Below, one piece after another: positions 1 to 64,000 of a DNA stretch of 64,000 bases (the first letter of the stretch is position 1; every line of letters begins with the position of its first letter). Source of the stretch: Cellulophaga algicola DSM 14237 (lineage in GTDB: Bacteria; Bacteroidota; Bacteroidia; Flavobacteriales; Flavobacteriaceae). The DNA is taken from contig NC_014934.1 of NCBI RefSeq assembly GCF_000186265.1, forward strand, positions 62,001-126,000, written 5' to 3'. The notes beneath the pieces were generated by a model that saw nothing but the letters and a program-made list of their open reading frames with translations, did no database searches and was not told where the DNA came from. The translations under genes and the position numbers were made by a program.

Positions 1-121
1 TTTTAGATGTGTCTATTTTAGTGCTATAATAGTAAGATACAAATGGCTTTGATAGGACTGCATGAAGCATACTGTAAAACATACTTTGGTATAATTAGTG
101 TTATATTTAAAGAAAAAAAAT

Positions 122-1609
122 ATGAAAAAGTTTCTCCTTTTGTTTTTAGGCTTAGGCCTATTTACTATTTCCTGTTCTGATAAAGATGATGAACCTTCTG
201 AAGTAGTTACGATAGAATTGAATAGTGAGGTGAATGATTTTGTTTGGAAAGCAATGAATTATTGGTATTATTGGCAACCTGAACAAGTAGTACTTGCTGA
301 CGATAGATTTGCTACGACTGATGAGTTTTATAGCTTTTTAAATGGATATAACGCTCCAGAAGATTTGTATGATGCTGTAAAATCACCGCAGGATAGGTTT
401 AGCTTTATTTCGGACGATTATGATAATTTAATTAGCGCCTTAGGAGGGACCTCTACCACTACTGGAATTGAATTTACATTAACAAGGCTCCCTTCTGATA
501 ATGGAAACGGAGTATTAGGAACAGTTCGCTATGTTTGGGCCAATTCTGATGCTGCAACCAAAGGCATTAAAAGAGGTGATATTTTCTACGGCGTAAACGG
601 CACAGAACTATTTGCTGATACAAATTCTGATGGCGCTATAACGTCCAGTAATTTAGATTTACTAAATGCTAGTACATTTACTTTAAACTTTGGAATCATA
701 GAAAATGAACTATTTACACCAAATAATGTAAATATAGAAGTGAATCGCTTAGAAATTACAGAAAACCCTATTTTGATAGCTAAAACTTTAGAGGTAAATG
801 CCACAAAAATTGGCTATATAATGTATAATGGTTTCACTAGCAATAATGAAGATATTATTGATGATGCGTTTGCTAAAATAAAAACTGAAGGCGCAACGGA
901 ATTGGTTATAGATCTTAGATACAATCCTGGAGGAGCAACAGGAGTAGCTAATAGAATAGCGGCCAGAATTACAGGGCAATTTGCAGGACAACCTTTTATT
1001 GAATACATCTATAATTCTAAAAGAAATGAAAGATTTGGAACTACAGATCCTTTTGAATCTGATTATGAAAATACTCCATTAACAAGTTTAGGTCTAACGA
1101 AGGTATATGTTATCACTACTGGTGATACCGCTTCTGCTAGTGAGTTGCTAATTAATAATTTAAAGCCATACATTACCGTAGTTCAGGTGGGTGAAACCAC
1201 CGTTGGTAAAAATGAATTTTCTATAACACTTTTAGATAATACAGCACAAACATCAAATGGTTATCCTCCATATGCATATTATGCCCAAAATGTTGGTTTA
1301 GATGGCGTAAATCCTAATCACAAATATGCATTACAACCTATATGTGGTACGTATGCAAATGCAGATGGATTTAATGATTTTGCATCTGGTCTACAACCAG
1401 ATATTGCTATAGATGAAACCTTAGGAAACTTAGGTCAGTTAGGTGATCTAGAAGAGCCTTTACTAGCCAAAGCAATAGAAGATATTACTGGAGTTACAAG
1501 TAAGAGTTTAAAAAGTGTTGTTCCTGAAAGTATGAAAACTGAATTTGTCGGTAGTTCTTTAAGGCTAAAAAAATATAATAATATGGTGTTGATCCGAGAT
1601 TTTAATTAA
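122..1609 (+). CDS. S41 family peptidase lipoprotein (C-terminal processing protease-like)
   Basis: Predicted cell-envelope serine protease of about 495 residues. The N-terminus is a lipoprotein signal (MKKFLLLFLG) with a lipobox ending at Cys18 (FTISC), so it should be anchored in a membrane facing the periplasm or surface. A PDZ-like region (about residues 85-205) carries the GVLGTVRYVWANSDAATKGI segment followed by RGDIFYGVNG. The S41 core follows (about 215-400) with DLRYNPGG and the nucleophile motif TASASE near residues 336-341; GKNEF downstream probably supplies the general-base lysine. An in-frame ATG at 98 would put eight extra residues before the signal peptide, so I chose 122. The gene stands alone and ends in a strong terminator. 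Family assignment is firm; the substrate is unknown. Confidence 0.9.
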   Translation: MKKFLLLFLGLGLFTISCSDKDDEPSEVVTIELNSEVNDFVWKAMNYWYYWQPEQVVLADDRFATTDEFYSFLNGYNAPEDLYDAVKSPQDRFSFISDDYDNLISALGGTSTTTGIEFTLTRLPSDNGNGVLGTVRYVWANSDAATKGIKRGDIFYGVNGTELFADTNSDGAITSSNLDLLNASTFTLNFGIIENELFTPNNVNIEVNRLEITENPILIAKTLEVNATKIGYIMYNGFTSNNEDIIDDAFAKIKTEGATELVIDLRYNPGGATGVANRIAARITGQFAGQPFIEYIYNSKRNERFGTTDPFESDYENTPLTSLGLTKVYVITTGDTASASELLINNLKPYITVVQVGETTVGKNEFSITLLDNTAQTSNGYPPYAYYAQNVGLDGVNPNHKYALQPICGTYANADGFNDFASGLQPDIAIDETLGNLGQLGDLEEPLLAKAIEDITGVTSKSLKSVVPESMKTEFVGSSLRLKKYNNMVLIRDFN

Positions 1610-1633
1610 TTTTCAAGGAAACTAGAAAAACGT

Positions 1634-1669
1634 AAACGGTTTGAATCTATATTCAAACCGTTTTTTATT
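1634..1669 (+). terminator. Rho-independent terminator after the S41 peptidase gene
   Basis: A 13-bp perfect stem (1634-1646 with 1651-1663) closes a CTAT loop and runs into a T-rich tail. It lies 24 nt past the peptidase stop codon. Confidence 0.85.
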
Positions 1670-1690
1670 TAAATCTAATTCTCTAAACTT

Positions 1691-3580
1691 TCAGTTATTT
1701 TCACTAACCGTGCCATTGACTTCAGAGACCCCACCTGATATATGATTAAAAATCTCAAATTCATAAGTATAATCTCCTATAGGAAATATTGGAGTAGTAA
1801 TAAAACTATTTGGATTACTGAATGTTGTAGAGACAGAATATTCTTGTCCATTAATTGTGAAAATAGAACTCATAAGAAGATCTTTAGCTTCAATTATAAA
1901 ACTAGTTGGATTATTAACTACACTTACTACCCCTTGTATTTTCAAACTTCCATAGTCCGTTTTATATAAAGACAATATAATCTTCCCATCAGAAAAAATA
2001 ATATTAGAAGCCTCATCTACGACCACCTCTATGGTATCTGAATCTTGCTCTCCATTACCGTCAAATACCGTTAAAGTTACTTGATAGGTACCTGCAGAAG
2101 TGAAAGGCCATGATGTATTGTCGCCGAAAGCTCCTGAAATTGGATTTGCAAAATCTCTAAAACCCCACTGGTAGGTTAGCGTATCACCGTCAGGATCAGA
2201 CGAGCCAACACCACTAAAGCTTCTCGTTAAGGTTGTAGGATCATAATCTGTTAACAATTCTGCTACTGCTACTGGGGGTCTATTTCCTTGGGTTATTGTT
2301 AGCACTACAGTTCCTGTTGCTTCATTCCACACCCTACCATCATTTATGGTATAAGTAAATTCTGCAGTACCTACATAACCAGCAGCAGGACTAAAACTAA
2401 TTGTTGAGCCTGTGAAAGAAACCGTACCTGCTTCCGCTGGAATAACACTTCCTAGACTCATTAGTGCAATGGGATCTGATTCCGGGTCACTGGTAGCCTC
2501 CAAAACAGAAAAAATTGATGCTTCTGTATTGGTACTAGTTCTCGTAATAGCATTCGCCGTTGGAGGCTGATTGCCATTAGGATCGCGGACAACATTAACC
2601 ATACGTGAAGCCGTAGTGGTATTTCCGTCATCATCAGAAACAGTATAGGTTACTTCATACGTATCCTCTACTGTAGTATCCACCAGAGAAACATCAGCCA
2701 CGATTTCAGAGCTTATATCTCCATCAATATCGTCTAAAGCCGTTGCTCCCCCATCTTGATACGCTGTTCCTAAAAACACGTCCATAGGATTATTTCCTAA
2801 AATTGTAAGCGTTGGCGCGGTAGTATCAATAATATCGTCAACAACCTCGAAGCTTATTACAACATTACGTTCTTGATTGCTACTGTCAATTAAAACAAAA
2901 TTTATAGGTACTATCCCTAAAGTACTCGGTGTAAAATTTACCGTATAAGTTCCCGGCGCTATTTGAATATCCTCATTTAAAACAAGGTTATTTTCCGTAT
3001 CATTATCTTTTAATTCTCCTTGGCCAACCTCTAACTGGTAATTTCGCATAAAGCTAATCCCGCTTTCAGTATGGTCTATTTCAAAATTGATAACAATAGC
3101 CCCTATTTTACCGAGTTCTAACTGTGTAGCGGTACTGGTAGCCGTCCAAAGCACAGAAACCTCAGCGATAGCAAACAACAAGGTTTATTCTTTTTCTATT
3201 CCATAATTATCTGATGCTATAATTTGCACTTCATGGTCGCCCGCACTTGTACCTACGTACGATAGGCTTGTGGCGAGTGGATTTAGGCTCATTTTAGAAT
3301 TCTCAGCGAGTAGAACTCCATTAGCAGTTACTAAATATCCTTCTCCCTTGGTAATGCTATACGTAAAACCATAGCTTATCTCTTCTAATACCTCTTCTGG
3401 TATTACTTCTATCGTTGTAGTCAGTAATTCATTTAAATATCCTTGATTGGTATGTGAGGTGACCAATTCAAATTCTACCTCTGTAAATAACTTTACTTCC
3501 TTGGTACACGAAAAGCATAGGCTCACTAGAAGCATTATCATATAAGCTTTACGGATCAAAGTATGTTTTGTAGCGAACAT
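1691..3580 (-). pseudogene. multidomain Ig/PKD/cadherin-like surface lipoprotein interrupted by one in-frame TAA
   Basis: Two same-frame open stretches (3580-3185 and 3184-1691) read as one roughly 629-codon gene split only by TAA at 3187-3185. The first part has a lipoprotein signal (SLCFSC) and a beta-rich domain reminiscent of TraQ/DUF3872. The second part continues the last strand of that domain (TLLFAIAEV) and then holds a second similar domain (about residues 20-115 after the stop), a DUF5011-like Ig domain (120-199), a bacterial cadherin-like repeat (205-287), a PKD domain (291-389, SDPDGDTLTYQW) and a unique C-terminal region of about 105 residues. Alignment of the two repeats puts the stop inside the final strand of repeat 1, so CAA to TAA is the simplest origin. 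An internal TTG at 3181 could restart translation but would give a product without a signal peptide. Likely role before damage: surface-exposed binding or adhesion. Confidence 0.75.
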
Positions 3581-3652
3581 AAGGTATGATATAGATTACT
3601 TCTAGAATAGGCTAAGATACTTCTTATAACGAAGTATTTTTTTCTTAATTGT

Positions 3653-3689
3653 AAAACAAAAAAGGGTCGCTATACATAGCGACCCTTTT
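3653..3689 (-). terminator. terminator of the TonB receptor gene
   Basis: A 9-bp GC-rich stem (3664-3672 with 3677-3685) is flanked by A and T runs. Read on the minus strand it is followed by a T tract, directly beyond the receptor stop codon. Confidence 0.8.
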
Positions 3690-3709
3690 CAATTAAAAAA
3701 TTTGAAACC

Positions 3710-5569
3710 CTATAAATTCAAATTAAGTCCTAAACTAAAGTTTCTACCCAAAGTAGTATATCCTACTGTTTCAACAAATTCTTCGTTCAATAAGTTTTGA
3801 GCATTTGCAAAAATTCTCAATTTATTATTTATAAGTTGATGGCTTACATAAAAATTCACCAAAGAAAATGGATCTAAACTAACATCAGAAAAAGTACTAA
3901 AATCTGTATCTGAACGATCTCCTGTATACGCATAACTTAACGAAGCAAAAGTTGCATCAGAAATTTGATAGTTAAATGATGTATTTACTTTATGCTTTGG
4001 AATACGTATTGCGTTATCTCCCTTACGTTCTGTAAAAGTGTAATTAGCATTCCAAGTTAAATTTTCACATAAGTTCCAATCCAACTCAACCTCTACCCCT
4101 TGTGCTTTTATGAAACCCTCTATATTTTCGTACCCTTCACTTCCGTAAATAATAGTTTCATTTTCATCTCTATTAAAATACACGGCACTCAATCTTACTT
4201 TATCATTGGCATATTCTACACCACCTTCAATGGTAGAATTCTCTTCTGGATTTAACTCCGGATTAGCACCAAAAAAACCAAATAACTGACTAAGTGATGG
4301 TGTAATGTACGATGTTGCATACGAAGATAATACTTTGACATATCCATTATCCAATTTATAACTGTACGATGGGTTTATGTTATACACTACATGAGAACCA
4401 TATTCCGAATTGTTATTATAACGAGCTCCTGCATTTATATTTAAACCGAAAGGAGAAATATAAACAAGATTAGCATAAGGATCTGTAATCGTTATTTTTT
4501 TAAGTTCTGAAAACTCAGATTCATCTTGAATATAATTTACTCCTAAAATAGTATAAAATGTATCGTTAAAATTATACTTGTTATACACATCTACTGTATA
4601 ATTATTTCCTTTAAATGCTCCAGGGTAAGACCCCATGTCTTCTGCATCATAATTAGAATAGGCAGCATTTATATTCACAGAACCATTTTCGTTATATAGG
4701 AATGAAGAAGACAGCCCTACTCTTTCTTGATTATTTTTATACCTAGGATCTGCAACGGTTCCGAAAGACTCATCATACGCTGTACTTATTTTGGTCTGAT
4801 TACCATAAACACGCACATTAAACTTATCAGAAAACTTGTATCCAATTTTTATATCTGTATTATACTCTGAAAAGAAATCTTTTTCATCCGCAGAATTTAC
4901 AAAAGCAGAAAGTCCGTTTGAATAGCGATTAGAAAAACCTACGGCATAATCAAACTTATTTAAAGTTCCACTAACCAAGGCACTATTTGAAAATGTAGAC
5001 AGATTGTAATTTTGGTCATCTGCTGTTTGCTGTGTACCTAAACTTGTTTGAAAGTTACCAGAGATAGCTTTGTCTGATGCTTTCTTTGTAGTTATATTGA
5101 TTACTGCAGTAGCAGCATTGGTACCATAAAGTGTACTTGCTGCGCCTTTAATAATTTCAATAGATTCTATATTTGCTGTTGCTAATAACCTTAAATCATA
5201 CTCGGAAGAAGGGGAAGAAGGGTTTGATACGCGAACACCATCTATAACAACTAAAACTTGTTTACCACGACCACCTCTAGCAGAAACACCTAGAACGGCT
5301 CCGTCTCTACCTCTACTACCATTAATTTCAATACCACTTTTAGTATTGATAATTTCTGCTACAGTTTTACCTTGGCTTTGAAGTAATTCTTCTGAAGTTA
5401 TTTTAATAACTGTCTTTCCTGAGTTCTCACGTTTTAACTCAAAGCGTGAGTCACTAATTACAACTTCATCTAACTTTTGAAGTTTCATCGAATCGTTTGG
5501 CTGTTCTTGAGCAGCTGCACTTGTATATGCTAAAGCAATAGCACATAAACTTAAAAATTGTTTGTTCAT
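3710..5569 (-). CDS. btuB: TonB-dependent outer-membrane receptor, probable vitamin B12 (BtuB-like)
   Basis: A 619-residue outer-membrane barrel with a Sec signal peptide ending near AAAQ (residue 21). It has a TonB-box-like segment (LDEVVIS, about 33-39), a plug domain (about 45-155, including the VLVVIDGVRVSNPSSPS segment and LYGTNAATAVINI) and a beta barrel to the C-terminus. It would import a large ligand using TonB-ExbB-ExbD energy. The substrate call rests on context: a cobalamin riboswitch lies immediately upstream in the same orientation, and the divergent genes encode a matching periplasmic binding protein, permease and ATPase. The ATG at 5569 is the only sensible start because the signal peptide begins there. 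The receptor family is certain; B12 as substrate is strongly inferred. Confidence 0.9.
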   Translation of the reverse strand: MNKQFLSLCAIALAYTSAAAQEQPNDSMKLQKLDEVVISDSRFELKRENSGKTVIKITSEELLQSQGKTVAEIINTKSGIEINGSRGRDGAVLGVSARGGRGKQVLVVIDGVRVSNPSSPSSEYDLRLLATANIESIEIIKGAASTLYGTNAATAVINITTKKASDKAISGNFQTSLGTQQTADDQNYNLSTFSNSALVSGTLNKFDYAVGFSNRYSNGLSAFVNSADEKDFFSEYNTDIKIGYKFSDKFNVRVYGNQTKISTAYDESFGTVADPRYKNNQERVGLSSSFLYNENGSVNINAAYSNYDAEDMGSYPGAFKGNNYTVDVYNKYNFNDTFYTILGVNYIQDESEFSELKKITITDPYANLVYISPFGLNINAGARYNNNSEYGSHVVYNINPSYSYKLDNGYVKVLSSYATSYITPSLSQLFGFFGANPELNPEENSTIEGGVEYANDKVRLSAVYFNRDENETIIYGSEGYENIEGFIKAQGVEVELDWNLCENLTWNANYTFTERKGDNAIRIPKHKVNTSFNYQISDATFASLSYAYTGDRSDTDFSTFSDVSLDPFSLVNFYVSHQLINNKLRIFANAQNLLNEEFVETVGYTTLGRNFSLGLNLNL

Positions 5570-5658
5570 TTCGTAAAAAATCGAATAAACGGGAGAATAG
5601 TATGTCTGTACCCATACGTAAACCTCTATCCCGAAAGTTTAACATTATTGTTTTGAAT

Positions 5659-5832
5659 TTGGCAGGTCTCCTGACTTGTGTACTATCCATCACCTTCCCA
5701 AGTTACTACTCAGTGGTATTTTGAAGAATATGATAGCCACCTATTACGGACCAATATAAATACCAGTGCCGATTCGGCATAACTTACAGTTGCGGGAACA
5801 GCTCTAGAATTACACTAGATTCCCTTTTAATT
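5659..5832 (-). ncRNA. cobalamin riboswitch (AdoCbl/B12 aptamer)
   Basis: Read on the minus strand, the leader contains the conserved core GCTGTTCCCGCAACTGTAA (near 5784-5803), a CCACTG element, GGGAAGGTG and the classical B12 box AGTCAGGAGACCTGCC at 5676-5661. The order and spacing fit the cobalamin riboswitch. It ends about 90 nt before the receptor ATG. In that gap a CGGGA segment can pair with TCCCG just before a T-rich run, a possible terminator-type expression platform. I infer that bound cobalamin represses the receptor gene. Confidence 0.93.
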
Positions 5833-5902
5833 AAATACATGCTAAAAGCATCTATGAAAACCAAAATTCGGCGCGAAGATATTGCTTTAAGTAGAAAATA
5901 AA

Positions 5903-6022
5903 TCACTTATCATCGTTATTTTTTTTGTTCATCTTAACCATCAACCATATAAAACCAACTACAAAATGAAGTATAATAATACCTGCAACAATATATAATG
6001 TAAGATTAGAATTCCCTCTCAT
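5903..6022 (-). CDS. 39-residue single-pass membrane miniprotein upstream of the B12 riboswitch
   Basis: An ATG at 6022-6020 opens 39 codons ending with TGA at 5905-5903. The product starts MRGNSNLTLYIVAGIIIL and has one hydrophobic helix (about residues 8-29), then a lysine- and asparagine-rich basic tail (KMNKKNNDDK). The charge pattern is what a small inner-membrane protein would show. It lies on the same strand as the receptor, 71 nt before the aptamer, so it may share the transcript or have its own. I recognise no family. It could be a chance ORF, but the clean membrane-helix-plus-tail layout in an otherwise empty gap favours a real gene. Confidence 0.45.
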   Translation of the reverse strand: MRGNSNLTLYIVAGIIILHFVVGFIWLMVKMNKKNNDDK

Positions 6023-6107
6023 GTTTAAATTTTCATAAAATTAAGCCCTTAAAACCATAAAAAATATGACTTTTGCTACCTTGCAAAACATTATATACTC
6101 AAAATCA

Positions 6108-7253
6108 ATGAAATACTTTTTTCTATTTATATCTATTCTACTCTTTTCCTGTAAAGAGGAAACAAAAAAAATACCTGATTTTGTAGAAAAAATAATTCCA
6201 AGCACTGATATATTATATGCCAAAGGATTTTCTGTAGAAAAACAACCCAGTGGAGTAACCATAATCAAAATTACATCGCCTTGGCCAAATGCAGAAGCTG
6301 TTTTCACATACGCTTTAATCCCAAAAGAAAAAGCGGCATCTATGACTTTAAACAGAGATGAATATGATGCTATTGTCACCGTTCCTATAGAGAATATTGT
6401 GGTAACGTCTACCACTCACATTCCTGTTTTAGAGGCCTTAGGGGTTGAAAACACCTTAGTAGGTTTCCCTGATACTCAATATATTTCATCAAATAAAACC
6501 AGAGCATTAATTGCGAAAGGGCAGATTAAAGAATTAGGTCAGAATGAAACCATAAATACAGAACTCCTTTTAGAATTACAACCAAACTTAGTCGTTGGCT
6601 TTAGTATTCATAATGAAAATAAAATGTACGAAACCATTCAACGTGCTAATATTCCTGTGGTGTATAATGGTGATTGGACCGAAGAAACACCCTTAGGGAA
6701 AGCAGAATGGATTAAATTTTTCGCCCCTTTTTATGGTTTAGAAAAGAAAGCAGATTCTATTTTTCAAGACATTACAAACAATTATTTAGCGGCAAAAGAA
6801 TTAGCAGCAAAAGCTACAAATAGACCTACTGTAATAAGCGGTGCAATTTACAATGATGTTTGGTATTTACCTGGTGGAAAAAGCTGGGCTTCCAAATTTA
6901 TTGAAGATGCCAATGCTGCTTATATGTTTAAAGACACGGAAGAAACAGGTAGTTTATCTTTGAGTTGGGAAAGTGTTTTGGAAAAAGGAAAAAAAGCTAA
7001 TTTCTGGATTTCTCCTTCTCAATTTACTTCGTATAAAGATATGACAGCGAACAGTCAACATTACGGACAGTTTGATGCTTTTAAAAAGAAAAAAGTGTAC
7101 TCTTTTGCAGGTACTACTGGTGAAACTGGCGGACTTTTATATTATGAATTAGCACCAAATAGACCCGATCTAGTTCTTAAAGATTTAATTCATATATTTC
7201 ACCCAGATCTATTGCCAAACTATATTCCAACTTTTTTTAAACCATTAGATTAA
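6108..7253 (+). CDS. ABC transporter substrate-binding lipoprotein (BtuF/FepB-like)
   Basis: A periplasmic binding protein of 381 residues for a metal chelate or corrinoid. A lipobox LLFSC with Cys15 follows MKYFFLFISI, so the ATG at 6108 is the correct start rather than 6066, which would bury the signal. Two lobes of the class III (Fe/B12) binding fold are visible: IVVTSTTHIPVLEALGVEN in the first, then ELLLELQPNLVVG, and a second lobe containing SGAIYNDVWYLPGGKSW. It is followed with no gap by the permease gene, so the three importer genes form an operon. The opposite-strand receptor with a cobalamin riboswitch points to B12 as cargo; an iron-siderophore ligand cannot be excluded from sequence alone. 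Confidence 0.88.
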   Translation: MKYFFLFISILLFSCKEETKKIPDFVEKIIPSTDILYAKGFSVEKQPSGVTIIKITSPWPNAEAVFTYALIPKEKAASMTLNRDEYDAIVTVPIENIVVTSTTHIPVLEALGVENTLVGFPDTQYISSNKTRALIAKGQIKELGQNETINTELLLELQPNLVVGFSIHNENKMYETIQRANIPVVYNGDWTEETPLGKAEWIKFFAPFYGLEKKADSIFQDITNNYLAAKELAAKATNRPTVISGAIYNDVWYLPGGKSWASKFIEDANAAYMFKDTEETGSLSLSWESVLEKGKKANFWISPSQFTSYKDMTANSQHYGQFDAFKKKKVYSFAGTTGETGGLLYYELAPNRPDLVLKDLIHIFHPDLLPNYIPTFFKPLD

Positions 7254-8285
7254 GTGCCAAATTCAAAAAAATATAAATTCTATTTTTTGCTATTAGTACT
7301 AATTTTGTGCGTCTTTTTTGTAATAAATATAAGTTTAGGTTCAGTACATATTCCTTTAAAAAGCACCTTCCATACACTTTTTGGTGGTGCAGATGTACGT
7401 GAATCATGGGATTACATTATTTGGAACTATAGAGTCCCAAAAGCAATTACGGCAATACTTGTTGGTGGAGGCCTGTCCTTAAGCGGCTTGTTAATGCAAA
7501 CGCTTTTCCGTAACCCTTTAGCAGGACCTTTTGTCTTAGGAATAAGTTCTGGCGCTAGTTTGGGGGCTGCGCTATTGATTATGGGAGCTGGGTTATTTTC
7601 AACACTTTTCAGTATTTCCCTTTTTAATGATGTTTCTTTAGCCATTGCCTCTAGTTTAGGAAGCTTTCTAGTATTGCTCGCTGTACTGTCTGTTGCCATG
7701 AAAATAAAAGACACCATGTCATTACTTATTATAGGGCTTATGTTTGGGAGTATAACTGGTGCGCTAGTTAGTGTTCTCTCCTACTTTACTACTTCAGAAC
7801 AATTACAACAATATATCTATTGGAGTTTTGGAAGTTTAGGAGATTTATCATGGCCACAATTAGCGCTACTTACTGGGATTACCAGTATTGGTGTACTGCT
7901 AAGTGTCTTCTCTATTAAATCTTTGAATGCCTTTTTATTAGGCGAAAATTATGCAAGAAGCCTTGGAGTTAGTCTAAAAAAATCTAGATTCATTATTATC
8001 ATTGCTACTGGGTTATTAGCCGGAGGTATTACAGCCTTTGCAGGACCTATTGCTTTTATCGGTTTAGCAGTGCCCCATTTAACCCGACAAATATTTAATA
8101 CCACAGATCATAAAATACTTGTACCCGCTGTGTTAGTCTATGGCGCAATTTTAATGTTAATTTGTGATAGTATTGCGCAATTACCATTATCAGCAAGTGT
8201 ATTACCTATAAATGCCATTACAAGCTTAGTAGGCGCTCCTGTTGTGGTATGGTTGTTAGTTAGAAAACGTAAAATGATTTTTTAA
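7254..8285 (+). CDS. FecCD/BtuC-family ABC importer permease
   Basis: A 343-residue inner-membrane permease with about ten hydrophobic segments. It has the family signature GLLMQTLFRNPLAGPFVLGI (about residues 81-100), the coupling-helix region ARSLGVSLKKSR and the GPIAFIGLAVPHLTRQI motif. It begins at a GTG (7254) that directly follows the TAA of the binding-protein gene, so translation is probably coupled. It would form the channel half of a B12 or iron-chelate importer together with the adjacent ATPase. The length is normal for BtuC/FecD proteins. Confidence 0.92.
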   Translation: MPNSKKYKFYFLLLVLILCVFFVINISLGSVHIPLKSTFHTLFGGADVRESWDYIIWNYRVPKAITAILVGGGLSLSGLLMQTLFRNPLAGPFVLGISSGASLGAALLIMGAGLFSTLFSISLFNDVSLAIASSLGSFLVLLAVLSVAMKIKDTMSLLIIGLMFGSITGALVSVLSYFTTSEQLQQYIYWSFGSLGDLSWPQLALLTGITSIGVLLSVFSIKSLNAFLLGENYARSLGVSLKKSRFIIIIATGLLAGGITAFAGPIAFIGLAVPHLTRQIFNTTDHKILVPAVLVYGAILMLICDSIAQLPLSASVLPINAITSLVGAPVVVWLLVRKRKMIF

Positions 8286-8296
8286 ATTAGGAAACT

Positions 8297-9088
8297 ATTC
8301 AAACGCATAAAAAACATATCGCCCTAGAAATAGCAAATCTTAGTATAGGCTACCAAAGCAAAAAGCAAGAAACGCTTGTTGCTCAAGATATCTCCTTTTC
8401 CTTAAACCAAGGAGAATTAGGAGCTATTGTTGGTATCAATGGCGTAGGAAAATCTACCTTATTGCGCACCATTGGTTCGGTACAAAAATCACTCTCAGGA
8501 GAAATTCATATCGATAATTTAGTACTCTCTGACTATTCCTCTTTAGATTTAGCTACTAAGATTAGCCTTGTATTAACAGAACCCATCGCCTCAAAAAATT
8601 TAACGGTTTTAGAACTCATCGCTTTAGGCAGGCAACCATATACCAATTGGCTAGGCACCCTAACCGAAACGGATAAAGCTAAAACAAAAGAAGCAATTCT
8701 ATTAGTAGAAATAGAAGCATTACAACACAAAAAGTGTTATGAATTAAGTGATGGCCAATTACAACGGGTCATGATTGCCCGTGCATTAGCACAAGACACT
8801 CAAATAATTCTATTAGACGAACCTACTTCTCATTTAGATTTGTACCACAAAGTGCAAATACTAAAGCTCCTTAAAAGTATAGCACACCAAACGCAAAAGA
8901 CCATACTGTTTACTACGCATGAAATTGAAGTTGCGTTGCAACTATGCGATAAAATGCTTTTACTCCGTAAAGAAGAAAGTTATTTTGACACGCCAGAGGC
9001 TTTAATTCAAGGAAAGCATTTTGAAAAGTTATTCCCTTCAAACATGATTCAGTTTGATGCTACTACGGGAAGCTTTAAAATAGTATAA
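8297..9088 (+). CDS. ABC importer ATPase (BtuD/FecE-like) with no standard start codon
   Basis: ATP-binding subunit of the importer. It shows Walker A (GINGVGKST, about residues 46-54), the signature LSDGQ (about 150), Walker B (ILLDEPTSHLDL) and the switch histidine (TTHE). Coding similarity clearly continues upstream of Walker A (ALEIANLSIGYQ then ISFSLNQGELGAIVG), back to an in-frame TAG at 8288. In that interval there is no ATG, GTG or in-frame TTG; the first TTG (8462) lies after Walker A and would delete it. The best placed initiator is ATT at 8297, six bases after an AGGAAA purine run and 11 nt past the permease stop, giving 263 residues, the usual size. Alternatives are a sequencing error or a mutated start. 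Function is confident, the start is not. Confidence 0.82.
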   Translation: MQTHKKHIALEIANLSIGYQSKKQETLVAQDISFSLNQGELGAIVGINGVGKSTLLRTIGSVQKSLSGEIHIDNLVLSDYSSLDLATKISLVLTEPIASKNLTVLELIALGRQPYTNWLGTLTETDKAKTKEAILLVEIEALQHKKCYELSDGQLQRVMIARALAQDTQIILLDEPTSHLDLYHKVQILKLLKSIAHQTQKTILFTTHEIEVALQLCDKMLLLRKEESYFDTPEALIQGKHFEKLFPSNMIQFDATTGSFKIV

Positions 9089-9174
9089 GCAGTTTATTGC
9101 TAGCTACTCTTTTAACTTTAATTTAAAAGACGCTCGGTTTTTATTCTTTAATTTTAATTTTCAAAACAAGGAAC

Positions 9175-9909
9175 ATGAAATTAGAACATAAATCCATCAT
9201 CATCACTGGGTCATCTAGAGGTATTGGAAAAGAAATAGCGGTACTCTTAGCCAAGAATGGCGCTAAAGTTGTTGTTAATTATACGCGTAGTAAGGATGCT
9301 GCAGAAGAAACTATTGCAGAGATAAACAAAAATGGAGGTACTGCTATTGCCTTGCAAGCAGATGTTAGTAAAAAGGAAGAAGTGATTCGTTTGTTTGACG
9401 AAACTATTAGGGCTTTTGGAAAGGTTGATGTATTGATTAATAACGCTGGTATTATGACCAATAAGCCTTTTAAAGACTTTAGTCAAGATGATTTTACTTC
9501 CCAGTTTGATGTAAATGTTCGAGGTGTTTTTAATACGATGCAAGAAGCATATGCAAAGCTAACAGATAATGGTATTATTATAAATTTTTCCTCGAGTACT
9601 ACAAAACTGATGCTTCCTAGTTACGGTATTTACGCTGCTACTAAAGCTGCGGTAGAACAGATGACCCGTGTTTTTTCTAAAGAAGTAGGTAGAGGCATCT
9701 CTGTAAATGCCATAGCTCCTGGTCCAACAAAAACAGAATTATTTTTAGAAGGAAAATCTGAAGAATTCATTGCTAAACTTAAAGGCATGAATGCTTTTGG
9801 TAGGCTAGCAGACCCTATCGATATTGCTAAAATTGTGTTGTTTTTAGCTAGTGATGATTCTAAATGGATTTCTGGCCAAGTAATAGGCGCCAATGGCGCT
9901 ATGATTTAA
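9175..9909 (+). CDS. SDR-family oxidoreductase (FabG-like)
   Basis: A 244-residue classical short-chain dehydrogenase/reductase. The Rossmann glycine motif TGSSRGIG is at residues 11-18, NNAG at 89-92, and the catalytic set is Ser140, Tyr153 and Lys157 (YAATK). PGPTKTEL near 180 is the usual PG motif. The Asn-Tyr-Thr-Arg run after the second strand suggests NADP preference. It sits alone between the B12 importer and rmuC, with about 86 nt upstream and 123 nt downstream. The substrate cannot be told; many such enzymes are annotated as 3-oxoacyl-ACP reductase or glucose dehydrogenase without proof. Confidence 0.88.
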   Translation: MKLEHKSIIITGSSRGIGKEIAVLLAKNGAKVVVNYTRSKDAAEETIAEINKNGGTAIALQADVSKKEEVIRLFDETIRAFGKVDVLINNAGIMTNKPFKDFSQDDFTSQFDVNVRGVFNTMQEAYAKLTDNGIIINFSSSTTKLMLPSYGIYAATKAAVEQMTRVFSKEVGRGISVNAIAPGPTKTELFLEGKSEEFIAKLKGMNAFGRLADPIDIAKIVLFLASDDSKWISGQVIGANGAMI

Positions 9910-10032
9910 TCATTAAACTTTTGTAAACAAAAACATAAACTCGTTCATAAGTTTAAAGCAAAATCGTTTAAAGCAGTATTTATAGTAGAGTGCTATCTAG
10001 TATCTTTACTTTTTAAGCTATTAAACGAGACA

Positions 10033-11433
10033 ATGAACGAGTACATCATCTATTTACTTATTGGTAGTGTAGGTATCGCTATAGGATTCTTTTTAGGAAA
10101 CTATATTCAAAAGCTTAAGACTACCTCTTCACAAAGTGCTTTGGTAGCACGTGAAGAACAGTTGCATATCAGCATTACTTCTTTAGAAGAAAAACTGATG
10201 AAAGCAGAAGAAACTACTGCTGAAATACGTGCTTTATCCGATTTGGATAAAAATGAACTTCGCAATGAAAAAGAAGTGTTGGGAAATCAAATTACCCGAT
10301 ACCAAGCAGACTTAGAAAACCTTCAACGTAAACATACAGAACAAAAAGAAGAAGTAGAAAAACTTCAAGAAAAATTTACCAAAGAATTTGAAAATCTTGC
10401 GAATAAAATTCTAGATGAAAAAAGCAGCAAGTTTACGGAACAAAACAGAGAGAATATCAAAAATATTCTGAATCCACTACAAGAAAAAATACTCCTGTTT
10501 GAAAAAAAGGTAGATGATAGCCAAAAAGAAAGTGTAGGCATGCATTCTGCACTTAAAGAGCAATTAGCAACGCTACAATTACAAAATTTAAAAATTACCC
10601 AAGAGGCAGAAAACCTTACGAAAGCTTTAAAAGGCGATAGTAAAATGCAAGGAAATTGGGGGGAACTGGTTTTAGAACGTGTGCTTGAAAAATCTGGCCT
10701 CGAAAAAGATAGGGAGTATTCTGTACAGCAAAGTTTTACCCGAGAAGATGGTTCCAGAGTTTTACCAGATGTAATTATTAACCTACCGGATGGTAAAAAG
10801 ATGATTGTAGATTCTAAGGTATCCTTGACTGATTATGAACGTTATGTAAATGCTGAAGATGGTTTAAAAGAGAAGTTCTTAAAAGACCATATCAATTCTC
10901 TTCGCCGTCATGTAGACCAATTATCTGCTAAAAAATATGAAGATCTATATGCAATGGAAAGTCCAGATTTTGTTTTGCTTTTTGTTCCTATAGAACCTGC
11001 TTTTGCTGTCGCCATTAACAATGACAACACGTTATACAACAAAGCTTTTGAGCAGAATATTATCATCGTAACACCTTCTACCCTTTTGGCTACATTACGT
11101 ACTATTGATAGCATGTGGAATAATGAAAAACAACAACGTAACGCCTTAGAGATTGCAAGACAAGCGGGTGCGCTTTATGATAAGTTTGAAGGTTTTGTGA
11201 GCGATTTAATGAAGGTTGGTAAAAAAATGGACGAAGCTAAAGTAGAATATCGTGGTGCTATGAATAAATTGGTTGATGGCCGCGGTAATATTGTAACTAG
11301 TATTCAGAAACTAAAGAAAATGGGCGCTAAAGCCAAAAAGTCTATTCCTGATTCTTTATTAAAAAGAGCGCATGATGATATTAATGAGGAAGAAGAAAAC
11401 GGAAGTATTGAGGAATCTAAGGTCAATTTGTAA
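10033..11433 (+). CDS. rmuC: DNA recombination protein RmuC
   Basis: A 466-residue RmuC family protein. It begins with one membrane helix (about residues 4-24), then a long coiled coil (about 35-200, rich in Glu/Lys/Leu), then the RmuC nuclease-like domain with LKGDSKMQGNWGELVLERVL, RVLPDVIINLPDGKKMIVDSKVS and LLFVPIEPAFAVAI. In E. coli, RmuC limits inversions at short inverted repeats; the exact activity is unsettled. The length and domain order match the family. It starts a short co-directional run with the two genes after it. Confidence 0.93.
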   Translation: MNEYIIYLLIGSVGIAIGFFLGNYIQKLKTTSSQSALVAREEQLHISITSLEEKLMKAEETTAEIRALSDLDKNELRNEKEVLGNQITRYQADLENLQRKHTEQKEEVEKLQEKFTKEFENLANKILDEKSSKFTEQNRENIKNILNPLQEKILLFEKKVDDSQKESVGMHSALKEQLATLQLQNLKITQEAENLTKALKGDSKMQGNWGELVLERVLEKSGLEKDREYSVQQSFTREDGSRVLPDVIINLPDGKKMIVDSKVSLTDYERYVNAEDGLKEKFLKDHINSLRRHVDQLSAKKYEDLYAMESPDFVLLFVPIEPAFAVAINNDNTLYNKAFEQNIIIVTPSTLLATLRTIDSMWNNEKQQRNALEIARQAGALYDKFEGFVSDLMKVGKKMDEAKVEYRGAMNKLVDGRGNIVTSIQKLKKMGAKAKKSIPDSLLKRAHDDINEEEENGSIEESKVNL

Positions 11434-11505
11434 TATATTACCAGAAAATTAGCCTAAAGAAGAGAGATCGCTTTATGCTTTAAAAAAAACTAACAAATAA
11501 AGAGA

Positions 11506-11871
11506 ATGAAAAAAATAATTGGATTAATAATTGTTGCAATAATCACAATATTTGGAGCGTACTATGCTTTTGTATATTTTGTGCCCTACAGTGAAGGCAT
11601 ACGCTCCGGAGAGCTTATTAAAATAAGCTATAAAGGAATGGCTGTTAAAACCTGGGAAGGAGAAATTAGCCAAGGAATTTCTGGAGCTCAAATTTTTGAA
11701 TTCTCTGTTTTAGATAAAGACAAAGAGGTAATTCAGAAATTAAAAGATTATCAAGGTCAATATGTAAAGCTAGATTATATAGAACGTTACAGAACATTCT
11801 TTTGGTTAGGAGATTCTAAATATTTTGTAACTAAAGTACAAAAAGAAAATTCACCTGGTTACCGCAATTAA
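11506..11871 (+). CDS. small membrane-anchored protein of unknown function
   Basis: A 121-residue protein with one N-terminal membrane helix (about residues 3-27, MKKIIGLIIVAIITIFGAYY) followed by a compact beta-rich soluble domain with YSEGIRSGELIKIS, FEFSVLDKD and YIERYRTFFWLGDSKY. Homologues are familiar in Flavobacteriaceae, and I recall some carrying a misleading 6-phosphogluconate dehydrogenase label; nothing here resembles that enzyme, and the true gnd is at 17.3 kb. It ends 2 nt before the thioesterase ATG, so the two are likely co-translated. Function unknown. Confidence 0.8.
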   Translation: MKKIIGLIIVAIITIFGAYYAFVYFVPYSEGIRSGELIKISYKGMAVKTWEGEISQGISGAQIFEFSVLDKDKEVIQKLKDYQGQYVKLDYIERYRTFFWLGDSKYFVTKVQKENSPGYRN

Positions 11872-11873
11872 TT

Positions 11874-12416
11874 ATGAAAGAATATAAAACATCTAAAGAA
11901 TCAAGAGTATCTATAACAGAATTAATGCTGCCTGCGCACTCTAATTTTGGCGGTAAAGTTCATGGAGGGCACATTTTAAACCTAATGGATCAGATTGCCT
12001 TTGCTTGCGCCTCTAAACATTCTAGAAGCTATTGCGTTACAGCATCTGTAAATAAAGTAGATTTTTTAAACCCTATTGAAGTTGGTGAATTGGTGACCTT
12101 AAAAGCATCGATAAATTTTACAGGTAGAACCTCAATGGTTGTTGGTGTTAGAGTAGAATCTGAAAATATTAGAACAGGTAAAAAGAAACATTGCAACTCT
12201 TCTTATTTTACCATGGTTGCCAAAGATCTTGAAGGTAAAAGTATTCCAATACCAGGGTTAATTGTAGACTCAATTGAAAGTGTACGTAGATTTTCTCGAA
12301 GCATCCAAAGAAAATCAGAATCCTCATCAAGAACAAGTCGTTTTGATTCTGCTAACTTTAAAGTTGATGATTATATAGCACACTTAGAAGGTGAGAACAT
12401 GAAGTTGGATTTATAA
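11874..12416 (+). CDS. acyl-CoA thioesterase (hotdog fold, YciA/BACH-type)
   Basis: A 180-residue hotdog-fold thioesterase expected to hydrolyse acyl-CoA to free acid and CoA in the cytoplasm. The core (about residues 10-135) has NFGGKVHGGHILNLMDQIAF, the usual N/G-x-x-x-G-G motif near the active-site helix, then CVTASVNKVDFLNPIEVGEL and the FTGRTSMVVGVRV strand. The C-terminal 45 residues are a polar tail rich in Ser and Arg. It follows the small membrane protein gene with a 2-nt gap. No terminator is evident after it. Confidence 0.88.
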   Translation: MKEYKTSKESRVSITELMLPAHSNFGGKVHGGHILNLMDQIAFACASKHSRSYCVTASVNKVDFLNPIEVGELVTLKASINFTGRTSMVVGVRVESENIRTGKKKHCNSSYFTMVAKDLEGKSIPIPGLIVDSIESVRRFSRSIQRKSESSSRTSRFDSANFKVDDYIAHLEGENMKLDL

Positions 12417-12463
12417 TCACAAAGCTACTAGACACTTTTCTTTTAACAATAGTGCTTTAATAA

Positions 12464-12893
12464 AAAACAAATACGATAATTTCATCCCTTTTACTAAGTA
12501 CTTCTTTACTTATTTTAGGGATGATTCATTTCAATTGGGTGGTTAGGAGGTCAGTTTGATATTTCTGCTTCAATCCCTACTAAAGAAGATGGAGAGCGGG
12601 TTTAAAACCCTAAAAAATTGACAGTGCAGTAATTGGTATTTGCTTATGTGTCTTTTAATTATTCTACTTTTCTTTTTTACGGGTTAATTACAAATAATTT
12701 ACCAGATCGGACAACAAATTATATGGGTTGGATTATTCCACTTATTTTTATGTTAAAAGCTTTTGGAGAATTTAAATACATCGGATTTTTTAAACGAGTA
12801 AAAAACAATAAATTTCGGAAAATTAGATACTTTTTTTCGCCCTTATGCCTCACTATTAGTGTTCTAGAAATACTTATTCAATCCATGAGGTAA
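12464..12893 (+). pseudogene. degraded DUF3995 membrane protein gene
   Basis: The remains of a DUF3995 small membrane protein can be followed across frames. The N-terminal helix reads LSTSLLILGMIHFNW in one frame. After a one-base shift near 12540, the other frame gives LGGQFDISASIPTKEDGERV followed by TAA at 12603. NPKK then leads into a second shift (SAVIGICLCVF in a third register, near 12625-12655), and the C-terminal half is open from 12633 (GWIIPLIFMLKAFGEFKYIG, then SPLCLTISVLEILIQ). No ATG precedes the first helix. At least four lesions (shifts and stops) mean this is not one sequencing error. The 86-residue tail alone would lack the family's N-terminal half. Confidence 0.8.
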
Positions 12894-12979
12894 TTTTATT
12901 AAAATAGAAGTAATTAAAGCCTTGTCTAAACGTATTGTAAGGATTCTACTGAATGTATACCACACAATAAACCAAAAGA

Positions 12980-13503
12980 ATGAACATTAAAAAATACTAA
13001 ATTTAAGCCTAATCTTCACTTGTTTAGTAACCAGTTGTCAGATAGAAAAAAAGGTATTTCCCTCTAAACAATACTCCCGACACATTGGTGATAGCGAGCA
13101 GAACAATGAAGATGATTTTAATTTCAAAGTTTGTAATGGTAATGAGAATATCTATCAATACTTTAATCTGCAAAAAGGACCTGAATATCTAGGTGAAAAG
13201 TGTTCAATTTTAAAAGTCTTTAATGATCAATACAAACCTATTCGTGCTATAAGTCAAGATGGACTTATAAGAATTAGATTTGTAGTTAATTGTGAAGGTA
13301 AAGCAGGAAGGTTTAGAGTGTTACAAAGTGACAATTATCTTAATGAATTTAAATTCAATAAAAAGGTTGTAAATCAGCTTCTAGAAATAACAAAAAGTGT
13401 AAAATTTTGGGAGATTTATTACTTTAGAGAAAACCCTATAGATTACTATTTCTATCTAATCTTCAAGATAGAAGACGGACAAATAAAAGAAATATTACCA
13501 TGA
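12980..13503 (+). pseudogene. lipoprotein with TonB-C-like domain, start region frameshifted at a poly-A tract
   Basis: From about 12991 to the TGA at 13501 there is a clean open frame beginning KILNLSLIFTCLVTSC, a textbook lipoprotein signal, but with no start codon. An ATG at 12980 (MNIKK) lies exactly one base out of frame, separated by a run of six A. Seven A would give MNIKKILNLSLIFTCLVTSC. The mature part contains DGLIRIRFVVNCEGKAGRFR, similar in layout to TonB C-terminal domains, then FKFNKKVVNQLLEITKS. Its TGA overlaps the next gene's ATG (ATGA at 13500), typical of coupled genes. Options are a recent inactivating deletion, a slippage-controlled gene, or a homopolymer read error. A GTG at 13318 would yield only 61 residues and is not credible as the start. 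Confidence 0.7.
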
Positions 13504-14321
13504 TAAAATACCTGATTTCGAATGTACTTTTCTTTTGCTACCTAACAGTTGCTGCGCAACCAAATTGCGAAGTGTACAAATACAATGGGGAAACTAAGAA
13601 ATATCAAGCATGTATAAAACTAGAAGAAGCTGACGCCTTTTACCAGTTTAGTAAGGAGTTTCAAGAAATTTATGATGAAGCCATAGCTATAGATTCCACC
13701 TTTGCGTATGCCTATAAAGAAAAATCTGTTGCCTATTTAAAAAGCGGGGATTTTATCACATGGAAAAAGTTAATGGATAAAGCAGTACAGTATGACGCTA
13801 AAGATAATTTAGGGTATCGGGGTTGGTGTCGCTATCAATTTTTTAGAGATTACCAAGGTGCAATTGCTGATTTGGAAAAACTAGACAGTTTGTTAAGTTA
13901 TGATATGGGCTATTCTAAAAATGGTACCTATCACTTAAATATTGCTAAAGGGCTATGCTATAAAGGCATTGGCGAGAAAGAAAAAGCGCTTACCATTATA
14001 GAAAATCAAATAAAACTTAATGAGGAAATAGATTTTGTAGGAACCCTAGATTACTTGCACTTAGGGGTATTACATTTAGAACTTAACCATTTTAAAAAAG
14101 CCATAGAGGCCTTAAAAAAACAGGAAACAACAAATAATCTCGCTGAAAATCAATATTATCTTGCACTAACCTATAAAGCGCTAAAAAGACATACGGAATA
14201 CCAGATGTGTTTAGTAAAAGCTAAAGCGCTATATATTGAAGGTAAAATAATGAATGACCCATATACTACTCCAATAGATAAAATATATTTGAAAGATATT
14301 GAAACTGAATTAACCAAATAG
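13500..14321 (+). CDS. secreted TPR-repeat protein
   Basis: A 273-residue protein with a Sec signal peptide (MIKYLISNVLFFCYLTVAAQ) and helical repeats typical of TPRs: ALTIIENQIKLNEE, LDYLHLGVLHLELNHFKKAI and NQYYLALTYKALKRHTEY. It probably acts as a periplasmic protein-interaction scaffold. The ATG overlaps the stop of the preceding lipoprotein gene by four bases, so it should be translationally coupled to it, and the two products may cooperate at the envelope. The GNAT gene follows after 8 nt. Specific role unknown. Confidence 0.8.
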   Translation: MIKYLISNVLFFCYLTVAAQPNCEVYKYNGETKKYQACIKLEEADAFYQFSKEFQEIYDEAIAIDSTFAYAYKEKSVAYLKSGDFITWKKLMDKAVQYDAKDNLGYRGWCRYQFFRDYQGAIADLEKLDSLLSYDMGYSKNGTYHLNIAKGLCYKGIGEKEKALTIIENQIKLNEEIDFVGTLDYLHLGVLHLELNHFKKAIEALKKQETTNNLAENQYYLALTYKALKRHTEYQMCLVKAKALYIEGKIMNDPYTTPIDKIYLKDIETELTK

Positions 14322-14329
14322 TATTAATT

Positions 14330-14845
14330 ATGACTATAAAAAATAGCAGAATTGAAGACATTGATGAAATTTTCAGACTTTATAAAATAGCCTCTGACTA
14401 TCAGAAAGAAAAAAAGAAAGTGGTTGTTTGGCCAGAATTCAAAAGAGTATTGGTAGCGACTGAAATAGCAGAAAAAAGGCAATGGAAAATGATAATTGAT
14501 GATGAAATAGCATGTCTTTGGGCTATTACCTTTAGTGATGCACAAATTTGGGAAGAAAGAGATAATGCTACCTCTATCTACATTCACAGGATTGCTACTA
14601 ACCCCAAATTCAGAGGCAACAACTATATGAACACTATTGTAACTTGGGCAAAAACCTATGCACAATCTACAGAAAAACAGTTTATACGTTTAGACACCTT
14701 AGGGAATAATACCAAACTAATCGAACATTACCAAAAGGCCGGATTCGACTTTTTAGGAATGTTCGATTTGAAAAATACTGATATGTTACCTGATCATTAT
14801 CAGGACCAACCTGCCTGTTTGTTTGAAATAGATTTAGGACAATAA
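14330..14845 (+). CDS. GNAT-family N-acetyltransferase
   Basis: A 171-residue acetyltransferase of the GNAT fold. The acetyl-CoA binding strand-loop-helix is visible as IYIHRIATNPKFRGNNYMNT (about residues 82-101), where FRGNNYM replaces the usual Q/R-x-x-G-x-G/A. KQFIRLDTLGNN and LIEHYQKAGFDFLG are the later conserved segments. It is the last gene of a co-directional group with the TPR protein and ends 1 nt before the stop of the convergent pgl gene, with no terminator between them. Substrate unknown. Confidence 0.87.
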   Translation: MTIKNSRIEDIDEIFRLYKIASDYQKEKKKVVVWPEFKRVLVATEIAEKRQWKMIIDDEIACLWAITFSDAQIWEERDNATSIYIHRIATNPKFRGNNYMNTIVTWAKTYAQSTEKQFIRLDTLGNNTKLIEHYQKAGFDFLGMFDLKNTDMLPDHYQDQPACLFEIDLGQ

Positions 14846-14846
14846 A

Positions 14847-15557
14847 TTAAAGTCCCTTTGCTGCAGCTCCGTCTAAAAACCAAATTAATTTATTAGAGGT
14901 AGGTTTTACCAAAGTTGCAGGATAAATAGTAGCATCTACCTCTTTTCTGATGATCTCTTTTACCTTATCTGTCTTACTGGCTCCTGTTACTAAAAATGCT
15001 ACTGTTGCGGCATTATTGATAATCTTACCGGTAATAGAAACACGCCTTTGTCCAGAGTCTGGATGAATGGCTACCACACAGTTTTCTTCTGCGTCCCAGA
15101 GGCTTATTTCATGAGGAAAAACAGAAGCGGTATGTCCGTCATCTCCCATTCCTAGAATTACCAAATCAAATTTTGGTACTCCATTTTCATTAGGTACGTT
15201 TTTCTCTAAAACATCACTATAGCGTATCGCTTCTTTTTTAGGATCATTCTCTCCTAAAATTCTAAAAATATTCCCAGCAGGAATTTCAATTTTAGACAAT
15301 AGGTGTTCTACCGTCATTTTATAGTTACTTTCGTCATCGGTGGGTTGAACACAACGTTCATCGCCCCAATAAAAAAATACGTTGGACCAATCTATGTCAG
15401 TACCAAAATGTGCGGCTAGATAGTCAAAAACAATTTTAGGAGTACTACCTCCAGATAATGCCACATGAAATGCATCGTGTTTTTTTGATTCATCTTTGAA
15501 AAAGGCTGAGAATTTTTCTGCAACCTGCTGCTTTGTATTATATATTCTTACTTGCAT
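14847..15557 (-). CDS. pgl: 6-phosphogluconolactonase
   Basis: A 236-residue enzyme of the oxidative pentose phosphate pathway, hydrolysing 6-phosphogluconolactone. Signature segments are ALSGGSTPKIVFDYL (about 33-47), WGDERCVQPTDDESNYKM and LGMGDDGHTASVFP. It lies 13 nt after zwf on the same strand, so both are one operon acting on consecutive steps. The ATG at 15557 gives the normal start. Confidence 0.95.
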   Translation of the reverse strand: MQVRIYNTKQQVAEKFSAFFKDESKKHDAFHVALSGGSTPKIVFDYLAAHFGTDIDWSNVFFYWGDERCVQPTDDESNYKMTVEHLLSKIEIPAGNIFRILGENDPKKEAIRYSDVLEKNVPNENGVPKFDLVILGMGDDGHTASVFPHEISLWDAEENCVVAIHPDSGQRRVSITGKIINNAATVAFLVTGASKTDKVKEIIRKEVDATIYPATLVKPTSNKLIWFLDGAAAKGL

Positions 15558-15570
15558 TCTTAAAAATCTT

Positions 15571-17103
15571 TTAACAAATTACACAGAAACCAGAGTCGTC
15601 TACTAAATGTGGGCCTGGATTACGCCATGTATATTCACCTTCTATTAAACCATCAGAATTTTTAGGTCCCCAAGCTCCTGCAGAATATCCGTACGTTTTA
15701 ACGTCTTCCCCATTCTCCCAATAGTTCAAAATAGGATCTACAAATGCCCAAGCGGCTTCTACTTCATCTGCTCTAGCGTATAAGGTAGCATCACCTTGCA
15801 TAGCGTCTAACAATAAACGCTCATAGGCTTGCATTATATTTGTATCGACCAAGCTAGAATAATAAAAATCTAAATTAGCACGCTCTACTTTAAATCCTTG
15901 CCCTGGTACTTTTACTCCAAATTTAATCAAGATACCTTCGTCTGGTTGTATTCTAATGATTAATTTATTGTCTTTATTGGCTATATCTTTTTCTTTAAAA
16001 ACTTGATGGTGTGGTGTTTTAAAATGAATTACTACCTCAGTAACCTTTGTAGGCATACGCTTTGCTGTACGCACATAAAAAGGAACATCGCTCCAACGCC
16101 AGTTGTCTACAAAAAACTTAACTGCAGCAAACGTTTCCGTTTTAGAATTAGCATCTACCCCTTCTTCTTCCCTGTATCCTTTTACTTTTTCTCCATCAAT
16201 TTCCGAAGCAACATATTGCCCTTTAATCGTATGATCAAATAGTGTTTTTTCATCTGTCATGATTCGGAGCGACTTTAAAGCTTTCACTTTTTCATTTCTA
16301 ATCTCTTCCGCATTAGAATTAATTGGCGGCTCCATGACAATTAAAGATACTATTTGTAACAAATGACTTTGAAACATATCTCGGAGTGCTCCAGATTTAT
16401 CATAATAACCCCCACGTTTCTCTACGCCTACCGTCTCTGCATTCGTAATTTCCACATGATGTATGTAATTTCTATTCCATAAAGGTTCAAAAATAGAATT
16501 GGCAAAACGTGTCACTAATAAGTTCTGAACCGTTTCTTTCCCTAAATAATGATCTATTCGGTAAATTTGTTTCTCTTTAAAATATTTCTGTAAGCCTTTA
16601 TTTAAATCTTGAGCCGTTTGTAAACTATACCCAAAAGGTTTTTCTATTAAAATACGTTTCCAACCGTTAGCTTCACTATTTAAACCTTTATCTGAAAGAT
16701 TTTTTGCTATTGCCTCATACAAACTTGGTGGTGTAGAAAGGTAAAATATATAATTATTCTCTGTATGGTATTTATTGTTTAAATCCCCTATTCGCTTGCT
16801 TAAGCGGTCGTAATCAGTATCATAATCATCCCCTAAATCTTCGTAAAATAATTTATCTGCAAAAGTCGATACGAAATCTTGATCTTCTTTCCCTAAACTT
16901 GATTTTAAGAATTCACTTTCATGAACTACTTTTTTTCTAAATTCACCATCCGTGATTGAACTTCTACTTGCCCCTAAAACAACAAAGTTTTCTGGCAGGT
17001 GTTTTCCTTTGTATAAGTTATAAATAGCAGGAATTAATTTCCTTGCCGTTAAATCTCCTGAAGCTCCAAAAATAATAAGCATTTGATTTGCCGTCTTGTT
17101 CAT
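15571..17103 (-). CDS. zwf: glucose-6-phosphate 1-dehydrogenase
   Basis: A 510-residue dehydrogenase that oxidises glucose-6-phosphate with NAD(P)+. The dinucleotide site is GASGDLTARKLIPAIYNLY (about 13-31). The substrate-site motif RIDHYLGKETVQNLL (about 182-196) supplies the catalytic histidine and lysine. EKPFGYSLQTAQ and the C-terminal DEVEAAWAFVDPIL are also typical. It is the first gene of the zwf-pgl pair and is divergent from gnd, sharing a 215-nt intergenic region, so all three pathway genes may respond to one control region. Confidence 0.97.
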   Translation of the reverse strand: MNKTANQMLIIFGASGDLTARKLIPAIYNLYKGKHLPENFVVLGASRSSITDGEFRKKVVHESEFLKSSLGKEDQDFVSTFADKLFYEDLGDDYDTDYDRLSKRIGDLNNKYHTENNYIFYLSTPPSLYEAIAKNLSDKGLNSEANGWKRILIEKPFGYSLQTAQDLNKGLQKYFKEKQIYRIDHYLGKETVQNLLVTRFANSIFEPLWNRNYIHHVEITNAETVGVEKRGGYYDKSGALRDMFQSHLLQIVSLIVMEPPINSNAEEIRNEKVKALKSLRIMTDEKTLFDHTIKGQYVASEIDGEKVKGYREEEGVDANSKTETFAAVKFFVDNWRWSDVPFYVRTAKRMPTKVTEVVIHFKTPHHQVFKEKDIANKDNKLIIRIQPDEGILIKFGVKVPGQGFKVERANLDFYYSSLVDTNIMQAYERLLLDAMQGDATLYARADEVEAAWAFVDPILNYWENGEDVKTYGYSAGAWGPKNSDGLIEGEYTWRNPGPHLVDDSGFCVIC

Positions 17104-17318
17104 AAATCCTTGCTTTTTTTTATTCTGTATGTTGTATTTCCAATTTTTATAAAGACTTTGGTTAGTTTCTTACGTATAACCCGCCTAATTGGATATTTTA
17201 AATTAATTTTGATATAATTCTTCGGCTAAATTAAGATTATTTTATATCAATTAGTAGTTTAGTCGAATACTTTACACAATATTGACACCTATTGTTAGGT
17301 AATAAAAGATATACACAG

Positions 17319-18731
17319 ATGAAGCATACAGATTATGATTTTGGATTAGTAGGACTTGGCGTTATGGGGCGTAATTTTATCTTAAATGTCGCAGATAATA
17401 ATTTTAAGGCCTTTGGTTATGACTTAGATCAAGAAAAGGTTGATGCCTTGAAAACCGAAGGTGGAAATTTAGAGCGCGTTAATGCCGCTACTGATATTAA
17501 AACTTTTGTAAATGCCTTAGCTACTCCGCGAAAAATAATGCTATTAGTACCTGCAGGTAAAATTGTTGATGCTGTAATAGAAAACTTATTGCCTTTTTTA
17601 GCAAAAGATGACATTATTATTGATGGTGGAAATTCTTTCTTTACAGATACAGACCGTAGAGAAGCTTACTTACAAGAAAAAGGAATTCACTTTTTTGGTT
17701 CTGGAGTTTCTGGTGGCGCAAAAGGAGCACGCAAAGGCCCTAGTATTATGCCTGGAGGTAATAAAGAAGCGTATGCACATGTTAAACCTATTTTCGAAGC
17801 AGTTTCTGCTAAATATAACGGAGAACCTTGTGTAGCCTATTTAGGCCCTAAATCTGCCGGAAATTATGTAAAAATGGTACATAATGGTATTGAGTACGGT
17901 TTAATGCAACTAACTTCTGAAATTTATGATATTCTTAGAAAAGCTGGCGGGCTCACAAATGATGAATTACACACTGTCTTTGACACTTGGAATAAAGGAA
18001 GGTTACAATCTTTTTTAGTTGAAATAACAGCTGAAATTTTTAACCAGAAAGATGATAAAAGTGATGGTCGTTTAGTGGATAAAATTTTAGACAAAGCAAA
18101 ACAAAAAGGTACTGGAAAATGGACCTCACAAAATGCCATGGATTTAGGTATTCCTGTTCCTTCTATTGATATTGCAGTTAGCATGCGCGAAATTTCTTCC
18201 TTAAAAGAAGAGCGCGTAGAAGCAGATGGATTGTATGGCAGACCTGAAGTTGCCCCAATAGCAAAAGAAGATTTAATTGCCATGGCCGAAGAAGCTTTGT
18301 ATTTTGCTTTTATAACAACCTACGCTCAAGGCTTACATCAATTAGCAGATGCATCAAAAGAATACAAGTATGAGTTAGATTTATCTGTGATTGCTAAAAT
18401 CTGGAGAGCTGGCTGTATTATCAGAGCTGGTTTACTTGCTGATATTTCTAGTGCTTATGTAGAAAACAAAGACTTAAAGAATTTACTATTAGCACCTTCT
18501 TTTGTTCCTAAAGTACAGAAAGCAGTTCCTTCCTCTAGAAAATTAGTTGCTTATGCTGCTACTAGCGGAATTCCAATGCCAGGGCTATCAAATTCATTAA
18601 CTTATTTTGATGCCTATACTTCTAGTAAATTACCTTTAAATTTAATCCAAGCACAAAGAGATCACTTTGGGTCGCATACCTATGAACGTACAGATGTAGA
18701 AGGTATTTTCCATACAGAATGGGGTGCTTAA
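17319..18731 (+). CDS. gnd: NADP-dependent 6-phosphogluconate dehydrogenase (decarboxylating)
   Basis: Third enzyme of the oxidative pentose phosphate branch, converting 6-phosphogluconate to ribulose-5-phosphate. Starting at ATG 17319 it has 470 residues, the family norm; the TTG at 17292 would add nine residues in front of the Rossmann fold and is rejected. Motifs: GLGVMGRNFILNVADN (NADP fold), GSGVSGGAKGARKGPSIMPG (substrate), KMVHNGIEYGLMQL (catalytic Lys and His-Asn) and the C-terminal HTEWGA. It is divergent from zwf-pgl and followed by a terminator. Confidence 0.97.
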   Translation: MKHTDYDFGLVGLGVMGRNFILNVADNNFKAFGYDLDQEKVDALKTEGGNLERVNAATDIKTFVNALATPRKIMLLVPAGKIVDAVIENLLPFLAKDDIIIDGGNSFFTDTDRREAYLQEKGIHFFGSGVSGGAKGARKGPSIMPGGNKEAYAHVKPIFEAVSAKYNGEPCVAYLGPKSAGNYVKMVHNGIEYGLMQLTSEIYDILRKAGGLTNDELHTVFDTWNKGRLQSFLVEITAEIFNQKDDKSDGRLVDKILDKAKQKGTGKWTSQNAMDLGIPVPSIDIAVSMREISSLKEERVEADGLYGRPEVAPIAKEDLIAMAEEALYFAFITTYAQGLHQLADASKEYKYELDLSVIAKIWRAGCIIRAGLLADISSAYVENKDLKNLLLAPSFVPKVQKAVPSSRKLVAYAATSGIPMPGLSNSLTYFDAYTSSKLPLNLIQAQRDHFGSHTYERTDVEGIFHTEWGA

Positions 18732-18753
18732 TACGCTAAACATATAAATTTCT

Positions 18754-18790
18754 AAAAAGGTCCAATAGCACGCTATTGGACCTTTTTTTT
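18754..18790 (+). terminator. terminator of gnd
   Basis: An 11-bp stem (18758-18768 with 18773-18783) with a CACG loop and an eight-base T run, 26 nt after the gnd stop. Confidence 0.88.
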
Positions 18791-18876
18791 ATATTAAATT
18801 CTCATTTTACATTAGTTCATTACAATAATTTTCTCAAACGTAGGTTTAATACTGTATAAATTTAACCTACTTAAGT

Positions 18877-19260
18877 ATGAAATGGTATTTAGACGCATTA
18901 AAAAAATATGCACAATTTGATGGGCGTTCAAGAAGACAAGAATATTGGATGTTTAGATTATTTTCAATTTTATTTATGTTTGCAAGCTTAATTATAGACG
19001 GGATTATATCTTATTTAGCAGATTTCCCTCTATTTATCGTAACTACACTCTACTGTTTAGCTATTATAATTCCTAGTATAGCAATAACCATAAGAAGATT
19101 ACATGACACCAACAATAGTGGTTGGATGATTTTTGTAGCGTTAATTCCGTTTGTTGGTGGTATTTGGTTGCTTGTTTTAGAAGTTACAGAAGGAACACAT
19201 GGAAAAAATGATTATGGTGAAGATCCTAAGAATAGTCCAGAACTCATTCAGAGTTATTAA
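18877..19260 (+). CDS. DUF805 family membrane protein
   Basis: A 127-residue inner-membrane protein matching the DUF805 family. The N-terminal MKWYLDALKKYAQFDGRSRR and QEYWMFRLF are family hallmarks, followed by three to four membrane helices. The loop ITIRRLHDTNNSGWMIF is the most conserved DUF805 segment, and the tail GTHGKNDYGEDPKN is also standard. Function is unknown for the whole family. It is monocistronic and ends in a hairpin terminator. Confidence 0.92.
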   Translation: MKWYLDALKKYAQFDGRSRRQEYWMFRLFSILFMFASLIIDGIISYLADFPLFIVTTLYCLAIIIPSIAITIRRLHDTNNSGWMIFVALIPFVGGIWLLVLEVTEGTHGKNDYGEDPKNSPELIQSY

Positions 19261-19273
19261 TTCTAAGAAAATT

Positions 19274-19306
19274 AAATCCATTACAACTTGTAATGGATTT
19301 TTTATT
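19274..19306 (+). terminator. terminator of the DUF805 gene
   Basis: An 11-bp perfect stem (19274-19284 with 19290-19300), AACTT loop, then TTTATTT. The ATG at 19293 lies inside its 3' arm, an argument against that codon being the next gene's start. Confidence 0.85.
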
Positions 19307-19337
19307 TGATACCTTTCTTTTTGTAACAAAAAAAGAT

Positions 19338-19742
19338 ATGCTTTTTTACAAAAACCCTAAGTACAAGAATCTACAATTAACACTTTCCGCATTTGTAGTG
19401 ATAAGTGTAAGCTTTGTATATGGAGGAAACCCAAGTGTTTTTCTTCCTTATGTTTTTGGTTTTGATGTAATTGATATTGATTTAAAAAATATACTCAGAG
19501 CTATAATGGGGTTATACCTTGCTATCGGTGGCTTTTGGGTTTACGGAATATGCAATAAGAATTATTGGGAATCTGCAACGCTCATCAATATTTTATTCAT
19601 GGGTGGCTTAGCCTTTGGAAGACTTGTAAGCACCCTACTTGATGGAATATCTCCCCAATTTATGGTAGGTCTTATTTTAGAATTTATGTTTATGCTTTGG
19701 GGAATTTATAACCTGAAAGTATATCGTAAAAATAATCTATAA
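19338..19742 (+). CDS. DUF4345-like membrane protein
   Basis: About 134 residues with four hydrophobic segments. The pattern FGFDVIDIDLKNILRAIMGL followed by YLAIGGFWVYGICNKNYWES resembles DUF4345 proteins. I prefer ATG 19338 (MLFYKNPKYKNLQLTL) to the upstream ATG at 19293, because the latter sits in the terminator hairpin of the previous gene while 19338 follows an A/G-rich stretch (AAAAAAAGAT). The last helices include FMGGLAFGRLVSTLLDG. Function unknown. Confidence 0.72.
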   Translation: MLFYKNPKYKNLQLTLSAFVVISVSFVYGGNPSVFLPYVFGFDVIDIDLKNILRAIMGLYLAIGGFWVYGICNKNYWESATLINILFMGGLAFGRLVSTLLDGISPQFMVGLILEFMFMLWGIYNLKVYRKNNL

Positions 19743-19779
19743 AAACCATTACCCTCCTATAGCAATATATACCTATCTA

Positions 19780-21360
19780 CTATCGTGTAGGTTCTCGCTC
19801 TGCTTTTTTCCAACCTGCTAAAAGTTGTTTTGATAAGTCTAAAATTACTACAGTATAGTTTTCATTTTTAGAAAGATTAACCGTTTCAAAAGCATCATTT
19901 TCTGAGTTATACAATTCTGAAGACACAAAAACGCCCTTAGCACCTGTTTTTTCATCCCAACCATACCATTCAATATAATGATATTTCGCTGTATTTATAG
20001 AGTATCCCATATAGCGTTTGCCATCTGCAGACCCCTTAGGCCGTCTATGAAATTGACTAAAAGTTGCTTTTTTCCATGATAAATCTGGTTTTTCTAATAA
20101 AGGAACAAAACTAGTTCCCTGCATATATTCCGGAACAGGAATCCCAGAAAGCTCACTAAGAGAGGGAAACATATCTATTAATTCTGTAATCGCATAACTC
20201 TTTACGCCTCTAAGTTTCTGATTTGGATACCTAATGATCATTGGTACTTTTAAATCAATAGTATAGTTTGTCATTTTACCCCAACTATTAAGTTCTCCTA
20301 ATTTCCATCCATGATCTCCAAACACAATGATAATTGTATTTTCATAGATTCCAATGGTTTTCATATGTGCAATTAGGTCTCCCAGTAATGCATCTACATA
20401 GCTAACACTAGCGTAATAACCATGTTTTAAGGTTAGAATAGTGTCTTTAGAAATGCGATTAGGAGTGGTAGGATGGCCTATATGTTCAAAGCCATCGTAA
20501 TGTCTTAATTCATACATAGAGTTCATGCTATGAAGCAGCGCTCCTTCTGGAATTTTAGGATTCACGGCCATAGAAATTTTCTCACGATCATATAAATCCC
20601 AATATTTTTTTAGGTGCTGCAAATGGTAGATGCGGTCTAAAATATCCTAATCCGAAAAAGAATGGTACTTTTGATTTAGAAAGCCTTGTGAGCGTTTGTT
20701 TTGCCAGTTTGGTTTGTGCTCCGTCATAATACATGGTGTCATGTACATCAGCAGCTTCCCAAGCGGGTCCTGTATTCCAACCATCTGCGTAACGTTCTGG
20801 CCGTAATTTTAATAAGGAATCTCTTTTGATTACTTGTGATTTATTAACTGCTTCGCTGCTATAAAAAGTCTCTCCATCTCTTTTAAGCCATTCTTTTTTT
20901 AAATATCGAGAAGGTCTTAAATCTGGTTCTTCCATGATATAGCATCTGGTATATAATTATGAAAAATTTTACCCAAATTAACGGTATGATAGCCCTATTT
21001 AGAAAAATATTGAGGCATAGTAACTGCTTCAGGATTGATCACTCTAAACTCCTCTCCTAAGTGCCAAACACGTGTAGCGTCTGGACGTAAACCCGTCATT
21101 AGACTAGCTCTAGAGGGGGCGCAAACTGCAACTTGTGCATAGGTCTCCATAAAAGTCATTCCTTCAGACGCTAATTTGTCTATATTGGGAGTAATAACTT
21201 CAGTATCGCCATAGACCCCCAAAGTTGGTCTTAGATCATCTATAGCTATAAAAAGAATATTGGGCGGTATCGATTCCTTTTCTTGGTGCTGACTGTTGCA
21301 AATTAAGACCGAACAAAGTAACACAAGCTTAAACATCATACGTTTACCATTCATCATCAC
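19780..21360 (-). pseudogene. sulfatase (iduronate-2-sulfatase-like) broken by a stop and two frameshifts
   Basis: Three fragments in consecutive order form one sulfatase of about 500 codons. Fragment 1 (21360-20995) has a hydrophobic leader, the metal-binding NILFIAIDDLRP and the formylglycine site CAPSR; it ends at TAG 20997-20995. The same frame then continues GYHTVNLGKIFHNY until a one-base loss near 20935 (TGGAAG where TGGGAAG would restore WEEPDLRP). Fragment 2 (to 20588) ends where seven A replace six at about 20605-20612; six would restore AAPKKYWDLYDREKI. Fragment 3 (20622-19780) carries FGDHGWKLGELNSWGK. All catalytic motifs survive as sequence, so decay is recent. It would have removed sulfate from a polysaccharide, probably algal. 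No neighbouring polysaccharide-utilisation genes are seen. Confidence 0.88.
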
Positions 21361-21420
21361 ATCTAATTAAAAATTGTATGGAATAAAAATAACCCAATAC
21401 AATTAATAACGAACTTCCTA

Positions 21421-21462
21421 TAAAAGAAAACACCCATTTGTACTGCTACAAATGGGTGTTTT
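21421..21462 (-). terminator. terminator of carB
   Basis: A perfect 16-bp stem (21427-21442 with 21447-21462) around a CTGC loop. On the minus strand it runs into a T-rich tail just past the carB stop. Confidence 0.88.
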
Positions 21463-21480
21463 TAGTATTGTTCTTAAGTT

Positions 21481-24333
21481 TTATTTACTTAAATACATTT
21501 TTCTACGTGAATACAAGTTGTAGAATTCATCATCTTTTAAGCTATCAATAAATAAAATACTCTCTCCCGTACTCTTCATTTCTGGGCCTAAATTTTTATT
21601 TACATTATGAAACTTCTCAAAAGAGAAAACAGGTTGCTTTATAGCATACCCTTCTAACTGAGGATTAAATTTAAAGTCTTTAACTTTTTTCTCTCCTAAC
21701 ATTACTTTAGTTGCATAGTTTACGTAAGGTTCTTTATATGCTTTTGCGATAAATGGCACGGTACGCGATGCTCTTGGGTTCGCTTCAATAATGTATACAA
21801 TTTCATCTTTTATCGCAAACTGCACATTGATAAGCCCTACCGTATTTAAAGCTAACGCAATGTTCTTGGTATGGTCTTTAATTTGTTGCATTACTAATTC
21901 TCCTAAATTAAAAGGAGGTAAGGTAGCGTTAGAATCTCCTGAGTGAATACCACATGGTTCAATATGCTCCATGATTCCTATGATGTACACATCTTCTCCA
22001 TCGCAAATAGCATCTGCTTCTGCTTCTATGGCACCATCCAAATAATGATCTAATAGTAATTTATTACCTGGTATTTGCTTTAAGAGATTAATTACATGCT
22101 CTTCTAATTCTTGTCTGTTAATTACAATTTTCATTCCTTGCCCTCCTAAAACGTAGGAAGGTCTAATTAATAAAGGAAAATCTAATTCATCAGAAAGTGC
22201 TAATGCTTCCTCTGCGGTCTCTGCTACTCCAAATTGAGGAAAAGGGATGTTATTTTCTTGAAGCATTTTAGAAAAACTTCCTCTATCTTCTGCTAAATCA
22301 AGGGCTTTAAAGCTAGTTCCTATAATTTTTATACCATGTTTTTCTAATTTCTCAGCTAATTTAAGTGCTGTTTGCCCACCTAATTGAACGATAACTCCTT
22401 CTGGTTTTTCATGAAGAATAATATCGTAGATATGTTCCCAAAAAACAGGTTCGAAGTATAGTTTATCAGCCGTATCAAAATCGGTAGACACTGTTTCAGG
22501 GTTACAATTAATCATAATAGTTTCATAACCACATTCTGCAGCTGCTAAAACACCATGAACACAACAGTAATCAAACTCAATCCCTTGCCCTATTCGATTT
22601 GGACCTGATCCTAAAACAACAATCTTTTTCTTTTCAGTTACTATACTGTCATTCGCAACATACCTAGTTCCGTCTGGTCTTTCTATTTCTTCTTCAAAAG
22701 TAGAATAATAGTAGGGCGTCATTGCTTTAAACTCTGCCGCACAAGTATCTACTAATTTAAAAACTCTATTAATGTTTAATTCCGTACGTTTTTTATGAAC
22801 CTCGCTCTCATAACAATCGAGCATATGTGCGATTTGACGATCTGCAAACCCTTTTTGCTTTGCTTCTAAAAGAATGTCTTTAGGCAAAGATTCTATCGTA
22901 TAGGTTTCTATTTCTTTTTCTAATATATGCAGTTCTTCATATTGCTTTAAGAACCACATGTCTATTTTAGTTATTTCATGTATTCTGCTCAATGGAATCC
23001 CTAATTGAATTGCATCATAGATAATAAATACACGATCCCAACTTGGAATTGTTAACTTACTGATGATTTTATCATAATCTTTCACTCCTTTACCATCTGC
23101 TCCTAATCCGTTTCTTTTAATTTCTAAAGATTGCGTTGCTTTATGAAGTGCTTCTTGAAAAGAACGTCCTATCCCCATTACTTCGCCAACAGATTTCATT
23201 TGCAAGCCTAAAGTCCTATCTGATCCTTCAAACTTATCAAAATTCCAACGTGGAATTTTTACAATCACATAATCTAAAGTAGGCTCAAATAAAGCCGAAG
23301 TAGATTTTGTAATTTGGTTATCTAATTCATCTAAATTGTATCCTATTGCTAATTTTGTAGCTATTTTTGCGATTGGATACCCTGTCGCTTTTGAAGCTAA
23401 AGCAGAAGAACGTGATACTCTTGGGTTAATTTCTATAGCAATTATCTCTTCCTTTTCATCAGGACTAACCGCAAACTGCACATTACATCCTCCAGCGAAA
23501 TCGCCAATACTACGCATCATATGAATTGCCATATCACGCATTTTTTGATACGTTTTGTCAGACAAAGTCATTGCAGGAGCTACAGTAATAGAATCTCCTG
23601 TATGGATTCCCATAGGATCCATGTTTTCTATTGCACAAATAATAACTACGTTATCATTTTTATCACGTAATAGCTCTAATTCATATTCTTTCCAACCCAT
23701 TAAGGCTTTATCAATCATTACTTCATGAATTGGAGAAATTTCTAACCCACGACTTAATAACTCATCAAAATCTTCTGGCTTATATACTATAGAAGCTCCA
23801 GCTCCTCCTAATGTATAAGATGCTCTAATGACTAAAGGAAAGCCAAACTCTTGAGCAATTTCTTTTCCTTTTAAGAAAGAAGTTGCTGTAGCTTGTGGCG
23901 CCATTCCAATACCAATTTTCAACATTAGATTTCTAAACTTTTCACGATCTTCTGTAATATTTATAGCATCAATATCAACGCCAATAAGTTCTACTCCAAA
24001 ATCTTTCCAAATTCCTTTTTCATCTGCCTCAATACACAAATTTAAAGCGGTCTGCCCTCCCATTGTAGGTAAAACTGCATCTATATTTGGATGCTTTTTT
24101 AAAATCTCGATGATAGATTTTGTGGTTAAGGGCTTTAGATAGACATGATCTGCCATAGTAGGATCAGTCATTATCGTAGCAGGGTTACTATTAATTAAAA
24201 TAGTTTCTATCCCATCTTCACGCAAAGATCTAAGAGATTGAGAACCAGCATAATCAAACTCACATGCTTGTCCAATTACAATTGGTCCAGAACCAATTAA
24301 TAAAACAGATTTGATATTTTTATTCTTAGGCAT
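21481..24333 (-). CDS. carB: carbamoyl-phosphate synthase large subunit, short form
   Basis: A 950-residue synthetase that makes carbamoyl phosphate from bicarbonate, ATP and glutamine-derived ammonia for pyrimidine and arginine synthesis. Both ATP-grasp halves are present: LLIGSGPIVIGQACEFDYAG at the N-terminus and VVLGSGPNRIGQGIEFDYCC at the second half, with the matching EINPRVSRSSALASKATGYP and EANPRASRTVPFIAKAY segments. The protein stops after the STGE segment that follows the second ATP-grasp (MKSTGESILFIDSL), so the C-terminal MGS-like allosteric domain of the roughly 1070-residue enterobacterial enzyme is missing. Short CarB is, to my knowledge, usual in Flavobacteriia. It lies downstream of rpmH with a terminator between. 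Confidence 0.96.
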   Translation of the reverse strand: MPKNKNIKSVLLIGSGPIVIGQACEFDYAGSQSLRSLREDGIETILINSNPATIMTDPTMADHVYLKPLTTKSIIEILKKHPNIDAVLPTMGGQTALNLCIEADEKGIWKDFGVELIGVDIDAINITEDREKFRNLMLKIGIGMAPQATATSFLKGKEIAQEFGFPLVIRASYTLGGAGASIVYKPEDFDELLSRGLEISPIHEVMIDKALMGWKEYELELLRDKNDNVVIICAIENMDPMGIHTGDSITVAPAMTLSDKTYQKMRDMAIHMMRSIGDFAGGCNVQFAVSPDEKEEIIAIEINPRVSRSSALASKATGYPIAKIATKLAIGYNLDELDNQITKSTSALFEPTLDYVIVKIPRWNFDKFEGSDRTLGLQMKSVGEVMGIGRSFQEALHKATQSLEIKRNGLGADGKGVKDYDKIISKLTIPSWDRVFIIYDAIQLGIPLSRIHEITKIDMWFLKQYEELHILEKEIETYTIESLPKDILLEAKQKGFADRQIAHMLDCYESEVHKKRTELNINRVFKLVDTCAAEFKAMTPYYYSTFEEEIERPDGTRYVANDSIVTEKKKIVVLGSGPNRIGQGIEFDYCCVHGVLAAAECGYETIMINCNPETVSTDFDTADKLYFEPVFWEHIYDIILHEKPEGVIVQLGGQTALKLAEKLEKHGIKIIGTSFKALDLAEDRGSFSKMLQENNIPFPQFGVAETAEEALALSDELDFPLLIRPSYVLGGQGMKIVINRQELEEHVINLLKQIPGNKLLLDHYLDGAIEAEADAICDGEDVYIIGIMEHIEPCGIHSGDSNATLPPFNLGELVMQQIKDHTKNIALALNTVGLINVQFAIKDEIVYIIEANPRASRTVPFIAKAYKEPYVNYATKVMLGEKKVKDFKFNPQLEGYAIKQPVFSFEKFHNVNKNLGPEMKSTGESILFIDSLKDDEFYNLYSRRKMYLSK

Positions 24334-24380
24334 TGTACTTTGTATTATATAGTGTTCGCTAATTATTTTTAAAAATAGGC

Positions 24381-24416
24381 AAAAAAAAAGGTGCTACTTA
24401 TAAAAAAGTAACACCT
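24381..24416 (-). terminator. terminator of rpmH
   Basis: An 11-bp stem (24389-24399 with 24406-24416; one G-U pair on the minus strand) followed on that strand by nine T, 26 nt after the rpmH stop. Confidence 0.8.
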
Positions 24417-24441
24417 AATATCTAAAATAACAAATGAATCA

Positions 24442-24609
24442 TTATTTTTTATGTCTAGTTTCTGAAGATACAGTTAATTTTTTTCTTCCTTTTGCTCTTC
24501 TTCTAGCAATAACTTTTCTTCCATTTACAGACGCCATGCGTTCTCTAAAACCATGTTTGTTTCTTCTTTTACGCTTTGATGGCTGATATGTTCTTTTTTG
24601 TCCGGGCAT
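24442..24609 (-). CDS. rpmH: 50S ribosomal protein L34
   Basis: A 55-residue basic protein read from ATG 24609-24607 to TAA 24444-24442: [20 protein letters not shown], then [20 protein letters not shown] and GRKKLTV. This is an unmistakable L34 with a two-residue longer N-terminus than many. It is a component of the large ribosomal subunit. A strong promoter of the flavobacterial type lies upstream and a terminator downstream. Unlike many bacteria, it is next to carB rather than dnaA/rnpA. Confidence 0.97.
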
Positions 24610-24678
24610 CTTATAATATCTTTAGTATCCTTTTAAATTCAATTTTAGTTTTGTCGATTGCTCGTCCAAAACTGGGCG

Positions 24679-24708
24679 CAAATATACAAAGACTTTTCGC
24701 ATTGACAA
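24679..24708 (-). promoter_or_regulatory. rpmH promoter (TTG-N19-TAnnTTTG)
   Basis: On the minus strand TATATTTG (24686-24679) is preceded at exactly 19 nt by TTG (24708-24706), part of TTTG. This is the Bacteroidetes sigma-ABfr consensus, and the position fits a ribosomal protein gene. Confidence 0.75.
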
Positions 24709-24742
24709 ATCTAATTTAAAAAATATTTTAGTTTGTTTTTAT

Positions 24743-24750
24743 TACTTTTG
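24743..24750 (+). promoter_or_regulatory. probable -7 element for the TPR membrane protein gene
   Basis: TACTTTTG matches TAnnTTTG and lies 53 nt before the ATG at 24804. No good -33 element is seen at the expected distance. Confidence 0.45.
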
Positions 24751-24803
24751 CCAAAATATATAAAAGAAGCAAAAACTAACTCCTTTACAAATTTACAAAT
24801 AAC

Positions 24804-25319
24804 ATGTTTAATAAAATTTTTAAATTAATAATTGCAGGCTTAATTATAGCATATGCTATATACCAATTTATTGAAGGCAACATTGGTAATGGCATCTTTT
24901 TAATCTTGTTCTCTTTAATTTTTATATTCCTTTATTTTAGAAACGAAATTATACTTCTTGCCTTTTTAAAAATGCGTAAGCAAGATTTAGTAGGAACTGA
25001 AAAATGGTTATCTAAAATTAAAAACCCTGAAGCGGCATTAACATTAAAGCAACAAGGTTATTACAACTACTTACATGGGATCATTTTTTCCCAGACAAAT
25101 CTAACTACTGCTGAAAAATACTTTAAAAAAGCTTTAAAGCTTGGCTTAACGATGGATTACGACGTTGCTATGGCTAAATTAAGCCTTGCGGGTATCTCTA
25201 TGCAGAAAAGAAGAAAAAGAGAAGCTACAATGCTTTTAAATGAAGCCAAAAAATTAGACAAGCAAGGTATGCTTACGGATCAAATTAAGATGATGAAAGT
25301 ACAATTGAAGAAAATATAA
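24804..25319 (+). CDS. membrane-anchored TPR-like protein
   Basis: A 171-residue protein with two N-terminal membrane helices (about residues 5-22 and 27-46) and a helical C-terminal half with TPR character: QQGYYNYLHGIIFSQTNL, AEKYFKKALKLGLTMDYDVA and ATMLLNEAKKLDKQGML. Lys-rich surfaces suggest a cytoplasmic interaction domain. Such proteins are common hypothetical proteins in flavobacteria. It is monocistronic with a bidirectional terminator after it. Function unknown. Confidence 0.82.
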   Translation: MFNKIFKLIIAGLIIAYAIYQFIEGNIGNGIFLILFSLIFIFLYFRNEIILLAFLKMRKQDLVGTEKWLSKIKNPEAALTLKQQGYYNYLHGIIFSQTNLTTAEKYFKKALKLGLTMDYDVAMAKLSLAGISMQKRRKREATMLLNEAKKLDKQGMLTDQIKMMKVQLKKI

Positions 25320-25340
25320 TCTTCAATAGCTTAAAAAATA

Positions 25341-25372
25341 AAAAAGCTTTAGCAGTTGCTAAAGCTTTTTTT
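25341..25372. terminator. bidirectional terminator between convergent genes
   Basis: A 13-bp perfect stem (25341-25353 with 25358-25370), AGTT loop, with A and T runs at its ends. It serves the TPR protein gene (+) and the transglycosylase gene (-). Confidence 0.85.
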
Positions 25373-25394
25373 ATGCTTAAATGTTAACTTTATT

Positions 25395-26342
25395 TTACTT
25401 AGAAGTCTTGTAATATCCTTTATTCGGGATTTCAACAATATATTTTTTTCTAGAATTATTGTTTAAGTGTGGCTCACGCAACCAAGGGTTATGACGTTTC
25501 AATATCTTATAATTGATTTCATACTGTTTAGCAAAGTCTGCAAAATCCGTTACAGGAACATCTACTTCTACATTAAATGTTGGTACTTGCGTATACATAT
25601 CTTCTTTAGCAATATCAAAACCATACTTATGTGGGTGTGAAAGAATTTCTTTGATTGCCAAAATACGGAACACATAACGCCCTGTCTCTTGCCCTAAAAG
25701 TAAATCATAATAAGCATTTACATCCTGAGCATCTAAATATTTCTGAATTCCGTAAGAACCCGCGTTATAAGACGCCGCAGACAAGGTCCAAGTACCAAAC
25801 TTTGCTTTTGATTTTTTTAAGTAATCACAAGCAACCTCTGTAGCTTTTTCAATATGGTAACGCTCATCTACGTTATCATTAACTTCTAAACCATACTCTC
25901 TTCCTGTAGTTTTCATTATTTGCCAAAAACCAGAAGCACCAGCAGGAGATCTTACATTTTCTAAACCGCTTTCTGCAACTGCCAAATATTTAAAATCATC
26001 CGGAATTCCATTTTTAGCCAAAATAGGTTCTATAATTGGAAAATATTTATTCGCACGTTTCATTAACAAAAGTGCATTAGACTGCCAATATGTATTCACT
26101 AAGAATTCACGATCTACACGCTCCATAATCTCAGGATCATCAAAAGGAACTAATTCTCCAGCAAAATTTAAGTCTTCAGGAATATCTATTGCGCTTATCT
26201 TATAACCAGTTGTTATTTCTGACGTAGCCACCTCCTCATTTATTAGCTGATTTTCATCAGCAGAATTTTGTACTGCAAAAATTAGCGTGCTTACAACAAA
26301 CAGCACTCCTAAAAGCATTAAAGTATTTTTTAAAAATTTCAT
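25395..26342 (-). CDS. lytic murein transglycosylase (SLT domain, MltD-like)
   Basis: A periplasmic muramidase-type enzyme that cleaves peptidoglycan with 1,6-anhydro product formation. The ATG at 26342 gives 315 residues starting MKFLKNTLMLLGVLFVVSTL, a signal anchor; upstream ATGs (26366) would add eight residues before it. The SLT domain (about residues 90-225) shows the catalytic glutamate in AVAESGLE, then SPAGASGFWQIMKTTGREYG and AASYNAG. The C-terminal region (VPTFNVEVDVPVTDFADFAK to NSRKKYIVEIP) looks like one degenerate LysM-type cell-wall binding unit. It lies 6 nt after the hydrolase gene when the longer start is used. Confidence 0.9.
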   Translation of the reverse strand: MKFLKNTLMLLGVLFVVSTLIFAVQNSADENQLINEEVATSEITTGYKISAIDIPEDLNFAGELVPFDDPEIMERVDREFLVNTYWQSNALLLMKRANKYFPIIEPILAKNGIPDDFKYLAVAESGLENVRSPAGASGFWQIMKTTGREYGLEVNDNVDERYHIEKATEVACDYLKKSKAKFGTWTLSAASYNAGSYGIQKYLDAQDVNAYYDLLLGQETGRYVFRILAIKEILSHPHKYGFDIAKEDMYTQVPTFNVEVDVPVTDFADFAKQYEINYKILKRHNPWLREPHLNNNSRKKYIVEIPNKGYYKTSK

Positions 26343-26371
26343 AGCTACCATATTTTTATACATCAAAGATA

Positions 26372-27049
26372 TTAAATAGAACTTTTGTTTTGCAAAATAA
26401 TTGTGGGAAGATGCTCATTAAACCATTTATATCTATGAATAATCATCGTATGCGTGCCATTTTTAACTAGAATACAGTTTTTAATGTTTGCAACAGGAAA
26501 AACAGGATCGCTATCTCCTTGGATATGAACTAAATCTGGCAACTCCACTCCTTCTTTCCAATTTACTACATTATCTATGCACCAATCAATATAATATTTA
26601 TCTCTTACCGACAAATAACGCTCATACAGCTCCAAACGCTTAACAGCTGTTTCCCCAAAGGCATACTTAGCCAACAACTCTACGTTACTTACAAGCCCTG
26701 TGGGCAATAGTTTATGGATTTTGGTATACTTAGCAAATTGCATTCGCTTAGGAAGCTCTAAGCTCGATTTTACGCTAGAAATGATTATAACCTTTCTAGT
26801 CTTTATATATCGTGCCATTTCCTGTACTAAAAGACCTCCAAAAGAAACCCCAATTAATACGGGGTTAGCCTCTGTTACCTGTTCACACATTAATTTTGCA
26901 TAATCTACCAAGGAAATTCCCTTTTCAGGGATTGACCACTCCAACTTATGGATCGTAAATAAATCTTCAGGCAATGCTATATGCTCAAAAATTAAAGAGG
27001 AAGCTGCCATACCTGGCATAAAATAAACAGGAGTTTTAATTTGAGTCAT
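26372..27049 (-). CDS. alpha/beta hydrolase
   Basis: A 225-residue alpha/beta hydrolase. The nucleophile elbow is GVSFGG (about residues 63-68), the acid is probably in HIQGDSDPVFP, and the histidine in KNGTHTMIIH. The N-terminus PVYFMPGMAASSLIFEHI carries the oxyanion-hole loop. No signal peptide, so it is cytoplasmic. Substrate unknown. It precedes the transglycosylase gene on the same strand with nearly no gap, suggesting one transcript. Confidence 0.85.
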   Translation of the reverse strand: MTQIKTPVYFMPGMAASSLIFEHIALPEDLFTIHKLEWSIPEKGISLVDYAKLMCEQVTEANPVLIGVSFGGLLVQEMARYIKTRKVIIISSVKSSLELPKRMQFAKYTKIHKLLPTGLVSNVELLAKYAFGETAVKRLELYERYLSVRDKYYIDWCIDNVVNWKEGVELPDLVHIQGDSDPVFPVANIKNCILVKNGTHTMIIHRYKWFNEHLPTIILQNKSSI

Positions 27050-27216
27050 AGTAAAGTAAACTATCAGAAAACTAGGAAATTAGCAAAAAAAAAGGTAATT
27101 TTATGCTCTTGCTAATTTTTTATATTAAACATTTATTTTAAGTACTTATCACCTATCAACCTTTACAATCTGAGAACCTTGTATGGGTTATTTTAATGAA
27201 CTAAAATCAAAACTAT

Positions 27217-27513
27217 ATGAATGAAGTAAACATTACAGACAATAGTTTCTTACGCCAATTTGAAACAACGGTTAATGGGCACTTAGCAAAGATTGAATAT
27301 TCTGCTCAGGAAAGAAAGATTTTTTTAACTAAATTAATTATTCCTGAAACAATTACCCAAGAAGACTTTAAAGAACAATTCATTGAAGCCGTGTTAAACG
27401 TAATTCAAGAAAGAAATTTACGCGTAGTACCTACAAGTCCAGAAATAGCTGGATTTCTTAGAAAAAATAGCAGAAAATACAAAGATATGCTCCCTGTAGG
27501 CATTCGAATCTAA
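27217..27513 (+). CDS. small GNAT-like N-acetyltransferase (YjdJ/COG2388 type)
   Basis: A 98-residue minimal GNAT protein. It has the family layout: NGHLAKIEYSAQERKIFLTK strands, TQEDFKEQFIEAVLNVIQER helix, then LRVVPTSPEIAGFLRKNSRK. The conserved VVPTSP turn with a following FLRKN/KY segment is typical of this short family. Partner or substrate unknown. It stands alone with its own terminator, convergent with mtaB. Confidence 0.82.
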   Translation: MNEVNITDNSFLRQFETTVNGHLAKIEYSAQERKIFLTKLIIPETITQEDFKEQFIEAVLNVIQERNLRVVPTSPEIAGFLRKNSRKYKDMLPVGIRI

Positions 27514-27519
27514 TATAAG

Positions 27520-27545
27520 AACCGCTCTAAACAGAGCGGTTTTTT
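27520..27545 (+). terminator. terminator of the small GNAT gene
   Basis: An 8-bp GC-rich stem (27521-27528 with 27533-27540), AAAC loop, followed by TTTTT. The convergent mtaB gene ends at 27544, inside the T run. Confidence 0.85.
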
Positions 27546-28872
27546 ATGCTTCTATTTTTTCGTCAACAAATACAAACCGCACCAAGCCGTCTTCATCAAT
27601 ATTAACAAGCTCTACTTGTTTCAATTGATTTACCAACTCAGGATTCCAAGGAGCTTTTACTTTTACGTAGTTTTCGGTAAAACCATGAATATACCCTTCT
27701 TTATTCTCCCCTTCAAAAAGAACCGTTCTAACAGAACCTATCTGACTTTCGTAAAAAGCTCTTCTTTTTTTAGCAGATAATCCACGTAACATTTTACTCC
27801 GTTTACTTCTTACGTTTTTAGACACCACATTATCCATTTCTGCCGCGACTGTATTATCTCGTTCTGAATACGTAAATACGTGTAAGTATGAGATATCTAA
27901 ATCATTCAAAAAATGATAAGTTTCTAAGAACAATTCATCTGTTTCTCCTGGAAAACCAACAATAACATCCACACCAATACAAGCATGCGGCATTACCTCT
28001 TTGATACGAGTAACACGATCTACATATAAACCACTCAAATACCGGCGACGCATCAATTTTAAAATCTCATCACTTCCACTTTGAAGCGGAATATGAAAAT
28101 GCGGCACAAAAGAATTGCTATCTGCTACAAAATCTATCGTTTTATTTTTTAATAAATTAGGCTCTATACTAGATATTCGGAGCCTATGAATTCCTTCAAT
28201 AGCATCTAAAGCTTCTACTAAATCATAAAAGGTATGTTCGTGTTTTTTATTTCCGAACTCTCCTTTTCCGTAATCTCCAATATTTACTCCCGTTAAAACA
28301 ATCTCTTTAATGTCTTGTGAAGCAATTTCTTTAGCATTTTTAATTACATTTTGCAAGGTATCACTACGTGATATTCCACGCGCCAAAGGAATGGTACAAT
28401 AGGTACATTTGTAATCACAGCCATCTTGTACTTTTAAGAAAGCACGGGTTCTGTCTCCTATTGCATAACTCCCTACATAAAAATCTGCCTCAACAATTTC
28501 GCAAGAATGCACTTCTCCAAAATCATTTTTAGACAAGTCATTAATATAATCTGTTATTTTAAATTTTTCCGTAGCTCCTAAAACCAAATCTACACCATGC
28601 ACAGATGCCAGATCTTCTGGCTTTAATTGAGCATAACAGCCAATTGCCGCCACGAAAGCATCAGGATTAACCTTCTGCGCTTGTTTTACGATACTTTTAA
28701 AACGTTTATCTGCATTTTCTGTAACAGAACATGTATTAATTACGTACATATCTGCATGTTCAGAAAAATCTACACGATCAAAACCTTCTTCCTGAAAGTT
28801 TCTTGCTATTGTAGATGTTTCTGAGAAATTTAATTTACATCCTAAAGTATAAAATGCAACTTTCTTTTTCAT
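27544..28872 (-). CDS. mtaB: tRNA (N6-L-threonylcarbamoyladenosine(37)-C2)-methylthiotransferase
   Basis: A 442-residue radical-SAM methylthiotransferase that converts t6A37 to ms2t6A in ANN-decoding tRNAs. The N-terminal UPF0004 domain has three cluster cysteines in YTLGCKLN, VINTCSVTENAD and AIGCYAQL. The radical-SAM cluster is CDYKCTYCTIPLARG (about residues 152-166). The C-terminal TRAM-like segment is VLFEGENKEGYIHGFTENYV. The GxKxN-type start (MKKKVAFYTLGCKLNFSE) and overall length favour MtaB over MiaB or RimO. It lies 3 nt after the GlmU-like gene. Confidence 0.93.
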   Translation of the reverse strand: MKKKVAFYTLGCKLNFSETSTIARNFQEEGFDRVDFSEHADMYVINTCSVTENADKRFKSIVKQAQKVNPDAFVAAIGCYAQLKPEDLASVHGVDLVLGATEKFKITDYINDLSKNDFGEVHSCEIVEADFYVGSYAIGDRTRAFLKVQDGCDYKCTYCTIPLARGISRSDTLQNVIKNAKEIASQDIKEIVLTGVNIGDYGKGEFGNKKHEHTFYDLVEALDAIEGIHRLRISSIEPNLLKNKTIDFVADSNSFVPHFHIPLQSGSDEILKLMRRRYLSGLYVDRVTRIKEVMPHACIGVDVIVGFPGETDELFLETYHFLNDLDISYLHVFTYSERDNTVAAEMDNVVSKNVRSKRSKMLRGLSAKKRRAFYESQIGSVRTVLFEGENKEGYIHGFTENYVKVKAPWNPELVNQLKQVELVNIDEDGLVRFVFVDEKIEA

Positions 28873-28875
28873 CGC

Positions 28876-30051
28876 TTAGTAATTTCTCCACTTTTTGGTT
28901 TCTTCAAAAACATGGGTTAAAATTGCTTCTTCTTTTTCATCAAACTCTAATCCTCTACGAGACATTACTAGTTTTACAGTTTCAAAAGCTTTTTTAGGTA
29001 AATAATTTGTAAAACCCGAAGCTCCACCCCAACTATAGCTAGGAATAAAATTTCTAGGAAAACCAGATCCGAATATATTAGCACTTACGCCAACTACCGT
29101 ACCCGTATTAAACATGGTATTAATACCACATTTACTATGATCCCCCATCATTAAACCACAAAACTGAAGTCCTGTTTTTGCAAAACCTTCTGTTTCATAA
29201 CTCCACAAACGAACTTCATCATAATTATTCTTCAGGTTAGAATTATTAGTATCCGCACCCAAATTGCACCATTCTCCAAGTACTGAGTTTCCTAAATAAC
29301 CATCATGGCCTTTATTTGAATAAGCAAATAATACCGAATTATTTACCTCTCCTCCAATACGAGAATAAGGACCAACAGTCGTTGCCCCATATATTTTAGC
29401 TCCCATTTTTACGGTAGAATGATCACATAGCGCGAACGCTCCACGTATCATAGCACCCTCCATTACCACCGCATCTACACCTATATAGATAGGTCCTAAA
29501 GAGGCATTTAATATACTACATTCTACAACAGCTCCTTCTTCTAAAAATATATTATCAGGATTGATAACTGTATTTGTTTTAGAAATTGGCTGACTCTTGC
29601 GATCTTCGGTAATAAAATCAAAATCTTCCTGTATGGCTGCGGCGTTCTTAGAAAAGATATCCCATGTATTTTCTATACGAAGTACTTCTCCTTCAAACTC
29701 AATAGCTTCATAAGTACTTAAATCTACCTCTTCTTGTGAGTCTTTAGTATAAAACGCAACAACTTCTTCACCAAAAAATATAGCTTGATTTTCGGATAAC
29801 TCCGTAACAATGCTAACCAATTCTGCATTTGGAAGAAATGACGCATTAATCAATACATTCTCCTCCAACTCTACCATTGGATATTTTTCTGACAAATATT
29901 CTTCTGTTATGGTTGTAGTAGTACTTTTAAGATAATTCTCCCATTTTTCACGGATAGTAAAAATTCCTACTCGAATTTCAGCTACAGGCCTTGTAAAAGT
30001 AAAAGGCAAAAGAGCATTCCGTACAGTACCATCAAAAAGAATATAATTCAT
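28876..30051 (-). CDS. GlmU-family sugar nucleotidyltransferase-like protein
   Basis: A 391-residue two-domain protein. The N-terminal half begins MNYILFDGTVRNALLPFTFT, a divergent nucleotidyltransferase-like domain. The C-terminal half (about 190-350) is a left-handed beta helix with hexapeptide-type repeats (GPIYIGVDAVVMEGAMIRGA, GAKIYGATTVGPYSRIGGEV). Such proteins are annotated as GlmU family or putative sugar nucleotidyltransferase throughout Bacteroidetes. The GxGxxxR-type pyrophosphorylase signature is not recognisable, so substrate and activity remain uncertain. Probably cotranscribed with mtaB. Confidence 0.85.
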   Translation of the reverse strand: MNYILFDGTVRNALLPFTFTRPVAEIRVGIFTIREKWENYLKSTTTTITEEYLSEKYPMVELEENVLINASFLPNAELVSIVTELSENQAIFFGEEVVAFYTKDSQEEVDLSTYEAIEFEGEVLRIENTWDIFSKNAAAIQEDFDFITEDRKSQPISKTNTVINPDNIFLEEGAVVECSILNASLGPIYIGVDAVVMEGAMIRGAFALCDHSTVKMGAKIYGATTVGPYSRIGGEVNNSVLFAYSNKGHDGYLGNSVLGEWCNLGADTNNSNLKNNYDEVRLWSYETEGFAKTGLQFCGLMMGDHSKCGINTMFNTGTVVGVSANIFGSGFPRNFIPSYSWGGASGFTNYLPKKAFETVKLVMSRRGLEFDEKEEAILTHVFEETKKWRNY

Positions 30052-30070
30052 CAGTTAGTATTTTTTGGTA

Positions 30071-30114
30071 AAAATAAAAAAAGTCACGTTCCGAAGTTGA
30101 ACGGAACGTGACTT
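30071..30114 (-). terminator. terminator of rpmE2
   Basis: A perfect 13-bp stem (30081-30093 with 30102-30114) with an 8-nt loop. On the minus strand it is followed by a T-rich tail. Confidence 0.87.
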
Positions 30115-30138
30115 AATTGCTAAAACTAGCAAAAAATA

Positions 30139-30390
30139 TTATTTTTCGAACTTCTTGTATTTGTTTTTAAACTTATCAATACGCCCAGCAGTATCCACTA
30201 ATTTAGCTTTACCGGTATAAAATGGGTGAGATGTTCTTGAAATTTCCAATTTAATTAAAGGATAGTTCACACCTTCAACTTCTAACGTCTCTTTCGTATC
30301 TGCAGTAGATTTCGTAATAAAAACATCCTCATTAGACATGTCTTTAAAAGCAACTAATCTATAATTCTGTGGGTGTATATCTTTTTTCAT
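30139..30390 (-). CDS. rpmE2: 50S ribosomal protein L31 type B
   Basis: An 83-residue L31 of the type B (zinc-free) form: [20 protein letters not shown] and [20 protein letters not shown] are the family hallmarks. There is no cysteine anywhere, so the zinc ribbon of type A L31 is absent. In many bacteria the C-minus form replaces the zinc form under zinc shortage, but in flavobacteria it is commonly the only one. It has its own promoter and terminator. Confidence 0.96.
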
Positions 30391-30427
30391 TTTTAAAAAA
30401 CTTAATAACTTCTATTTTTAGAGATTG

Positions 30428-30457
30428 CAAATTTATGTTTTTTTCTTAAACTTACAA
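30428..30457 (-). promoter_or_regulatory. rpmE2 promoter (TTG-N19-TAnnTTTG)
   Basis: On the minus strand TAAATTTG (30435-30428) has TTG (30457-30455) exactly 19 nt upstream. It lies 38 nt before the rpmE2 ATG. Confidence 0.7.
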
Positions 30458-30520
30458 TTATTAATCGGTAAAAATTCAATAAAAATTATTCTGGGTCATT
30501 CTTTCCCAAAAATTAAAGCC

Positions 30521-30528
30521 TATTTTTG
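30521..30528 (+). promoter_or_regulatory. probable -7 element for the first DUF4199 gene
   Basis: TATTTTTG matches TAnnTTTG and lies 28 nt before the TTG start at 30557. The -33 region is weak. Confidence 0.45.
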
Positions 30529-30556
30529 CGCTATTAAAGTCAAAAATAATTAAATT

Positions 30557-31063
30557 TTGGAAGCAGATAACTCTAGTGCAATTAAAAAAATAGTTTTACC
30601 AATAGCCCTTATTTTCGGGGCTGGCAGAATTATCTTCGATTTAATTCCAAAATTAGCCGGTGCTAATAGCAAGGTTTATTACTCCACTTTTTTAATTGCA
30701 TTTGTTTTTGAGGTTCTAGCCATTACCTATACCATCAAAAAGTACAAGAAAAGCCAAAACAACTCCATAAACTTAAAAGAAGCGCTAATAGTTGGCGTTA
30801 TGTTCATGGTTATCGTAGGTGGTTTGTATGCTATTCAGTCTTATTTATACGATCTATATATTGATCCTGAATTTCAGAAAAAAACAGCCTTAGAATGGGC
30901 TAACTTGTACGGTAAGAGTAGTGATGTTAAAAAAATGATGAGCGAAGGAGAAAGCATACAACAAACTAGTTCTATTTTCAGCATTATCACCAGCATCCTT
31001 AAGTTCTCTCTACTAGGTATTTTAGTTTCATTTATTGTGGGCACCATAGTACGAAACCGCTAA
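30557..31063 (+). CDS. DUF4199 membrane protein (copy 1)
   Basis: A 168-residue inner-membrane protein with four membrane helices, a DUF4199 architecture common in Bacteroidetes. The sequence starts at TTG 30557 (EADNSSAIKKIVLPIALIFG); no ATG is available near it. The segment SINLKEALIVGVMFMVIVGG between helices 2 and 3 is the conserved core. It is followed by a second related gene after 43 nt; the pair is likely an operon. Function unknown. Confidence 0.82.
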   Translation: MEADNSSAIKKIVLPIALIFGAGRIIFDLIPKLAGANSKVYYSTFLIAFVFEVLAITYTIKKYKKSQNNSINLKEALIVGVMFMVIVGGLYAIQSYLYDLYIDPEFQKKTALEWANLYGKSSDVKKMMSEGESIQQTSSIFSIITSILKFSLLGILVSFIVGTIVRNR

Positions 31064-31106
31064 TCAAGAAAATTCACCCCTTTTTCTATTTCAATCTATA
31101 AAGAAT

Positions 31107-31613
31107 ATGAAACCAAATCAAATTGAAATTTTAAAGTTTGGAACAAGATATGGTATACTAACAGGAATTATAGGTATTCTTTTTACCTCTATATTAATTT
31201 CATTAGATATGTTATATAGTCAATCTATAGAAAAATCTATACTGGGCTTTATAGTACTAATTGTTCCTATCATTTTTACAATTTATACTTTTAGAAAAAA
31301 AAACAACTCTTTAATTGTAGAACAAGCAATTGGTGTAGGCGTTATTACTGCTCTGGTCGCTGCAATAGTAACCATCCTATTTACCTATTTATTAACTAAT
31401 TTTATACTTCCCGATTTCTGGGATAATTCTGCAGCTTACAATAAAATTTTACTTCAAGAACAAAACCCCGCAATAACCATAGAAGAGCTAAATGAGTATA
31501 TTACACTCAAGCGTAAAATGTATTGGATAACCTATCCTATCATTTTACTTTTTAACCTATGTATTGGCTTTGTTGTTTCTTTACTTAGTGGTATTCTATT
31601 AAAAACTAAGTAA
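31107..31613 (+). CDS. DUF4199 membrane protein (copy 2)
   Basis: A 168-residue paralogue of the preceding protein, of exactly equal length with the same four-helix layout (NSLIVEQAIGVGVITALVAA corresponds to SINLKEALIVGVMFMVIVGG). Sequence identity looks low, so the duplication is old. It starts with a clear ATG. Function unknown; the two may form a hetero-oligomer. Confidence 0.82.
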   Translation: MKPNQIEILKFGTRYGILTGIIGILFTSILISLDMLYSQSIEKSILGFIVLIVPIIFTIYTFRKKNNSLIVEQAIGVGVITALVAAIVTILFTYLLTNFILPDFWDNSAAYNKILLQEQNPAITIEELNEYITLKRKMYWITYPIILLFNLCIGFVVSLLSGILLKTK

Positions 31614-32065
31614 AAAGAAAAACAATTTTGATTACTTAAAAGACCCTATAATATCCAACATCGATTATAGCTGTTCTCTTTAAAGTGATACTACTTATTA
31701 GAATCCTTTAGAACAGGATAAAATTTAAGCAAAAGCACTAACAGTTTTTTTTTACAACTGCTATTACCTAATCATTTTCACCCATTTACAAATACCTAGA
31801 ACTGTTGTTGTTGTTGTTGTTTAGTAGAAAATATAAATCACAATGACTATAGCATCACAAAGGAATACACACATATTTCATTTAGACATTGATTAAAAAT
31901 GGCAATGCCTTTTAAAGCACTATTAGCTAAATTATGCACCCTTCTATTTTTGTAATGCATTTAATCATTGATTTTTTTTACCGCATTAATTGCGGGTCTG
32001 CTATTAAAAAAAGACTGAAAATTTATATTAATCCGTACTTTTGAAAAGATTTTCAGAAGTATTGC
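31614..32065 (+). other. 452-nt intergenic region with a GTT microsatellite
   Basis: No credible gene or RNA was found. It contains a (GTT)6 tract at about 31803-31822, a T9 run near 31746, the small palindrome CCGCATTAATTGCGG at 31981-31995 and, next to the glycosyltransferase gene, TACTTTTG at 32036-32043, which fits a -7 promoter element. Confidence 0.5.
32036..32043 (+). promoter_or_regulatory. probable -7 element for the glycosyltransferase gene
   Basis: TACTTTTG matches TAnnTTTG, 22 nt before the ATG at 32066. CTG at 32015-32017 is a weak -33 candidate. Confidence 0.45.
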
Positions 32066-33037
32066 ATGAATTTATCTATTATCATACCTCTTCTTAATGA
32101 AGAAGAATCTTTAAAAGAATTACACAATTGGATTGTTTCCGTGATGGAAAGCAATAATTTCTCGTATGAGATTATTTTTATCGACGACGGCAGTACGGAT
32201 ACTTCTTGGAAAGAAATTACTGCTTTAACGACCACTAATCCTGCAGTAAAAGGCATCCGATTTTTACGTAATTACGGAAAATCTCAAGCATTACATGCTG
32301 GTTTCAAAGCAGCAGCTGGTGAAGTTATAATTACCATGGATGCAGACCTACAGGACAATCCTGATGAAATACCAAAATTATATGAAGCCATCAGAACAGA
32401 AGGATTTGATCTTGTTTCTGGATGGAAGAAAAAAAGATATGATTCCGTTTTAAGTAAAAATATGCCGTCTAAGCTCTTTAATTGGGCTGCTCGAAAAACT
32501 TCAGGCGTAAAACTTCATGATTTTAATTGCGGACTTAAAGCCTTTAATAAGAAAGTAGTTAAAAATATAGAGGTTTCTGGAGAAATGCACCGCTATATTC
32601 CTGTACTTGCAAAAAATGCAGGTTTTTCTAATATTGGAGAAAAAGTAGTCCAACACCAAGCCCGAAAATATGGGAAGACAAAATTTGGAATGGAGCGTTT
32701 TATCAATGGCTTTCTAGATTTAATTACCATTTGGTTTGTATCTAAATTCGGAAAACGCCCTATGCATTTATTTGGTGCATTAGGGGTATTAATGTTTTTT
32801 GTAGGATTTGCTTTTGCCTTATATTTGGGTATTGATAAATTATTTATTCATAAAACAGGACGATTAATTACAGATAGGCCACAATTTTTCATTTCATTAA
32901 CCGCCATGATTATTGGTACACAATTATTTTTAGCCGGTTTTTTAGGTGAAATAATGGTACGATCAAAAACAAACGAAACACGCTATACCATAGCAGAAGA
33001 ACTAAACACAACAATTTTAAACGAATATTCTAAATAA
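32066..33037 (+). CDS. family 2 glycosyltransferase (polyprenyl-phosphate sugar transferase-like)
   Basis: A 323-residue GT2 enzyme with an N-terminal catalytic domain (LSIIIPLLNEEESLKELHNW, FIDDGSTDTSW and the metal-binding MDADLQDNPDEI) and two C-terminal membrane helices (about residues 233-255 and 270-295). This is the layout of dolichol/undecaprenyl-phosphate mannose or glucose synthases such as GtrB/DPM1. It would load a sugar on a lipid carrier at the inner face of the inner membrane. It leads a run with the sugar-phosphate mutase and an ABC exporter. Confidence 0.9.
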   Translation: MNLSIIIPLLNEEESLKELHNWIVSVMESNNFSYEIIFIDDGSTDTSWKEITALTTTNPAVKGIRFLRNYGKSQALHAGFKAAAGEVIITMDADLQDNPDEIPKLYEAIRTEGFDLVSGWKKKRYDSVLSKNMPSKLFNWAARKTSGVKLHDFNCGLKAFNKKVVKNIEVSGEMHRYIPVLAKNAGFSNIGEKVVQHQARKYGKTKFGMERFINGFLDLITIWFVSKFGKRPMHLFGALGVLMFFVGFAFALYLGIDKLFIHKTGRLITDRPQFFISLTAMIIGTQLFLAGFLGEIMVRSKTNETRYTIAEELNTTILNEYSK

Positions 33038-33067
33038 ATTTACGACACAACCTAAAGAAATAATTTC

Positions 33068-34777
33068 ATGGACAACATACTAAATACCGCTAAAACTTGG
33101 TTAACCGATTTTTTTGATGCTGATACTAAAAAAGAAGTTCAGGATTTAATAGATAACAATACGGAAGAGCTAAAAGACAGGTTCTATAAAAATATGGAAT
33201 TTGGTACTGGCGGTATGCGCGGAGTAATGGGTGCCGGAACAAACAGAATTAACAAATACACATTAGGAAAAAGCACGCAAGGTTTAAGTAATTATTTAAA
33301 CGAAGTTTATAAAGGTGAAGAGTTAAAAGTGGTCATTGCTTTTGACTGTCGCCATAATAGTGATACCCTAGCAAAAACTGTTGCAGAAGTATTTTCTGCG
33401 AACGGAATTAAAGTTTACTTATTTTCAGAACTAAGAACAACTCCAGAGCTTTCTTTTGCGGTTAGACATTTAAATTGCCATGCTGGTATTGTACTTACAG
33501 CATCGCATAATCCACCTGAATATAACGGTTACAAAGTATATTGGACCGATGGCGGACAAATTGTACCCCCACAAGACGGAAAGATTGTTGCAGAAATAAA
33601 TTCGCTTTCTTTTGAGGATATTAATTTTAAAGCCAACCCTGACTTAATAGAATTAATAGACAAAGAAGTTGATGAAGCTTTTATTTCAGAATCTGTTGCC
33701 AGAGGTAGCTTTAATGCAAAAGGTAAAGACGATTTTAAAATAGTGTTCACTTCCTTACACGGAACATCTATCACTGCTATTCCAGAAGTTCTAAAACGCG
33801 CTGGATATAAAAACGTGACGATTATAGAAGAGCAAGCTAAACCAGACGGTAACTTTCCAACGGTAAAATCTCCCAATCCAGAAGAGCCAGAAGCACTTTC
33901 TATGGCGATTAAAAAAGCAGAAGCTATTGGAGCTGATATGGTGGTAGGTACAGATCCTGATAGTGATAGATTAGGGATTGCAGTACGTAACCTTGATGGT
34001 GAAATGGAAATTTTGAACGGAAACCAAGCCATGGTTTTAATGACTAAATTTCTTTTAGAAAAAGCAAAGCAAGAAGGTTTTAAGGGGAACGAATTTGTTG
34101 CCTCTACGATTGTTTCTACACCTATGATGGAAGCCATGTCTAATGCCTATGGTGTAGAATACAAAACTGCATTAACAGGATTTAAATGGATTGGAAAAAT
34201 GATAAAAGATTTCCCTAACCAAAACTTTATTGGTGGTGGTGAGGAGAGCTTTGGTTTTATGGTGGGTGATTTTGTTCGCGATAAAGATGCCGTTACCTCT
34301 ACCCTATTAGCTTGTGAGATTGCTGCAAATGCAAAAGCAAATGGCAGCTCTTTCTATAAAGATTTAATTGATTGTTATGTGGATTATGGCTTCTACAAAG
34401 AGAAACTTATTTCTTTAACCAAAAAAGGGATGCAAGGTGCGGAAGAGATCAAGCAGATGATGATTGATTTTAAAGAAAATCCTGTTCTTAGTATTGATGG
34501 TTCTAAAGTGATTATCGTTGATGACTACAACACATCAACCTCTAAAAACCTTAAAACTGGTGAAGTATCTACTATTGATATTCCTAAATCTAACGTATTA
34601 ATCTATACCACGGAAGATGGTACCAAAATGGCCGCAAGACCAAGTGGAACAGAACCTAAAATCAAATTTTATTTCAGCATCAATACTTCTTTAGCTACTG
34701 CCTCGGCATTCAAAGAAGTTAATGCCAAATTAGAAGCTAAAGTTGCTCGTATTTTGAGTGAACTTAAATTGAATTAA
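33068..34777 (+). CDS. phosphoglucomutase/phosphomannomutase-family phosphosugar mutase
   Basis: A 569-residue alpha-D-phosphohexomutase that interconverts hexose 1- and 6-phosphates. The four family loops are all present: active serine TASHNPPEYNGYK, metal loop GTDPDSDRLGIAV, sugar loop GGGEESFGFMVGD and phosphate loop ARPSGTEPKIKFYF. The length is typical of the long bacterial PgcA/Pgm2 type. The stop overlaps the next ATG (TAATG at 34775-34779), implying translational coupling with the ABC exporter. Confidence 0.94.
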   Translation: MDNILNTAKTWLTDFFDADTKKEVQDLIDNNTEELKDRFYKNMEFGTGGMRGVMGAGTNRINKYTLGKSTQGLSNYLNEVYKGEELKVVIAFDCRHNSDTLAKTVAEVFSANGIKVYLFSELRTTPELSFAVRHLNCHAGIVLTASHNPPEYNGYKVYWTDGGQIVPPQDGKIVAEINSLSFEDINFKANPDLIELIDKEVDEAFISESVARGSFNAKGKDDFKIVFTSLHGTSITAIPEVLKRAGYKNVTIIEEQAKPDGNFPTVKSPNPEEPEALSMAIKKAEAIGADMVVGTDPDSDRLGIAVRNLDGEMEILNGNQAMVLMTKFLLEKAKQEGFKGNEFVASTIVSTPMMEAMSNAYGVEYKTALTGFKWIGKMIKDFPNQNFIGGGEESFGFMVGDFVRDKDAVTSTLLACEIAANAKANGSSFYKDLIDCYVDYGFYKEKLISLTKKGMQGAEEIKQMMIDFKENPVLSIDGSKVIIVDDYNTSTSKNLKTGEVSTIDIPKSNVLIYTTEDGTKMAARPSGTEPKIKFYFSINTSLATASAFKEVNAKLEAKVARILSELKLN

Positions 34778-36600
34778 TGGATAATTACAAAAAGATTCTT
34801 CGTTACGCGAAACCTTACCGTAGCTACGGATATTTAAACATATTTTTCAACATCTTATACGCATTGTTCAGCGCGCTATCTTTTGCCGCGCTGATGCCAA
34901 TGCTAAATGTTTTATTTGATAAAAACGAAGCTTTAACAGTTGCACCTACCTATACAGGGATAAGTAATGTTAAAGATTATTACATGGATTACATGAATTA
35001 CCAAGTAACCCAATATGCTGCAGAAGATGAAATGAAAGGTTTAGTCTTAGTTATTGGCCTTGTAATTGTATTATTTCTACTAAAGAATTTGGCTAATTAT
35101 TTTGCCATGTATTTTATTACATTTTTAAGAAACGGCGTTCTCAAAGATGTCCGTAATTCGATGTATAAAAAAATTACGGAGCTTCCTATTTCATTTTACT
35201 CTGAAAAGCGAAAAGGAGATGTTATTGCACGGATTACTTCAGATGTATTAGAAGTTCAACACTCCTTCTTGTCAGTTTTAGAACTAATTGTGCGTGAACC
35301 GTTGACCATAATCTTCACAATTACGGTAATGTTTTTGATCAGCGCTCAATTGACCCTATTTGTTTTTATTTTTATTCCACTTTCAGGTTACGTAATCTCT
35401 TTGATTGGGAAGTCCCTAAAAAAACAATCTGATGACGTGCAACGTGAGCAAGGAGAATTTTTATCGGTTGTAGAAGAAACTCTTGGTGGCTTACGGGTTA
35501 TTAAAGCATTCAATTCTGAATCTCGTTTTTACAAAACTTTCTCAGCATCTACTACTCGTTTTTATAATTTTTCAAATAAATTATTAAACCGTCAAAATCT
35601 AGCATCCCCGTCTGGTGAATTCTTAGGAATTCTAACGATTGGTGTTTTACTATGGTTCGGAGGTAAAATGGTTTTAGTAGATAAAACATTAGACGCACCT
35701 TCTTTCATTACTTACATGAGTTTAGCGTATGGTGTTTTAACGCCAGCTAAGGCAATAAGCAAGGCAATTTATGGTGTCAAAAAAGGAGATGCTGCTGCGG
35801 AACGTATTCTTGAAATATTAGAAACAGAAAACCCGATTACCGAAATAGCTAATCCGGTAGAAAAAAATACATTTGATACTGGTGTAGCTTTACAAAACAT
35901 AAGCTTTAAGTACGATGATGATTATGTACTTAAAAACTTCAACCTAAAGATACCAAAAGGATCTACTGTAGCGCTTGTAGGGCAATCTGGGAGTGGAAAA
36001 AGTACAATTGCTAATCTTGTTACGCGCTTTTATGATGTTAACGAAGGGAGCATCACTATAGACGGAGTGAATATTAAAGAATACTCCAAAGGCTCTTTAC
36101 GCGGACTTTTAGGTTTAGTGACACAAGATTCTATTCTTTTTAACGAGACTGTTCGTAATAACATCAGTTTAGGAAAAGAAAATGCAACAGATGAAGAGAT
36201 TATAGAAGCAGCAAAAATAGCGAATGCTCATGATTTTATTATGGAGCTGCCTAAAGGTTATGATACCAACATTGGAGATAGTGGGAATAAATTAAGCGGC
36301 GGGCAAAAACAACGTTTGTCTATTGCACGTGCCGTATTAAAAAACCCTCCTATCATGATTCTAGACGAAGCTACTTCTGCTTTAGATACAGAAAGTGAAC
36401 GTTTGGTACAAGATGCTTTAGAAAAAATGATGCGCAACCGTACTTCTATTGTTATTGCACACCGTTTATCTACCATACAGAGCGCAGATACTATCGTGGT
36501 ATTACAAAAAGGAGAAATTGTAGAGCAAGGTTCACATGCAGAACTTTTAGCGATGAATGGCACCTACAAGAAGTTAGTGTCAATGCAATCCTTAGGATAA
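34777..36600 (+). CDS. ABC exporter, fused membrane and ATPase domains (MsbA-like)
   Basis: A 607-residue half transporter. An N-terminal six-helix exporter domain (about residues 20-345) includes the intracellular loop segment EVQHSFLSVLELIVREPLTI. The ATPase domain has Walker A GQSGSGKST, signature LSGGQKQRLSIARAVLKN, Walker B IMILDEATSALD and the switch IVIAHRLSTIQSADTI. It works as a homodimer, probably exporting lipid-linked or hydrophobic material; coupling with a phosphosugar mutase hints at an envelope glycolipid but is not proof. The start overlaps the upstream stop. Confidence 0.93.
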   Translation: MDNYKKILRYAKPYRSYGYLNIFFNILYALFSALSFAALMPMLNVLFDKNEALTVAPTYTGISNVKDYYMDYMNYQVTQYAAEDEMKGLVLVIGLVIVLFLLKNLANYFAMYFITFLRNGVLKDVRNSMYKKITELPISFYSEKRKGDVIARITSDVLEVQHSFLSVLELIVREPLTIIFTITVMFLISAQLTLFVFIFIPLSGYVISLIGKSLKKQSDDVQREQGEFLSVVEETLGGLRVIKAFNSESRFYKTFSASTTRFYNFSNKLLNRQNLASPSGEFLGILTIGVLLWFGGKMVLVDKTLDAPSFITYMSLAYGVLTPAKAISKAIYGVKKGDAAAERILEILETENPITEIANPVEKNTFDTGVALQNISFKYDDDYVLKNFNLKIPKGSTVALVGQSGSGKSTIANLVTRFYDVNEGSITIDGVNIKEYSKGSLRGLLGLVTQDSILFNETVRNNISLGKENATDEEIIEAAKIANAHDFIMELPKGYDTNIGDSGNKLSGGQKQRLSIARAVLKNPPIMILDEATSALDTESERLVQDALEKMMRNRTSIVIAHRLSTIQSADTIVVLQKGEIVEQGSHAELLAMNGTYKKLVSMQSLG

Positions 36601-36656
36601 ATTTTAGTCCACCTATTTTAATATTTAAAACGGCTTTATCTCATAGCTCCAAAATT

Positions 36657-36693
36657 TCGAATTGATTTTAGCTCAGGTTCAAAATCAATTCGA
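36657..36693. repeat. 13-bp inverted repeat downstream of the ABC exporter
   Basis: Arms at 36657-36669 and 36681-36693 pair perfectly (TCGAATTGATTTT) around an 11-nt loop. There is no T tract on either side, so it is not a standard terminator. It sits between the exporter and the ECF sigma gene. Possible roles are an atypical terminator or an operator. Confidence 0.6.
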
Positions 36694-36852
36694 ACTAGTT
36701 AAGTACTGATTGACAATAGGCTACAATATGATTCTTCACATATCAGAACTGTCAAAATTCCAAGTACACTTTATAAAATTTAACAAATTTCTCTGTTTCA
36801 ATTAAACCTTTTTATACATTTAGAGTCCTACCTACATCTAAGACATTAAAAA

Positions 36853-37395
36853 TTGATAGAAGAAGCTCTCTTAGTTGAACAACTACAAACAGAGGCCACG
36901 CAAAAACGGGCTTTTGAATTGTTGGTGAATACCTACAAAGAGAGACTCTATTGGCATATAAGACGCATTGTTTTAGATCATGATGATACTGATGATGTTT
37001 TGCAGAACACGTTTATAAAGGTGTTCAGAAACATTAACGGCTTTAAAGGTGAAAGCAAACTATATTCTTGGATGTATCGGATAGCCACAAACGAAGCTCT
37101 TTCATTTTTAAATTCAAAAAGTAAAAAATTGAATATTAGCAATTCTGAAATTCAGGAAAAGATGATTGCTAACTTGGAATCTGACGTTTATTTCGAAGGT
37201 GATTATATTCAATTAGCATTACAGAAAGCTATTGCCACATTACCCGAAAAGCAGAAATTAGTTTTCAATATGAAATATTATCAAGAAATGAAATATGAAG
37301 AAATTTCAGCTATTCTTGAGACATCGGTAGGAGCCTTAAAAGCATCTTATCATTTAGCCTCTAAAAAAATTGAAGCATTTTTAAAAGAAGATTAA
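36853..37395 (+). CDS. ECF-type RNA polymerase sigma factor
   Basis: A 180-residue sigma-70 family ECF factor. Region 2 is clear: DDVLQNTFIKVFRNINGFKG then SKLYSWMYRIATNEALSFLN. Region 4 carries ATLPEKQKLVFNMKYYQEMK and YEEISAILETSVGALKASYH. It starts at TTG 36853 (MIEEALLVEQL); there is no ATG nearby. Two small genes follow at once and look like a dedicated regulatory pair. Target genes unknown. Confidence 0.92.
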   Translation: MIEEALLVEQLQTEATQKRAFELLVNTYKERLYWHIRRIVLDHDDTDDVLQNTFIKVFRNINGFKGESKLYSWMYRIATNEALSFLNSKSKKLNISNSEIQEKMIANLESDVYFEGDYIQLALQKAIATLPEKQKLVFNMKYYQEMKYEEISAILETSVGALKASYHLASKKIEAFLKED

Positions 37396-37428
37396 ACCTA
37401 TTAATAAATTGATAGTCAAACAATAGCA

Positions 37429-37935
37429 ATGAAAAAAACAGGAAATAGTTTCAAGGTTCCAGAAGGTTATTTTGATAACTTCACCAGTAAATTACTAGAT
37501 AATTTACCTGAAGAAGCTACTATTACCCCTAAAAATGAGGGGTTTAAAATTCCCGATGGCTATTTGGAGAACTTTAATAAAGAATTAGAAGACAAACTTA
37601 ACGTTAATGAACCTAAAGTTATCGCTTTAAAACCGTATAAAAAATATTATTACGCTGCAGCATCAATAGCAGCAGCTATTACCATAGCTATTGGTTTAAA
37701 TATGAATACAGCGCCTGAATTAAGTTTTGACGATTTAGCCGATGTAGATATCGAAAACTATTTTGATAGCAATGAATCTAGCTTGAGTAGCTATGATATC
37801 GCAGAAATTATTCCTGTAAGTGAATTAGAAATTTATGATGTTATAGATAACCATTTGAGTAATGAAAATGTCATGGAGTATCTAGAAAATAATATTGATG
37901 ACTTTGACGAATTAAATATAGACAGCAATGAATAA
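37429..37935 (+). CDS. single-pass membrane protein, probable anti-sigma partner
   Basis: A 168-residue protein in the position of an anti-sigma factor. The N-terminal cytoplasmic part has two copies of a short motif, FKVPEGYFDNFTSKLLDNL (about 8-26) and FKIPDGYLENFNKELEDKL (about 39-57), a pattern widespread in Bacteroidetes proteins next to ECF sigma genes. One membrane helix spans about 73-91. The outer part is strongly acidic with no recognised domain. It overlaps the next gene by 8 nt. The anti-sigma role is inferred from position and topology; no zinc anti-sigma motif is seen. Confidence 0.75.
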   Translation: MKKTGNSFKVPEGYFDNFTSKLLDNLPEEATITPKNEGFKIPDGYLENFNKELEDKLNVNEPKVIALKPYKKYYYAAASIAAAITIAIGLNMNTAPELSFDDLADVDIENYFDSNESSLSSYDIAEIIPVSELEIYDVIDNHLSNENVMEYLENNIDDFDELNIDSNE

Positions 37936-38377
37936 CTTAAAAAAAATAATTCCCTTAACCCTACTTATGTTTGCTTGCGCCTTCTCTTTTGGACAGCAAA
38001 AGGATTGGGATAAAATAAGAACTTTAAAAGTAGCTTTTATTACGGAGCGTTTAAACCTATCTAGCAAAGAAGCGCAGACATTTTGGCCTATTTATAATGA
38101 ATACCAAACAAAAAGAGAAGAGCTATATGTAAAAGGTCATGAAGAAATTAGAAAGAAATTTGATGAATCTGAAAAACTATCAGAAAGTGATTCTGCTAAA
38201 CTTCTAGACAAGTACCTTTTATATGAAAATGAAGAAGAGGCTTTAGAACAAACATATCTCAAAAAAATAGAGAAAGTAATATCATCAAAGAAAACCTTAC
38301 TTTTAATTCGCTCTGAAGGCGACTTTAAACGAAAGCTTATTAAGCAATATCGAGACAAACATAAAGGTGATAAATAA
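37928..38377 (+). CDS. periplasmic helical protein, putative sensor of the ECF sigma module
   Basis: A 149-residue protein with a Sec signal peptide (MNNLKKIIPLTLLMFACAFS, then FGQ) and a mostly helical mature part. AFITERLNLSSKEAQTFWPI (about residues 38-57) is reminiscent of the Spy/CpxP/RsmB-type LTxxQ stress-sensor proteins. Homologues in flavobacteria are often labelled sensor of ECF-type sigma factor. The 8-nt overlap with the membrane protein gene and the following terminator close the module. I infer that it senses envelope state and acts on the anti-sigma partner. Confidence 0.75.
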   Translation: MNNLKKIIPLTLLMFACAFSFGQQKDWDKIRTLKVAFITERLNLSSKEAQTFWPIYNEYQTKREELYVKGHEEIRKKFDESEKLSESDSAKLLDKYLLYENEEEALEQTYLKKIEKVISSKKTLLLIRSEGDFKRKLIKQYRDKHKGDK

Positions 38378-38382
38378 TTTAC

Positions 38383-38417
38383 TATCCGTTAAGTACTAAC
38401 TTAACGGATATTTTTTT
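38383..38417 (+). terminator. terminator of the ECF module
   Basis: A perfect 12-bp stem (38383-38394 with 38399-38410), ACTA loop, then seven T. The convergent BNR gene ends at 38416, within the T run. Confidence 0.88.
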
Positions 38418-39444
38418 ACTTAAATATTAATTCAGATACTCTTCCTTTTCCTGCAGCATAGGCCACAGAATCATTTTTAAAACGGAGTGTAAAAAAACCT
38501 TCGTCCGATAATTTCGTCCAAGTTGCCCCTGTGTCATTAGAATAGCTAATTCCTGTAAAACCTACTGCAACCAATCCTTTCCCTTTAGAGTTAGGTATAA
38601 ATTGCACACAGCTTTTATACCCTGGTGCTGCCTTATCTGCAACTAGCGCCCAAGTATTACCACCATCTACAGTTACGGCTTTATTCTTTTTTGTAACCTC
38701 GGGTTTCGTATAATCTCCACCGATTGCAAAACCAATTTTATCATTATAAAAATCAAGAGAATAGATACCCTGCGTTGCTTCAGCATGTAGCACCGGAGTT
38801 GGGATAACCGTCCAAGTATTCGCCTTATCATCAGAATAATATATACGTCCGTGCGTAGTTGCCACCCATGTTTTAGTGCCAATAACTTTTATATTGGTAT
38901 TACTTGCTGCAAAAGCACCCTCGCCTACGATACCTTTGGGTAATGCAGAACATTCTTGCTTTTTCCATGTTAATCCCCCATCTCGGGTTACAATAATAGA
39001 GAGGCAACCTTCCATACTATCACCAATCGCAATTCCCTCCTTATCATTCCAAAAAGTCATCGCATCATAAAAAACGCTTTCATCCTCTTCTTTGTAGACC
39101 AATTCAAATTTGCCATTATCCCCAGTTTTATACAACAAAGCTGGGTTTCCTGCAGAGAGCACAAAAACATCTGTAGCGGTATGTGCTATACTTCTAAATT
39201 CAGGATGGATAGAATCATATTGGATATTGGTACCAAAAACTTTCCCTGAGTTTAAATCTACCGTCCCTACAAACCCCTTATTTGCAGAAAATGCAAGCGT
39301 ATGATCAATAATTTCTAGTGCTCTAATATTTAAAGAATCCTCGTAAATACTTTCAATTGCAACAGAAGTGAATAATCTTGATGGTTTCTCTTCATTACAA
39401 GACCATAATAATAGTAACAATAGGGCAAAATAAACGTGTTTCAT
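38416..39444 (-). CDS. BNR-repeat lipoprotein (Ycf48/sialidase-like propeller)
   Basis: A 342-residue lipoprotein; the signal MKHVYFALLLLLLWSC puts the lipid Cys at 16. At least four BNR-type Asp-box repeats are visible: VTRDGGLTWKKQE, YSDDKANTWTVIP, VTVDGGNTWALVA and YSNDTGATWTKLS. The fold is a beta propeller like Ycf48 or photosystem II assembly-factor-like proteins. No sialidase catalytic set is recognisable, so a binding or assembly role is more likely than hydrolysis. Function unknown. Confidence 0.85.
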   Translation of the reverse strand: MKHVYFALLLLLLWSCNEEKPSRLFTSVAIESIYEDSLNIRALEIIDHTLAFSANKGFVGTVDLNSGKVFGTNIQYDSIHPEFRSIAHTATDVFVLSAGNPALLYKTGDNGKFELVYKEEDESVFYDAMTFWNDKEGIAIGDSMEGCLSIIVTRDGGLTWKKQECSALPKGIVGEGAFAASNTNIKVIGTKTWVATTHGRIYYSDDKANTWTVIPTPVLHAEATQGIYSLDFYNDKIGFAIGGDYTKPEVTKKNKAVTVDGGNTWALVADKAAPGYKSCVQFIPNSKGKGLVAVGFTGISYSNDTGATWTKLSDEGFFTLRFKNDSVAYAAGKGRVSELIFK

Positions 39445-39561
39445 AGCACTTAAATTTTATAAAAACTAACTGGTATTGACTTCTTTATTCATTTAATGCC
39501 TATTCTAGGCATTCGTAACGATAATTTTAATCAAAATTAAAAGGAATCAGTTCTAATACAA

Positions 39562-39569
39562 TACCTTTG
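39562..39569 (+). promoter_or_regulatory. probable -7 element for the RsmB-like gene
   Basis: TACCTTTG matches TAnnTTTG, 39 nt before the ATG at 39609. No convincing -33 partner. Confidence 0.45.
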
Positions 39570-39608
39570 CAGCCTTAATTTTTAGTTAAAACAAAAAGAT
39601 TTAAATAA

Positions 39609-40835
39609 ATGAAGCTACATAGAAATTTGGTGTTTGCTGTTGTTGATGCCTTAAACCTCATTTTTAATGAAGAGGAATATGCTGATAAAGTAGTTCAGAA
39701 AGTACTAAAATTTGATAAACGTTGGGGTGCTCGCGATAGAGGTTTTATTGCAGAAACCACCTATGAAATTGTACGTTACAAACGTTTATATATAGAAATT
39801 GCAGAAGTTAAAGCTCCTTTTAGCAGGCCTAATTTATTTAGAGTATTTGCTGTTTGGGCTGTATTAAGGGGTATAGAATTACCCGATTGGAAGCAAATAG
39901 AAACCGTTCCTAATCGTAAGATTAAAGGTCGTTTTGATGAACTTTCAAAAATTAGAAAATTCAAAGAATCTATTCCAGATTGGATGGATGAAATAGGAGT
40001 GAAATCATTAGGAGAAAAACGTTGGACCAAAGAACTTAATGCTTTAAACCAACAAGCGGATGTTATTTTAAGAGCAAATACCCTAAAAACAACAAAAGAA
40101 GCCTTAAGAGCTAACTTATTGGAGAATGGAATAGATTGTGAACCTATTGCAGGGTATACAGATGCTTTAAAGTTAGCAGAACGTGGTAATGTATTTAGAA
40201 CAGATGCTTTTCAAAACGGAATGTTTGAAGTACAAGATGCATCTTCACAGCTAGTTGCTGAATTTTTAGATGTAAAACCTGGGCAACGTGTTATAGATAC
40301 TTGTGCTGGTGCTGGCGGTAAAACATTGCATATTGCGGCATTAATGGAGAACAAAGGGCAATTAATTGCCATGGATATCTATGAAAATAAGCTTAAGGAA
40401 TTAAAGCGAAGAGCAAAACGTAATGGTGCTTTTAATATAGAACCTAGAGTTATAGATTCTACTAAAGTTATTAAAAAACTGTACGGAAAAGCAGATCGTA
40501 TTTTGATTGATGCGCCTTGTACAGGCTTAGGAGTTTTACGCAGAAATCCAGATGCAAAATGGAAGCTGCAACCAGAATTTTTAGAAAAAATAATGGCTAC
40601 GCAACAAGAAATTCTTCGCAGTTATAGTAAGATGCTAAAACCAGAAGGAAAAATGGTATATGCTACTTGCTCTATTTTACCACAAGAAAACAACGAACAA
40701 GTAAAATCTTTTTTAGCTTCTGAGGAAGGAAGAGACTTTAGATTAATCAAAGAAAACAAAATTTATGCTTCAGAAAGCGGTTATGATGGCTTTTACATGG
40801 CATTGTTAGAAAAAATAGCTGAAAAAACAGCATAA
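39609..40835 (+). CDS. RsmB/NOP2-family rRNA (cytosine-C5) methyltransferase
   Basis: A 408-residue SAM-dependent RNA m5C methyltransferase. The SAM site is DTCAGAGGKTLHIAALM (about 229-245), the catalytic cysteine motif DAPCTGLGVLRRNPD and the release cysteine motif YATCSILPQEN. The N-terminal about 130 residues form the NusB-like region typical of RsmB (Fmu/Sun). The target is likely 16S rRNA C967 by analogy, but YebU/RsmF or NOP2-type targets are not excluded. Confidence 0.9.
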   Translation: MKLHRNLVFAVVDALNLIFNEEEYADKVVQKVLKFDKRWGARDRGFIAETTYEIVRYKRLYIEIAEVKAPFSRPNLFRVFAVWAVLRGIELPDWKQIETVPNRKIKGRFDELSKIRKFKESIPDWMDEIGVKSLGEKRWTKELNALNQQADVILRANTLKTTKEALRANLLENGIDCEPIAGYTDALKLAERGNVFRTDAFQNGMFEVQDASSQLVAEFLDVKPGQRVIDTCAGAGGKTLHIAALMENKGQLIAMDIYENKLKELKRRAKRNGAFNIEPRVIDSTKVIKKLYGKADRILIDAPCTGLGVLRRNPDAKWKLQPEFLEKIMATQQEILRSYSKMLKPEGKMVYATCSILPQENNEQVKSFLASEEGRDFRLIKENKIYASESGYDGFYMALLEKIAEKTA

Positions 40836-40910
40836 TTACCCTTAAAAAGTAATCAACAATTCATCTGAAAACTGTTAACTATTCCTGAAAATAAATTAAC
40901 GAAAAAAATG

Positions 40911-40918
40911 TAAATTTG
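40911..40918 (+). promoter_or_regulatory. probable -7 element for purL
   Basis: TAAATTTG matches TAnnTTTG, 31 nt before the purL ATG. The -33 region is AT-rich without a clear TTG. Confidence 0.5.
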
Positions 40919-40949
40919 TGCTTTCTTAAACGAACAATTTAGACCGCAC

Positions 40950-43900
40950 ATGATTCACTTTTTCGGGGATGTCACCAGTAATGTTTTTGCAGTACAAACC
41001 AAAAACGAACTATCAGAAGAAAATATTTCAAAATTATCGTGGTTGTTTGGCAACCAACCTAAAATAAATACGGCGTCTCTTGACGCCTTTTTTGTTGGCC
41101 CACGAGCAGCGATGATCACACCTTGGAGCACTAATGCTACAGAGATTACCCAGAACATGGGAGTCGAAGGTATCCTTAGAATCGAAGAGTTCTCCGCTTC
41201 AAATGAAGTAGACACTTCCTTTGATCCAATGCTCTTGCAAAAATACAAGGGTTTAAACCAAGCTATTTTCACCATTGCTGTTTTACCTGAGGCCGTTCTT
41301 GAAATTGAAGATATCGCTGCATATAACCAAAAAGAAGGCTTAGCGTTAAGCGATGAAGAGGTAGGGTATTTAAATGCACTTTCTAAAAAACTAGGCCGTA
41401 AATTAACAGATTCTGAAGTATTTGGGTTTAGCCAAGTGAACTCGGAACACTGTCGACATAAAATTTTCAATGGTACTTTTGTGATTGATGGTAAAGAAAT
41501 GCCATCTTCCCTTTTTAAATTAATTAAAAAGACATCACTAGAAACTCCAGGTACTATTGTCTCTGCTTATAAAGACAACGTTGCTTTTGTAAAGGGGCCT
41601 AAAGTGGTCCAATTTGCACCTAAAAGCTCCGATAAACCAGATTTCTACGAAGAAAAAGACTTTGATTCTGTAATATCACTAAAAGCAGAAACACATAACT
41701 TTCCAACAACAGTGGAGCCATTTAACGGTGCTGCAACTGGTGCTGGTGGAGAGATCAGAGATCGATTAGCTGGAGGAAAAGGGTCTTTACCTTTAGCAGG
41801 AACTGCAGTATATATGACTGCCTATTCTCGTTTAGAAGAAAACAGAACATGGGAAAAAGGAATGCCAGAGCGTGAATGGTTGTACCAAACACCAAAGGAT
41901 ATTTTAATTAAAGCTTCTAATGGAGCTTCAGATTTTGGAAACAAATTTGGACAACCATTAATTACTGGTTCTGTTTTAACCTTTGAACATACCGAAAATG
42001 ACCGCCGATTAGCCTATGACAAAGTCATTATGCAAGCGGGTGGTATTGGTTACGGTAAAGCAGACCAAGCACTAAAAGACAAACCAGAAACCGGAGATAA
42101 AATTGTAATCCTAGGTGGTGACAATTACAGAATTGGTATGGGTGGAGCTGCGGTTTCTAGTGCAGATACTGGAGCATTTAGCTCTTCTATAGAATTAAAT
42201 GCTATACAACGCTCTAATCCTGAAATGCAAAAACGTGCTGCCAATGCTATTCGTGGTATGGTAGAAAGTGATGTAAATACTATTGTCTCTATTCATGATC
42301 ATGGTGCTGGTGGACATTTAAATTGTTTATCAGAATTGGTAGAAGAAACTGGCGGTAAAATAGATTTAGATAAATTGCCGGTTGGCGATCCTACTTTATC
42401 AGCAAAAGAAATAATCGGTAATGAATCTCAAGAACGTATGGGATTGGTTATTGGCAAAAAAGATATTGACCTACTAACACGTATTGCAGCGCGGGAACGT
42501 TCTCCTATGTATGAAGTAGGAGAGGTTACAGGAGATGATCGCTTTACTTTTGAATCTAAAACAACAGGAGAGAAACCTATGGATTTAGCTTTAGAAGATA
42601 TGTTCGGTAGTTCTCCTAAAACCGTAATGACCGATAAAACGGTTACAAGAAATTACGAAAATGCGCAGTATTCATTAGAGTTTTTCCACGATTATTTAGA
42701 CAATGTATTACAACTAGAAGCTGTGGGCTCTAAAGATTGGCTTACGAATAAAGTAGACCGTTGTGTAGGAGGTAAAGTAGCAAAACAGCAATGTGCAGGT
42801 CCATTGCAATTACCACTAAACAATTGCGGGGTAATGGCGTTAGACTTTAAAGGTAAGGAAGGTGTTGCTACCTCTATTGGCCACTCACCTATTTCAGGAT
42901 TAATTGATCCTGCGGCAGGAAGTAAAAATAGTATTACAGAAGCACTTACCAATCTTATATGGGCTCCGTTAAAAGACGGCTTAGCATCTGTTTCGCTATC
43001 TGCTAACTGGATGTGGCCTTGTAAAAATGAAGGTGAAGATGCTCGCTTATACGAAGCAGTACAAGCCATCTCTGATTTCTCTATTGCATTAGGAGTTAAT
43101 GTACCGACTGGAAAAGATTCTCTTTCCATGAAGCAAAAATATAAAGATGGCGATGTCATATCTCCAGGTACCGTTATTATCTCTGCTGCCGGAAATTGTA
43201 ATGATATCACGAAAGTAGTAGAACCTGTATTACAAAAAGATGCTGGCGCTATTTACTACATTAACCTATCAAAAGATACTTATAAATTAGGCGGTTCTTC
43301 TTTCTCTCAAGTATTGAACAAAATAGGTAATGAAGCACCAACGGTTACTGATGCTGCATATGTTAAAACCGTTTTTAACACCATCCAATCTTTAATCAAA
43401 GAAGATTTAATTACCGCAGGCCATGATGTTGCTTCTGGTGGTTTAATTACAACACTTTTAGAGCTATGTTTTGCTGATGTTGATTTGGGTGCTCATCTAG
43501 ACTTGTCTAGCTTAGGAGAAGAAGACACTATAAAATTACTCTTCTCCGAAAATGCAGGTATTGTTTTCCAAGCTAAAAACGAAGCTATTGAAACTACATT
43601 GACCACTGCAGGTATCGACTTTAAAAAGATAGGAACGGTAACTCAAGAAAGTACCTTAACTATTAAAAATGGAAGTATGGAAATGGGGTTAAACATTGTT
43701 TCTCTGAGAGATACTTGGTTTAAAACATCCTATTTATTAGATCATAAACAAACGGCGAATGGCTTAGCTAAAGACCGATTTGATAATTACAAGCATCAAG
43801 CTTTGGAGTATGTCTTCCCAATTGGTTTTGAAGGTAAAATACCTAAAATTGATGGAAAAAGACCAAAAGCAGCTATTTTAAGAGAAAAAGGAAGTAATTC

Positions 43901-44609
43901 TGAACGAGAAATGGCAAATGCCATGTATTTAGCTGGTTTTGATGTAAAGGATGTACACATGACCGATTTAATTTCGGGACGCGAAAATCTTGAAGATATT
44001 CAGTTTATTGGAGCTGTTGGTGGTTTCTCTAATTCAGATGTTTTAGGAAGTGCTAAAGGTTGGGCCGGAGCTTTTAAATACAATGAAAAAGCAAATACCG
44101 CTTTAAAGAACTTCTTTGCTAGACCTGATACATTATCTGTTGGGATCTGTAATGGATGTCAGTTGTTTATGGAGTTGGATTTAATTAACCCTGAACATCA
44201 TACCCATGGTAGAATGAAGCATAACGATTCCCATAAACATGAAAGTAACTTTACTTCTGTAGAAATTCAGAAAAACAACTCAGTAATGCTTTCTTCATTA
44301 GAAGGTTTAAAATTAGGTGTTTGGATATCTCACGGGGAAGGTAAATTTAATTTACCGCTGTCTGAGTCAGATTATTCTATAGTCGCAAAATATGGTTATG
44401 AAGGATATCCTGCAAACCCTAATGGCAGCGATTTTAACACCGCTATGCTTTGCGATAAAACAGGTAGACATTTGGTAACTATGCCACATATTGAGCGCTC
44501 TACCTTTCCTTGGAACTGGGCACATTATCCTTCATACAGAAAAGATGAAGTTAGCCCATGGCTACAAGCTTTTGTAAACGCAAAAGAGTGGATTGAAAAG
44601 CAGAAATAA
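40950..44609 (+). CDS. purL: phosphoribosylformylglycinamidine synthase (large single-chain form)
   Basis: A 1219-residue FGAM synthase, fourth step of purine synthesis, converting FGAR, ATP and glutamine to FGAM. It is the long type with all domains in one chain: N-terminal PurS-like region, two AIRS-type synthetase halves (SLKAETHNFPTTVEPFNGAA; HDHGAGGHLNCLSEL; VNVPTGKDSLSMKQKY) and a C-terminal glutaminase domain with the nucleophile in GICNGCQLFMEL and the His/Glu partners near WAHYPSY. It is monocistronic with its own promoter and a bidirectional terminator. Confidence 0.97.
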   Translation: MIHFFGDVTSNVFAVQTKNELSEENISKLSWLFGNQPKINTASLDAFFVGPRAAMITPWSTNATEITQNMGVEGILRIEEFSASNEVDTSFDPMLLQKYKGLNQAIFTIAVLPEAVLEIEDIAAYNQKEGLALSDEEVGYLNALSKKLGRKLTDSEVFGFSQVNSEHCRHKIFNGTFVIDGKEMPSSLFKLIKKTSLETPGTIVSAYKDNVAFVKGPKVVQFAPKSSDKPDFYEEKDFDSVISLKAETHNFPTTVEPFNGAATGAGGEIRDRLAGGKGSLPLAGTAVYMTAYSRLEENRTWEKGMPEREWLYQTPKDILIKASNGASDFGNKFGQPLITGSVLTFEHTENDRRLAYDKVIMQAGGIGYGKADQALKDKPETGDKIVILGGDNYRIGMGGAAVSSADTGAFSSSIELNAIQRSNPEMQKRAANAIRGMVESDVNTIVSIHDHGAGGHLNCLSELVEETGGKIDLDKLPVGDPTLSAKEIIGNESQERMGLVIGKKDIDLLTRIAARERSPMYEVGEVTGDDRFTFESKTTGEKPMDLALEDMFGSSPKTVMTDKTVTRNYENAQYSLEFFHDYLDNVLQLEAVGSKDWLTNKVDRCVGGKVAKQQCAGPLQLPLNNCGVMALDFKGKEGVATSIGHSPISGLIDPAAGSKNSITEALTNLIWAPLKDGLASVSLSANWMWPCKNEGEDARLYEAVQAISDFSIALGVNVPTGKDSLSMKQKYKDGDVISPGTVIISAAGNCNDITKVVEPVLQKDAGAIYYINLSKDTYKLGGSSFSQVLNKIGNEAPTVTDAAYVKTVFNTIQSLIKEDLITAGHDVASGGLITTLLELCFADVDLGAHLDLSSLGEEDTIKLLFSENAGIVFQAKNEAIETTLTTAGIDFKKIGTVTQESTLTIKNGSMEMGLNIVSLRDTWFKTSYLLDHKQTANGLAKDRFDNYKHQALEYVFPIGFEGKIPKIDGKRPKAAILREKGSNSEREMANAMYLAGFDVKDVHMTDLISGRENLEDIQFIGAVGGFSNSDVLGSAKGWAGAFKYNEKANTALKNFFARPDTLSVGICNGCQLFMELDLINPEHHTHGRMKHNDSHKHESNFTSVEIQKNNSVMLSSLEGLKLGVWISHGEGKFNLPLSESDYSIVAKYGYEGYPANPNGSDFNTAMLCDKTGRHLVTMPHIERSTFPWNWAHYPSYRKDEVSPWLQAFVNAKEWIEKQK

Positions 44610-44634
44610 TATATTTCTATACCCAAATAACACT

Positions 44635-44669
44635 AAAAAAGACCACTTCAAAACAAGTGGTCTTTTTTT
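44635..44669. terminator. bidirectional terminator between purL and the STAS gene
   Basis: A 14-bp stem (44635-44648 with 44655-44668) with six A and six T at the ends, so it works on both strands. Confidence 0.88.
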
Positions 44670-44673
44670 AATT

Positions 44674-44955
44674 TTAGGTAATTTCACACCCTCTAAAATC
44701 GTCATAGATATCCTTACACCCGTTTCCTATAATAGAAAACGATTTATTTTCTAAAAAAGCTTTTTTGTACAACGCTCTTAAAGCTTTCATTCCAGCAGCA
44801 TCTACTTCCGTAATCTCATCAATATCTAATGTTAATTTATTTAAAGAATCAAGATTAGATTCAAAATTCGATTGGAACTGAGGAGCTGTAGTTGCATTGA
44901 TTTTACCTGCTACTTTAAATGTTCCGTTTTTAATACTTAAAATTTTTAGCACCAT
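44674..44955 (-). CDS. STAS-domain protein, anti-anti-sigma-like, lacking the phospho-serine
   Basis: A 93-residue single STAS domain (anti-sigma factor antagonist fold). The key loop reads EITEVDAAGMKALRALYKKA (about 45-64). In SpoIIAA-type proteins the position after the Asp is the phosphorylated Ser in D-S-S/A-G; here it is Ala (DAAG), so regulation by kinase phosphorylation is unlikely. GNGCKDIYDDFRGCEIT closes the domain. No anti-sigma kinase or phosphatase is seen nearby. A structural or constitutively active role is possible. Confidence 0.82.
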   Translation of the reverse strand: MVLKILSIKNGTFKVAGKINATTAPQFQSNFESNLDSLNKLTLDIDEITEVDAAGMKALRALYKKAFLENKSFSIIGNGCKDIYDDFRGCEIT

Positions 44956-45003
44956 AATTAATGTATTTATATGAGGTTGGGTTCTAATTTTAATCTGTAG
45001 TAA

Positions 45004-45033
45004 TAAAAAAGACCACTTAGAACTAAATGGCCT
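45004..45033 (-). terminator. terminator of the T9SS cargo gene
   Basis: An 11-bp stem with two wobble pairs on the minus strand, followed there by TTTTTTATTA. It shares the AAAAAAGACCACTT half with the terminator at 44635. Confidence 0.72.
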
Positions 45034-45065
45034 TTCTATTCATAGCAATTAGTGTTCAATCAATA

Positions 45066-47669
45066 TCATTTAACAACAATCTTTCCGCTCCATATCTGAT
45101 CTCTACTTGCTAATTTGTAAAAATAAATTCCAGGACTCAAGTCTTTACGAGGTATTGTAATTTCGTTCTGCCCTACCGCATGAGTTCCTTCTTGCGAATG
45201 ATTACTTAATAAAATTCCGTTTAGAGAAAATAACTCTAAGGTATATGTGTCATCTGTTCTTGAGGTATAATACAGGGTAGTTGAAGCTTTAACTGGGTTA
45301 GGGTATATCAAAGCCTTTGTACTCGTTTCTTCTTCAACGATGATTTCTTCTTCTATTTCTGATCTATTATTAAAATCTATTTCTGAAATAGTCATTTCTT
45401 TTTCTTGAACACTTCCATCCGTTGAGTGCATATTAAAGAGCACCACTTTTAAGTTTGCAAAATCTGCTACACTATTCGTTTCATCTTTAAAATCTGAAGC
45501 TAAAATCTCAAACATTTTATCTTCTTCTGTTAAAACGAGTTCTGTAGTGTAAAAAGAGCCATCACCTTTTAAAAGTTTAACTTCTAAGGCTCCTGTTCCA
45601 GAGGCATTAAAAGATAATTTCTCATAGGCAGATAAATCTACAGCTTGAAAACGTGGTGTCAATGCACGATAAACACCTAAGTAATTGGCTGTTGTTCCTT
45701 TAGCATGAACATTACGTTCTATTCTATAACCACTATAGGCATAACTAGCTTTGTTTTGTAACACTTCATAGATATCTACTGTTGTATTATCAGAAGATTC
45801 ATCTAAGCCCCAAGGAGCATCAGCAACAAAGAGATCATCAGGGGTATCTCCTTGTGCGTTTTGTATTCTAAAGCCAAAATCAAACAAAGCTCCCGTTTCT
45901 ACTGTAATAGATTCTACTCGTGTAGCAATACTTGTTGCTAAGTTTAAGTTATCTGTACCACTGGTTTCTGTCTTCTTCATTCCACCATCCATAGTAATAG
46001 ACGTACTCTTATTATTGTTGGTAAGCTGTAAGTTTATAGTACCATTAGCATAACTAGCGCTTCTTACAAATACTGGAGGTGGTGTAGACCCTCTATAATC
46101 GACAATTGCACTATTAGCCTCTAAAAGGTTTAGTATTTCATCTCCTAATTTTAGTAAATCATCAACCGAATTAGACCATATTTGAAAATTATAATAGGCC
46201 GTATTCTTCTCATAAGCATCAATATTCCAATGAGATTCTACTACAAATTCATCATTCTCGTTAACTCTTGCCGAAAATGTCAAGGCAAATTCAATACTGC
46301 CATCGGCTTGTTTGATAATTGATTTAATAAAATCTTTCTCTCGTAATTGAATTGTAGAAACAGACAATAATTGAGCACCAAGGAAACGATCACATATAAA
46401 CTTACTGTGTTCATATACATTATCATCGGTTTTTATCACCATCAAAGCACTAACTGTTTCACTCTCTTTTAAATAATCAACAGAGAAAATATCAGAGGCA
46501 TTGGTAAGCGCTAATAAATCTGCTGGTGAAGATTCTATCGTAGAAGTCTCCCCTACAATACCTAATGGCACCAACGTATTTAACGGAATATCTTTACTGG
46601 TAAAGGCATCTTTTCGTTTGTAATTAAATCCTTTTTTAATGGTTTTAGCTGATGATTTATCGAATTTATAATTTGTATTTGCTCTGTTGAAGTTTCGCTG
46701 ATTAATTAAAGTAGATAATCTATCATTACTTTCTAAACCTCCATCATTACCTCCTGAAGTGGTTGTTATGGTTGGACAAGAACTTATTCCTGAACAAGAA
46801 GGATCATCACAATCTACCAATCCATCACCATCATCATCTACCCCATTGATACAATCTTCTTGCGGTAAAGGCGCTGTAGGACAACGTGCGCCATCATTAC
46901 TTGCACTCGCCGGACCAAAAGCGAATATATTGGAAACCATAGCACCATTAGAAATAGTCTGTACATTATTTATTTTATACACAGATCCTGTTTGATTGGC
47001 AGAAACGTAGAAATTACCATCTACATCAAAATACACCGCTCCATAGGTATAATTGAACCCCGAAAGAATAGGCACAACACCCAACTCTTCAACGTCTCCT
47101 GTTCCTACAGAAATTCTATACAACGTATTGGACCCTTTTTCAACCGCATATAATTTGTTATCCACCGCATTGAAGGCCCAATCATGTATACTAATATTCT
47201 TAGTTAAGGTAAAAGAACCAAGATATTCTAAGTAAGTATCAGAAGTTGGATTTAAATCTATTCCATAAAAAGTACTACCTCCTGCTTTGAAATAATAAAT
47301 CCCATCAATACTAATATCTCCTACAAATTTATTTTTAGTATCAGGTAATTCTGGAATCTCAAAAATTTCTGGTTTAAAATCTTTACCTATACGAACAATT
47401 GATTTAGCAGGAGACGATAAATAACCCCATATGTAACCATCTGCAGAATTATACGCCGCTGCATTGATACTTCCAGGAGTTACATTTTCCGCTACTATGT
47501 AAGATCCGCCAGAAGCTAAATCAACAGCATAAATATCATTGTACTGAAATAAATAAGCATTAAAATCACATTGAAATGGTTCTGATTGTGCTTTTAGACC
47601 ACTAAATGAGAGAACAAAAAACATAACAAACAATGCATAATAGTGGTTGAAGTAACGTTTTTTCATCAA
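45066..47669 (-). CDS. large T9SS-secreted protein with N-terminal propeller and C-terminal sorting domain
   Basis: An 867-residue exported protein. A Sec signal (about 1-28, ending GLKAQ) is followed by a propeller-like domain (about 30-265; repeats such as GDISIDGIYYFKAGGSTFYG and YGAVYFDVDGNFYVSANQTG). Next is a Ca-binding-type DCINGVDDDGDGLVDCDDP segment (about 276-294), then a long beta-rich middle. The C-terminus is a type A T9SS sorting domain (about 785-867: ALIYPNPVKASTTLYY, LFSLNGILLSN, LSPGIYFYKL). It should cross the outer membrane by the Por system and attach to or leave the surface. The ligand or substrate is unknown; no catalytic motif is evident. Confidence 0.87.
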   Translation of the reverse strand: MMKKRYFNHYYALFVMFFVLSFSGLKAQSEPFQCDFNAYLFQYNDIYAVDLASGGSYIVAENVTPGSINAAAYNSADGYIWGYLSSPAKSIVRIGKDFKPEIFEIPELPDTKNKFVGDISIDGIYYFKAGGSTFYGIDLNPTSDTYLEYLGSFTLTKNISIHDWAFNAVDNKLYAVEKGSNTLYRISVGTGDVEELGVVPILSGFNYTYGAVYFDVDGNFYVSANQTGSVYKINNVQTISNGAMVSNIFAFGPASASNDGARCPTAPLPQEDCINGVDDDGDGLVDCDDPSCSGISSCPTITTTSGGNDGGLESNDRLSTLINQRNFNRANTNYKFDKSSAKTIKKGFNYKRKDAFTSKDIPLNTLVPLGIVGETSTIESSPADLLALTNASDIFSVDYLKESETVSALMVIKTDDNVYEHSKFICDRFLGAQLLSVSTIQLREKDFIKSIIKQADGSIEFALTFSARVNENDEFVVESHWNIDAYEKNTAYYNFQIWSNSVDDLLKLGDEILNLLEANSAIVDYRGSTPPPVFVRSASYANGTINLQLTNNNKSTSITMDGGMKKTETSGTDNLNLATSIATRVESITVETGALFDFGFRIQNAQGDTPDDLFVADAPWGLDESSDNTTVDIYEVLQNKASYAYSGYRIERNVHAKGTTANYLGVYRALTPRFQAVDLSAYEKLSFNASGTGALEVKLLKGDGSFYTTELVLTEEDKMFEILASDFKDETNSVADFANLKVVLFNMHSTDGSVQEKEMTISEIDFNNRSEIEEEIIVEEETSTKALIYPNPVKASTTLYYTSRTDDTYTLELFSLNGILLSNHSQEGTHAVGQNEITIPRKDLSPGIYFYKLASRDQIWSGKIVVK

Positions 47670-47914
47670 TTTGGGTTTTTAGTAAGTAATAAAACAAATA
47701 TACAAAATATTAGACAGAATTTTCCTACATATGGTTTGATGACAACTATAACTCGTTAAATAGCAGATTATTGTAGATAATAAGAATTGTTTTTTTGATA
47801 ATATTTTAAAAACCCATTTAATGGATTTATTGATAGAAACGTTAATATTTATATATTTCTCATTTTTCAAGTCAGTTTTTTTCTTAATTTGCAATACAAA
47901 TTCAGACTAAACCT

Positions 47915-49684
47915 ATGCAAAACATAACCCGACTCTTTGATTTTCCTTATTATCAGCTAGAAAAGTACAACCTTGAAAAATCTCTAGTGACTAAAACAGA
48001 TGGGAAATGGGTTGCAACATCAACAAAAGAGTATTTAGAAAAAGCAAATACTATAAGTAGAGCTTTATTGCGATTAGGAGTTAAACCTAATGAAAAAATT
48101 GCCCTTATCTCTTCTGAGAATAGAACAGAGTGGAATATTATGGATATTGGTATCCTCCAATTAGGTGCGCAAAACGTTCCTATTTATCCAACAATATCTG
48201 AAGATGATTATGCGTATGTTTTAAATCATTCTGAAGCAACCTATTGTTTTGTTTCTTGTGCAGACGTATATGAAAAAATTAAAAAAATAAGGCATGAAGT
48301 CCCTAATTTAAAAGAAGTGTATTCTTTTAATCAATTAGAAGATTGTAAAAACTGGTCCGAAGTTTTAGAATTAGGAAAAGATACCACCAATCAAAATGAA
48401 GTAGATGCTTTAAAAGAAGCTGTTAAATCTACCGATTTAGCTACTTTAATCTATACTTCAGGAACAACAGGAAAACCTAAAGGTGTTATGCTTTCTCATG
48501 AAAACATAGTGAGTAACGCATTAGGTAGTTTTAAAAGAATACCTATAGAATTAGGTAAATCTAGAGCTTTAAGTTTTTTACCACTATGCCACGTTTACGA
48601 GCGCATGTTAATCTATTTATATCAATATTGTGGGTCTACAATTTACTATGCCCCTATAGATCAGATAAGCGAATATGCTCAGGAAACCAAGCCACATGTA
48701 ATGACAGCGGTTCCTCGATTATTAGAAAAAGTGTATGATAAGATTATCGCAAAAGGCACATCTTTAACAGGTATTAAAAAGAAATTATTCTTTTGGTCAG
48801 TAGATATTGGCCTACACTATGAGCCTTACGGTAAAAATGGTTGGTGGTACGAACAGAAGTTAGCCCTCGCTAGAAAATTAATCTTTAGCAAATGGAAAGC
48901 TGCTTTAGGAGGTGAATTATCGGTAATGGCTTCTGGGAGTGCAGCACTGCAACCGCGTTTAGCTCGTATCTTTAATGCTGCAGAATTTGGCGTTATGGAA
49001 GGCTACGGTTTAACAGAAACATCTCCTGTAGTTTCTGTTAACGACATGAGAAATGGTGGATTTAGAATTGGAACAGTAGGTAAACCAATTGACAGAACAG
49101 AAGTTAAAATTGAAAGTGATGGTGAAATATGTATTAAAGGCCCACAAGTAATGCTAGGGTACTTTAAAGATGACGCTAAAACTAAAGAAGTTATCATCAA
49201 TGGTTATTTTCACACTGGAGATATTGGAGAAATTGATGCCGATGGTTTCTTAAAAATTACCGATCGTAAAAAAGAAATGTTTAAAACATCTGGTGGTAAA
49301 TATGTAGCTCCGCAGTTATTAGAAAACAGATTTAAGCAATCTAGATTTATAGATCAAATTATGGTTATTGGAGAAGGTGAAAAAATGCCTGCTGCATTTA
49401 TTCAACCTGATTTCGAGTTTATTAAAAATTGGGCTAAAATTCACAACGTAACTATTACCAGTAATGAAGACCTTGTAAAGAATGAAAAGGTGATTGCTAG
49501 AATTCAAGAAGAAGTAGATGATGCCAATACAAACTTCGCAAAATGGGAAACGGTGAAACAATTCCGATTAACACCAGATGCATGGAGTGTTGAAAACGGA
49601 CACCTGACCCCTACCCTAAAATTACGTCGTAAAATTGTCAAAGAGAAATACGTAGAATTATACAATGACATTTACGGACATTAA
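47915..49684 (+). CDS. fadD: long-chain acyl-CoA synthetase (AMP-forming)
   Basis: A 589-residue adenylate-forming enzyme that activates fatty acids to acyl-CoA. The P-loop-like signature TLIYTSGTTGKPKGVMLSHE (about 176-195), the second motif GYGLTETSPVVSVN and the A8-type motif TGDIGEIDADGFLKITDRKK are all in order. No signal peptide; cytoplasmic or peripheral. It is a separate unit but lies one gap upstream of the beta-oxidation operon, so it probably supplies its substrates. The symbol is by family analogy. Confidence 0.93.
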   Translation: MQNITRLFDFPYYQLEKYNLEKSLVTKTDGKWVATSTKEYLEKANTISRALLRLGVKPNEKIALISSENRTEWNIMDIGILQLGAQNVPIYPTISEDDYAYVLNHSEATYCFVSCADVYEKIKKIRHEVPNLKEVYSFNQLEDCKNWSEVLELGKDTTNQNEVDALKEAVKSTDLATLIYTSGTTGKPKGVMLSHENIVSNALGSFKRIPIELGKSRALSFLPLCHVYERMLIYLYQYCGSTIYYAPIDQISEYAQETKPHVMTAVPRLLEKVYDKIIAKGTSLTGIKKKLFFWSVDIGLHYEPYGKNGWWYEQKLALARKLIFSKWKAALGGELSVMASGSAALQPRLARIFNAAEFGVMEGYGLTETSPVVSVNDMRNGGFRIGTVGKPIDRTEVKIESDGEICIKGPQVMLGYFKDDAKTKEVIINGYFHTGDIGEIDADGFLKITDRKKEMFKTSGGKYVAPQLLENRFKQSRFIDQIMVIGEGEKMPAAFIQPDFEFIKNWAKIHNVTITSNEDLVKNEKVIARIQEEVDDANTNFAKWETVKQFRLTPDAWSVENGHLTPTLKLRRKIVKEKYVELYNDIYGH

Positions 49685-49723
49685 TCATTTTTGTAGGTTC
49701 TAAAATACATAAGTTCAAGTAAC

Positions 49724-49778
49724 AATGCCAATACGATACGCAGTAGAAATGCAGATTGTATTGGCATTATTATTTTTA
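49724..49778 (+). terminator. terminator of the acyl-CoA synthetase gene
   Basis: An 11-bp perfect stem (49724-49734 with 49758-49768) with a 23-nt loop, then ATTATTTTTATA. The long loop lowers certainty. Confidence 0.65.
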
Positions 49779-50077
49779 TACTTCAGCCTAAAATAAAGCT
49801 ACGTTGCTTCACTTACGAGAACCCATACTCAGACCTAGATACTATGCATTTTCTCTCCCCTGCATTCCCTCATAAATTAATTTTTCTGTAGAAATATAGG
49901 ATAAACGAACCAAATGAAGTCTAAACTTACCACGCTATTGCTACGAGTAGAAAATTTCTTACAAAAATTAACTTACTTTTATAATTAATTAGGCTACAGT
50001 ACGTTAAAACCTTAGCGTATTGTATTATTTTAGAATATTGATTTAAAAAATAACCATCAGCATCAAAAAAATTACAT
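49779..50077 (+). other. AT-rich intergenic region upstream of the MarR operator
   Basis: About 300 nt with no convincing ORF, RNA or repeat. It leads directly into the 28-bp palindrome that precedes the marR-type gene, so upstream regulatory sites are possible but none is recognised. Confidence 0.4.
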
Positions 50078-50105
50078 AAATTTATTATGCATGCATAATA
50101 AATTT
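50078..50105. promoter_or_regulatory. perfect 28-bp palindrome, probable MarR operator
   Basis: Bases 50078-50105 equal their own reverse complement with no mismatch; the core is TTATTATGCATGCATAATAA. The right edge is 3 nt before the -7 promoter element, so a dimeric regulator bound here would cover the -33 region. Its place directly in front of the MarR-family gene makes it the natural autoregulatory operator. Confidence 0.8.
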
Positions 50106-50108
50106 TAC

Positions 50109-50116
50109 TATATTTG
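50109..50116 (+). promoter_or_regulatory. promoter -7 element of the beta-oxidation operon
   Basis: TATATTTG fits TAnnTTTG and lies 17 nt upstream of the ATG at 50134. The expected -33 position falls in the palindrome. Confidence 0.6.
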
Positions 50117-50133
50117 AGTTCTATAAATAATGT

Positions 50134-50586
50134 ATGAAGGAGCTTACAATAGATTATGCTTTAAGAGCTACATGGCAAGCTGTTGCCAGAATGTATAACG
50201 AAGAAGCTAAAAATTTTGAAACTACCATGGCGGTAGGTTTCACTTTATTGAGCATTGATCCTAAAACAGGTACCCCTTCTACTGCATTAGGTCCTAAAAT
50301 GGGAATGGAAGCAACCAGTCTGTCTCGCATACTAAAAAGTATGGAAGAAAAAGGATTGATTATTAGAAAACCCAATCCAAATGATGGAAGAGGTGTTTTA
50401 ATTCACCTAACGCCATTTGGCTTAGAAAAAAGAGTAGATTCAAAAAATGTTGTCCTTCGCTTTAACGAAGTGGTTAAGGATAGCGTTCAAGAAGATCAAT
50501 TAAATGGTTTTTTCAAAGTTATGGATACCATTAATAAACTGGTTATAGATAAGAAAATTTACACTAAAGATTCAAAAACAATTTAA
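50134..50586 (+). CDS. MarR-family transcriptional regulator
   Basis: A 150-residue winged-helix regulator. The recognition helix and wing are visible: MEATSLSRILKSMEEKGLII then RKPNPNDGRGVLIHLTPFGL (the conserved D-x-R of the MarR wing). It is the first gene of a unit with the 3-hydroxyacyl-CoA dehydrogenase (5-nt gap), thiolase and acyl-CoA dehydrogenase genes. It most likely represses the operon through the upstream palindrome and is released by an acyl-CoA or fatty acid; the ligand is inferred from the operon only. Confidence 0.92.
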   Translation: MKELTIDYALRATWQAVARMYNEEAKNFETTMAVGFTLLSIDPKTGTPSTALGPKMGMEATSLSRILKSMEEKGLIIRKPNPNDGRGVLIHLTPFGLEKRVDSKNVVLRFNEVVKDSVQEDQLNGFFKVMDTINKLVIDKKIYTKDSKTI

Positions 50587-50591
50587 TCGTA

Positions 50592-53006
50592 ATGAATTCG
50601 ATGAATAAACACATTAAAAAAGTAGCCGTTGTTGGTTCTGGAATTATGGGAAGTGGCATAGCATGTCATTTCGCAAATATCGGAGTTGAAGTATTATTAC
50701 TAGATATTGTACCTAGAGAACTTAATGAAAAAGAAAAAGCCAAAGGCTTTACGCTTGAAGATAAGGTGGTCCGCAATAGATTGGTAAATGATTCATTAAT
50801 CGCAGCATTAAAATCTAAGCCATCTCCTATTTACAATCAGAAATTTGCTGATCGTATTACAACAGGAAATCTTGAAGATGATATAGCAAAGGTTTCTCAG
50901 GTAGATTGGATTATTGAAGTTGTAGTTGAAAGACTTGACATTAAAAAGATGGTCTTTGAAAATTTAGAAAAGCACAGAAAACCCGGTACACTTATTACCT
51001 CTAACACATCAGGTATTCCAATTCACTTTATGAGTGAAGGGCGTAGTGAAGATTTCCAGAAACATTTCTGTGGAACGCACTTCTTTAACCCTGCACGTTA
51101 CTTAAAACTTTTTGAAATAATCCCTGGACCTAAAACTTCACCAGAAGTATTAGATTTCTTAAATGGTTATGGTGAGCAATTCTTAGGAAAAACTTCTGTA
51201 ATTGCTAAAGATACTCCTGCTTTTATTGGAAACAGAATAGGTATTTTTAGTATCCAAAGTCTCTTCCATATGGTAAAAGATTTAGGAATGACGGTTGAAG
51301 AAGTAGATAAATTAACAGGACCCGTTATTGGTCGTCCAAAATCAGCAACATTTAGAACTGTTGATGTGGTAGGATTAGATACTTTGGTTCATGTTGCTAA
51401 CGGAATTGCAGAAAATTGCAAGGACGATGAGAAATTAGACTTATTTAAATTGCCTACGTTCATCAATACCATGATGGAAAACAAATGGTTGGGTAGTAAA
51501 ACAGGTCAAGGTTTTTACAAAAAATCTAAAGATGCTAAAGGCAAAACAGAAATCTTAACGCTTGATTTAGACACGATGGACTATCGTGCAAGTAAAAAAG
51601 CAAGTTTCGCTACTTTAGAATTAACGAAGACTATTGATAAAGTAGCTGATCGTTTTAAAGTATTAGTAGCAGGAAAAGATAAAGCTGGTGAATTTTACAG
51701 AAAGAGTTTTGCTGCATTATTTGCTTATGTATCGCATAGAATTCCAGAAATAACGGATGAGCTTTATAAGATTGATGATGCAATGAAAGCTGGATTTGGT
51801 TGGGAACATGGACCTTTCCAAATTTGGGATGCTATTGGTATAGAAAAAGGTATTGAAATTATGAAGGCAGAAGGAGAAACTCCTGCTGCTTGGGTAAATG
51901 ATATGCTTGCTAGTGGAACAAAATCATTCTACGCAGTAAAAGACGGCGCTACTTATTTTTATGATATTCCTAAAAAAGCTATAGAAAAAGTTCCAGGTCA
52001 AGATTCATTTATCATTTTAGATAATATTAGAAAGTCTAAAGAAGTTTTCAAAAACAGTGGTGTTGTTGTAGAAGATTTAGGTGATGGAATCCTTAATGTA
52101 GAATTCCAATCTAAAATGAATACCATTGGTGGTGATGTTCTTGCGGGTTTAAATAAAGCTATAGATATTGCTGAGAAAGATTTCCAAGGATTAGTTGTTG
52201 GAAACCAGGCACCAAACTTCTCTGTAGGTGCTAACATCGGGATGATTTTCATGATGGCCGTAGAACAAGAGTATGATGAATTGAACATGGCGATTAAAAT
52301 GTTCCAAGATACGATGATGCGTATGCGTTATTCTGCAATACCAACCGTAGCTGCTCCTCACGGAATGGCACTAGGTGGTGGTTGTGAGCTTTCATTACAC
52401 GCAGACATGGTCGTAGCTGCAGCAGAAACTTATATTGGTTTAGTAGAATTTGGTGTTGGTGTCATCCCTGGTGGTGGTGGTTCTAAAGAATTTGCTGTAA
52501 GAGCACAAGACCAATTCCATAAAAACGATGTTGAATTAAATGTACTTCAAGAATATTTCTTAACAATAGGTATGGCTAAGGTCTCTACCTCAGCATATGA
52601 AGCCTTCGATTTAGGAATTTTACAAAAAGGTAAAGATATCGTAGTTGTTAATAAAGACCGTCAAATTGCTACGGCAAAGGCACATGCTAAGTTAATGGCT
52701 GAAGGTGGGTATACGCAACCGGTAAAACGTAAAGACATTAAAGTTTTAGGAAAACAAGCTTTAGGAATGTTCTTAGTAGGTACAGATTCCATGGAAGACA
52801 GTAAATACATTAGTGAGCACGACAAAAAGATTGCTAATAAATTAGCGTACGTTATGGCTGGTGGAGATTTATCGGAACCTACGTTAGTTACAGAGCAATA
52901 TTTATTAGATCTAGAGCGTGAAGCATTTTTATCTCTTTGTACAGAACGTAAAACATTAGAAAGGATTCAGCATATGTTGAAAACAGGAAAACCTTTAAGA
53001 AACTAA
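50592..53006 (+). CDS. bifunctional 3-hydroxyacyl-CoA dehydrogenase / enoyl-CoA hydratase (FadN-type order)
   Basis: An 804-residue beta-oxidation enzyme. The dehydrogenase is N-terminal: NAD motif GSGIMGSGIA (15-24), then HFFNPARYLKLFEIIPG with the catalytic histidine and GFYKKSKDAKG. The hydratase/isomerase domain is C-terminal (about 490-700): APHGMALGGGCELSLHADMV and YIGLVEFGVGVIPGGGGSKE, keeping both glutamates expected for hydration. This order is the reverse of enterobacterial FadB/FadJ and matches Bacillus FadN. It could start at ATG 50592 or 50601. It follows the regulator by 5 nt. Confidence 0.94.
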   Translation: MNSMNKHIKKVAVVGSGIMGSGIACHFANIGVEVLLLDIVPRELNEKEKAKGFTLEDKVVRNRLVNDSLIAALKSKPSPIYNQKFADRITTGNLEDDIAKVSQVDWIIEVVVERLDIKKMVFENLEKHRKPGTLITSNTSGIPIHFMSEGRSEDFQKHFCGTHFFNPARYLKLFEIIPGPKTSPEVLDFLNGYGEQFLGKTSVIAKDTPAFIGNRIGIFSIQSLFHMVKDLGMTVEEVDKLTGPVIGRPKSATFRTVDVVGLDTLVHVANGIAENCKDDEKLDLFKLPTFINTMMENKWLGSKTGQGFYKKSKDAKGKTEILTLDLDTMDYRASKKASFATLELTKTIDKVADRFKVLVAGKDKAGEFYRKSFAALFAYVSHRIPEITDELYKIDDAMKAGFGWEHGPFQIWDAIGIEKGIEIMKAEGETPAAWVNDMLASGTKSFYAVKDGATYFYDIPKKAIEKVPGQDSFIILDNIRKSKEVFKNSGVVVEDLGDGILNVEFQSKMNTIGGDVLAGLNKAIDIAEKDFQGLVVGNQAPNFSVGANIGMIFMMAVEQEYDELNMAIKMFQDTMMRMRYSAIPTVAAPHGMALGGGCELSLHADMVVAAAETYIGLVEFGVGVIPGGGGSKEFAVRAQDQFHKNDVELNVLQEYFLTIGMAKVSTSAYEAFDLGILQKGKDIVVVNKDRQIATAKAHAKLMAEGGYTQPVKRKDIKVLGKQALGMFLVGTDSMEDSKYISEHDKKIANKLAYVMAGGDLSEPTLVTEQYLLDLEREAFLSLCTERKTLERIQHMLKTGKPLRN

Positions 53007-53061
53007 GGTTCCTCTGCCTAACGGCATCTCCTATAAGGAGAAAATAAAGGAAACCTTTTAA
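53007..53061. repeat. double-hairpin dispersed-repeat-like element in the beta-oxidation operon
   Basis: Directly after the FadN-type stop there are two adjacent small hairpins: TGCC-TAAC-GGCA (53015-53026) and TCTCCT-ATA-AGGAGA (53027-53041), within GGTTCCT...AGGAAACC ends. This is the look of degenerate REP-like repeats often seen in flavobacterial genomes. Inference from form only. Confidence 0.5.
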
Positions 53062-53100
53062 GTAGTTAAATGAAGTATAACTTTTAAAATATCCCGAACA

Positions 53101-53136
53101 AACTCCCTCTCCTCTGGAGAGGGTTGGGGAAAGGAT
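53101..53136. repeat. REP-like hairpin immediately upstream of the thiolase ATG
   Basis: CCCTCTCC (53105-53112) pairs with GGAGAGGG (53116-53123) around TCT, followed by TTGGGGAAAGGATT and the ATG at 53138. The G-rich tail may double as ribosome binding site. A related hairpin precedes the next gene at 54411. Confidence 0.6.
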
Positions 53137-53137
53137 T

Positions 53138-54328
53138 ATGAAAACAGCATATATAGTAAAAGCATATAGAACAGCAGTCGGTAAAGCTCCAAAAGGGGTA
53201 TTCCGATTCAAAAGAACAGATGAATTAGCCGCAGAGACCATTCAGTATATGATGAAAGAGCTGCCGCAATTAGATAAAAAACGAATAGATGATGTTATTG
53301 TAGGGAATGCAATGCCAGAAGGTTCTCAAGGACTGAACATGGCGCGTTTAATTTCTTTAATGGGATTAGATATTGTTGATGTTCCTGGGGTTACCGTTAA
53401 CCGTTTTTGTTCTTCTGGTATTGAAACTATCGGTATTGCAACAGCAAAAATACAAGCCGGAATGGCAGATTGTATTATCGCGGGTGGTGCAGAAAGTATG
53501 AGTTCTGTTCCTATGACAGGAAATAAGCCAGAATTAAATTATGACTTAGTAAAATCTGGTCATGAAGATTATTACTGGGGAATGGGTAATACAGCAGAAG
53601 CCGTTGCCAATCAATTTAAAGTATCTCGTGAAGATCAGGATGAGTTTGCCTACAACTCACATATGAAAGCTTTGAAAGCACAAGCAGAAGATCGTTTTCA
53701 AGATCAAATTGTTCCTATAGATGTAGAACAAATTTATGTAGATGAAAACGGTAAAAAAGCTACAAAAAAATATACGGTTACAAAAGATGAAGGCCCTAGA
53801 AAAGGAACTAGCAAAGAAGCCCTAGCAGGTTTAAGAGCTGTTTTTGCTGCTGGTGGTAGTGTTACCGCTGGTAACTCTTCTCAAATGAGTGATGGTGCTG
53901 CATTTGTACTTGTTATGAGTGAAGAGATGGTAAAAGAATTAAATATTGAACCAATTGCTCGTATGGTAAACTATGCTGCAGCTGGTGTTGAGCCACGTAT
54001 CATGGGTATAGGTCCTGTAAAAGCAATTCCGAAAGCCTTAAAGCAAGCTGGATTAAAGCAGGAAGATATTGAGTTAATAGAATTGAACGAAGCATTTGCT
54101 TCACAATCTCTTGCTGTTATGCGTGAACTTAAATTAAATCAAGATATCGTAAACGTAAATGGTGGCGCAATTGCATTGGGTCATCCACTAGGGTGTACAG
54201 GAGCTAAACTTTCCGTACAACTTTTTGACGAAATGCGTAAGAGAAATATGCAAGGAAAATATGGTATGGTAACCATGTGTGTAGGTACTGGGCAAGGTGC
54301 TGCAGGAATCTATGAATTCTTAAAATAA
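53138..54328 (+). CDS. acetyl-CoA C-acyltransferase (3-ketoacyl-CoA thiolase)
   Basis: A 396-residue thiolase catalysing the last step of beta-oxidation. The acyl-accepting cysteine is in VNRFCSSGIETI (about residue 90). The histidine is in GGAIALGHPLGCTGA, the second cysteine in MCVGTGQGAAGIYE. It follows the FadN-type gene by 131 nt, a gap filled by repeat-like hairpins rather than a terminator, so the operon is probably continuous. Equivalent to FadA of the Bacillus fadNAE operon. Confidence 0.95.
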   Translation: MKTAYIVKAYRTAVGKAPKGVFRFKRTDELAAETIQYMMKELPQLDKKRIDDVIVGNAMPEGSQGLNMARLISLMGLDIVDVPGVTVNRFCSSGIETIGIATAKIQAGMADCIIAGGAESMSSVPMTGNKPELNYDLVKSGHEDYYWGMGNTAEAVANQFKVSREDQDEFAYNSHMKALKAQAEDRFQDQIVPIDVEQIYVDENGKKATKKYTVTKDEGPRKGTSKEALAGLRAVFAAGGSVTAGNSSQMSDGAAFVLVMSEEMVKELNIEPIARMVNYAAAGVEPRIMGIGPVKAIPKALKQAGLKQEDIELIELNEAFASQSLAVMRELKLNQDIVNVNGGAIALGHPLGCTGAKLSVQLFDEMRKRNMQGKYGMVTMCVGTGQGAAGIYEFLK

Positions 54329-54339
54329 CAAATCCCATT

Positions 54340-54434
54340 TTAAGCTTTCTCCTATGGGAGGACCTTTAAAAAAATAAAAATCTTAACTTAAAATAACACA
54401 TATCTATTCTCTTTCCTTTGGAAAGGGTTAGAGA
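54340..54434. repeat. second pair of hairpin repeats between the thiolase and acyl-CoA dehydrogenase genes
   Basis: CTCC-TATG-GGAG (54349-54360) and CTTTCC-TTT-GGAAAG (54411-54425) followed by GGTTAGAGATAAG. The second copies the layout of the 53105 hairpin (pyrimidine arm, TTT/TCT loop, purine arm, GGTTRGRG tail) at a similar distance from the next ATG. Confidence 0.55.
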
Positions 54435-54451
54435 TAAGAAAATTAACAACA

Positions 54452-56251
54452 ATGGCAGAAAAAGAAATACTACGTGGCGGTCAGTTTTTAGTAAAAGAAA
54501 CGAACTGTGAAGATATCTTTACGCTCGAAGATTTATCGGAAGAGCAAAAAATGATGCGAGATAGCACCAAAGAATTCGTAGATCGCGAACTTTGGGCACA
54601 CTGGGAACGCTTTGAGAAAAAAGATTACGCATATACGGAAGAAACTATGCGTAAAGCGGGTGAACTTGGCTTATTAAGCGTAGCGGTTCCAGAATCTTAC
54701 GGAGGAATGGGTATGGGTTTTGTCTCTACCATGTTAGTATGTGATTATATTTCTGGTGCTACAGGTTCTTTTAGTACTGCTTTTGGTGCGCATACTGGTA
54801 TTGGTACTATGCCAATTACGTTATATGGTACTGAGGAACAAAAACAAAAATACGTTCCTAAATTAGCCTCTGGTGAGTGGTTTGGTGCTTATTGCCTTAC
54901 TGAACCGGGTGCAGGTTCTGATGCTAACTCTGGTAAGACCAAAGCGGTTTTATCTGAAGACGGCAAACACTATAGTATTTCTGGTCAAAAAATGTGGATT
55001 TCAAATGCAGGTTTCTGTAGTGTATTCATAGTTTTTGCTAGAATTGGTGATGATAAAAATATAACAGGATTTATTGTTGAGAATGATCCTAGTAATGGTA
55101 TTTCTTTAGGTGATGAAGAAAAAAAATTAGGAATTCATTCTTCTTCTACGCGTCAAGTATTCTTTAATGAAACAAAGGTGCCTGTAGAGAATATGCTTTC
55201 TGATAGAGGAAACGGATTTAAAATTGCGATGAATGCGCTTAACGTAGGTAGAATTAAATTAGCTGCGGCTTGTTTAGATGCGCAACGTCGTGTTATTGGT
55301 GAGGCTACTAAATACGCTAACGAGCGTATTCAGTTTAAAACACCTATCATAAACTTTGGTGCTATAAAAGCTAAAATAGCGAATATGGTTACTAATGTTT
55401 ATGCTGATGAATCTGCTGCCTATAGAGCTGCTAAAAATATTGAAGACAGAATTGCAATGCGTGAAGCTGCAGGAAACTCTCATCAAGAAGCAGAACTAAA
55501 AGGTGTCGAAGAATATGCTATTGAATGTTCTATTTTAAAAGTAGCAGTTTCTGAAGATTGCCAAAGTACAACAGATGAAGGTATTCAGATTTTTGGAGGT
55601 ATGGGCTTTAGTGCAGATACACCAATGGAATCTGCTTGGAGAGATTCTCGTATTGCTCGTATTTACGAAGGTACCAATGAAATTAACCGTATGTTAGCAG
55701 TAGGTATGCTTGTTAAGAAAGCAATGAAAGGTCATGTAGATCTTTTAGGACCTGCAACTAAAGTTGGTGAAGAATTAATGGGAATACCTTCTTTTGATAC
55801 ACCAGATTTTTCTGAGCTTTTTGCTGAAGAAAAAGATTTGGTTGCTAAATTGAAGAAAGTATTTTTAATGGTAGCTGGTTCTGCCGTTCAAAAATATGGT
55901 GCTGAATTAGAGAACCACCAACAATTGATGATGTCTGCTTCTGATATATTAATTGAAGTATATATGGCAGAATCTACGATATTAAGAACTGAGAAAAACG
56001 TAAAACGATTTGGAGAAGCGGAACAAGCTACACAAATCGCGATGTCTAAATTATATTTATATACTGCTGTAGACACTGTAATCCAAAGAGGAAAAGAAGC
56101 TATTGTTTCTTTTGCTGAAGGTGATGAGCAACGTATGATGTTAATGGGCCTTAAGCGTTTTACAAAATATACTAATAATCCTAACGTAGTAGCTTTACGC
56201 ACACAAATTGCGGATAAAGTAGCTGCAGACAACGGTTATACCTTTGACTAA
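54452..56251 (+). CDS. acyl-CoA dehydrogenase (FadE/VLCAD-like, long form)
   Basis: A 599-residue flavoprotein for the first oxidation step of beta-oxidation. The ACAD core (about 30-420) shows AYCLTEPGAGSDANSGKTKA, KMWISNAGFCSVFIVFARIG and the catalytic-base motif RIYEGTNEINRML. A C-terminal extension of about 170 residues, as in VLCAD and Bacillus FadE, probably helps membrane association or dimerisation. It is the last gene of the operon, ending in a terminator. Confidence 0.95.
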   Translation: MAEKEILRGGQFLVKETNCEDIFTLEDLSEEQKMMRDSTKEFVDRELWAHWERFEKKDYAYTEETMRKAGELGLLSVAVPESYGGMGMGFVSTMLVCDYISGATGSFSTAFGAHTGIGTMPITLYGTEEQKQKYVPKLASGEWFGAYCLTEPGAGSDANSGKTKAVLSEDGKHYSISGQKMWISNAGFCSVFIVFARIGDDKNITGFIVENDPSNGISLGDEEKKLGIHSSSTRQVFFNETKVPVENMLSDRGNGFKIAMNALNVGRIKLAAACLDAQRRVIGEATKYANERIQFKTPIINFGAIKAKIANMVTNVYADESAAYRAAKNIEDRIAMREAAGNSHQEAELKGVEEYAIECSILKVAVSEDCQSTTDEGIQIFGGMGFSADTPMESAWRDSRIARIYEGTNEINRMLAVGMLVKKAMKGHVDLLGPATKVGEELMGIPSFDTPDFSELFAEEKDLVAKLKKVFLMVAGSAVQKYGAELENHQQLMMSASDILIEVYMAESTILRTEKNVKRFGEAEQATQIAMSKLYLYTAVDTVIQRGKEAIVSFAEGDEQRMMLMGLKRFTKYTNNPNVVALRTQIADKVAADNGYTFD

Positions 56252-56286
56252 TTCTGATTATTATTTGTTTTAAACACAGAAGGAAG

Positions 56287-56315
56287 AACCGCTCTTAATT
56301 GAGCGGTTTTTTTAT
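56287..56315 (+). terminator. terminator of the beta-oxidation operon
   Basis: An 8-bp stem (56287-56294 with 56301-56308), TTAATT loop and seven T. It resembles the AACCGCTC hairpin at 27520. Confidence 0.85.
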
Positions 56316-56391
56316 TTTATTAGGTTTAGTGCAGTAGAACATCAGTTAACCATAATTTTATAATACCCAACCGTTACCCGTTATTAAATTG

Positions 56392-56457
56392 AAAAACTAG
56401 GGTATAAAAAAACTAGTTTTATCCGTTGTAATTACAACATCAAAAACTAGTGTATAA
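56392..56457. repeat. direct repeat of 16 nt with an AAAACTAGTTTT palindrome between
   Basis: AAAAACTAGGGTATAA (56392-56407) recurs as AAAAACTAGTGTATAA (56442-56457), one mismatch, and AAAACTAGTTTT (56409-56420) lies between. The cluster occupies the gap between the convergent operon end and the GH15 gene end. Role unknown. Confidence 0.55.
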
Positions 56458-56476
56458 CTTTGTAAATTCAACTCAA

Positions 56477-58282
56477 TTAATCACGCATAGACTCTAATAC
56501 GTTCTCTTCAGATGCTTTATTAGAAAAGTTTATTGCACATTCTATCAATGCTAAATGTGAATATGCTTGCGGGAAGTTCCCTAACAAACGTTTTGTTTTA
56601 AAATCTACATCTTCACTAAACAAGCCTAAGTGATTACTATAACTCAACAATTGCTCAAAATGTTGTAATGCTTTTTCTTCCTGCCCTATTTTGAATAAGC
56701 TATTGATAAACCAAAACGTACAAATTGTAAATGATGATGAAGGTTCTCCAAAATCATCTTCATTTTTATACCGGTACAATAAACCATCATTACATAAATC
56801 TTTCTCTACAGCTAAAACTGTACTTACGTATTTTGGATCTTTAGCATCAATAAATCCATAAGACTGCATTAATAATACGGAAGCATCCATATCTGAAGAA
56901 CCATAGGATTGTGTAAAGGCTTGTTTCTCTTCATTCCAAGCATTCTCCATGATATCTTTTTTAATTTTCTGCTCTAATGGTCTCCATTTATCAATTTTAT
57001 GTTTCTTGTCTAACAACTCTGCCACTTTTATAGCCCTATCAATGGCGGTCCAGCATAAAACCTTAGAAAATGTAAAATGCCTATCTTCTGAACGGAACTC
57101 CCAAATACCTTTATCTGGTTCTTGCCAGTGCTTCTCTACAATCCAAACAATGCCTTTAGTAATACCCCAAAGTTCCTCCCCATTTTGGATGTCTATACTA
57201 AATTGAGAAATCATTTCATAAATCACATCCATCAGAATTCCATAAATATCATTCTGAACTTGCTCGTAAGCTGCATTACCAATTCTAACAGGTTTAGATC
57301 CTTTATACCCACTTAAGTGCTCTAAGGTTTGCTCTGTTAGCTTTTTCTCGCGGTTAATGCCATACATGATCTGTAACTTTTCATCTTTATCAGGAATCAA
57401 ATCAATAATAAATTGCAAATACCGCTTAGCTACATTTTTATGCCCTAATTGAGAGACCACTTTAATTACCATAGAAGCATCACGAATCCAACAGAATCTG
57501 TAATCCCAATTACGAACCTCTCCTATTGTTTCTGGAAGAGATGTTGTTGCCGCAGCTAATACTGCCCCTGTTTTATCATAACTCAACAATTTTAAAGTTA
57601 ATGCGCTACGTTTAATCTCTTTATCAAACTTCTTATAGGTTGGCGTTTTTTGTGACCAATCCATCCAATAAATACGGGTACGTTCTAAATTTAAAAATAC
57701 TCTTTCTGTTGTAGGTGTAAATATTTTCTCATTATACGTTAACAGAAAAAACCCATTTTCTTCTACTATAATTTCTTCTCCATTTAGCACTTTTTCTTTA
57801 TCAAATGAAGTGTATAAGAAAACGGTATCAAACTTTACATCGTGTGTTAAGCTTGCTATAAAATCTTTTTTTATAAACGATTCAGTTTTTCCTTGTGCGT
57901 ATTCTAATTTTGGGTTGTAAACCACTTTAAATTTTGGTTTCCCTGCTACCAGTTTTATATATCTGATAACCTCTGGCGGTGCAAAAAATGAATCATCATC
58001 CTTATGATACCTAGGCATAAAGTCATGAATTTCAAAACAATTTTCTTCGCCTTCTGTAAATTTCGTAATTAATATTGCCGTTTCGGCATCATAAAACTGA
58101 TGTATCTTATAAGTGTCTTCTACCTCAATACCAAAACTCCCTCCTATTTCTTCATCGAGAAGTTTTGCAAAAACTGATGGTGAATCAAATTCTGGTAAAC
58201 AACACCAATCCATTGAACCATTCTTAGAAATTAATGCTGCACTCCTACAATTTCCTATTATTCCGTAGTCTAAATTATCCAT
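56477..58282 (-). CDS. glycoside hydrolase family 15 protein (glucoamylase/trehalase-like)
   Basis: A 601-residue enzyme without a signal peptide. The N-terminal GH15 beta-domain begins MDNLDYGIIGNCRSAALISK and CCLPEFDSPSVFAKLL. The (alpha/alpha)6 barrel holds NWDYRFCWIRDASMVIKVV, the probable acid EKHWQEPDKGIWEFRSEDRH and the base region EDDFGEPSSSFTICTFWFIN. It acts in the cytoplasm. Divergent pairing with the trehalose-6-phosphate gene suggests trehalose or alpha-glucan hydrolysis; GH15 proteins of this size include true trehalases. The substrate is inferred. Confidence 0.9.
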   Translation of the reverse strand: MDNLDYGIIGNCRSAALISKNGSMDWCCLPEFDSPSVFAKLLDEEIGGSFGIEVEDTYKIHQFYDAETAILITKFTEGEENCFEIHDFMPRYHKDDDSFFAPPEVIRYIKLVAGKPKFKVVYNPKLEYAQGKTESFIKKDFIASLTHDVKFDTVFLYTSFDKEKVLNGEEIIVEENGFFLLTYNEKIFTPTTERVFLNLERTRIYWMDWSQKTPTYKKFDKEIKRSALTLKLLSYDKTGAVLAAATTSLPETIGEVRNWDYRFCWIRDASMVIKVVSQLGHKNVAKRYLQFIIDLIPDKDEKLQIMYGINREKKLTEQTLEHLSGYKGSKPVRIGNAAYEQVQNDIYGILMDVIYEMISQFSIDIQNGEELWGITKGIVWIVEKHWQEPDKGIWEFRSEDRHFTFSKVLCWTAIDRAIKVAELLDKKHKIDKWRPLEQKIKKDIMENAWNEEKQAFTQSYGSSDMDASVLLMQSYGFIDAKDPKYVSTVLAVEKDLCNDGLLYRYKNEDDFGEPSSSFTICTFWFINSLFKIGQEEKALQHFEQLLSYSNHLGLFSEDVDFKTKRLLGNFPQAYSHLALIECAINFSNKASEENVLESMRD

Positions 58283-58386
58283 ATCAATAAATTGCTAACT
58301 CAAAAGGCTAATAAAATTGCCATTGCCCTTCTTTTTTACGAAATTTAGAGAAATTAATTCTAAAACACAGCAAATAAAACCGAATT

Positions 58387-60594
58387 ATGGGCAAAACTAT
58401 CATAATCTCAAATAGACTACCGATACAATTACAAATTCATAATGGAAGCATTACTGCAATACCAAGTGTGGGTGGTTTGGCTACAGGAATGAAATCTGTA
58501 CACTCTGGTGGAGATAGCCTTTGGATTGGGTGGAGCGGTTTAACCGATGAAGAGATTCCTGAAGAATTGGTAGGCGATATTGATGCAGCCTTAGCCAAAC
58601 ACGGATCTTCAAAAGTAAATTTATCACAACAAGAAGTTGATGGTTTTTATTACGGATTTAGTAATAGAACCGTATGGCCTTTATTCCATTACTTTTTAGA
58701 ATATGCAGAATTTGAAATAGATAGTTGGGAAACCTATAAAAAAGTGAACCAAAAATTTGCAGATGCTATTGTAGAAAAAGCAGCAGATGATGATACTATT
58801 TGGGTACATGATTACCAGTTAATGTTAGTACCACAAATGGTTCGTGAAAAATTACCAAACATCTCTATAGGTTTCTTTTTACATATTCCTTTTCCTTCTT
58901 TTGAAATATTTAGAACCCTACCTTGGCGTAAAGAAGTACTTGAAGGTTTGTTAGGTTCTGATTTAATTGGCTTCCATACCTACGACTACGAACGCCATTT
59001 TTTAAGCTCTGTTCGCCGTATTCTGGGTCTAGATGTTAGTTTTAACGATGTATACCTTGAAGACCGAATTATAAAAGTAGATTCTTTCCCGATGGGAATA
59101 GATTATAAAAAGTTTAGCGAAGCGGCCAAGGTGCATAATCAATTGCCTCCAGAAAAGCAATCGGAATTACAGCAACGCCTAAATAATCATAAACAATCTA
59201 CTCCAGACGCAAAATTCTTACTTTCTATTGACCGTTTAGATTATACAAAAGGTATCGCAAAACGTTTAAACGCTTTTGAGTACTTTTTAACTAAATACCC
59301 TCAATACAAAGAAAAGGTGCGTTTAATTATACTTGCGGTGCCTTCACGGAGTAATGTGCCACAATACCAGTTGTTAAAAAGAGAAGTAGATGAACTTGTC
59401 GGTAGAATTAATGGAGAATTTTCTACCGTAAGCTGGACCCCTATTTGGTATTTCTACCGATCCATGCCTTTTGAAAATTTAATCGATTTATATACTTCTT
59501 GTGATATAGCTTGGTTGACTCCCATCCGTGATGGAATGAACTTAGTCGCTAAAGAATATGTAGCCACAAGAACCGACAAAACAGGGGTATTAATTTTGAG
59601 TGAAATGGCAGGAGCTGCGAATGAGATGAATGAATCTCTCTTAATTAATCCTAATAATTTTGAGCAGATTGCAGATACTATTCATCAAGCAATAGAGATG
59701 CCTATAGAAGAGCAACAAGAACGGAATGATATTTTACAAAAAAGATTAGAACGCTATAATGTAGAGCGATGGGCGAAAGATTTCATGAGTTCATTAAAAG
59801 AACAAAAAGACAATAGCAGTAGCTATGTTTCTAGAAAGCTTTCTTCAAAATTATTGGATAGAATCACAAACGATTATAAAAAAGCCAAAAGAAGGTTGCT
59901 ATTTATAGATTATGATGGTACCCTAGCTGGCTTTCATAATAATCCGCAAAAAGCGAGCCCAGACGAAGAATTATATGAACTATTAGATGCTATTTCTTCT
60001 CAAGAAAATACAGATATGTATTTAATTAGTGGTCGCGATAAAGAAACCTTTACCAAATGGTTTCTACCTAAAAAATACAACATGATTGTAGAACATGGGG
60101 TATGGCTTTCGGAAGATGGTGCGGACTTTAGCTTACTAGAGAATGTTAAGAAAGATTGGATGGAAAAGATTCAACCTGTACTAGAATCTTTTGTAGATAG
60201 AACTCCTGGTAGTTTTATTGAAGAAAAGAATTACTCTTTAGCATGGCATTACCGCAAGACAGATCCTGATTTTGGTCAAAAGAGAGCAACCGAATTAAAT
60301 ACGGTGCTTACAAGCTTAATTGCCAATGATGATTTAAGTGTTTTGAACGGTAATAAAGTAATGGAGATTAAAAGTAGCAATGTCAATAAAGGACGTGCTG
60401 CCTTACGTATGTATGGGAAACATGATTATGATTTCGTATTTGCTATTGGCGATGATTGGACTGATGAATTTATGTTTCAAGAATTACCAGAATCTGCCGT
60501 AACCGTAAAAGTGGGACTTCAGAAAACAGCTGCTAAATACTATGTAGATGGCACTAAAGATGTCCGTAAATTATTAAAACGTTTTATTGATTAG
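58387..60594 (+). CDS. fused trehalose-6-phosphate synthase / trehalose-6-phosphatase
   Basis: A 735-residue bifunctional enzyme making trehalose from UDP-glucose and glucose-6-phosphate. The GT20 synthase half (about 1-470) shows VHDYQLMLVPQMVREKLPNI, FFLHIPFPSFEIFRTLPWR, SIDRLDYTKGIAKRLNAFEY and RDGMNLVAKEYVATR. The HAD phosphatase half (about 495-735) has FIDYDGTLAGF and GDDWTDEFMF. The fusion lets the toxic intermediate be used at once. It is divergent from the GH15 gene with 104 nt between, and leads a run with an MFS carrier and a peptidase. Confidence 0.96.
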   Translation: MGKTIIISNRLPIQLQIHNGSITAIPSVGGLATGMKSVHSGGDSLWIGWSGLTDEEIPEELVGDIDAALAKHGSSKVNLSQQEVDGFYYGFSNRTVWPLFHYFLEYAEFEIDSWETYKKVNQKFADAIVEKAADDDTIWVHDYQLMLVPQMVREKLPNISIGFFLHIPFPSFEIFRTLPWRKEVLEGLLGSDLIGFHTYDYERHFLSSVRRILGLDVSFNDVYLEDRIIKVDSFPMGIDYKKFSEAAKVHNQLPPEKQSELQQRLNNHKQSTPDAKFLLSIDRLDYTKGIAKRLNAFEYFLTKYPQYKEKVRLIILAVPSRSNVPQYQLLKREVDELVGRINGEFSTVSWTPIWYFYRSMPFENLIDLYTSCDIAWLTPIRDGMNLVAKEYVATRTDKTGVLILSEMAGAANEMNESLLINPNNFEQIADTIHQAIEMPIEEQQERNDILQKRLERYNVERWAKDFMSSLKEQKDNSSSYVSRKLSSKLLDRITNDYKKAKRRLLFIDYDGTLAGFHNNPQKASPDEELYELLDAISSQENTDMYLISGRDKETFTKWFLPKKYNMIVEHGVWLSEDGADFSLLENVKKDWMEKIQPVLESFVDRTPGSFIEEKNYSLAWHYRKTDPDFGQKRATELNTVLTSLIANDDLSVLNGNKVMEIKSSNVNKGRAALRMYGKHDYDFVFAIGDDWTDEFMFQELPESAVTVKVGLQKTAAKYYVDGTKDVRKLLKRFID

Positions 60595-60636
60595 TTTTTA
60601 AAATTTTAAACGACTAAGGTGATAAAATCATGAGTT

Positions 60637-61803
60637 TTGAAGCATAAACCGCATATTTTACCCATTTTAATACTAGCACAATTTGCCTGCACCTCTTTAT
60701 GGTTTGCAGGCAATGCTATTATTGATGATATAGCATTAAAAACTGGTTTGGGTCCAGAGATTATTGGGTATGTATTATCTTCCGTGCAATTTGGGTTTAT
60801 TACAGGTACCTTAGTATTTGCCTTTTTAATGATCGCCGATCGCTTTTCTCCTTCAAAAATATTTTTTATTTGCGCCCTACTGGCTGCCGCATGTAATTTG
60901 AGCCTTTTTACAGAGGTACTTTCTAAATGGCAATTGCTATTTGCACGGTTTGGAACAGGCTTCTTTCTCGCGGGTATTTATCCTATCGGAATGAAAATTG
61001 CAGCAGATTATTATGAAAACGGACTTGGGAAAGCTTTAGGTTTTTTGGTAGGTGCCTTAGTTTTAGGAACTTCATTCCCCTATTTGTTAAGCGGATTAGA
61101 ACTTAATAGTAATTCTGATACCGTCTTAATTATCACTTCCGCTATAGCCATAATTGGTGGCGTGTTAGTCGTTTTATTTGTTCCTAATGGTCCTTTTAGA
61201 AAAAAAAGCACCAACATAAAAATAAAAGCAGGAATAGCACTTTTTAAAATTCCGAAATTTAGACAAGCAGCAATTGGTTATTTTGGTCATATGTGGGAGT
61301 TGTATGCTTTTTGGGCTTTTACACCTTTAGCCCTGCATACCTATGCATCTGTGACTAATGCTACATTTTCGATTCCGTTACTAACGTTTGCCATTATTGC
61401 TTTAGGCGGCCTCTCTTGTGTATTGGGTGGTTATGTCGCAGATAAAATAGGAAGCCATAAAATAGCTTATTACGCCCTATTGGTTTCTGGCGTATTTTGC
61501 ATTATCTCTCCCCTTTTATTTAAATTGCCTGCCCTGTTATTTTTAATAGGATGGAGTTTTTGGGGTATGGCAGCTACCGCAGATTCGCCTCAATTTTCTA
61601 GTTTAATAGCCAATGCAGCTCCCCCAGAATTAAAAGGAACAGGACTAACACTCGTCAATTGTTTTGGTTTCGCCATTAGCATTATCAGTATTCAACTACT
61701 CACCCTATTGGCAGAACAAATAAATCCAACATTAATTTTCTTATTTTTAAGCATTGGACCACTCCTTGGTTTAATTTTTATGACTAAGAAAACAGCTTAT
61801 TAA
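60637..61803 (+). CDS. MFS transporter
   Basis: A 388-residue inner-membrane carrier with about 12 hydrophobic helices. The start is TTG 60637 (KHKPHILPILILAQFACTSL); an ATG at 60630 is out of frame and closes at once. The loop after helix 2 region (ADRFSPSKIFFICALLAAAC) and the second-half YVADKIGSHKIAYYALLVSG match the MFS loop 2-3 and 8-9 signatures. Substrate unknown; the position behind the trehalose gene (42 nt) raises sugar transport as an option, without direct support. Confidence 0.85.
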   Translation: MKHKPHILPILILAQFACTSLWFAGNAIIDDIALKTGLGPEIIGYVLSSVQFGFITGTLVFAFLMIADRFSPSKIFFICALLAAACNLSLFTEVLSKWQLLFARFGTGFFLAGIYPIGMKIAADYYENGLGKALGFLVGALVLGTSFPYLLSGLELNSNSDTVLIITSAIAIIGGVLVVLFVPNGPFRKKSTNIKIKAGIALFKIPKFRQAAIGYFGHMWELYAFWAFTPLALHTYASVTNATFSIPLLTFAIIALGGLSCVLGGYVADKIGSHKIAYYALLVSGVFCIISPLLFKLPALLFLIGWSFWGMAATADSPQFSSLIANAAPPELKGTGLTLVNCFGFAISIISIQLLTLLAEQINPTLIFLFLSIGPLLGLIFMTKKTAY

Positions 61804-61828
61804 AAATGAAATGCTAACACTCAAAAAA

Positions 61829-63166
61829 ATGAAAAAAAAATTACTACTTTGTCTCCTTACCGCTTTTGCATCGCTGCCTATTCTAGCACAGACAGACGCT
61901 CGAATATATGAGATTATAGCTGCCGTATCTGAAGATCGCATTAAAAATGATGTGAAAACACTGACCGAATTTGGTACTAGAAATACCTTTAGTGATACGC
62001 TCTCTAAAACACGTGGAATAGGAGCTGCCAGACGCTGGATTAAATCTCAATTCAATGAAATTTCAAGCAACTGCTCTGATTGCATTGATGTCTTCTATCA
62101 GAAAGATTTTGTAACTAAAGAGATGGGTACCCGTATACCTAAAGATGCTTGGGTGGTAAATGTGGTTGCCATACAAAAAGGAACAAAATATCCAAACCGC
62201 TATATTATTATGAGTGGCGATATTGATTCTCGTGCTAGTGATACGATGGATTTTACAACTGATGCTCCAGGCGCTAATGATAATGCTAGTGGAATGGCGG
62301 GTACCATTGAAGCGGCTCGCGTGCTTTCTAAATATACTTTTGAAAATAGTATTATGTATGTAGGTTTATCAGGAGAAGAACAAGGACTTTTTGGCGGTGG
62401 CGGACTCGCAAAATACGCAGTAGAAAAAGGCTGGGATATCATCGGAATATTCAATAATGATATGATTGGTAATATTACTGGGGTTGATGGCGTTGTGAGC
62501 AATCGTGATTTTAGAATTTTCTCTGAACCTGTACCAGCTACGGAAACGGATAAAGAACGACAAATGCGTCGTTTTTATGGCGGAGAAGTAGACGGAATCT
62601 CGAGACAACTCGCACGGTATATTCACAAAAATGTAAAAACTTATATGCCAGAAATGAACCCAATGATGATCTACAGATTAGATCGTTTTGGGCGTGGCGG
62701 ACACCATAGGCCATTTAATGATGCTGGTTTTGCAGGCATCCGTATTATGGAAGCTCATGAAAATTATACCCAGCAACACCAAGATCTACGAACAGAAAAC
62801 GGTATTAATTACGGTGACGTTCTTGAACATGTAAATTTTGGCTATGCTAAAAAATTAACCGCTGTTAATGCAATAAATCTTGCGGCTTTGGCTTGGGCAC
62901 CTCCTGCTCCAAAAGAAGTAAAAATTGGTGGCATAGTAGCCCCTGCAGCAAAATTTGAATGGAGTAAGGTTGATGGTGCGGTAGGTTATAAAATATACTG
63001 GAGAGCTACTACTTCTCCTACTTGGGATCATAGCCGCTATGTTGGCAATGTAACTGAGTTTCTTCTAGAAGGTATTGTTATTGATAATTTCTTCTTCGGA
63101 ATATCATCTGTAGGTAAAGATGGTTTTGAAAGTCCGGTAGTATTCCCGAATGCTATTCTACGTTAA
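61829..63166 (+). CDS. secreted M28-family metallopeptidase
   Basis: A 445-residue exported aminopeptidase-like enzyme. ATG 61829 starts the signal peptide MKKKLLLCLLTAFASLPILA; ATG 61811 would add six residues. The M28 zinc site is visible as ASDTMDFTTDAPGANDNASG, then SGEEQGLFG with the catalytic and metal glutamates, and FNNDMIGN. HRPFNDAGFAGIRIMEAHEN follows. The C-terminal 85 residues (KIGGIVAPAAKFEWSKVDGA, GYKIYWRATTSPTW) look like a fibronectin type III domain. It would digest peptides in the periplasm or outside the cell. A convergent gene follows a shared terminator. Confidence 0.9.
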   Translation: MKKKLLLCLLTAFASLPILAQTDARIYEIIAAVSEDRIKNDVKTLTEFGTRNTFSDTLSKTRGIGAARRWIKSQFNEISSNCSDCIDVFYQKDFVTKEMGTRIPKDAWVVNVVAIQKGTKYPNRYIIMSGDIDSRASDTMDFTTDAPGANDNASGMAGTIEAARVLSKYTFENSIMYVGLSGEEQGLFGGGGLAKYAVEKGWDIIGIFNNDMIGNITGVDGVVSNRDFRIFSEPVPATETDKERQMRRFYGGEVDGISRQLARYIHKNVKTYMPEMNPMMIYRLDRFGRGGHHRPFNDAGFAGIRIMEAHENYTQQHQDLRTENGINYGDVLEHVNFGYAKKLTAVNAINLAALAWAPPAPKEVKIGGIVAPAAKFEWSKVDGAVGYKIYWRATTSPTWDHSRYVGNVTEFLLEGIVIDNFFFGISSVGKDGFESPVVFPNAILR

Positions 63167-63180
63167 TTATAAAATATAAA

Positions 63181-63219
63181 AAAGCAAAAAACCACGCCTA
63201 GGCGTGGTTTTTTGCTTTC
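63181..63219. terminator. bidirectional terminator, 38-bp perfect palindrome
   Basis: Bases 63181-63218 are an exact inverted repeat centred at CCTAGG, with A and T runs inside the arms. It separates the convergent M28 and DUF1080 genes. Confidence 0.88.
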
Positions 63220-63238
63220 AATTAAAACTGAAAGTGAG

Positions 63239-64000
63239 TTACTTTAATTCTGGCGTAACTACAATACTCCTAAATTCTACTGGGCCATGATCTCCCTGAA
63301 TTAACAAAGGGCCTACTTCTGCTTCTTTACTATCTAAGGCTCCACCAGTAATTCCTGGGATTATTTGATCGGTAATAATGGCTTTCCCATTTGCGATAAT
63401 ACTCACTCGGTTTCCGTTTAGGGTAATATCATAAGACTGCCACTCCCCTGCTGGTTTCGCCATCATCTCATTTGGCGTTAGAAACCCATAAATACCTCCA
63501 AATAAAATATTAGAAGGTTCTAAGCCTATATTATCTTCAATTTGCACTTCATGACGCCCACGCAAATAAATACCACTATTGCTTCCTGCTGGATATTTAA
63601 ACTCTACGTGTAACTTAAAATTTAAGAACTTTTCATCAGACACTAAATTAGAGCCAGATTTTGGACTCGTTAAAATTCCGTCTTTCACAATCCATTGATT
63701 ATCCCCCATAGCGCTCCATCCGTTTAGACTAGTCCCATTGAAAAGTGCTTTTGGTGCTCCCCAGACAATAGCTTCATTATATACCGCCACTTTTGCTGGT
63801 GTAGCTGTCCATTTGTATTTTTTTCCATCGGAATACACCATAGTTCCAGAAAGTGTAGTACCCGCTAATGAACCTTCAAACTTCATGTCTTTATCGCCTG
63901 GTTCCCATTGTCGTGGAATAACAAAACTAAAGACCTCGTTTTTTACTTTTACTTCGGCTATAGGCCTAGAACTGCCAAAAGCATATACAAACCTTCCTAC
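63239..64000 (-). CDS. DUF1080 (3-keto-disaccharide hydrolase-like) protein, 5' end beyond the window
   Basis: The frame stays open to the right edge (VGRFVYAFGSSRPIAEVKVK at the edge), so the gene is cut and the ATG at 63886 is internal. The visible 253 residues hold a preceding beta-rich segment and the DUF1080 domain (about from FNGTSLNGWSAMGDNQWIVK through SNSGIYLRGRHEVQIEDNIG to GPVEFRSIVV). Some members of this fold bind or cleave glycosides such as 3-ketosugars. An N-terminal signal peptide cannot be checked here. Confidence 0.85.
   Translation of the reverse strand, partial: VGRFVYAFGSSRPIAEVKVKNEVFSFVIPRQWEPGDKDMKFEGSLAGTTLSGTMVYSDGKKYKWTATPAKVAVYNEAIVWGAPKALFNGTSLNGWSAMGDNQWIVKDGILTSPKSGSNLVSDEKFLNFKLHVEFKYPAGSNSGIYLRGRHEVQIEDNIGLEPSNILFGGIYGFLTPNEMMAKPAGEWQSYDITLNGNRVSIIANGKAIITDQIIPGITGGALDSKEAEVGPLLIQGDHGPVEFRSIVVTPELK

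Follow-up and report, generated by a model that had tools for sequence, protein, structure and literature searches.

A conserved palindrome as the predicted operator of a MarR-family regulator of beta-oxidation genes in Cellulophaga algicola and other Bacteroidia

A perfect palindrome precedes a marR-fadN-fadA-fadE gene cluster in the analysed window (64,000 nucleotides of the Cellulophaga algicola DSM 14237 chromosome). Given that near-identical copies of this palindrome are found before other lipid genes of the same genome and ahead of the corresponding cluster in many relatives, the palindrome very probably serves as the site through which a regulator switches fat degradation on and off. 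The comparative data strongly favour a model in which a MarR dimer, via the palindrome, would repress its own operon along with a dispersed beta-oxidation regulon, and a fatty-acid-derived ligand would release it. The relevant features of the window are as follows:

47915..49684, + strand: fadD-like acyl-CoA ligase (PF00501), the upstream neighbour, without the operator
50078..50105, no strand: predicted operator, a perfect gapless 28-bp palindrome, AAATTTATTATGCATGCATAATAAATTT, arm 14
50109..50116, + strand: -7 promoter element TATATTTG of the flavobacterial type (TAnnTTTG)
50134..50586, + strand: marR, a 150-aa MarR-family winged-helix regulator, the presumed operator binder (PF01047, PF12802)
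50592..53006, + strand: fadN-like 3-hydroxyacyl-CoA dehydrogenase/enoyl-CoA hydratase, 804 aa (PF02737, PF00725, PF00378)
53138..54328, + strand: fadA-like acetyl-CoA acyltransferase (thiolase), 396 aa (PF00108, PF02803; TIGR01930, 434.5 bits against a cut-off of 240.55)
54452..56251, + strand: fadE-like acyl-CoA dehydrogenase, 599 aa (NF058590, 726.1 bits, above the cut-off of 600)

The operon and its regulator

The kinds of genes named in an earlier sequence-only reading of this DNA are recovered by domain searches, which detect MarR (PF01047), 3-hydroxyacyl-CoA dehydrogenase/enoyl-CoA hydratase, thiolase and acyl-CoA dehydrogenase domains. The 804-aa protein falls below the cut-offs of the NCBIfam FadB and FadJ families (best match NF052272, 609.6 against 999) and its domain content fits a fadN-like protein, a label that we take from this content and from the Bacillus naming. 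Downstream of the fadD-like gene, which ends at 49684, direct reading reveals an inverted repeat (49724-49734 with 49758-49768) and a T-rich stretch, so that marR probably starts its own transcription unit; this repeat is absent from the output of the terminator scan, which permits loops of 3-8 only.

The regulator scores above the curated cut-offs for PF01047 (40.9 bits against 24.6) and PF12802 (33.6 against 27). At E 0.001 or better, its matches are MarR, MarR_2, HTH_27 and SarA/Rot, with no GntR or TetR domain among them. All 9 named NCBIfam MarR equivalogs listed (Saro_0803, BilQ, SlyA, OhrR, HpaR, MarR and others) are below cut-off, the best at 38.9 bits against 200. The AlphaFold model (mean pLDDT 84.6) adopts the MarR fold and matches MarR-type entries along its whole chain, with the flanking helices as well as the winged helix. 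At least 50 entries reach Z 14.6 in the fold search; many of their titles name MarR, SlyA, MepR or HcaR, and some titles are inexplicit. For example, the model aligns with 2yr2_B (Z 16.2, rmsd 3.2, 141 aligned), DNA-bound MepR (Z 15.7, rmsd 2.0, 135 aligned) and DNA-bound SlyA (Z 15.3, rmsd 2.3, 139 aligned).

The palindrome and the promoter

The exact 28-bp inverted repeat and the 3-nt gap between it and the -7 element, both claimed previously, are borne out by the sequence (the palindrome ends at 50105 and the element starts at 50109). In 200 first-order Markov windows simulated with the length and dinucleotide composition of the window, a gapless arm of 14 never appeared, the maximum being 12, in 2 windows. 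The window contains a single copy of the 14-bp core YTATGCRYGCATAR, against a shuffle mean of 0.01, two counts that are to be read with the fact that the pattern was picked after the site and its relatives had been seen.

The usual place of the -33 element falls within the palindrome, as the sequence-only reading had stated; by direct reading, no TTTG, the -33 consensus (PMC2483708), is visible at this place. The -7 box has been placed at -12 to -5 in Flavobacterium psychrophilum (PMC9723704), which would put the transcription start here at about 50121 and the operator at about -43 to -16. With a start near 50121, the marR start codon at 50134 follows a short leader.

Conservation in front of marR orthologues

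Relatives of the regulator are encoded in 578 GTDB stretches, of which the best 80 were kept. These 80 come mostly from Flavobacteriaceae, with titles that include Maribacter, Zobellia, Arenibacter, Muricauda/Allomuricauda, Flagellimonas, Robiginitalea and Galbibacter, three being titled just Bacteroidetes or Bacteroidia. For each locus, the 300 bp upstream were searched for the 20-mer closest to the reference TTATTATGCATGCATAATAA, with the reversed motif as the control. The sequence-only reading had staked its proposal on conservation before orthologous operons, and among these best 80 of 578 the site recurs in 80/80 at no more than 3 mismatches of 20 (0 in 50 loci, 1 in 5, 2 in 18 and 3 in 7); the reversed control gives 6-9 mismatches at the same loci. 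The same set retains the surrounding architecture: TAnnTTTG follows the 20-mer at 7 bp in 66 loci and at 8 bp in 12 (78/80 in total), fadN lies directly behind marR on the same strand in 80/80, and a fadD-like gene is located upstream in 78/80. Loci L202 and L203 carry TAnnTTTA in place of the TAnnTTTG box.

Other samples extend this picture, with counts that are not independent given that the genomes are related to each other. Among the matches listed, all 30 marR loci of relatives have the site at 5 or fewer mismatches and 29 at 4 or fewer. In a sample of the phylum, the MarR protein is detected at E 1e-30 or better in 54 of 296 genomes, and 29 of 30 marR loci carry the site with no more than 5 mismatches (L300 has 6); two of the 30 loci (L286 and L287) duplicate genomes already used. 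Among the 20 more distant marR loci fetched out of 24, 15 have the site at 5 or fewer mismatches, one (L320) has a clear core at 6, and four (L322 and L330-L332) have no site; the reversed control never falls below 6. In these distant loci, fadN is seen behind marR in 15 of 20, a weak count because just some 200-400 bp downstream were retrieved; it is unseen in the four loci that lack the site and in L323, in which the site is present.

The half-site consensus is TAYTATGC, and the inner TATGC..GCATA is almost invariant. In the best 80 of 578 loci, the TATGC and TGCATA of the dyad reach 2 bits at each position; conservation falls off upstream of the dyad, and downstream the -7 box is kept as well. 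Across 50 distinct 28-mers from 110 sites, TATGC is invariant in both arms except for one base in one arm, and the outer base adjacent to it is T or C. The inner 14-bp dyad is perfect in 85 of the 110 sites and the entire 28-bp dyad in 49. Symmetric double changes are observed (at arm position 10, in 10 of the 24 changed pairs), but at most other arm positions symmetry is not clearly above the expectation from column composition, so that selection on the dyad is argued mainly from the invariant symmetric columns.

A dispersed set of sites

A search of the complete genome (4,888,353 bases) for the core, which had been proposed as the way to define the regulon, identifies six YTATGCRYGCATAR sites, with none for the reversed control:

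Site 1: before marR-fadNAE (50078-50105 of the window)
Site 2: before a ketoacyl-synthase-III-like (KAS III-like) gene (L005:7612)
Site 3: between a divergent 4HBT thioesterase gene and a nitronate monooxygenase (NMO) + alpha/beta-hydrolase pair (L006)
Site 4: before a TonB outer-membrane receptor gene (L007)
Site 5: before a FadH/OYE-type oxidoreductase gene (L008:6886)
Site 6: in the gap that separates etfBA from a divergent transketolase-type gene, closer to etfB (L125:5973-5992)

As 20-mers, all six have their first base no more than 106 bp from the start of a gene, and the neighbours, mostly lipid or redox genes, form a coherent set; the names NMO, KAS III and FadH/OYE are loose because the scores are under the cut-offs of the NCBIfam families listed. 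The transketolase-type gene that shares its gap with etfBA reads as pyruvate dehydrogenase E1 beta, and with the site in this common gap the regulator might extend its control to the supply of acetyl-CoA. A 20-mer match with 3 mismatches at genome positions 2712-2731 is taken as chance; it lies between convergent genes and extends into the end of a coding frame.

The sites recur before the orthologues of these genes, for which at most 30 matches per search were listed and the same reversed control was used. Among the matches listed, a site at 4 or fewer mismatches precedes 26 of 30 etfB, 19 of 21 NMO, 16 of 30 KAS III, 14 of 25 TonB receptor and 4 of 6 FadH/OYE orthologues. At 5 or fewer, the last two counts rise to 19 and 5, weaker figures given that the reversed controls, with no hit at 4 or fewer mismatches, have exactly 5 in six loci. 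Two of the receptor loci (L114 and L118) read N, and the FadH/OYE reductase has an orthologue in just 6 of 40 genomes. In 12 of the 30 KAS III loci among the matches listed, chiefly outside the genus and also in the genus members L060 and L062, no site is found even at 5 mismatches. The fadD gene, although the closest lipid gene to the operon, was dropped as a regulon member since the operator is absent in 18 of 18 genus genomes, the best 20-mer in the 300 bp upstream having 6-8 mismatches, i.e., the level of the reversed control; thus, fadD serves as an internal negative control.

In the 40 genomes, the core pattern, itself derived from the sites, gives 137 matches against 5 for the control (row sum). 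Inspection of 12 further sites in relatives places two next to the gene of a GDSL-type lipoprotein (L266, L267), six before a second outer-membrane receptor gene (L268-L273), three in the genome G034 and the last beside a DUF4136 gene (L277). The six receptor sites, at about 4000 of the respective loci, belong to six genus members and precede genes for receptors of 1051-1058 aa. Their sequence is mostly GAGTTATGC(RY)GCATAACTC with GAG..CTC flanks (AAG..CTT in L268; GAGCTATGC in L273), and perhaps the GAG..CTC-flanked sites represent a separate specificity.

Proposed mechanism and alternatives

Under the proposed mechanism, a MarR dimer would bind the dyad (half-site TAYTATGC) over about -43 to -16, including the -33 region. 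Occupying this region and the spacer, the bound dimer would exclude RNA polymerase from the marR-fadNAE promoter, so that MarR would repress its own operon. The same protein would control the promoters of etfBA, the FadH/OYE-type reductase, the KAS III-like gene, the thioesterase/NMO pair and the TonB receptor. Long-chain fatty acids taken up by the cell would give rise to a ligand, probably an acyl-CoA, that frees the dimer from the DNA; acyl-CoA is our guess by analogy to other fatty-acid regulators and to CouR. We infer binding by MarR, repression and the ligand alike, and with all three putative, the support for the operator reading is comparative. The proposal of the sequence-only reading, that the palindrome is the operator through which the adjacent MarR blocks the fad operon, gains from the strong conservation and proves too narrow in scope, given the sites before other lipid genes.

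The palindrome might be bound by another transcription factor, with the MarR gene merely one of its targets. Defining a MarR orthologue as a match at 44% identity or more, at least one core site is found in 31 of the 32 genomes that encode it and in 1 of the 8 that do not, a co-occurrence that in part reflects genome reduction because small genomes fill much of the latter group. The exception, G034, is the observation that speaks for another factor: of its three core sites (L274-L276), one is next to an esterase-type gene, one precedes a short lipase-like frame at a distance of some 330 bp, and one is next to an NMO gene. At least two thus neighbour esterase or NMO genes in a genome that lacks a close MarR orthologue (the best match is weak, E 1.4e-4, with no site upstream). 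Among the orthologue-bearing genomes, G038 has only a degenerate site and no core match, and G037 has a single core site, by the DUF4136 gene, which is not a lipid gene. Against this explanation, which we consider unlikely, stand the presence of the site before the MarR gene itself in all of the best 80 of 578 loci and in 30 of 30 relatives' loci among the matches listed, and the lack of core sites in the remaining 7 genomes without the orthologue.

It is less probable still that MarR binds the sites as an activator, or as an activator at some promoters of the regulon and a repressor at others. By direct reading, the place of the operator relative to the putative -7 box varies among the targets in the C. 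algicola genome, as such a role would allow; on the marR-fad promoter, however, the dyad covers the -33 region and the spacer at a fixed distance, an arrangement that suits blocking. In three loci of another family (L333-L335, family f17), direct reading places the operator just behind the TAnnTTTG box (TAGCTTTG or TAAATTTG), not before it, a position that also suits blocking and from which the same outcome would be expected. That the palindrome functions as an RNA hairpin or terminator is suggested by the perfection of the inverted repeat and can practically be dismissed: it is located upstream of the -7 box and thus outside the predicted transcript of the operon, the region 49500-50600 has no Rfam match at the gathering threshold, the palindrome is missing from the list of terminator-like sites of the region, and the central bases, which would form the loop, are almost as invariant as the arms.

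Relationship to known regulators

MarR/SlyA-family repressors typically have a palindrome on their own promoter, and sequence and conservation point to the same arrangement here. The winged-helix fold is shared along the chain with the solved repressors of this family (MepR-DNA, 4lln; SlyA-DNA, 3q5f; RovA-DNA, 4aij; HcaR, 4rgr), although the identity is 24% or less among the matches listed and, unlike in those systems, the predicted operator is TATGC-RY-GCATA and the predicted regulon is one of dispersed beta-oxidation genes. CouR, a MarR-family protein that serves an aromatic-acid pathway, offers a precedent for a CoA-thioester ligand, judging by the entry title (5cyv with p-coumaroyl-CoA; 6c2s with DNA); the fold is similar (Z 14.9, rmsd 2.9, 140 aligned) but the identity is 19%. 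FadR, of the GntR family, and TetR-family regulators such as PsrA control beta-oxidation genes scattered over the genome. The likeness to the system described here lies in this scattered control, and the difference in the regulator, which belongs to the MarR family and for which GntR and TetR models give no match at E 0.001 or better.

The claim that no flavobacterial fatty acid operator of this sequence had been described agrees with a literature search by titles and abstract starts, with most subscription journals and bioRxiv outside its coverage, which yielded no such operator and no MarR-type fatty-acid repressor of Bacteroidota. In the searchable text, neither TTATGCATGCATAA nor a description of fatty-acid control in Bacteroidota was found. 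In F. psychrophilum, beta-oxidation genes are strongly induced in fish mucus and plasma, and the section reporting this names no regulator (PMC9723704).

The MarR protein and its TATGC-RY-GCATA operator are somewhat more plausibly than otherwise an ancient master switch of beta-oxidation throughout the class Bacteroidia, with a role like that of FadR or PsrA. Such a switch would join outer-membrane uptake (TonB receptors and, in some relatives, a GDSL-type lipoprotein) with CoA-thioester breakdown and electron transfer by etfBA, its operator having moved from the upstream to the downstream side of the -7 box in a different family with the sequence kept. The system is directly testable, as it comprises a defined operator, a candidate repressor and a regulon of six promoters, and membership in the regulon suggests roles for the TonB receptor, the KAS III-like protein and NMO, whose functions have so far been unclear.

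Other repeats in the window

The one longer perfect gapless palindrome of the window, of 38 bp and unrelated to that at 50078-50105, is located at 63181-63218 between convergent frames (61811-63166 on the + strand and another ending at 63239 on the - strand); with its G+C-rich center and runs of A and T, it most likely terminates transcription in both directions. The fadN-fadA gap (53108-53129) and the fadA-fadE gap (54412-54433) each contain a short inverted-repeat element; the two are similar, one being TCTCCTCTGGAGAGGGTTGGGG and the other a degenerate version. These are the only two of this type in the window at 3 or fewer mismatches, where none is expected, and are possibly processing or interspersed repeat elements.
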